28,511 nt of DNA from a virus. The translations under genes were made by a program, and so were the position numbers. Below the pieces are notes generated by a model. It saw only the letters and a list, made by a program, of their open reading frames with translations, searched no databases and had not been told where the DNA came from. Below are positions 1 to 28,511 of the stretch, piece by piece (the stretch's first letter is position 1; every line of letters begins with the position of its first letter). The DNA lies in IMG/VR virus record IMGVR_UViG_3300025137_000197, positions 1-28,511 of that record; one strand, given 5' to 3'.

Positions 1-1
1 A

Positions 2-160
2 AGTTGGACAGTCTTTGGATACACAGCAATCGCTCACTTAGTTTTTGTAGCTGCTATATTTGTTACAGTAGCATCATTTGAAACAGCAAAAAGAAATCCT
101 AAGTTTTTTAAAGGACAAGACTACGAAAAGTTAATGGGTAAATATGACGACATATGGTAA
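2..160 (+). CDS. Small membrane protein, 3' fragment
   Basis: Only the last 52 codons are present; the start lies outside the window. The visible part opens with a hydrophobic stretch (about residues 4-28, rich in A, V, F, I) that reads as one transmembrane helix, followed by a charged tail with many K, D and E that ends in DDIW. Nothing identifies the family. The stop is followed directly by a strong Shine-Dalgarno (AGGAGG, 161-166) for the next small gene, so it looks like the upstream member of the same rightward transcript. Reading frame and stop are clear; function is unknown. Confidence 0.6.
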   Translation, partial: SWTVFGYTAIAHLVFVAAIFVTVASFETAKRNPKFFKGQDYEKLMGKYDDIW

Positions 161-174
161 AGGAGGTGAATATC

Positions 175-267
175 ATGACTTATAGTTACAAACATCTATC
201 AACAATACTAGAATCAAAATTTGGTTGGACACAGTTCCCACTAGTATTGAAAAACATTAAAAAATAA
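175..267 (+). CDS. Micro-protein of 30 aa, unknown
   Basis: This ORF starts with ATG 8 bases after one of the best ribosome binding sites in the window (AGGAGGTGA, 161-169), which is the main reason to call it. The product is 30 residues, moderately basic, with MTYSYKHLS at its start and a lysine-rich end. It lies between two other very small genes with 14 and 2 base gaps, fitting a translationally coupled cluster. No family is recognised. It could instead be a leader that mainly coordinates translation of the downstream genes. Confidence 0.5.
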   Translation: MTYSYKHLSTILESKFGWTQFPLVLKNIKK

Positions 268-269
268 AC

Positions 270-347
270 ATGGAAGACGAGGACGAGTTAGAATGGGATT
301 ACTGTTATATGTGCGGCCTTGATTTTGAAGAGTGCGAATGTATATAA
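270..347 (+). CDS. Micro-protein of 25 aa with CxxC and CxC motifs
   Basis: The ATG is 2 bases after the preceding stop, and the 3' end overlaps the start of the sulfotransferase gene. The product is very acidic at its N-terminus (MEDEDELEWD) and carries four cysteines as C12-x2-C15 and C22-x-C24. That spacing could hold one zinc ion as a minimal zinc knuckle, although no family is recognised. There is no separate strong Shine-Dalgarno, so it would rely on coupling to the gene before it. The cysteine pattern and tight packing are what support it as a real gene. Confidence 0.45.
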   Translation: MEDEDELEWDYCYMCGLDFEECECI

Positions 348-943
348 AACCACTCTTTGTACATATACCTAAGAACGCTGGAACGTCCATAAGAAAGGGG
401 TTATCAGTCAAGTTCGGAAAACAATTCGAGCATGAAGAGAACACCTTTCATAGTGGGCATTTTAACGCCGATATAATGGCCAAGAGAGCCCGTCTAGCAG
501 GTTACGAGTACGATTGCATGTTCGCTGTGATACGTCATCCGATAGAACGCTTTGCAAGTTCTTTTGCATGGATGCAGTATCGCTTAAGATTACGTATTGC
601 TAACAAAAAAGAAACTCTCAACAAACAAACCAAAAAATTTATTGAATCCAATGTCGATGATTTTATCGAGTTTTATTTCACACGAGCAAATTCTACTTGG
701 ATGGCATCGTCCTATTGGCATTTTTTACCACAATCGGATTATATCAATAACAAAGATTGTCATGTTTTTACTATGGACAAGTTGAAAGTCATTGAGAACA
801 TGTTACAAATACAGATACCTCATATCAATAAAGGTCTTGACACAATCGATAAAAAAGTGTATGATATGTCAAGTAACTCACTACATATATTACAAACATA
901 TTATGAAAGAGATTTAGAATTATGGAAAAAATACTCTGCATAG
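338..943 (+). CDS. Sulfotransferase family protein
   Basis: The product of about 201 aa is probably a PAPS-dependent sulfotransferase, moving sulfate from PAPS to a carbohydrate or other hydroxyl or amine acceptor. Near the N-terminus is the 5'-phosphosulfate loop HIPKNAGTS (residues 9-17), as in the Sulfotransfer_2 family. A second match is VIRHPIERFASS (about 64-75), the 3'-phosphate-binding RxPxxRxxS element. The acceptor-side region is not diagnostic. ATG at 338 is chosen because GAAGAG (327-332) sits just upstream; a GTG at 332 in the same frame would add two residues. It overlaps the micro-gene before it and the SGNH-like gene after it. Marine T4-like phages often carry such genes, and surface glycan modification is the usual guess. 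The acceptor cannot be told from sequence. Confidence 0.8.
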   Translation: MYIKPLFVHIPKNAGTSIRKGLSVKFGKQFEHEENTFHSGHFNADIMAKRARLAGYEYDCMFAVIRHPIERFASSFAWMQYRLRLRIANKKETLNKQTKKFIESNVDDFIEFYFTRANSTWMASSYWHFLPQSDYINNKDCHVFTMDKLKVIENMLQIQIPHINKGLDTIDKKVYDMSSNSLHILQTYYERDLELWKKYSA

Positions 944-1569
944 GCGATAGTTGGACTGACCCGAACTATTGGTATTGCAATTGGAAGACATGGCCACAAT
1001 ACTTCGAAAACGCCGATATAAAGGCTTTGTGTGGATGTTCTAACGATTGGATATACAATCAGTTCGTTCAACATCATGAGAAGTACGATAAAGTCATTAT
1101 TCTATGGACAGAATGGCATCGCCACGGAATAGCTTCGGAAATGGAAGAACAAACATCGAAATGGGATTATACTGTTTCCGAAATGTTTAAAACAATCAAT
1201 TATATGTACTCTTCTCACAAAATACGACCTGATTTGTTTAGTATGCAAGGAACAGATATCACAGGTCATACAGATATTCAAAAAGAAAACAACATTCTAC
1301 AAACCCTTACAAAAGAATTTATTGAAAGGAATACGCCAGATATACCCGTCCATGGTTGGCCTCTATTCGAACATTTCAATGGTTTCAATATGAAACGACA
1401 ACTCAAAAAACATTTTCAAGGAAACTCTTGGAAGATATCGGAAAAGGGTTATAGTACAGAAAATAGAAATGGTATCAAGACACAACACGACCCAGATGGT
1501 CACCCGAACGAGAAAGGACAGAAAGCAATTTATGAATACATCAAAGAAAACGCTCGTATTGGGCGATAG
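922..1569 (+). CDS. GDSW-motif SGNH hydrolase-like protein, copy 1
   Basis: The 215-residue protein opens with ILCIGDSWTD, a block I motif of the SGNH/GDSL hydrolase fold with candidate nucleophile Ser10. Near the C-terminus DPDGHPNEKG supplies a plausible catalytic His194, with Asp at positions -4 and -2 rather than the usual -3. A central SND (about 40) and VHGWP (about 150) are shared in part with the next gene. It starts inside the sulfotransferase gene (22-base overlap) with AAAGAG (906-911) as ribosome binding site. SGNH enzymes remove or move acyl groups on glycans and lipids, so a role beside sulfation in envelope modification is plausible but inferred. Divergence from the classical catalytic blocks means activity is not assured. 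Confidence 0.6.
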   Translation: MEKILCIGDSWTDPNYWYCNWKTWPQYFENADIKALCGCSNDWIYNQFVQHHEKYDKVIILWTEWHRHGIASEMEEQTSKWDYTVSEMFKTINYMYSSHKIRPDLFSMQGTDITGHTDIQKENNILQTLTKEFIERNTPDIPVHGWPLFEHFNGFNMKRQLKKHFQGNSWKISEKGYSTENRNGIKTQHDPDGHPNEKGQKAIYEYIKENARIGR

Positions 1570-2194
1570 CTGGAGTGCGAGAGATTACAAAGAAAACACC
1601 TTTGAGATGTGGACTGACAAGTTCGAGAATACCAATTTAGCGTCTGCTGGAAACACTTTTGACTACATGTTTCATCTCTATGTAAAACACAATGAGAACT
1701 ATGACAAAATACTCTTTCTCATGCCGCCATGGAGTAAGTATTATGTGAATATAGAACGACCTCTTCCTAATATTGATACAAAGAATATGTGTCAAGCGTT
1801 AGATAAAATGTATGTACTTTCAAAGGATAAACGAGTGTGGATGATGCAAGGAGCAGGTTTCCTAGAGATGAACAGAGATGAAGCGCTGATTCCGAATATC
1901 TATGAAAAACATGAACAATCCATGATGCAACATATTATGGAGTATCCTGATATGAGAGTTCACGGCTGGCCAATACTGAAACTTCTAGGTGGAACAACAA
2001 TGAAACATGAATTAAGAAAAGCATTTCCCAATGGCGAATGGAGAATACAAAACTTCATTGGCCCTATATCAGATGACATTGCTAATACAACAGGACACGA
2101 AGCGCTAGAGACAGAACATCCTAATGCCATGGCTCATCAGTTCATGTACGATTACATTATGAAGTATAGTAATGATGAGAAAGAATTTCTATGA
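1532..2194 (+). CDS. GDSW-motif SGNH hydrolase-like protein, copy 2
   Basis: The 220-residue protein is a paralogue of the preceding one. Both have GDSW near the N-terminus (here residues 11-14, Ser13), a YDK(V/I) strand, MQG, VHGWP followed by M-K-x-(E/Q)-L, and HPN near the C-terminus before a (F/Y)-x-Y-I helix. Here the pre-histidine residues are ETEHPN, an E-x-x-H in place of D-x-x-H. The frame is open from 1469, but ATG 1532 is preferred because it places GDSW at the same distance from the N-terminus as in copy 1 and AAAGGA lies upstream at 1513-1518. It overlaps copy 1 by 38 bases, and its stop overlaps the next start in an ATGA. Function is as for copy 1: probable acyl- or glycan-modifying enzyme, not proven. 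Confidence 0.58.
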   Translation: MNTSKKTLVLGDSWSARDYKENTFEMWTDKFENTNLASAGNTFDYMFHLYVKHNENYDKILFLMPPWSKYYVNIERPLPNIDTKNMCQALDKMYVLSKDKRVWMMQGAGFLEMNRDEALIPNIYEKHEQSMMQHIMEYPDMRVHGWPILKLLGGTTMKHELRKAFPNGEWRIQNFIGPISDDIANTTGHEALETEHPNAMAHQFMYDYIMKYSNDEKEFL

Positions 2195-2382
2195 TGAATG
2201 AAGAGAAGAAGTACTTTGACGAAGAGTTTCCAAAAGAAGAAGAAATACTAAGAATCTCTTATGAACATTCCAAAAGAATGAGAGATGAGAGAAAAGGAAA
2301 ATCACCAAGAAAAGACCTATTTGACAGTATACAAGCTAGAAACCCTGATTGCTTACCTAAAAAGAGAAATGATACAGAATAG
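2191..2382 (+). CDS. Small charged protein, unknown
   Basis: This 63-residue ORF begins at ATGATG overlapping the stop of the SGNH copy (ATGA), typical of coupled phage genes. The product is extremely charged: an acidic N-terminal half (MMNEEKKYFDEEFPKEEEIL) and a basic C-terminal half with KRMRDERKGK. It has no hydrophobic core and no recognisable domain. It may be helical or disordered, perhaps nucleic-acid or partner binding. Ile8-type codon choice and A-richness match neighbours, so there is no sign of transfer. Second ATG at 2194 is an alternative start. Confidence 0.55.
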   Translation: MMNEEKKYFDEEFPKEEEILRISYEHSKRMRDERKGKSPRKDLFDSIQARNPDCLPKKRNDTE

Positions 2383-2542
2383 AAGTAATATTTTCCGAAT
2401 CGTTGGATATAGTCATATTGAGGGTAGATTCTTTGGATGTATATGGCATATAAGAGGGAATATGAGTTATCCAATGTATGTACCACATGTGTTGTATCGA
2501 ATATATGCTCATTTTGGACAGTTAAGAAAAAGGCTTAAATAA
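2369..2542 (+). CDS. Small protein of 57 aa, unknown
   Basis: The frame is open from 2285, but that would overlap the previous gene by about 100 bases. ATG 2369 gives a 14-base overlap and a purine-rich AAGAG just upstream, so it is preferred. The product has aromatic and basic residues (HIEGRFFGCIWHIRG, then YVPHVLYRIYAHF) and a basic tail RKRLK, giving a compact, probably folded peptide with no recognised family. It is the last gene before the long non-coding stretch: its stop (2540-2542) is followed at once by a 6-bp inverted repeat (2543-2548 with 2562-2567). Confidence 0.45.
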   Translation: MIQNRSNIFRIVGYSHIEGRFFGCIWHIRGNMSYPMYVPHVLYRIYAHFGQLRKRLK

Positions 2543-2642
2543 ACATAGGTGTTCGACCGGTCTATGTGATTAAAGTCTGCGGCCTATCGGCTAATATTTC
2601 CACACATACTCACAAATAATACGAGAATAACCAAGAAAGGCC

Positions 2643-2670
2643 TTGACAAGCCTGTCATTCTGTGTATAAT
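2643..2670 (+). promoter_or_regulatory. Sigma70-type promoter P1
   Basis: A perfect -35 TTGACA (2643-2648), a 16-base spacer and a perfect -10 TATAAT (2665-2670). The predicted start is near 2677. No gene of normal length lies downstream before the second promoter, so the transcript would be the non-coding region. Confidence 0.75.
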
Positions 2671-2789
2671 AGGTTATGTACCTGAGGGGTATAGCTATAG
2701 CAATGATGGGAATACACGCAGTCAGCGCTTCGTTCTAGCTGCTAGAGAGGTATATACAGTACATGTGACAATAATAACCAACTAAACCC

Positions 2790-2818
2790 TTGACATGTAC
2801 GTAGAGTTATGTTACTAT
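2790..2818 (+). promoter_or_regulatory. Sigma70-type promoter P2
   Basis: A perfect -35 TTGACA (2790-2795), a 17-base spacer and -10 TACTAT (2813-2818, four of six consensus bases). The predicted start near 2825 is just before the GC-rich, hairpin-dense part of the non-coding region. Confidence 0.65.
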
Positions 2819-3019
2819 TAAGACATCATATGGTTGAGCAATTGCAAAAGTACCAGATGATTACCACCGAGGCTCTCTCATTAAGGTAGTTTGGTGGCCC
2901 ACGTAAGGCATCTTTTGACCTCCTAGTTATGGTGATGCCTGAAAGTTCTCGATATCAGAGTGTGGGGTGGAAGTTGAGAGTGTCTCGGCCCCTTGTAAGA
3001 CCTTTGTGTCTAAGCATAT

Positions 3020-3058
3020 GGCCCTTTTGATGTTAGTCGTCTAACTATGCGAAGGGCC
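3020..3058 (+). other. Strong two-part hairpin in the non-coding region
   Basis: GGCCCTT (3020-3026) pairs with AAGGGCC (3052-3058). Inside it GTTAG (3032-3036) pairs with CTAAC (3041-3045) around the tetraloop TCGT, leaving an asymmetric internal loop. AGCA and TGCT just outside can add four outer pairs. It is the most stable-looking local structure in the region and is not followed by a U-run, so it does not look like an intrinsic terminator. Confidence 0.55.
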
Positions 3059-3228
3059 GTTGTGCTATATGGTTACCGTAACCCCCACCCTTTAAACTGG
3101 TGTGTTGGCCGTAATCTATAAATGCAATGTAGATTCCCTATACTATTTCACAACCAGTACAACTTGTCACACCCCACCCCCCTTAAAACTAGCGCTAACT
3201 CTTACACTTAAATGCATATAAAAAAAAC

Positions 3229-3257
3229 TTGACAATGAAGAGAATTTCTGGTACAAT
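3229..3257 (+). promoter_or_regulatory. Sigma70-type promoter, cassette copy 1
   Basis: TTGACA (3229-3234), a 17-base spacer and TACAAT (3252-3257), inside a 48-base cassette (3222-3269) that recurs at 3439-3486. It drives the small gene starting at 3289. Confidence 0.8.
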
Positions 3258-3288
3258 AAAATTAATCAATGAAACGAGAGGTTACATA

Positions 3289-3468
3289 ATGAATATACAC
3301 TTATATCAAAGAACTTACGAAGAGAATACTTTAAATCTAGATTTAGAAGATAGACAAGTAGAACATATTTTTCAGACACCTGAAGATGCTGAAAAAGAAA
3401 ATGCAAGATTGAAAAGTCTTGGAGTTAAATTTACTGTTAAAAAACTTGACAACATAAACAATTACTGA
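3289..3468 (+). CDS. Small protein of 59 aa, unknown, probably early
   Basis: The frame is open further upstream, but the earlier TTG at 3229 is the -35 box of a promoter, so ATG 3289 is chosen; GAGAGG (3276-3281) is the ribosome binding site. The product reads MNIHLYQRTYEEN at the start and ends in a lysine-rich strand (VKFTVKKLDNINNY). Its pattern of alternating strand-like segments and one acidic helix (PEDAEKENARLKSLG) suggests a compact alpha/beta mini-protein, but no family is recognised. It stands directly behind a strong sigma70 promoter, and its last codons contain the -35 box of the next promoter. A product made early from host-type transcription is likely. Confidence 0.65.
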   Translation: MNIHLYQRTYEENTLNLDLEDRQVEHIFQTPEDAEKENARLKSLGVKFTVKKLDNINNY

Positions 3469-3474
3469 TACAAT
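3446..3474 (+). promoter_or_regulatory. Sigma70-type promoter, cassette copy 2
   Basis: TTGACA (3446-3451), a 17-base spacer and TACAAT (3469-3474). The -35 box lies inside the last codons of the preceding gene and the -10 box just after its stop. It is the second copy of the 48-base cassette and drives the gene at 3507. Confidence 0.8.
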
Positions 3475-3506
3475 AGAATGAATCAACAATAAGGAGTACA
3501 TACATT

Positions 3507-3725
3507 ATGAGTAAAACAATGGCATATTTTTGGGATGAAGCAGAGAACTTTCTTAACGCACAAATCAAGAGAATAGAATCTCAAGAGATTTCTCTAGACA
3601 CAGCAGTTGAGAACTGTTTACAATCTAACCAGTCATGGGATTTGGTTGGCTATGATGATACTATACATTATTTGCAAGATTGGTTGAAGGAGTACTTTCA
3701 TGTCAATACCAAAACTCACAACTAA
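3507..3725 (+). CDS. Small protein of 72 aa, unknown, probably early
   Basis: ATG 3507 follows AAGGAG (3490-3495) and the promoter at 3446-3474. The 72-residue product is acidic and likely all-helical (FWDEAENFLNAQIKRIESQE; TAVENCLQS; DTIHYLQDWLKEYFH). No family is recognised. It overlaps the next gene by 26 bases. Like its neighbour at 3289 it is driven by a host-like promoter and is short, which fits the many uncharacterised early takeover proteins of T4-like phages; that role is inference only. Confidence 0.65.
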   Translation: MSKTMAYFWDEAENFLNAQIKRIESQEISLDTAVENCLQSNQSWDLVGYDDTIHYLQDWLKEYFHVNTKTHN

Positions 3726-3885
3726 AGAACAGATTATAACAGAGTTTGCACAATCGTTAAAAGACAGTAACGTCTCTAAGGAATCTTGTATCAAAGCATG
3801 TCAAGAGGAATTTGGACAGGATGGTGTCACAATTGCAGAAAGATTATATAAGTTTAACAAATTTGGTATGTTAACATATAAGTAA
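3700..3885 (+). CDS. Small protein of 61 aa, unknown
   Basis: ATG 3700 is preceded by AAGGAG (3686-3691), which lies inside the upstream gene, so the two are translated from one message with a 26-base overlap. The product is helical (TTKEQIITEFAQSLKD; KESCIKACQEEFGQDG; TIAERLYKFNKFG) with two cysteines in KESCIKAC. No domain is recognised. It is followed after 4 bases by a membrane micro-protein. Confidence 0.62.
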   Translation: MSIPKLTTKEQIITEFAQSLKDSNVSKESCIKACQEEFGQDGVTIAERLYKFNKFGMLTYK

Positions 3886-3889
3886 TATC

Positions 3890-3973
3890 ATGCAAGACCC
3901 AAAGAAACAATATCAAAAGTATATGGTCATGTCTCTTATACTGATTTCTGTATTATTATTCTATGGCGTTTGA
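3890..3973 (+). CDS. Single-helix membrane micro-protein, 27 aa
   Basis: The start ATG 3890 lies 4 bases after the previous stop. The product has a polar N-terminus (MQDPKKQYQKY) followed by a clear hydrophobic segment (MVMSLILISVLLFYGV), as in tail-anchored or single-span micro-proteins. It overlaps the zinc-finger gene by 11 bases. No strong Shine-Dalgarno is visible, so coupling to the upstream gene is assumed. The gene density around it and the clean topology are the support. Confidence 0.45.
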   Translation: MQDPKKQYQKYMVMSLILISVLLFYGV

Positions 3974-4112
3974 AATTATCTATGTAACATCTGACAGTAT
4001 CAAATGTGATGGTGGAGAAGGTGACTTAGGACATCCGACTGTCTATTACTCTCTCAAGAAACAATCTGAAGTTGTCTGTGGATATTGTAATAGAAAGTTT
4101 ATAAAGAAATGA
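3963..4112 (+). CDS. zf-CHCC zinc-finger micro-protein, 49 aa
   Basis: The 49-residue product contains all four ligands of the zf-CHCC family (the domain found in the NDUFS6-type zinc subunit of respiratory complex I): Cys15, His24, Cys39 and Cys42. The signature is CDGGEGDLGHPTVYYSL followed by VVCGYCNRKF, very close to the family pattern C-x-G-G-x-G-x-x-G-H-P...C-x-Y-C. It probably folds around one zinc ion. Stand-alone proteins of this size occur in bacteria and marine phages, with unknown role. It overlaps the membrane micro-gene upstream (11 bases) and the one downstream (ATGA). Confidence 0.8.
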   Translation: MAFEIIYVTSDSIKCDGGEGDLGHPTVYYSLKKQSEVVCGYCNRKFIKK

Positions 4113-4195
4113 ATATCGATTTCCGAGCGAAGCGTTCTGAGCGTTTTCTTTCTTTGATAGTATTTCTGTTGTTGGTAGTTGTTTTGGTATTATAA
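4109..4195 (+). CDS. Single-helix membrane micro-protein, 28 aa
   Basis: ATG 4109 overlaps the stop of the zinc-finger gene (ATGA). The product has a basic N-terminus (MNIDFRAKRSERF) and a pure hydrophobic tail (LSLIVFLLLVVVLVL), giving one membrane helix with the N-terminus inside by the positive-inside rule. The stop codon lies inside the TATAAATA late-promoter box of the next gene. No family is recognised. The topology and coupling support it, but a short hydrophobic ORF could also arise by chance. Confidence 0.45.
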   Translation: MNIDFRAKRSERFLSLIVFLLLVVVLVL

Positions 4196-4198
4196 ATA
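4191..4198 (+). promoter_or_regulatory. T4-type late promoter
   Basis: Exact TATAAATA, the T4 late -10 consensus, 28 bases before the ATG at 4227, with AAGGAG (4212-4217) between. It marks the start of the rightward late block. Confidence 0.65.
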
Positions 4199-4226
4199 AA
4201 CTTGTAACTATAAGGAGTTTTCACGA

Positions 4227-5027
4227 ATGGCGTATTTTTGTTTATCACATAATCACAATGATTTTATTGATTTAAATTTTTATCTTATTGCAAAGACTTT
4301 ATCCTATACAGATAATTGGATAGCAAAAGCAAATAACACAGGAAGTGGTAATCGACCAGATGCTCCTTTTAAGTCTTGGAAAATTCGTGACAACAAATAT
4401 TCTAATGTTATGTACGGCCCAGCAAATCCTGAAACCTTTAACTCATCTTTCTTGAGTGGAAAACTTGCAGATACAAACGAACAAGTTCAAAATACAATAG
4501 ACGCTGATTGGGATAAGGGAAGTGCTTGTCCTACAGTTGTCGAAGACCTTCCTTTCATTTATCAAGGTGCAACGTCTAATGACATCTATGGAGGTGGTAT
4601 ACACTACCCTGGTGTGATTGACCCAACAGGTGTAACATGGACACCTGCCAATATTGCAAACACTTATGATACTATCACAGGTGCTGGAGCAAAAGTTATC
4701 TTTTTAACTTGGGATGATTTTACTCATGCGTCTTGGACAACAACTTTCAAAGCTCGTGAACAAGCATCTCGTTCAAAAGATGCTAATACAGCAGACATAG
4801 CTAAAGGTAAAGAAAATGCATGGTGGGCACAACGCACAGAAGCAATGATAAAATTAAAAACATTGCATCCTGATGATAGCAAAAACTTTCAACTTTGTCA
4901 AGATTTAATTATTGCAAAGAACACGACACACTACGAAGCACTTTGTACATTTATGGGAGCTGACCCTGTAACAGAATCAACATGGCATGGATGGGTTGAT
5001 ACTTACAATAACTACATCGCATCCTAA
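4227..5027 (+). CDS. Late protein of 266 aa, unknown
   Basis: This gene follows a late promoter and a good ribosome binding site (AAGGAG, 9 bases before ATG), so it is expressed with virion genes. The product is rich in W, Y, N and T and is soluble, with no signal peptide or membrane segment. Features seen: a glycine-rich middle (about residues 108-122, IYQGATSNDIYGGGIHYPG), a hydrophobic strand KVIFLTWDDF (about 153-162), a lysine/arginine-rich segment, and an aromatic end (WHGWVDTYNNYI). No family is recognised. Its position before the oxygenase and gp5 hints at a structural or assembly role, which is inference from context. Confidence 0.7.
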   Translation: MAYFCLSHNHNDFIDLNFYLIAKTLSYTDNWIAKANNTGSGNRPDAPFKSWKIRDNKYSNVMYGPANPETFNSSFLSGKLADTNEQVQNTIDADWDKGSACPTVVEDLPFIYQGATSNDIYGGGIHYPGVIDPTGVTWTPANIANTYDTITGAGAKVIFLTWDDFTHASWTTTFKAREQASRSKDANTADIAKGKENAWWAQRTEAMIKLKTLHPDDSKNFQLCQDLIIAKNTTHYEALCTFMGADPVTESTWHGWVDTYNNYIAS

Positions 5028-5056
5028 CATTTGAATCCTTTAAAGGAGTTTATATT

Positions 5057-5713
5057 ATGAAGAACGCTAATATCGATAAGAAAATATCCCTATCCGATTT
5101 AAATCGACCTAAAGATTATATTGAAGTTGCAGAAAGATATCCTTTTGCAATTCGTAATATCTATGATGACGCAATGTCTCATACGATTAAAAGACATTCT
5201 GGTCAAGAAGTTCCTCTACACATTGATTGTGAATTATCCATATTAGAAAAGTGTGGTGTAATTCGAACGTCTAATGTGCAAGCTCGAATGACCGATTGGC
5301 ATTTACATACAGAATTTGAAAGTATCAAATGGATTACTGACCAGGCGTGTCGTCTTGCAGAACAAATTTGTTTAAGACTAGCCCCAACAAAAATGTATTG
5401 CAATGAATCATGGGGTATTCACTACACAGAAAAAACTTCAGCAAAACGCCACAGTCATTTTCCTTATACTTTTGCATTTGGATATTATGTAAAGATGCCA
5501 GAGTATGCACCTATTATCTTTCCTACTGCGAACTATGAATACAATCCTAAAGTAGGTGACCTAATAGTTTTTCCAGGCTTCATACAACATGAAGTGAAAC
5601 CTGTCGAAGGTGAAAGAATTATGATTGCTGGAAATATGTATAACACACAATGGTCATCTCCTAGAAATTTTCAAAACTCTAGCATCAATGATGTCATTAA
5701 ATATAATTCCTAA
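5057..5713 (+). CDS. Putative 2OG-Fe(II) oxygenase
   Basis: The 218-residue protein fits the putative 2OG-Fe(II) oxygenase families common in marine T4-like phages. These use iron, oxygen and 2-oxoglutarate to hydroxylate a substrate. The jelly-roll half starts at SWGIHYTEK (about 118). RHSHFPYTF (131-139) gives candidate iron ligands His132 and His134, and FPGFIQHEVKPVEGERI (172-188) gives the distal His178 and Arg187, the 2-oxoglutarate carboxylate anchor. GDLIVFPG is the conserved strand before the distal His. AAAGGAG lies before the ATG. It sits between an unknown late gene and gp5. Substrates of these phage enzymes are unknown, and virion-protein hydroxylation is one possibility. The HxH in place of the usual HxD is a point of uncertainty. 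Confidence 0.7.
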   Translation: MKNANIDKKISLSDLNRPKDYIEVAERYPFAIRNIYDDAMSHTIKRHSGQEVPLHIDCELSILEKCGVIRTSNVQARMTDWHLHTEFESIKWITDQACRLAEQICLRLAPTKMYCNESWGIHYTEKTSAKRHSHFPYTFAFGYYVKMPEYAPIIFPTANYEYNPKVGDLIVFPGFIQHEVKPVEGERIMIAGNMYNTQWSSPRNFQNSSINDVIKYNS

Positions 5714-5715
5714 GA

Positions 5716-5723
5716 CTAAATAC
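5716..5723 (+). promoter_or_regulatory. Possible late promoter variant before gp5
   Basis: CTAAATAC resembles the T4 late -10 element with one change in the conserved core (C for the leading TA). It lies only 5 bases before the gp5 ATG, so initiation would fall at or inside the start codon. Confidence 0.3.
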
Positions 5724-5727
5724 TTGT

Positions 5728-6585
5728 ATGAATAATACACAAAACTTTATGGGCATGGACGGATTTCATTGGTTTGTCGGTGTTGTAGAATCACGACAAG
5801 ACCCTAGTCAATTAGGTCGTGTGCAAGTTCGTTGTCTTGGATATCATACAGATGACTTAGTGGATTTACCAACACAAGATTTACCTTGGGCTCAAGTCAT
5901 GACCCCAACAACAAGTTCAGCCAATTCAGGCATAGGAACTTCACCAAGTTTTATTATCGAAGGCACATGGGTTGTAGGATTTTTTATGGACCCAGAAAAA
6001 CAACAACTTGTAATTATGGGAAGTTTGCCTGGTATTCCTACACAAGAGATTGATATTGCAAAAGGATTTAATGACCCAAACGGATTGTATCCTAAAGAAT
6101 TAAATCAATCAGATGTTAATAAACTTGCAAGAGGAACGAACACAATAACGAAAACACCTGATATAATTACAGGCGAACCTGACAATCCTTACAATGCTGT
6201 GTATCCAAACAATCATGTTTTTGAATCCGAATCAGGTCATGTCATTGAAATTGATGACACAACGAACGCAGAAAGAATTCATGTCTATCACAAATCAGGG
6301 TCTTTTGTTGAATTTCATCCAAATGGGGATGTCGTAACACAACATAAGAACGGATTTAGAACAGTTACGGGCAATGATAACATTCATGTGACTGGTGATT
6401 TAACAATTAAAGCAGATGGTAATATCAAAATCGATTGTGGTGTAAACAAAACTATTAATTTAAACTCTGGTGAAAACGGAGCCGCAAGATTATCAGATAC
6501 AACATTGGACAATGATACTGAATTAAACGGAAACGATATTGGAAGTATAACTTCATCATCTAAAACTGTTATCATTGGAGATTAA
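5728..6585 (+). CDS. 5: Baseplate hub protein gp5, no lysozyme domain
   Basis: gp5 forms the central spike that caps the tail tube. The N-terminal OB-fold is recognisable from HWFVGVVESRQDP and SQLGRVQVRCLGYH (residues 14-40), then PWAQVMTP and GTWVVGFFMDPEKQQLVIMG, as in gp5/VgrG-type proteins. The C-terminal part (about 165-260) has the short strand repeats of the triple beta-helix spike (GHVIEIDD, HVYHKSGSFVEFHPNGD, GDLTIKADGNIKID). T4 gp5 is about 575 aa with a lysozyme domain between these parts. At 285 aa this one goes straight from OB-fold through a short linker to the needle, as in many marine T4-like phages. Host-wall digestion must therefore come from another protein. There is no Shine-Dalgarno before the ATG. 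Confidence 0.9.
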   Translation: MNNTQNFMGMDGFHWFVGVVESRQDPSQLGRVQVRCLGYHTDDLVDLPTQDLPWAQVMTPTTSSANSGIGTSPSFIIEGTWVVGFFMDPEKQQLVIMGSLPGIPTQEIDIAKGFNDPNGLYPKELNQSDVNKLARGTNTITKTPDIITGEPDNPYNAVYPNNHVFESESGHVIEIDDTTNAERIHVYHKSGSFVEFHPNGDVVTQHKNGFRTVTGNDNIHVTGDLTIKADGNIKIDCGVNKTINLNSGENGAARLSDTTLDNDTELNGNDIGSITSSSKTVIIGD

Positions 6586-6588
6586 CTG

Positions 6589-6596
6589 TATAAATA
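6589..6596 (+). promoter_or_regulatory. T4-type late promoter before gp25
   Basis: Exact TATAAATA 22 bases before the gp25 start, with TAGGAG (6603-6608) as ribosome binding site between. Confidence 0.7.
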
Positions 6597-6617
6597 CTCT
6601 GGTAGGAGAGTGGCTTT

Positions 6618-7067
6618 ATGGCACATATTGTAGGTGAAAAAGGTATTGATGCACAATTAACCAATGCGTCACGCACAAAAGTTTCAAAAGTATACTCTGA
6701 TTTAGATTTATTCTTTGCAAAAAGGAATTCTAATTCTGATGTTAACATTATTGAAGATGTTCAAGCAGTCAAGCGTTCAATTAGAAATTTAGTTTTATTG
6801 AATCCATTTGAAAAACCTTTCCACCCAGAAATAGGTTCTGGTGTTCGTGATATGTTATTTGAAAATATGACACCGATTACTGGTGTTGTTCTTGCTAGAA
6901 AGATTGAAGATGTTATTCGTAATTTTGAACCTCGTGCTAGATTACAAGCTGTAAGATGCACACCTGATTATGATAGAAATGCTTATACTGTTACAGTAGA
7001 TTTCTATGTTAGAAATACACCGACCCAGTTGGTGGAAATGGATTTATTTTTAGAGAGATTACGATAA
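6618..7067 (+). CDS. 25: Baseplate wedge protein gp25
   Basis: gp25 belongs to the gpW/gp25 family, forms part of the inner wedge and starts sheath assembly from the baseplate. The 149-residue length fits the family (T4 about 132). Family marks are LLNPFEKPFHPEIGSGVRDMLFEN (residues about 60-83, given in part as PFHPEIGSG) and the invariant FEPR motif (103-106, EPR core) followed by a strand pair. It has its own late promoter and TAGGAG. Its stop overlaps the gp6 start by one base (TAATG), so the two wedge proteins are translationally coupled. Confidence 0.93.
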   Translation: MAHIVGEKGIDAQLTNASRTKVSKVYSDLDLFFAKRNSNSDVNIIEDVQAVKRSIRNLVLLNPFEKPFHPEIGSGVRDMLFENMTPITGVVLARKIEDVIRNFEPRARLQAVRCTPDYDRNAYTVTVDFYVRNTPTQLVEMDLFLERLR

Positions 7068-9040
7068 TGGCAACTGTTGTTAATAAAAAAAGATTAAGAA
7101 TTACCGAACTAGACTTTGACCAAATCAAAGAGAACTTAAAAATATTTTTAAAAGCACAAGACACTTTTAAAGATTATGACTTTGATGGTTCTGGTTTTAA
7201 TATTTTACTTGACACCCTTGCATACAATACTCACTACTTAGGTTTCAACGCTAACATGTTAGCGAATGAAATGTTTTTAGATTCAGCATCATTACGTTCG
7301 TCTGTGGTGTCACATGCTAAAATGTTAGGATACGAAGTTCAATCAGCAAGAGCTGCCAAAGCAATTATTAATGTATCCATTAGAACAAATCAAACATCAA
7401 TTACATTATCAGCAGGTACAAAATTTTCTACAAACTATGATGGCACATCCTACAACTTTGTCACAGCTCAAGACCAGACTTCTACAAAATTTGGTAACTC
7501 TATTAATTTTGATTCGATTGATGTTTACGAAGGAACATTTGTATCAACTCGTTACACAGCTGATACCTCTGACATCGAACAAAGATTTTTACTAAGAGAC
7601 AATCGTGCTGATACCTCAACACTAACTGTTAAAGTTATTAACTCTTCTACCGATTCAACAACAACAACTTTTACAAAGGCAACTGACATTACACAGTTGA
7701 CTAATACATCTACTGTTTATTTTTTACAAGAAGTTGAAGGTGGAAAACATGAAGTTTATTTCGGAGATGGTATTACATCTAAAGCTATTGAAGATGGTAA
7801 TATTGTTTTACTACAATATGTTGTAACTAATAAAACAGAAGCCAATGGCGCATTTCAATTTAGTCCACCAAGTTCTATTGGTGATGAAACAGATGTTACT
7901 ATTTCAACAGTCCTAAGAGCTGAAGGTGGAGCTGAACCAGAATCTTTAAAATCTATTAAAACAAATGCACCACTTGATTATGCTACACAAGGTCGTGCCG
8001 TAACAACCTCTGACTTTGAAGTTCTTACAAAAAGATTATTTCCAAATACACAAGCTGTTTCAGTCTTTGGTGGTGAAGACGGAAGTTATGATTCATCAAC
8101 TGGTGTAAGTTCAACACCTGAATATGGTAAAGTTTTTATTTCAATTAAATCAACAACAGGTTCTGTTTTAACATCAACACAAAAAAATCAATTAGTAACA
8201 GACTTAGCACCATACACAGTAGCATCAATTACACCTGTGATTGTTGACCCAGACACAACTTTTATTCGTTTGGCAGTTAACTATAAATTTGATTCGTCTT
8301 CTACAACAAAAATTTCTTCTGCTCTTGATACAGCAGTTACAACTGCTCTTACAAATTACAACTCAAATACACTTCTACAATTTAACTCACAGTATAGAGC
8401 ATCTGAAGTATCAAGAATTATTGATACAGCTGATACTTCAATACTAAACAATACAACAACTGTAAATTTATCAAAGTTTTTCACACCTACTCAAGGTACT
8501 ACAATCTCTTATTATGTACCCTTTAATAATGCTTTATTTCACCCTGAGGCCGGTTATCTTGCTGTGTCTGGTGGAGTTGTATCATCAACTGGCTTTAAAG
8601 TAAGTACTGATACAGAAACAGAATATTTCTTTGATGATGACGGTAACGGAAATCTAAGAAGATATGCATTTGTCGGAACTGCTCGTTCTTATGCTGATGA
8701 ACAAGCTGGAACAATAGATTATGATACAGGTGCGATTAGTATTAACAATATTAATATTACAGCAGTTTCAGATGTTGATGGTTCAGCATCAACACAAATA
8801 CGATTGCTTGTAACACCAAACTCAAATGACATTGTGCCTGTTCGAAATCAAATATTAGAAATAGATTTTATAAACACAACCATAACAGCCAACTCTGATA
8901 CAGAAACTGCTTCTGGGTCGACCTTTACAACATCAGGTTCAGGTACTACAACATCAACCACTGTTTCTACATCTGGTGGTACAACGAGTGGTACTTCATC
9001 GAGTTCAAGCAGTTCATCGAGTTCAAGCAGTTCTTACTAG
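7067..9040 (+). CDS. 6: Baseplate wedge protein gp6
   Basis: gp6 is the main wedge protein: its dimers form the ring holding the baseplate together, with gp25 and gp7. The 657-residue length matches T4 gp6 (about 660). Recognisable parts are the N-terminal helical region with FDFDQIKENLKIFLKAQ-like sequence (17-33), the conserved NILLDTLAYNTHYLGFNANM (about 45-64), the baseplate J-like middle (DYATQGRAVTTSDFEVLTKRLFP, about 305-328), and C-terminal strands. It ends in a low-complexity tail of T, G and S closing in about a dozen serines, encoded by a tandem DNA repeat. The tail is probably flexible and looks like a lineage-specific extension. The start overlaps the gp25 stop. Confidence 0.92.
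   Translation: MATVVNKKRLRITELDFDQIKENLKIFLKAQDTFKDYDFDGSGFNILLDTLAYNTHYLGFNANMLANEMFLDSASLRSSVVSHAKMLGYEVQSARAAKAIINVSIRTNQTSITLSAGTKFSTNYDGTSYNFVTAQDQTSTKFGNSINFDSIDVYEGTFVSTRYTADTSDIEQRFLLRDNRADTSTLTVKVINSSTDSTTTTFTKATDITQLTNTSTVYFLQEVEGGKHEVYFGDGITSKAIEDGNIVLLQYVVTNKTEANGAFQFSPPSSIGDETDVTISTVLRAEGGAEPESLKSIKTNAPLDYATQGRAVTTSDFEVLTKRLFPNTQAVSVFGGEDGSYDSSTGVSSTPEYGKVFISIKSTTGSVLTSTQKNQLVTDLAPYTVASITPVIVDPDTTFIRLAVNYKFDSSSTTKISSALDTAVTTALTNYNSNTLLQFNSQYRASEVSRIIDTADTSILNNTTTVNLSKFFTPTQGTTISYYVPFNNALFHPEAGYLAVSGGVVSSTGFKVSTDTETEYFFDDDGNGNLRRYAFVGTARSYADEQAGTIDYDTGAISINNINITAVSDVDGSASTQIRLLVTPNSNDIVPVRNQILEIDFINTTITANSDTETASGSTFTTSGSGTTTSTTVSTSGGTTSGTSSSSSSSSSSSSSY
8995..9030 (+). repeat. Tandem 18-base repeat coding the gp6 serine tail
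   Basis: Two exact adjacent copies of an 18-base unit (TTCATCGAGTTCAAGCAG; 8995-9012 and 9013-9030) encode most of the C-terminal serine run of gp6. The mix of TCA, TCG, AGT, AGC codons shows the protein run comes from unit duplication rather than a single slipped codon. Confidence 0.85.
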
Positions 9041-9050
9041 ATGAAGCAAT

Positions 9051-12000
9051 ATGGCAATAATAGATAATAAACTCTCACCATTAATAAGAGGACAACTACC
9101 TGATTTTCTTCAAGACGAAGACCATGCTGTTTATTCAGCGTTCGTTAGAGATTTCTATAAGTTTTTAGAATCAGCAAGAATAAAATATAAAACTGGTACA
9201 AACTATCTTACTCTAGAACCAGAAACAACGGCATATGTCTTATCTGAAAATGGAGCCATTGGTTCAGCCATTGATAGAATGGTTCTTGAAGATTCAATAG
9301 AATTTCAAAATGGTGAAATTATTAAAGGACAGACATCAGGTGCCGAAACAACTATCATAGTTGAAGATGTTCGTAACGCTTCTTTATACACAACTGCTAA
9401 TCAAAGATTTGAAATTGGTGAAACAATTTTAGGATTGACATCTGGTGCAGAAGCTGAACTTACTGAATACAAAGGTAACCCTGTACAAAACATTCAACAA
9501 CTTTTAGACTATGCTGATATTGACAATACTGTCAATGAGTTCTTTACACAATTTCGAGAAGCATTTTTAAAAGTTATACCTAACACATTAGCAACTGGTG
9601 TATCAAAAAGAAATCTTGTAAAAAATATTAGAGACCTGTATGCAGCCAAAGGTACATCTCAAGGTCATAAACTTTTTATGCGTTTATTACTCAATGAAAG
9701 TTCTAATATATTTTATCCTAACCAAAACATGTTGCGTTTGTCTGACGGAAAATGGTCAACAAAAAAACGATTAAGATGTGTATCAAATGGACAAGGAACT
9801 GGTTCAGAAGCTTTAAATCAAGTTATCACAGGTAGAACTTCTTTTGCTACAGCAGTTATAGATTCTGCTTCCACATTTATTCAGGGTAATGATTCTGTTT
9901 CAGAATTTGAAATTGAAGATATTAAACCAGGTGCAGCTGGAAATTTTAAAACAGGTGAAATTATAGATGTCATTTCGAACTCAAAAGATGTTAGTATATC
10001 CTTTACAATTAAATCAATAATATCTAATACAAATATTACCAATGATGGTATTTTACATTCACTTTCTGAATCTGTTGCAATTGATTCAAATAAAGGTAAT
10101 GGTTTTGCTGAACTTGAAGTTAATAATATTGTAGAAGGTTCTGTATCAGATGTCTTTGTACAAACACCTGGTTCTGGTTATGAAGTTGGCGACAAAGTTG
10201 TATTCACTGGTGGAGACGGAACTAAGGCCGCTGAAGGTATAGTATCTGCTCTTGGCGGTTCAATTTTATTAGAAGACGGAGATGGTATAAACAGAGAAAC
10301 AGCTTCAAAGCTTTCTGACTTACCTTTTAATATTGCTTTAGAATCTAGAGAGTTAGCCGATGGGCCATATTATATTTTTGGTACTGCTGATTATAATCAG
10401 AAAGGTGCTGGTAAAACTGGCTATTTCTATCCATTATTTTTAACGGCTACTGGTGCAGGTGGAACAACCAATTCTCATGCACATACATTTTTAGAATTTC
10501 CTGACCAAACTTTTTATATGCCTAATGCAACTGTCTTTCATGGTCTGGCCGATGCACCAACAGGTACATATGATTCAGAAACATATATTTCTTATCCACC
10601 ACAAACTGAAGATAATATCATATTAAACGGAACTGACGCAGTAGGTTTAGATGCTGGTGATAAATTAATATCTAATCTAACTCAAGTTTCATTAGATATA
10701 TTTACAAATGATGACGAAAGACTTATTTTAGAAAGAGGTACTTTTGCAACAGAAGCAGAACAAACTTCTATTAACCAAGTATTCATAACAAACCCTGGTA
10801 GTAGTTACAGCAGTCTTCCAACAATTTCAGTTACCTCTGATAGTGGTAGTAGTGCAAAACTTTTAGCATTAACAACTGACATTGGTGCTGTTAATTCTTT
10901 AAACATAAAAGATTCTGGTTTTGATTATGATGATACTGACATACCTGATGTAGCATTCCAAGCACACTTTATTTTAAAAGATGTAACAGGTACTTTTGCA
11001 GCCAACAATACTTTAACAACTCATGTAGGTACAGTTCAAGGATACAATTCTGATACTCAACAATTAGATGTAACATTTGAAGATTCAGAAAAGATTGTAA
11101 TGGAAAACAGTACAGCTGTAGATATTCCATTTATTCTTGAAGACCAAGAAGCAGATGTTAATCATCACAATATACTTGCAGAGGATACACAACTTTTACC
11201 ACTAACGGAAGATGACAATATTATTTTAGATGGTACAAGTGCAAACCTTGAACCAGTTAGAGTTTTTACAATTAATGTAAAACATTATCAAAATCCTGCC
11301 GATGCAAGTGACGAGTATTTTATAATAAATGGTGAAAGACAAAAACAATTATTATTAAAAGAAGGTAGTACTTATTACTTTAACTTATCTGACCCCTCAT
11401 TATACAATGAAGATACTACACTTAATCATCAACTTAAATTTTCTTCTACATCAGATGGTACTCACGGTGGTGGCGTTGCGTTTACTTCTGGCGTTACATC
11501 TTCACCAATTACAACTTCAATTGGAACAGCAGGTGCTTATATTCAAATAGTTGTTCCTATTAATGCACCAACATTATATTATTATGAAGTTAATCATTCT
11601 GGTACTGGTGGAATTATGGAAACTAGAACTAGAAATACAATTATAACAGATGAAGGCGATTGCATTATATTTGATTCTATAACAAGAACTAAAGATAGAA
11701 TGTTACTTGATGCCGGAACACAAACTGGTGGAAATGAATTAACTGGTTTTGATTTAGAAGATGATGGTGGAGATATACTTTTAGAATCTACTAACGCTCT
11801 TATTGCAGGTGAGAATAGTAAAGTAATTCTTGATGGTGATGTTAATGTTGGTACTAGATTTTTAGGTGGAGAATCAGGTCAAAGATTACGAACTGAACAA
11901 CAAGGTAATAAAATATTCCTTGAAGATGGTTTCACATTATTATTCGAAGACCAAGATAGTGATTCTATTGGTGATAACATTGCTTTAAATGGAACGGATA

Positions 12001-12821
12001 GTTCATCAAATAATGCAGATTCTAATTTAATTACTCAAGATAAGATTGACTTTTCCAATAAAGATATTACAATAACAGATTCTGGTGGAGCCACTGGTAC
12101 AATTCTTTTAGGGAATATTGCTACTGCTGATGCTGTCATAGATATAACAACTGATACAACAGGTAATTACATAACAGTACAATCGTTAATCGATGAAGAT
12201 TTAATTAGAATACAAGATTCATATTACTATCAACAGTTCTCATATGAAGTTCAAGTTGGTCAATCAGCTGCAACATATTTAAATGAATTAAAAAGAGCGG
12301 TACACCCTGCTGGATTTAATCCTTTTGGTAAAGTTTCTATTGCATCATTTGTTTCATTATCAGTTAAAAATGCTGGTAAAGAATATGCAAGAGTAGATAC
12401 AGATGGTACATTCTCACCAATTCTTGCATCTACATTTAATCAAATATTTGATGAACTTATTCCTAGAAGACACTATGTCGTACGACCTGGTGCAAGAATT
12501 GGTAATAGAACAGATAAAGTTACAATCGATGGTTCTTCAACATCCACACTTGCTCTTGATGGTAGTGATGGTTCATCATCAAATGCTGGAAGTACTATTA
12601 TTGCAGAGGACGATTTAGGTAATGTTAATATGATAGCAGAAAATATTTTATCACAAAATGCAGGTGTTAGTATATTATGCGAAGATGGTACTATTACAAT
12701 GTATGGTAAAGGTAATAGAATTTTTGCAGAAACAGCCACTATACAAGGTGGTAAACAAGAATTGGCTTTTGTTCCTAACTTTAGTGTTTCAAGAGTATCA
12801 AGAGCGGCGAGGGCAAGATAA
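9051..12821 (+). CDS. 7: gp7-like baseplate wedge protein, very large
   Basis: A 1256-residue protein directly after gp6, where T4-like phages place gp7, the wedge initiator. The N-terminal domain (MAIIDNKLSPLIRGQLPDFL; FVRDFYKFLESA; FLKVIPNTL; LVKNIRDLYAAKGTSQGHKLFMRLLL, up to about 240) resembles that of marine T4-like gp7-type proteins. The middle and C-terminal parts are long beta-rich modules: GxxTSGA units (85-135), PGSGYEVGDKVVF (about 375) and PGSSYSSLP, then many short ED-G or LDG-T units (LLEDGDG, IILNGTD, IILDGTS, ILLES, IFLEDG). A helical-looking stretch (SAATYLNELKRAVHPAGFNPFGK, about 1075) precedes the end. It overlaps the next gene by one base. The gp7 name rests on synteny and the N-terminus, so it is less certain than gp6. 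Confidence 0.7.
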   Translation: MAIIDNKLSPLIRGQLPDFLQDEDHAVYSAFVRDFYKFLESARIKYKTGTNYLTLEPETTAYVLSENGAIGSAIDRMVLEDSIEFQNGEIIKGQTSGAETTIIVEDVRNASLYTTANQRFEIGETILGLTSGAEAELTEYKGNPVQNIQQLLDYADIDNTVNEFFTQFREAFLKVIPNTLATGVSKRNLVKNIRDLYAAKGTSQGHKLFMRLLLNESSNIFYPNQNMLRLSDGKWSTKKRLRCVSNGQGTGSEALNQVITGRTSFATAVIDSASTFIQGNDSVSEFEIEDIKPGAAGNFKTGEIIDVISNSKDVSISFTIKSIISNTNITNDGILHSLSESVAIDSNKGNGFAELEVNNIVEGSVSDVFVQTPGSGYEVGDKVVFTGGDGTKAAEGIVSALGGSILLEDGDGINRETASKLSDLPFNIALESRELADGPYYIFGTADYNQKGAGKTGYFYPLFLTATGAGGTTNSHAHTFLEFPDQTFYMPNATVFHGLADAPTGTYDSETYISYPPQTEDNIILNGTDAVGLDAGDKLISNLTQVSLDIFTNDDERLILERGTFATEAEQTSINQVFITNPGSSYSSLPTISVTSDSGSSAKLLALTTDIGAVNSLNIKDSGFDYDDTDIPDVAFQAHFILKDVTGTFAANNTLTTHVGTVQGYNSDTQQLDVTFEDSEKIVMENSTAVDIPFILEDQEADVNHHNILAEDTQLLPLTEDDNIILDGTSANLEPVRVFTINVKHYQNPADASDEYFIINGERQKQLLLKEGSTYYFNLSDPSLYNEDTTLNHQLKFSSTSDGTHGGGVAFTSGVTSSPITTSIGTAGAYIQIVVPINAPTLYYYEVNHSGTGGIMETRTRNTIITDEGDCIIFDSITRTKDRMLLDAGTQTGGNELTGFDLEDDGGDILLESTNALIAGENSKVILDGDVNVGTRFLGGESGQRLRTEQQGNKIFLEDGFTLLFEDQDSDSIGDNIALNGTDSSSNNADSNLITQDKIDFSNKDITITDSGGATGTILLGNIATADAVIDITTDTTGNYITVQSLIDEDLIRIQDSYYYQQFSYEVQVGQSAATYLNELKRAVHPAGFNPFGKVSIASFVSLSVKNAGKEYARVDTDGTFSPILASTFNQIFDELIPRRHYVVRPGARIGNRTDKVTIDGSSTSTLALDGSDGSSSNAGSTIIAEDDLGNVNMIAENILSQNAGVSILCEDGTITMYGKGNRIFAETATIQGGKQELAFVPNFSVSRVSRAARAR

Positions 12822-14008
12822 TGGTTGCAGAGAATTTATTTTTACATTTAGCAAAAAATCCTTTTGGAGAGCAAGATGGTGATGGTATACAACTTGAAGG
12901 CAGTTTAACAGAAAGAATTATTTTAGACGGATTGCCCCCAACACCACAAACTAATTTTATTGTTGATGAAACTAATGGTGATAACTTTATTGCTGAATTT
13001 GGTACAGTCGGTCAAGACACAAATAGGTTTCTTGCTGAAACATCTGTATTAACATTTCAACCATATCAAGTTCAAAGTGTAGGTGATAGATTACTACAAG
13101 ACAATCCTACAAACTTAACAACATTAACTATCGAACAACTTGGTAGTATTAATATATCTAGCATACTTAGACAAAGTAAATTATTAGCTGAACAACCAAA
13201 CTCAATACAAGGATTTGAACTTATCAATAAATTTGTTTCAGAAACAGATGGTTCAACTCCACTTAAATCTGAAGACGGAATATGTTTTATAACTTTAGAA
13301 AATACTATTGTTATTAATGGGGATAGAGCATTATTATCAGAGGACGGAACTGTACCTGCCAATGTAACATTAAGTGCAGAGGATGGTAGAACTTTAATAG
13401 GTGAAGATAGTTTACAAGACCAGTTTGATGATACTAAATTAAATCCACATCGTAGTTTTATTGCTGGACAAAGTAGTATTGATGCTGGTTCAGCTGACGA
13501 AGATGGGTTTGAGTTAGAAGAAAGTGGTGGAGTATTATCACTTGATGGTACAGACGAATCCTCAAGCGATGCAGATTCTATTTTAAAAAGTGAAGATAAC
13601 TTTAGATTCTTTTTAGAAGAGAATGGTTCTTTAATTTTAGAAAACTTTTCTCAAAAATCAAGAAAAGATGTTTTAGTTGGTGAAAGTGGACAAAGACTTA
13701 GACTAGAAACATCTCTACAACCAGAACCTCAAGATGGTGTTCGACTTGAAGACGGAACAGGTAGTGGTTTGATAACCGACCAAATTGTATTAGAAGATGA
13801 TTTTACACTATTATTAGAAACAGATTTTGCTGATATCGCCAATGAGTTTAATCATTTATTAGGTGAATCTTCAAGAACCATTCAAGAAGAAGGACAAATC
13901 CCTAGTGGAAACTATGGATTAGAATTAAATCAAGATAGACCTAACAACGAAATAGCAGTTGGAATGCAACCTGTTACAAGAAGTTCGGTTATTATTACAA
14001 GGACCTAA
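12821..14008 (+). CDS. EDG-repeat baseplate-associated protein
   Basis: A 395-residue protein whose ATG overlaps the stop of the gp7-like gene. It is built mostly of the same short acidic beta units as the C-terminal half of that protein: IQLEGSLTERIILDG, FIVDET, FLAETSV, ALLSEDGTVP, LIGEDS, LSLDGTDESSSDADS, FFLEENGSLILE, VRLEDGTG, IVLEDDFTLLLE. Two longer units are shared almost exactly with its neighbour: GESGQRLR followed by E, and L-(D/N)-GTD-(E/S)-SS-x-x-ADS. The N-terminus (MVAENLFLHLAKNPFGEQDGDG) is unique. It probably extends or packs against the gp7-like protein. It could be a split-off C-terminal part of an ancestral gp7 gene. There is no known enzymatic domain. Confidence 0.6.
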   Translation: MVAENLFLHLAKNPFGEQDGDGIQLEGSLTERIILDGLPPTPQTNFIVDETNGDNFIAEFGTVGQDTNRFLAETSVLTFQPYQVQSVGDRLLQDNPTNLTTLTIEQLGSINISSILRQSKLLAEQPNSIQGFELINKFVSETDGSTPLKSEDGICFITLENTIVINGDRALLSEDGTVPANVTLSAEDGRTLIGEDSLQDQFDDTKLNPHRSFIAGQSSIDAGSADEDGFELEESGGVLSLDGTDESSSDADSILKSEDNFRFFLEENGSLILENFSQKSRKDVLVGESGQRLRLETSLQPEPQDGVRLEDGTGSGLITDQIVLEDDFTLLLETDFADIANEFNHLLGESSRTIQEEGQIPSGNYGLELNQDRPNNEIAVGMQPVTRSSVIITRT

Positions 14009-14034
14009 ATATAGTATAAATATTTGTATAAATA
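14005..14034 (+). promoter_or_regulatory. Tandem T4-type late promoters before gp8
   Basis: Two exact TATAAATA boxes 12 bases apart (14015-14022 and 14027-14034), preceded by a weaker CTAAATA (14005-14011). The gp8 ribosome binding site AAGGAAG (14041-14047) and ATG 14053 follow. Confidence 0.7.
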
Positions 14035-14052
14035 CATGTAAAGGAAGAGTTC

Positions 14053-15546
14053 ATGACCGCAATTATTACAGAAAAGTTCAGACTACACAACGCAACTCAA
14101 TTCGTTGAATCGTTTTCTGAAACATCAAAATCAACCTATTATCTTTTCATAGGTAAATCAATGCCTTTCACATCAGGCACAACGGGTGGCACAGATGCAG
14201 CCCCACCAACACCTGCTGATTCAGTTTCAGGTGAATTTTATTCATGGGATTCCATGATAGGCGCAAAAAATATTCCGAGTACTGATATCTCAAATGCTCT
14301 TCCTAGAACTAATTGGGTTAACAATACAATTTACGATATGTACGATGATACTATTTCAGCATCAAATACAACAACAAGTAGTGCATCTTCTTTATATCAA
14401 GGCAATTTTTACTTTATGACTTCTACACAAAATGTCTATAAAGTATTAGATAATAATGGTGGAACTGCTTATTCAGGTTCAGAACCTACTTCTACTAGTA
14501 CATCACCGTTTGCTTCTGGTGGATATGTTTTAAAATACATGTACGCTATTACAGCATCAAATGCCGCAAAGTTTTTAACAAATGATTATATGCCTGTTAC
14601 TACCGACACAACTGTTTCTGCAGCTGCCGTAGGTGGTAAAATCGAATCTCTTGTAATAACAGCAGGTTCAGGTTATACAAATGGAACATACTACGCACCA
14701 ATCTTTGGTGATGGTGCAAGTCAAGGAACATCTTCTGGTGGTATTGTTCGTATTACTATTGCAGGTGGTGCTATCGCATCATTTGGTTTAACTGCTGGAA
14801 CTGACACAACAATCCATGCAGGTGGTACAGGTTATACTTTTGGAAATGTATCATTGACAAATGTATTTACTGATACAGCATTATCTTCTTCAACAAGTGT
14901 TGGTTCAGGTTCTGGTGGTGCAGTAAGAATAGTTATTTCACCTTTTGACGGACACGGAAATAATGCAGTAAATGAATTAGGTGGACACTTTGTTATTACT
15001 AATACAACATTAACACAAGCAGAGGGTGATGACATAACAGTTGGAAACGATTTCAGAAATGTTGGACTTGTTGTTGACCCTACAACTTATGGCACAACCA
15101 CAGTAGCATCTGCTTCTACAGCTAGAATGACTTATGCTGTAAAGTTTGCTTCTGCGACTGGTACATTTTCAGTTGACGAACAATTGACACAAACAACTAC
15201 TGGTGCTATTGGTAGAGTTGTTGAATGGGATTCAAGTAATAAAATTTTATATTATGTTCAAGAAAGATTTTCAACTTATGGTACTGCAACTACAACACAA
15301 TCTTTCACAGCATTTAGTGGAACAAATAATATAACAGGTTCTACATCAAGTGCTGTTGGTACACCAATATCAGATGGCACAAATACTGTAACTCTTGCTG
15401 GGGGAAATACTATTACATTTACTAGTGGTTATGCAACACCCGAGTTACAACCAGATAGTGGTAACATTGTGTACTTAGAAAACAGACAACCAATACAAAG
15501 AGTTTCAGACCAAACCGAAGACATTAAATTAATTATAGAGTTTTAA
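14053..15546 (+). CDS. 8: Baseplate wedge protein gp8
   Basis: gp8 dimers form part of the wedge, bound to gp6 and gp7. The 497-residue length is larger than T4 gp8 (334) because of inserted beta-modules, as in other marine T4-like phages. The N-terminus is diagnostic (TEKFRLHNATQFVESFSE, TYYLFIGKSMPF, and GEFYSWDSMIGAKNIPSTD), followed by NWVNNTIYDMYDD and YVLKYMYAITASNAAKFLTND (about 156-180). Inserts include two GSGYTNGTYY/GGTGYTFGNV units and a GTFSVDEQLTQTTTGAIGRV unit also seen in the gp7-like and DUF4815 proteins. The end is EDIKLIIEF. It has its own tandem late promoters. Confidence 0.88.
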   Translation: MTAIITEKFRLHNATQFVESFSETSKSTYYLFIGKSMPFTSGTTGGTDAAPPTPADSVSGEFYSWDSMIGAKNIPSTDISNALPRTNWVNNTIYDMYDDTISASNTTTSSASSLYQGNFYFMTSTQNVYKVLDNNGGTAYSGSEPTSTSTSPFASGGYVLKYMYAITASNAAKFLTNDYMPVTTDTTVSAAAVGGKIESLVITAGSGYTNGTYYAPIFGDGASQGTSSGGIVRITIAGGAIASFGLTAGTDTTIHAGGTGYTFGNVSLTNVFTDTALSSSTSVGSGSGGAVRIVISPFDGHGNNAVNELGGHFVITNTTLTQAEGDDITVGNDFRNVGLVVDPTTYGTTTVASASTARMTYAVKFASATGTFSVDEQLTQTTTGAIGRVVEWDSSNKILYYVQERFSTYGTATTTQSFTAFSGTNNITGSTSSAVGTPISDGTNTVTLAGGNTITFTSGYATPELQPDSGNIVYLENRQPIQRVSDQTEDIKLIIEF

Positions 15547-15547
15547 T

Positions 15548-18500
15548 ATGGCACAAAAAACAGATTTAAATGTCGCACCATATTATGATGATTATAAAGA
15601 AGATAAGAATTTTCATCGTATATTGTTTCGACCAGGGTTCGCTGTTCAAGCGAGAGAATTAACACAACTACAATCAATACTTCAAAATCAAGTCGAAAGA
15701 TTTGGTTCACATATTTTTCAAGAGGGTTCAGTTGTAATACCCGGTGGAATTTCAACAAATCAAACTTATGATTCTATTTTATTAGCTTCTACTTTTGCAG
15801 CTGAATCAATAGATGTTAATCAATATTATAGTGCAACATCACCAGTTACAATAGTTGGAGCAACAACTGGTGTTAGAGCAAAAGTTATTGGTGTTAAAGC
15901 TGCAACAACTACATCGCAACCATTATTATACATTCAATATATTTCAACAGGTTCAGATTTAGAAACTAATATATTCGCAGACAATGAAAATATTTTTGCA
16001 GATACAGCTATTACTCATACAACAAGTTATGCGATTAACGCTAATTCTGCTACTACTCATAATTTAAATGCACATCAAACAGGTACTGCTGTTACAGCAG
16101 GTAATGGTGTTTATTATGTGCGTGGAACTTTTGTTCAGATGTCAGAACAAACTTTAGTATTAGATGATACTTCACAATATGCAAGTGCCAGAGTAGGATT
16201 CACAATAACAGAAACTTTAGTGGCACCAGAAGATGATGCTTCACTTACAGATAATGCAACAGGTTCATCAAACTTTGCAGCCAAAGGTGCTCATAGACTT
16301 AAAATTGATTTAGTTCTTACATCATTACCTATTGATTCTACAAGTGATGATAAGTTTGTTGAGATTGTTAGAGTAGTTGATGGTGGGCCGAGTGCAGATG
16401 CTAGACCTACAGATTATTCAGTAATTGGCGATTCACTTGCAAGAAGAACATTTGATGAATCAGGTGACTATACTGTAAGACCTTTTCAAATAGATGCAAG
16501 AGAACAGATTTCAAATAGACACAAAGGCACAGAGTTCAGAGGTGTTTATACTGTTGGTACTACAACTACCGATGGTAATACAGCTGCAGAAAACTTTTTC
16601 AATTTAGCAATATCACCAGGTAAAGCATATGTTCGTGGTTACGAAATTGAAAAAACTGCGATTACATTTAAAGATATTCAAAAGGCAAGAGAGTTCGATA
16701 CTGTTAATGCTGGCACAGTAAATGCTGAGTTAGGTAACTTTATTAAAATCAAAAAATTACACAATCAACCTAAAGTTACTGCAATTAGTGGTGAACAAAC
16801 TGCTTACGAAACAATTCAATTACATGATGATATTACTGTAACTAAAGGAACTGCGTCAGGTAGACAAATTGGTCTTGCCAGAGCAAGAACAATAGAATAC
16901 GATTCTGGTACTGCTGGAAATGATGATTCAATATACAAATTATTTCTTTTTGATATTAGACCATTTACTTATTTAAGTTTATCGGGTATACCGTCAGCAA
17001 CTTTAATATCTAATCATGCAAATGGTGGTGTAAGAATTACTGGTAATACTACAGGTGCAACAGGTTTTGTGTTTGGAAGTTTAACATCTGGTCAAACAGT
17101 TGTATTAACAAATGTTTCTGGTACTTTCCTTTCAGGCGAAAAAATTATTGCTTCTGATAGTGCAGAGACAGACCAAGTTGTAGAAACTGCAGCTAATGCT
17201 GATATAACTCTTACCGATGTTGTTACACACACACTTTCCGAAACTCGTTCAGTATTTCAAAATGATAGTGATTCAGGTCAAGACTTTACTGCTGATATTG
17301 ATTTAAGTGGTACAGTAGTAGGTTCTCTTATTGCTAATCAATCAGATGCGAATGGAACCAATGAAAATGCAAACTTTGTTTCTGAAACAGATAACACTTC
17401 AACATTAGCGTTAGAAACAAAACAAGATGCAAAACTTGTAAATTCTGAAAAGAATGTTGCCTTATACAGACTTTCTAAGAAAACTATTAAAACACTTTTA
17501 ACAACTGATAATGATGGTGCATCTGATACTTCAATAACAGTAAGAAGACAGTTTATTGGCACAACAAACTCAAGTGGTGTTATTTCATTTACAGCAGGTG
17601 CAAATGAAACATTTCTATCACACACAGAAAAAGATTATACATTAAGTGTTTTAAGTGCAGGTGATGGTACTGCCGCACAAGGTGCTATTGTTTCTATTGA
17701 CGGAAACCTCTCAGGCGCAGGTACATCAACAATTACAATCACAGATAATTCTGCTCTTGGCGATTCTGCAAAAGTTCTTTTAACTGCAACTATATTAAAA
17801 ACTAGTGTAACACAAAGAATTAAAAATACAAAATTATCAAAACAAGTAAAAGTAGCTGGAGCAGTTGGTGGTGCATTTGGAACAAAAGCAACTGACGAAG
17901 CAATTTCTTTAGGCAGAGCTGATGCATTTAATTTAGGAGTAGTTTTAGATTCTGAAGATACTAGTGCTGATGCGACCCTTCCAACTTTAACATTAACAAG
18001 TGCTTCTGGTACATTTACAAGAGGCGAAAAAATTACTGGTGGAACTTCTGGCGCAGTAGGTATTGTAGTTAGTAGTACATCACCATTATCATATTATTTA
18101 CAAAGTGGTGATGGTGCTATTGATTTTTCTGCTGGCGAAACAATCACAGGCGATTCTTCAACTGCAACTGCAACTGTATCATCAATAGCTGCAGGGTCAA
18201 GAATTATTACATCTCATTATGTTTTAGACACAGGTCAAAGAGATAACTATTATGACATATCAAGAATAGAATTAAAACCAGGTTCTTCAAAACCAAGAGG
18301 AAGATTATTAGTAGTATTTGATTTCTTTTCTCATTCTTCAGGTTCTTTCTTTAGTGTAGATTCTTATCAAGATGCAGCTAAAAGAATGCAATACGATGAT
18401 ATTCCAACTTATACTGCTACAAGAGTTGACCCAGATGAACCAGAACCAACTGGTGAGTTTGAACTAACAGATTGTTTAGACTTCAGACCAACATGTGAAA

Positions 18501-21500
18501 ATGTTACTGGTGCAAGTGATACGGAATCTGCTATCGATACAATAACTGGCAAATCTTTTGACTTCTTCCATAGACAATTTGACGGTGCAGGTTCTTCAAC
18601 AGTTGATACACCAAAACCTGGTACACTAGGAACAATTGATTTTGAATTCTATTTGAATAAAATTATTAGTGTTTTTCTTGGTCAAGATGGTGAGTTTAAA
18701 GTAGTTGAAGGTCCGTCTGCTGAAGTTCCAACAGAACCTAAACAAATTGACGGAGCAATGAAACTTCTAACTGCATTTATACCTGCTTATACATTTAGAC
18801 CTACTGATATTCAAATTTCAAGAGAAAGAAATCAAAGATTTACTATGAAAGATATTGGTAAATTGCAGAGAAGAATTCAAAACCTTGAGTATTATACAAA
18901 CTTATCATTACTTGAAAGAGATGCTGAATCATTTGAAATTACAGATGCAAATGGATTGAACAGATTTAAATCTGGCTTTGTAGTAGATAACTTTGCAGGT
19001 CATAGAGTTGGTGATGTTAAAAATAGAGATTATAAAAATTCAATAGACCAACAGTTTAAAGAGTTACGACCAAAGTGTGTTATGAGAGCCTCAGGCCTTG
19101 TGGAAACTGTTTCAACTGATACAGAAAGAGCTGGGTTAGGATACCAAAAGACTGGTGAACTATTAACACTTCCATACACAGAAACAGTTGAAACTGAAAA
19201 TTCATATGCAACAAGAGTTGAAAGAATACTACCTGTTTATACTGCAAACTGGGTAGGAATGATTAAACTATCACCTGAAGGTGACGAATGGTTTGAAACT
19301 GAAACTGCACCTGATTTAATTATTAATGTTGATGGTAACTATGATTCAGTTTTGGCAGCAAATGAAAATAGAATTGGTACAATTTGGAATGCTTGGGAAA
19401 CTCAATGGTCTGGTGTTGTTTCAACAAAAACAGAAACTACCCGAGCAGGTAGAGAAGGTAACAGTATAATTACAAGAGCAATTCAAACAACTCGTTCAGA
19501 TTTAAGTCGTTCAGGTATTGCAACAAATATTGTAGAACAAATTGATGAAGAAACACAGAGTACAAGAATTATTGCAAGAGCAATTATACCGTGGGTAAGA
19601 CCTAGAACTGTTACATTTACAGGTGAAGGTTTTTATCCTAATACAAAAGTTTATGTATTCTTTGATGGCACAAATGTAGGCGCTTATGTTACAGCAGAAT
19701 CATCTACATTTACCGAAGGTGCTGTTACACCAGCCGCAGGTACTCAACTTGTTACAGATGCTCTTGGTGATGTTAATGGTACTTTTGCAATTCCTGATTA
19801 TAAATTTAAAGGACAAGAAAATGTTCCTAAATTTAAAACTGGTGAAATAGAATTTAAAATTACAGCAAGTGCAACAAATGAAACAACCCCTTTACCAATA
19901 ACTTCTGGTTCAGTAATATATTCTGCAAAAGGAATATTAGAAACAGAGCAAGAAACAATTATTGCAACAAGAAACGCCTTTATCGCTCAAACAGATGTAG
20001 TTCAAACTACTTCCGTTCTTGATACTTCTTCTACAGTTATTAATAATATTGCTAGGAATCATGATACAAGAGACAGAGCAAAAGCACATAGAGATAAATA
20101 TGTAAATAACCAAAGACAAACTCAACCATTAGAGCGTATTGAAAGTAGAACAGGAGTTTCTCAAGGTACATTAAGTGGTAGTAAACAATTTTGTCCAAGT
20201 GACCCTCTTGCACAAACATTTTTAATTGAAGACCCTAATGGTTGTTTTTTAACTTCAGTAGACCTTTACTTTGAAACAATAGATATAGATAGTCCAATTT
20301 GGATTGAATTGAGAAATGTTATTAACGGATATCCTGGTCCTAAAGTTCTTCCCTTTGGTAGAAAAGTTTTAAAAAGTTCAGAACTTAATGTATCAACCGA
20401 TGCTTCAACAGCAACAACATTTACATTTGATTCACCTGTTTATGTTAAGGGTGGAACAGAATATTGTATCGTTGTTAGAACTCATACAACTTTACCGACA
20501 GTTTGGATTTCAAGAATGGGCGAAACAGATATTGGTGGATTAAGAGTAGTATCAAAACAACCACATCTTGGTGTATTATTTAAATCACAAAATAATACTA
20601 CTTGGTCACCATCTGATTCAGAAGATTTAAAATTTACTTTAAACAAAGCAGTATTTGATACAACTGCCGCAGGTAACTTAACTTTACAAAACGATATTAT
20701 TGGTGATGCAGTAACAAACGAATTAGGTTCAACTGTGTATGGAAAAAGATTAACAGCTAATCCTTTAACAATGACAGATAGTTCAACTGTACTAAGAGTA
20801 AAACATATCGACCATGGTATGTATTCAACTGCAAACAATGTAAGAATTACAGGCGTTAGTTCGGGTATTAGTACAACATTAAGTGCAGGTATAACTGCGG
20901 CTGGAACTTCATTAGTTTTAACTTCTAATACAAACTTCCCAGCTGGAGCAATAACTCTTAAAATTGGAAACGAAATTATTACAGGTTCAAATAGTTCAGG
21001 TACAGTATCCTCACTCACAAGAGGTACTAGTGGTTCAACAGCTGCAATACATGACGCAAACGCAACAGTTGAACTTTATCAAATCTTAGGTACTTCACTT
21101 GTAGAAATTAATAAGATTCATACTGCAATAGCAAACATAGGAATAGATTCTTATACTGTTACTCTTACAAATGCTCCAAGTGTTTCAGGTGGTTCAACAA
21201 CTGCTGAAGTTGGTGGAACAGGTATATATGCTTCAGAAAACTATCGATACGAAACTGGTAAAACACTTATTTCTTCTTTAGAATTAGGTAACACAAAAAT
21301 TGTATCTACATTGAGAAACACTACAGGTACATCACCAAGTGGTGCAGAGACATCATTCTCAACAACAACACTAGGTAATGCTATTTCTATTCCTTTCAAT
21401 GAAAACTTTACCAACTCAATAACAAGTGTAATTGCATCTGATATAAATGAAACAAATGAACTTGCTGGTGCAAAATCATTATTCATTCCATTAAAACTAA

Positions 21501-22030
21501 CAAGTCAAAATCAAAGTATTTCACCTGTGATTGATTTAGGTCGTGCATCATTTGTTGCTGTCGCAAATAGAATTAATAACATTGATAGTTCATCTGATGT
21601 TTTCCCTACAACTGATTACAAAGATTCCACACAACCTAGTGGTGACCAAAACGCATTCATTTATATTACAAAGAAAGTTGCATTGGAAAATCCAGCAACT
21701 GCTATTAAGTTAATCTTTTCAGCACACAAACAACAAAGTGCTGAAATTAAATCAATGTTTAAAGTTTTAAGAACTGATGACGCTTCTGATTTTGATGAAT
21801 TAGGTTATACATTCTTTAACACAACTGGTACAACTGATGTTGAAATAGGGTCATCTCTTGATGATAACGATTTCCAAGAATACATTTACACAGCAGGTGT
21901 TACTGATGATGGTATCGGAACGCCACTACCTGAATTTATTCAGTTTGCAATTAAAATAGTAGGACAAGGAACTAATGCTGCTCAACCTCCAAGAATAAGA
22001 GACTTGAGATTACTTGCATTGGCAACATAA
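15548..22030 (+). CDS. Giant DUF4815-type virion protein (gp10-like position)
   Basis: At 2160 residues this is the largest gene here. Its N-terminus (TDLNVAPYYDDY, FHRILFRPGFAVQARELTQL, FGSHIFQEGSVVIPGG) is the DUF4815 signature found in large structural proteins of T4-like cyanophages and relatives, in the place where T4 has gp10-type outer wedge genes. Inserted beta-modules (GTFLSGEKI, GTFTRGEKITGGTSGAVGIVV) lie at about residues 520-540 and 820-840. A conserved later block is CPSDPLAQTFLIEDPNG with PIWIELRNVINGYPGPK (about 1550-1600). The end contains QFAIKIVGQG and RIRDLRLLAL. It starts one base after gp8 ends and overlaps the next gene by one base. It probably sits at the baseplate rim and anchors fibres; that placement is inference. 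Confidence 0.8.
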   Translation: MAQKTDLNVAPYYDDYKEDKNFHRILFRPGFAVQARELTQLQSILQNQVERFGSHIFQEGSVVIPGGISTNQTYDSILLASTFAAESIDVNQYYSATSPVTIVGATTGVRAKVIGVKAATTTSQPLLYIQYISTGSDLETNIFADNENIFADTAITHTTSYAINANSATTHNLNAHQTGTAVTAGNGVYYVRGTFVQMSEQTLVLDDTSQYASARVGFTITETLVAPEDDASLTDNATGSSNFAAKGAHRLKIDLVLTSLPIDSTSDDKFVEIVRVVDGGPSADARPTDYSVIGDSLARRTFDESGDYTVRPFQIDAREQISNRHKGTEFRGVYTVGTTTTDGNTAAENFFNLAISPGKAYVRGYEIEKTAITFKDIQKAREFDTVNAGTVNAELGNFIKIKKLHNQPKVTAISGEQTAYETIQLHDDITVTKGTASGRQIGLARARTIEYDSGTAGNDDSIYKLFLFDIRPFTYLSLSGIPSATLISNHANGGVRITGNTTGATGFVFGSLTSGQTVVLTNVSGTFLSGEKIIASDSAETDQVVETAANADITLTDVVTHTLSETRSVFQNDSDSGQDFTADIDLSGTVVGSLIANQSDANGTNENANFVSETDNTSTLALETKQDAKLVNSEKNVALYRLSKKTIKTLLTTDNDGASDTSITVRRQFIGTTNSSGVISFTAGANETFLSHTEKDYTLSVLSAGDGTAAQGAIVSIDGNLSGAGTSTITITDNSALGDSAKVLLTATILKTSVTQRIKNTKLSKQVKVAGAVGGAFGTKATDEAISLGRADAFNLGVVLDSEDTSADATLPTLTLTSASGTFTRGEKITGGTSGAVGIVVSSTSPLSYYLQSGDGAIDFSAGETITGDSSTATATVSSIAAGSRIITSHYVLDTGQRDNYYDISRIELKPGSSKPRGRLLVVFDFFSHSSGSFFSVDSYQDAAKRMQYDDIPTYTATRVDPDEPEPTGEFELTDCLDFRPTCENVTGASDTESAIDTITGKSFDFFHRQFDGAGSSTVDTPKPGTLGTIDFEFYLNKIISVFLGQDGEFKVVEGPSAEVPTEPKQIDGAMKLLTAFIPAYTFRPTDIQISRERNQRFTMKDIGKLQRRIQNLEYYTNLSLLERDAESFEITDANGLNRFKSGFVVDNFAGHRVGDVKNRDYKNSIDQQFKELRPKCVMRASGLVETVSTDTERAGLGYQKTGELLTLPYTETVETENSYATRVERILPVYTANWVGMIKLSPEGDEWFETETAPDLIINVDGNYDSVLAANENRIGTIWNAWETQWSGVVSTKTETTRAGREGNSIITRAIQTTRSDLSRSGIATNIVEQIDEETQSTRIIARAIIPWVRPRTVTFTGEGFYPNTKVYVFFDGTNVGAYVTAESSTFTEGAVTPAAGTQLVTDALGDVNGTFAIPDYKFKGQENVPKFKTGEIEFKITASATNETTPLPITSGSVIYSAKGILETEQETIIATRNAFIAQTDVVQTTSVLDTSSTVINNIARNHDTRDRAKAHRDKYVNNQRQTQPLERIESRTGVSQGTLSGSKQFCPSDPLAQTFLIEDPNGCFLTSVDLYFETIDIDSPIWIELRNVINGYPGPKVLPFGRKVLKSSELNVSTDASTATTFTFDSPVYVKGGTEYCIVVRTHTTLPTVWISRMGETDIGGLRVVSKQPHLGVLFKSQNNTTWSPSDSEDLKFTLNKAVFDTTAAGNLTLQNDIIGDAVTNELGSTVYGKRLTANPLTMTDSSTVLRVKHIDHGMYSTANNVRITGVSSGISTTLSAGITAAGTSLVLTSNTNFPAGAITLKIGNEIITGSNSSGTVSSLTRGTSGSTAAIHDANATVELYQILGTSLVEINKIHTAIANIGIDSYTVTLTNAPSVSGGSTTAEVGGTGIYASENYRYETGKTLISSLELGNTKIVSTLRNTTGTSPSGAETSFSTTTLGNAISIPFNENFTNSITSVIASDINETNELAGAKSLFIPLKLTSQNQSISPVIDLGRASFVAVANRINNIDSSSDVFPTTDYKDSTQPSGDQNAFIYITKKVALENPATAIKLIFSAHKQQSAEIKSMFKVLRTDDASDFDELGYTFFNTTGTTDVEIGSSLDDNDFQEYIYTAGVTDDGIGTPLPEFIQFAIKIVGQGTNAAQPPRIRDLRLLALAT

Positions 22031-22263
22031 TGAAAACACTTGTTAAAGTAGAAGGACATTCTGAATTAGTAAGGGATTTAGAATCTGGCGCTATTTTAAA
22101 CACAAGTAAGTCTGCATATTTAAAAGCACGAATTGCTTCACAAAATGCACAAAAAAGAAATGATGAATTAAGAGACGCCACTAGACAGATAAATAATCTT
22201 AAATGCGAAATGCATGAGATTAAACACTTACTACAACAAATGGTAAAAAACAGTGGCAATTAA
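22030..22263 (+). CDS. Small coiled-coil protein of 77 aa
   Basis: The start overlaps the stop of the giant gene by one base (TAATGA), a coupled pair. The product begins MKTLVKVEGHSELVRDLESGAILNTSKSAY and ends in a heptad-like helix (about residues 38-72: SQNAQKRNDELRDATRQINN, then MHEIKHLLQQM) that reads as a coiled coil. Short proteins of this shape at this place occur in other marine T4-like phages, but the function is not known to me. An oligomeric linker or chaperone for the neighbouring tail proteins fits its position. It overlaps the next GTG start by 11 bases. Confidence 0.7.
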   Translation: MKTLVKVEGHSELVRDLESGAILNTSKSAYLKARIASQNAQKRNDELRDATRQINNLKCEMHEIKHLLQQMVKNSGN

Positions 22264-22624
22264 TGCAATACAAGTAACAAATACAGAAACCCTTGAACAA
22301 CTTAGAGGTCAGTTTAACAATCTGGTTACAGATGTTTCTGCTCTAGAAAATGGAACATTAAATTTTGGAGCTGTTTCTGCTACTACAATTAATGTTTCTG
22401 ACTTAATTGTTTCTGGTACACTAGACTTTACTGCTGTCACAGCAACATCGTTAAAAATTGATGGTTCGTCAATAGTTTTCGAAGGTTCAACTGTTTCAGC
22501 GAATGAAACAACTTTTACAGTAACAGACCCAACAGCCGATAGAACTATTACTTTTCCTGATGCTACAGGCACAGTTTTAATGACTGGTTCTACGATAGAT
22601 TTGGGCGACGATTCGGGAATATAA
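22253..22624 (+). CDS. Short fibre-like virion protein, paralogue A
   Basis: The 123-residue product starts at GTG 22253, inside the previous gene; this start gives MAINAIQVTNTETLEQL, matching paralogue B from its ATG. Residues 6-35 are likely a coiled coil (TLEQLRGQFNNLVTDVSALE). A beta-rich part follows, with LxVSGTLDFTAVTATSLKI and TDPTADRTITFPDATGTVLMTG, a motif widespread in tail fibres of marine T4-like phages. The N-terminal helix plus beta-shaft layout fits a trimeric short fibre or fibre adaptor. At the DNA level its first 116 bases are a near copy of those of the next gene. Use of GTG together with the overlap suggests lower translation than copy B. Confidence 0.68.
   Translation: MAINAIQVTNTETLEQLRGQFNNLVTDVSALENGTLNFGAVSATTINVSDLIVSGTLDFTAVTATSLKIDGSSIVFEGSTVSANETTFTVTDPTADRTITFPDATGTVLMTGSTIDLGDDSGI
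22254..22369 (+). repeat. Direct repeat, copy A (5' end of fibre paralogue A)
   Basis: This 116-base stretch matches 22627-22742 with five mismatches, all in the first 54 bases; the last 62 bases (22308-22369) are identical to 22681-22742. The spacing is 373 bases. Confidence 0.9.
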
Positions 22625-22625
22625 A

Positions 22626-23150
22626 ATGGCAATTAATGCAACACAAGTAACAAATACACAAACCCTTGAACAACTGCGAAGTCAGTTTAACAATCTGGTT
22701 ACAGATGTTTCTGCTCTAGAAAATGGAACATTAAATTTTGGACAAGTTTCTGCCACCAATATTTCTGTTGGTGATTTATCAATTACAGGTTCACTAGGAA
22801 TTACAACTGTTTCCCCTACTGAATTAAATATACTAAGTGATAGAATTACTTTTGAAGGAACAGGTGATGATGATGCTAATGAAACTACATTTGTTGTAAC
22901 AAACCCTACAGCAGATAGGACAATTACATTTAAAAATGAGACTGGTACAGTCGCATTTACTGCCGATTTGGGGTTTACAAACTCTACACTAACACAATTA
23001 CCAACTGCTGAGGCAGCCGCTGATTTAGGAGACTTATCACTAGGTGCTGTTGACGCTTTTGGATTTTCAACTGCAAATAACTTATATGATATGAATGAAC
23101 CTAAAGGAAGTACACCAAATCAAGATTTAGGCGAAAGTAGTAGTATATAA
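22626..23150 (+). CDS. Short fibre-like virion protein, paralogue B
   Basis: The 174-residue product starts at ATG 22626, one base after copy A ends. Its first 40 residues are almost those of copy A (MAINATQVTNTQTLEQLRSQ then FNNLVTDVSALENGTLNFG). The middle keeps the same plan (TDPTADRTITF-type motif, here TNPTADRTITFKNETGTVAF) and it has about 50 extra residues at the end (QLPTAEAAADLGDLSLGAVDAFGF onward). No ribosome binding site of note precedes it, so coupling to copy A is likely. Probably a short tail fibre or adaptor protein. The long perfect DNA match at the 5' ends and looser similarity further on point to recent duplication or gene conversion limited to the N-terminal domain. Confidence 0.7.
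   Translation: MAINATQVTNTQTLEQLRSQFNNLVTDVSALENGTLNFGQVSATNISVGDLSITGSLGITTVSPTELNILSDRITFEGTGDDDANETTFVVTNPTADRTITFKNETGTVAFTADLGFTNSTLTQLPTAEAAADLGDLSLGAVDAFGFSTANNLYDMNEPKGSTPNQDLGESSSI
22627..22742 (+). repeat. Direct repeat, copy B (5' end of fibre paralogue B)
   Basis: Second copy of the 116-base repeat; 22681-22742 is identical to 22308-22369. Similarity drops abruptly after this point. Confidence 0.9.
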
Positions 23151-23154
23151 GTTG

Positions 23155-23162
23155 TATAAATA
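23155..23162 (+). promoter_or_regulatory. T4-type late promoter before the tail fibre
   Basis: Exact TATAAATA 36 bases before the start at 23198, with TAGGAG (23183-23188) between. Confidence 0.7.
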
Positions 23163-23197
23163 ATATGAAAAGACATACTTACTAGGAGATAATTAAG

Positions 23198-24835
23198 ATG
23201 CCAACAGTACTACAACATAGAAGGGGTACAACTTCACAGAATAATTCATTTACGGGCGCAATTGGTGAAATTACTTATGATACAACGCTAGACACGTTGA
23301 GAGTTCATGATGGTAGCACAGCCGGCGGATTTACAAGTGTATCTCTTGGAGCAACACAAACCCTTACAAACAAAACATTAACTTCACCTGTTATTAATAC
23401 AGGTACATTCGGAACATCAATATTACCAACAAGCGCTGACGGTACAACATTGGGTTCTGCAACAAAAGAATTTTCAGATTTATTTTTAGCCGATGGTGCT
23501 ACCATTCAATTTGGTAATGACCAAGACGTTATAGTAACACACGACCCTGATGATGGTTTATTCTTAAAATCAAAAGCAACAGGTGACGATAATCCATTTG
23601 TTTTAACCTTACAATCAGGTGAAACTGATATCGCTGCCAATGACGTTCTAGGTAAAATTGCCTTTCAGGCACCAGATGAAGGAACAGGAACAGATGCAGT
23701 ATTAGTTGCCGCAGCTATTCAAGCTCGTTCTGAGGGTGACTTTGCGGCTGATGCTAATGCTACTGCCATTGACTTTATGGTTGGTGCTTCCGAAGCAGCT
23801 GCAACAAAAATGACTTTAAGTTCTGCAGGTGCATTAGCAGTTACTGCTGGATTAACAGCTACAACAGGTACATTTAGTGGAATACTAAAAACAGACGATA
23901 CAACTGCTGCAACAAGTACAACCGATGGTTCACTACAAACTGATGGTGGATTATCAGTTGCTTTAGATGCAGTTATAGGTGATGACCTTTTACTATTATC
24001 TGATGCAGCAATAATAAAATTTGGTGCTGATTCAGATATTAATATTACTCACGTAGCAGATACAGGTTTAACAACAAATGGTGACTTCACAGTAGGCGAT
24101 GACTTAATCTTAGGTTCAGATGCTTCTGTAATTAAGTTAGGTGCTAATTCAGACGTAACAATAACACATGTCGCTGATTCAGGTCTTACGATTTCTGTTC
24201 CAGCAACAGCAGATAACTCTACACCATTAGTAACACTTGCCGCAGGTGATAACGATATTGCCGCAGATGATGTGTTAGGACAAATTGACTTTAAGGCACC
24301 TGCTGAAGGTGCAGGTACTGATGCTCTATTAGCCGCAGGTACAATTAAGGTTGTCTCTGAAGGTAACTTTGCAGCTGATAATAACGCTGCTTCTATGATA
24401 TTTGCAACAGGTAAATCTGCTGCCGCAGGTACAGATGGTGGATTATTAACTATGACATCAACTGGTAAGTTAATTCTCAAAGATTTAGCAGCTGCTGACG
24501 GTTCGTCTGCAACTATTACTTTACAATCAGGTGATACTGATGTTGCCGCAAACGATGAACTTGGTGCAATCTTCTTCCAAGCACCTGACGAGGGTGCAGG
24601 TACCGATGCTATTACAGTGGCCGCAGCTATCGTAGCGATGGCTGAAGGAGACTTTAGTGCATCATCTAACGCAACTAAAATATCATTCAGAGCAGGTAAT
24701 TCAGAAACTGCCGTAGAGAAAGCAAAGATTGTTGGTTCAACAGGTAAGTTCCACGCAACACCAGATAGTATTCTTTTAATTAAGAACTCTGGTGGCACAA
24801 CACTAAAAACAGTTAACGGACACGCCGCAATTTAA
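23198..24835 (+). CDS. Tail fibre protein with internal repeats
   Basis: A 545-residue fibre-like protein. The N-terminus (VLQHRRGTTSQNNSFTGAIG, then EITYDTTLDTLRVHDG and TAGGF, residues 4-45) is the small domain found at the start of many phage fibres, similar to the N-terminal domain of major tropism determinant-type proteins. TLTNKTLTSPVINTGTF (55-71) is another common fibre motif. The shaft contains three related units at about 136-204, 344-410 and 439-505 (core: D-(I/V)-AA-x-D-x-LG-x-I-x-F-x-AP-x-EG-x-GTDA, later EG-(D/N)-F) and FGxxxDVxxTHxxDxGL units at 105-121, 275-291 and 314-330. The end is a short cap (ILLIKNSGGTTLKTVNGHAAI in part). It has a late promoter and TAGGAG. A receptor-binding or fibre-shaft role is likely. 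Confidence 0.75.
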   Translation: MPTVLQHRRGTTSQNNSFTGAIGEITYDTTLDTLRVHDGSTAGGFTSVSLGATQTLTNKTLTSPVINTGTFGTSILPTSADGTTLGSATKEFSDLFLADGATIQFGNDQDVIVTHDPDDGLFLKSKATGDDNPFVLTLQSGETDIAANDVLGKIAFQAPDEGTGTDAVLVAAAIQARSEGDFAADANATAIDFMVGASEAAATKMTLSSAGALAVTAGLTATTGTFSGILKTDDTTAATSTTDGSLQTDGGLSVALDAVIGDDLLLLSDAAIIKFGADSDINITHVADTGLTTNGDFTVGDDLILGSDASVIKLGANSDVTITHVADSGLTISVPATADNSTPLVTLAAGDNDIAADDVLGQIDFKAPAEGAGTDALLAAGTIKVVSEGNFAADNNAASMIFATGKSAAAGTDGGLLTMTSTGKLILKDLAAADGSSATITLQSGDTDVAANDELGAIFFQAPDEGAGTDAITVAAAIVAMAEGDFSASSNATKISFRAGNSETAVEKAKIVGSTGKFHATPDSILLIKNSGGTTLKTVNGHAAI

Positions 24836-24838
24836 TGG

Positions 24839-24867
24839 TTGACAAAGTACATATATAAATGTATTAT
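24839..24867 (+). promoter_or_regulatory. Sigma70-type promoter inside the late block
   Basis: Perfect TTGACA (24839-24844), a 17-base spacer and TATTAT (24862-24867), 26 bases before the next ATG with TAGGAG (24880-24885) between. It is unusual here because the other late genes have TATAAATA boxes instead. Confidence 0.72.
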
Positions 24868-24893
24868 GTTAATAATTATTAGGAGATTATGAA

Positions 24894-25853
24894 ATGACAG
24901 TAAGAGCCCCCTTATACTACGATGGCAGTAACAGTCTTATTGAGACTTCTGCAAGTGAAGTATTAGAGTATGTAAAACAAGCGATATTCCAATATGCCTC
25001 AAACCCATCTGTGACATGTTCACAGGTTTCTGGTAGTGGTAATATTTCACCAGTAATGAATGATACAAGATTTATCTCTTCAGCAACCGTAGTTCAAGTA
25101 TCTTCACACCCTGGCTCTGGTGCTTTACAAACAGCCACAACTGCTTTTGATAAGATATCACAAACAAAGGCTTCTGTAAGTGCGGCTGGAGATACTAATA
25201 GTGTGGCATTTCCTGTTTATTGGGATAACTCTGCTGGAGCGATTCGGTCTATGACAGAAGCAGACTTTGTTGATACTTTTATTAAACCAGCATTAGTTCT
25301 TATGACTGCTGCCAGTGAAGGAACAGCAGGTGATTATGGAGGAATGTTCACAATTCACAATGCAAATTCATTGAGTAATCATACACTAATTTCTTCTACT
25401 GCTGTTTTTATTGATACAAGAGCTGATGTCTCTGAATATGCAGCGGGTTCTATTGATGGTGCAGGTACTGCTCAAACACACAATGAAATAATAAACAGCT
25501 TCTTTCTTTTTAAAAGAGATGGTGTTGATAACACACCTGCGAGAACATTGTTGTTTATCGATAATACAAATAAAAACTTAAATCAATATGCAGAAGCAGA
25601 CATCGAATCGTTACTACAAAACTACACTAGAAAACTAGCAGTTGATGATGCTGTAGCTGCAGACCACAATATTGATTACAATATAAATGGTTCAGGTGTT
25701 GCAAAAGGAACGGCAATGACTGATACAAAACTTGATGGTTCAGGTACAGAAACAAATAGATTTGTTGGCGGTGATGATTATCGTTCACAGAAATTTCCTA
25801 ACGGTTCTGCTGCAACTATTTCTACTTTTACCTTTAAGGCACTTCGTTCTTAA
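24894..25853 (+). CDS. Probable virion structural protein, 319 aa
   Basis: The product begins MTVRAPLYYDGSNSLIETSA and is rich in A, S, T, N and D like the fibre proteins before it. It has a helix near the start (SEVLEYVKQAIFQYASNPSV), a central segment with MTEADFVDTFIKPALVLMTA (about 119-139), and a C-terminal part with GGDDYRSQKFPNG. There is no enzymatic motif, signal peptide or membrane helix. Position and composition suggest a tail or baseplate structural protein, as annotated for comparable genes in T4-like marine phages, but I cannot assign a T4 equivalent. It is preceded by a host-like sigma70 promoter rather than a late box, so it may be made earlier or more constitutively. Confidence 0.65.
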   Translation: MTVRAPLYYDGSNSLIETSASEVLEYVKQAIFQYASNPSVTCSQVSGSGNISPVMNDTRFISSATVVQVSSHPGSGALQTATTAFDKISQTKASVSAAGDTNSVAFPVYWDNSAGAIRSMTEADFVDTFIKPALVLMTAASEGTAGDYGGMFTIHNANSLSNHTLISSTAVFIDTRADVSEYAAGSIDGAGTAQTHNEIINSFFLFKRDGVDNTPARTLLFIDNTNKNLNQYAEADIESLLQNYTRKLAVDDAVAADHNIDYNINGSGVAKGTAMTDTKLDGSGTETNRFVGGDDYRSQKFPNGSAATISTFTFKALRS

Positions 25854-25855
25854 CT

Positions 25856-25863
25856 ATTAAATA
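25856..25863 (+). promoter_or_regulatory. Possible late promoter variant
   Basis: ATTAAATA, one to two changes from TATAAATA, 18 bases before ATG 25882, with GGAG (25870-25873) between. Similar placement to the other late boxes. Confidence 0.4.
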
Positions 25864-25881
25864 CTTTTTGGAGATTATATT

Positions 25882-26520
25882 ATGACTGAACTAAAAAACA
25901 TTCCCCTAGATACTAAACCACTTCCAGCAACAGACCAGACACCTATGTCAAAATATTTAGAACCTGTTCATTGGACAGATGATAAAGATACAATTTTTTG
26001 TCTTTGGCATAAAGATAATTTTATTCGTGCTGAGTTTACCAATGATGAAAGAACTCATGTAAGAGTTTATTACACAATAGAAGAAACTGGTAAAGAAACT
26101 GAAATTAACTTTAATTGGAATGAGGATGATAAGTACACACAAAAACTTTTGACACTTACTGATTTAGACACGATGCACGAAAACACATACAAAAGAATTA
26201 AACGAGAAGAAAGACATTTTAAAGAGTATGCTGTTCGTATTGGAAAAGAAATGGGTTTATTAATTGACCCTATTGCGTATTATGATAGTGAAACTCAATC
26301 ATCTAAAGTAGATACAAAATTTTATTCCTATGGTTTAAAACTTTTCTTTGAAGAGTTTAACGCAGAGAAACAAAAAGAAGATTTGTTTATTGTTAAACTT
26401 GCAGCCTTTGAACTAGATGTTGTTAAAAATTGTGAAGATAGAGAATTGAAATCTAAATTAAGAAAAGCAAAAGACCCCGTTGAAATTTTACAAACTCTTT
26501 TAGATATTAAGAATCTATAG
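25882..26520 (+). CDS. Conserved-looking protein of 212 aa, unknown
   Basis: The product starts MTELKNIPLDTKPLPATDQT and has two parts: a beta-rich N-terminal half (about residues 30-80, FCLWHKDNFIRAEFTND, VRVYYTIEETGKETEINFNW) and a helical C-terminal half (KRIKREERHFKEYAVRIGKE; LRKAKDPVEILQTLLDIKNL). It is charged and soluble, without a hydrophobic segment. No family is recognised. It is the last gene of the rightward block, and its final 14 bases overlap the end of the opposing glycosyltransferase gene. A tail-assembly or scaffolding role would fit the neighbours but is a guess. Confidence 0.62.
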   Translation: MTELKNIPLDTKPLPATDQTPMSKYLEPVHWTDDKDTIFCLWHKDNFIRAEFTNDERTHVRVYYTIEETGKETEINFNWNEDDKYTQKLLTLTDLDTMHENTYKRIKREERHFKEYAVRIGKEMGLLIDPIAYYDSETQSSKVDTKFYSYGLKLFFEEFNAEKQKEDLFIVKLAAFELDVVKNCEDRELKSKLRKAKDPVEILQTLLDIKNL

Positions 26521-27346
26521 CTTTAAAGACACCCTCAAAGTCTTTGTTCATAACATGTATAAGACATGCTGTTTTGCATGAATCATAACTACTGTCATTA
26601 AGAAAGAAACGATGCCAGTGGTCTGGTACTAAATCAAAGTTATCTTCTAGTTTGTATTTTTCCAAAATGTAAGAAATAAAAACTTCGTTATTGTAGAAGT
26701 ATCGATTATCCATGTCTTTGATTTCGTCAAGGACTTCTTTACATTCATCAAATCTTTTACTAAATTTTAATTTATCAGTAGCAGTTTTACTTCCACCCCA
26801 TATACCAGTATTAATCATACGATAGAACTTAGGTTCAATTAATTGTGATAGTAACATATGATGAAACATTTTTGTTTTGACTGACCAATGATACTTGTCA
26901 AGAGATTTATACCAATTATCTTTATCTCTCATTTCATGAACATTTTTAAATAATGCTAAATCATGTGTGTCATTACACCCCGAAACAATTTTTGTAAAAT
27001 CAAACTCGTTAAACATATTCTTTTTTATATTTTTTAGATTAGGAATAACATCTAAATCAAGATATAGAACTTGTTCGTATTGTTCAACGTACTCTTCTAA
27101 TTTAAAAAGTTTCCACATTGTAAGTTTATCAAACTCTTTAACAGAATCGGTTTGACTAGGCCTATCTAAAATATAATCAGCATCCCACATTTCTGCTAAT
27201 GCTTTGTGACCCTGTACAAGTCTTTCAAAATGTTTTTCAAACATATTTCCAGCACCACCAATTCTTGCAGAATTACTTCTTTCATCTAAATTAATAGATG
27301 TTGTGTACATACTAAAAATTAATCTTTTTTTCATATCGCCAGACAT
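26507..27346 (-). CDS. GT-A glycosyltransferase, copy 2
   Basis: The roughly 279-residue product is a GT8-like GT-A glycosyltransferase, moving a sugar from a nucleotide-sugar donor. The DxD metal motif is in VLYLDLDVIP (Asp97 and Asp99), and a second family-like motif is MINTGIWGG (about 190). DHWHRFF and ACLIHVMNKDF near the end correspond to the late histidine-bearing motifs of such enzymes. ATG 27346 is chosen because AAGGA lies 8 bases before it; a TTG two codons earlier and an ATG at 27334 are alternatives. It overlaps the end of its paralogue upstream and, at its 3' end, the convergent 25882 gene by 14 bases. The acceptor is unknown; virion or host envelope glycan is inferred. Confidence 0.75.
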   Translation of the reverse strand: MSGDMKKRLIFSMYTTSINLDERSNSARIGGAGNMFEKHFERLVQGHKALAEMWDADYILDRPSQTDSVKEFDKLTMWKLFKLEEYVEQYEQVLYLDLDVIPNLKNIKKNMFNEFDFTKIVSGCNDTHDLALFKNVHEMRDKDNWYKSLDKYHWSVKTKMFHHMLLSQLIEPKFYRMINTGIWGGSKTATDKLKFSKRFDECKEVLDEIKDMDNRYFYNNEVFISYILEKYKLEDNFDLVPDHWHRFFLNDSSYDSCKTACLIHVMNKDFEGVFKAIDS

Positions 27347-28199
27347 ATTCAAATTCCTTATTGATAGCGTGTACTATCTTTGTTTCTTTAGGTATATGCA
27401 TCTCATAATCATAAAAATAATGCCATTGGTTATTTAACCATTGAACAGGCACATTTTGTTTTTTTAATTTATATGAGAAAATTGTTTCGTTATCATATCC
27501 AAATGTATTTGTTATATTTATTGGATACATAGAATCCTTTTTATATTCATCACTTCTTAAATAGTGCATCAATTCAAATGACTTATCTAAATCTGAAAAG
27601 TAATTAAGTTTATTCCAATGTTCTTTATTGCAACCAATGATGCCTGTATTAACTACATCGCATTGTGGTGACAAACCATTTTCTTCTAACATTGCCATTG
27701 CGTTAAAGTATTTTGCTGATGGCGAACGAATAGAACCTTTAATTTCATCTAGATGATAATGTGTAGGTCGTATCTTATCATTGTTATGTAAAATTGCAAT
27801 ACCTTTAGATAAATCCCACACATCAAAAAAGTTTTCATTTGTTACAGGTATAGCATCAAAGTCTAGATAAAGAACTTCATCGTACTTATTGACAAGGTTT
27901 TCCATTAATGCTAACTTGTATTTGTTAACAATGTTATACATTGTGATAAACGGATAATTCTCTTTAAAGTGTTTTGCATACTCTTTGAAGTCTGTTGAAT
28001 ATTCATACATAAAGAACTTAACACCAAGTGCCTCTGCATAGCGTTTTTTGTTATCTATTAGTCTTTGATAGTGTTTTTGAAATTGTTGTTTGGTATGAAT
28101 ATTAGTTGGCGTTTTACCCTTTCTAATAATATCCTTATCGAAGAAATCGAGTTCCTCGTCTGGTATTTCAATATATAAACTAAAAATTGCCCTTGACAT
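27312..28199 (-). CDS. GT-A glycosyltransferase, copy 1
   Basis: The 295-residue product is a paralogue of the following gene and another GT8-like GT-A enzyme. EVLYLDFDAIP carries the DxD (Asp113, Asp115). Shared blocks with copy 2 are the N-terminal IFS-(L/M)-Y strand, F-x-KH-(Y/F)-x-RL, (V/I)-NTGI-x-G, (N)NE-x-(I/F), QWHYFY against HWHRFF, and (I)H-x-(I/M)-NK-(E/D)-FE. The start at 28199 has AGGTG (28204-28208 on the complement) as ribosome binding site. It is divergent from the epimerase gene, and the epimerase promoter's -35 box covers its start codon. Two tandem enzymes suggest two sequential sugar additions, or different donors; not resolvable from sequence. Confidence 0.77.
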   Translation of the reverse strand: MSRAIFSLYIEIPDEELDFFDKDIIRKGKTPTNIHTKQQFQKHYQRLIDNKKRYAEALGVKFFMYEYSTDFKEYAKHFKENYPFITMYNIVNKYKLALMENLVNKYDEVLYLDFDAIPVTNENFFDVWDLSKGIAILHNNDKIRPTHYHLDEIKGSIRSPSAKYFNAMAMLEENGLSPQCDVVNTGIIGCNKEHWNKLNYFSDLDKSFELMHYLRSDEYKKDSMYPINITNTFGYDNETIFSYKLKKQNVPVQWLNNQWHYFYDYEMHIPKETKIVHAINKEFEYVWRYEKKINF

Positions 28200-28221
28200 T
28201 AATCACCTAAATCTGTATAGT
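28193..28221 (+). promoter_or_regulatory. Sigma70-type promoter for the epimerase gene
   Basis: TTGACA (28193-28198), a 17-base spacer and TATAGT (28216-28221). The -35 box overlaps the start codon of the divergent glycosyltransferase gene. Confidence 0.7.
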
Positions 28222-28226
28222 ATGTA

Positions 28227-28255
28227 TTAGTATCATATATATGGAGTATTGTCAA
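28227..28255 (-). promoter_or_regulatory. Possible opposing promoter for the glycosyltransferase pair
   Basis: On the complement, TTGACA occupies 28255-28250, with weak -10 choices 17-18 bases on (TACTAA or ACTAAT). The -35 match is exact but the -10 is poor, so confidence is limited. Confidence 0.35.
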
Positions 28256-28511
28256 TGAAAATATTGGTTACAGGTTCAAGTGGATTTATCGGTTCACATG
28301 TAGTAAGAGAATTAAAAAAAGATAAACATTCAGTTTCAGAGTGGGATTTATTGAGAACATTTGAGGGAAATCCAGCACCCCTTAATTTTAAAGATATAAA
28401 AGAAGATTACTTATCACAATTTGATAGAGTAGTTCATCTGGCTGCATTAGCAGATGTTCGTAAATCAATGGATGACCCAGATAAATGGTATGAAACAAAT
28501 GTAGATTGGTC
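28255..28511 (+). CDS. NAD-dependent epimerase/dehydratase, 5' part
   Basis: The first 85 residues are visible before the window ends. MKILVTGSSGFIGSHVVREL carries the GxxGxxG dinucleotide-binding loop (Gly7, Gly10, Gly13) of the extended short-chain dehydrogenase family. VVHLAALADV and DPDKWYETNV follow at the usual distances. Such enzymes convert nucleotide sugars (epimerases, 4,6-dehydratases). The active-site YxxxK lies beyond the edge, so the exact reaction is not known. GGAG (28243-28246) precedes the ATG by 8 bases, and a sigma70-type promoter lies further up. Its place beside two glycosyltransferases suggests it makes their donor sugar. Confidence 0.8.
   Translation, partial: MKILVTGSSGFIGSHVVRELKKDKHSVSEWDLLRTFEGNPAPLNFKDIKEDYLSQFDRVVHLAALADVRKSMDDPDKWYETNVDW

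Follow-up and report, generated by a model that had tools for sequence, protein, structure and literature searches.

We analysed a 28.5-kb virus record, IMG/VR record IMGVR_UViG_3300025137_000197 (positions 1-28,511, hereafter the window), whose genes match T4-like tail and baseplate families. Among them are a gp5-like hub lysozyme (5728) and gp25-like (6618), gp6-like (7067) and gp8-like (14053) wedge proteins, each identified by a family match. Judged by identity of the gp6-like protein, the closest cultured kin are Pelagibacter phage Mosig (51%), Methylophilales phage Melnitz (49%) and Pelagibacter phage HTVC008M (47%), and the records of all three are labelled Kyanoviridae. Possible auxiliary genes are also present, with matches to the sulfotransferase (332-943) and 2OG-Fe(II) oxygenase (5057-5713) families. 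A minus-strand ORF of a related locus (L055:6065-7000) is a possible auxiliary metabolic gene; it reads like a TRAP-transporter substrate-binding protein, presumably DctP-like.

The region of interest is a gap between ORFs that end at 2542 and start at 3229, with no ORF of at least 40 aa between them on either strand. A preliminary description had portrayed this gap as non-coding, raised in G+C and dense in hairpins. The first two features hold, since no convincing ORF was found and 86 of 180 bases over 2881-3060 are G or C, compared to 34.5% for the whole window. Local hairpins are indeed present, but they are weak evidence alone and the folding energy of the stretch is unremarkable: for 559 nt we obtained a z of -1.28, and 13 of 100 shuffles folded equally well, which is not significant. 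Therefore, the case had to rest on comparison of homologues. Rfam searches, folding and homologue alignment, all proposed in that description, were carried out, and compensatory changes were found among the homologues.

Homologous regions were gathered through the gp5-like protein, which recruited 42 IMG/VR loci, several of which have a comparable non-coding stretch in the equivalent position. When separate portions of the motif served as DNA patterns, the scans returned the same loci and a few new ones, while ORF 1469-2194 as query recovered no relatives. Altogether, about 20 IMG/VR contigs, all from related T4-like marine myoviruses, carry the element, represented by 13 distinct complete core sequences and one truncated copy (L005), and a model search of whole records found one copy per element-bearing contig record. 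In the relatives the gp5-gp25-gp6 baseplate genes lie 2-4 kb downstream of it, and contigs long enough to show them have the 2OG-oxygenase, gp5, gp25 and gp6 genes downstream of it. As a separate observation, loci L044, L046, L048, L051, L052 and L053 share GGTAATCTATAAATGCAATATAGAT without the core RNA and, where the sequence was read that far, have CCCCCTGTCAAAACTGG about 200 nt beyond it, around a small ORF. L052 is a 79-kb contig with no matches to window proteins.

The RNA and the other mapped elements of the gap (2575-3182) lie on the plus strand. The RNA begins with a 5' hairpin, P1 (2825-2861), whose stem has a different sequence in each of nine distinct homologues and nevertheless folds below shuffles in these nine (z -1.7 to -4.65). 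P1 is followed by a core three-way-junction domain (2867-2988) consisting of P2, J2/3, P3, P4, J4/5, P5 and J3/2. The closing helix P2 (2867-2880 with 2975-2988) has 12-13 bp in some relatives and is broken by small internal loops in others. J2/3 (2881-2897) is a nearly invariant unpaired strand, UUAAGG..GUU(UG)GUGG, with invariant columns. P3 (CCCACR/UGUGGG, 2898-2903 with 2961-2966) encloses the variable, covarying hairpin P4 (2906-2912 with 2934-2940), the joining strand GAAAGUU of J4/5 (2941-2947) and the short, covarying hairpin P5 (2948-2950 with 2958-2960). The nearly invariant GUGGAAGU of J3/2 (2967-2974) completes the domain, its sole departure being AUUGAAGU in L058.

The 13 distinct core sequences, trimmed to six P2 bases per side, were aligned by MAFFT without structure. 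Standard pairs occupy 96.3% of the core alignment cells, and 12 of the 21 core pairs have changes on both sides. The covariation score of 0.658 compares to 0.219 +/- 0.028 in shuffles, none of 500 shuffles scoring as high. Slid pairings scored at most 0.157; this control is biased towards the proposed structure, given the trimming and the derivation of the structure from the same 13 sequences, but the gap is nonetheless very large. P3 is 100% paired yet nearly invariant, and its only support is that it lies between helices that covary. The core domains of several homologues fold more stably than shuffles, with z values of -2.3 to -3.2 for five of six and -1.15 for the window. UUAAGG could also pair with a downstream CCUUUA or CCUUAU; these words are conserved, and their pairing does not covary.

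A model, R1, was built on 12 sequences, the window among them. Its match to the window (2875-2980, 87.5 bits) is thus to a training sequence, but R1 also found L085 and L086, which were absent from training, with 81.7 bits (E 1.5e-19). In most homologues the core has stops in five or all six frames, and core lengths differ among homologues by 2 nt and by about 24 nt, both of which argue against coding. With a covariation-supported structure and no coding potential, the element fits the general kind of phage structured non-coding RNAs.

The preliminary description had also proposed a long-range pair, GTGGGGTG with CACCCCAC (2962-2969/3170-3177), that would enclose several local hairpins. Its exact 8-bp match is limited to the window and the near-identical L004, while four of 12 homologues (L011, L055, L058 and L059) have at most 5 bp and no compensating change. 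The G-rich strand of this pair is already used in the conserved P3 helix. For lack of covariation support, we rejected the pairing.

The known family is narrow, comprising 13 distinct sequences from one phage clade. R1 had no match in the whole genomes of Mosig, Melnitz and HTVC008M, indicating that the closest cultured phages do not carry the element. With the window, L010, L055 and one core sequence as queries, blastn against 50,697 phage records found no homologue, the best match of the core being 28 bases in a helicase gene (E 0.6). A three-part pattern run across 84,980 bacterial and archaeal genomes produced eight matches, none of which matches R1.

Two sigma70-type promoters had been described as reading into the gap; both were found, and both are conserved among homologues. 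Promoter 1 (TTGACA-16-TATAAT, 2643-2670) matches the consensus at 12 of 12 positions and is kept in each of the 11 homologous loci that extend far enough, with a small ORF behind it in the L055-, L058-, L059- and L085-type relatives. Between this promoter and the upstream small ORF lies a conserved short element, GTCTGCGGCCTATCGGC (2575-2591), also present in L009-L015, L054, L057, L058, L062 and L064. Promoter 2 (TTGACA-17-TACTAT, 2790-2818) matches the consensus at 10 of 12 positions. Twelve of 12 homologues have it with an exact TTGACA, 17-nt spacing and a -10 box, 62-84 nt upstream of UUAAGG, and P1 lies 3' of it in every homologue with enough upstream sequence. Promoter 2 would be the promoter of the RNA, with a start near 2825. 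Further downstream, the window has two promoter cassettes about 81% identical to each other (3222-3269 and 3439-3486), each ahead of a small ORF.

Apart from the RNA, the 690 bases contain the two promoters, a C-rich block and a likely late promoter, and some relatives have tRNA genes here as well. A strong extra hairpin, GGCCCUU/AAGGGCC (3020-3058), is limited to the window and L004, and a tRNA-Asp occupies the equivalent interval in L058. The block GTAATCTATAAATGCAAT (3111-3128) resembles a T4-type late promoter and is conserved in all homologues, where GTAATCTATAAA(T/G) lies 3' of the core and is followed by the C-rich block. The T4 late promoter is TATAAATA. Elsewhere in the window, TATAAAT sites at 4191, 6589, 14015, 14027, 23155 and 24854, most of them GTATAAATA-like, stand 26-43 nt before annotated starts and are probably T4-type late promoters. 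Since GTATAAATA-like sites precede structural genes of the window at this distance, it seems probable by analogy that the GTAATCTATAAATGCAAT/GTAATCTATAAA block is a late promoter as well. The block CACACCCCACCCCCC (3168-3182) is rich in C in each of the 12 loci, although they do not all keep its exact complementarity to the core G strand; possibly the block marks the transcript end or a site of Rho loading. No clear terminator was found for the RNA, and read-through into downstream genes is therefore possible.

What follows the RNA differs among the phages. The window has an ORF at about 3290, L005 and L006 have a MGKLKNHVIE-type ORF, and tRNA-Arg follows in L055, L057, L059 and L061. In L057 a third promoter stands 3' of the core, ahead of the late block. 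In L062 (700-930) and L064 (about 8090-8310), a second RNA-like element, which has a sigma70 promoter of its own, was observed 3' of the core; its arms, GCCUUGUCUGGGCC..CGAUGCCCUUAUGUAAUUUGGCAAGG against GCCGUGUCUGGGCC..GACACGG, change together, and it has no Rfam match.

It appears probable to us that the region encodes an independently transcribed, trans-acting, non-coding structured RNA of about 165 nt (roughly 2825-2990) with an invariant pocket. This reading draws on the homology across relatives, the base-pair covariation, the conserved promoters and position, and the lack of coding. A host sigma70 polymerase would transcribe the RNA from promoter 2. The RNA is probably made early in infection, because neighbouring small genes share this promoter type and structural genes use GTATAAATA sites. 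It would then act in trans. The nearly invariant strands UUAAGG..GUU..GUGG, GAAAGUU and GUGGAAGU around the invariant P3 form a candidate binding pocket, for which the variable stems may serve as scaffold only. The partner of this pocket, whether protein, ligand or RNA, would necessarily be common to all these hosts. Because the RNA lies among tRNA genes and small early genes, it may contribute to host takeover or to translation during infection.

A cis-acting leader or riboswitch-like element controlling downstream genes is an unlikely but reasonable alternative. The invariant bases around the three-way junction look like an aptamer, no strong terminator separates the RNA from the downstream genes, and glutamine riboswitches are used by related marine phages (PMC9004378). 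However, there is no common downstream gene to control; tRNA genes, extra promoters or the second RNA-like element intervene, and a promoter at 3229 serves the next ORF of the window. Such variation of the downstream gene misfits a riboswitch and fits an independent RNA. Moreover, no Rfam riboswitch, glutamine included, was matched even at E 10 in three homologues.

More speculatively, and with a rather small chance of being correct, the pocket (UUAAGG..GUGG, GAAAGUU and GUGGAAGU around CCCACA/UGUGGG) may be a new catalytic or ligand-binding core in a free-standing RNA of marine T4-like phages. We regard it as improbable that the RNA is a self-cleaving ribozyme, or a processing platform by which neighbouring phage tRNAs are trimmed or presented. 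The near-invariant unpaired strands do resemble a catalytic core, and tRNA genes lie inside or adjoin the locus in L005, L009-type loci, L055, L057, L058, L059 and L061. Yet no tRNA lies near the copies of the window, L004, L006, L011, L062 and L064 in the sequence examined, and no known ribozyme family matches. The position of the tRNA also differs between L005 and L058; their tRNA-Asp genes occupy two different points of the locus, between the core and the late block in L058 (623-699) and between the late and C-rich blocks in L005 (167-241).

The region might serve control at the DNA level only, as an origin or as a stack of early and late promoters, with the hairpins a by-product; the two or three sigma70-type promoters and the late-promoter-like block conserved within the same 600 bp would fit this. 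We consider it very improbable, since the compensatory changes in three helices and the stem-preserving changes of P1 require that a folded single strand be under selection. The large ornate RNA akin to GOLLD or ROOL that the preliminary description had suggested is scarcely tenable: GOLLD is likewise phage-borne and close to tRNA genes, its locus at times including a tRNA (PMC12286853), but Rfam finds neither family here, the long-range pair fails, and the covarying structure of only about 165 nt consists of one hairpin and one three-way-junction domain of about 120 nt.

The preliminary description is better served by its other halves. Its candidate new phage RNA stands, given the homologues and compensatory changes, although not in the large style, and the smaller regulatory RNA that it also mentioned is the better alternative, regulation remaining putative. 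To our knowledge, few structured phage RNAs show strong covariation, and we know of no function for GOLLD, ROOL or T4 rnaC and rnaD. The present RNA is small enough for synthesis, probing and crystallisation, and the clade that carries it is related to phages infecting the most abundant bacteria of the ocean. Its clearly marked candidate binding site makes the question of phage-RNA function testable by pull-down.

As far as sequence comparison can tell, this is a new phage RNA that belongs to no known RNA family. Rfam release 15, searched with the window and homologues by gathering score and in E-value mode, returned nothing above chance except tRNA genes, and a search of the literature available to us found no described RNA of such kind in these phages. 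GOLLD and ROOL resemble it as structured non-coding phage RNAs often near or containing tRNA genes, but they are far larger (many GOLLD exceed 800 nt), differ in structure and give no covariance-model match. The two-piece (permuted) tmRNA of pelagimyophages and Melnitz is likewise a structured RNA of the same phage group; however, ARAGORN detected no tRNA or tmRNA in the window, and neither ARAGORN nor Rfam detected a tmRNA in the homologous loci. The glutamine (glnA/downstream-peptide) riboswitches of marine bacteria and phages occur in pelagimyophage relatives, and a GGAAGU word beside a helix is, we assume, reminiscent of them, whereas the RNA described here has its own promoter, no fixed downstream gene and no match among the Rfam riboswitches. 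Finally, although R1 finds no match in the corresponding T4 stretch (L087), rnaC and rnaD of T4 (species 1 and 2 stable RNAs; 139 and 119 nt as annotated) resemble it as small RNAs beside the tRNA cluster of a T4-like phage.
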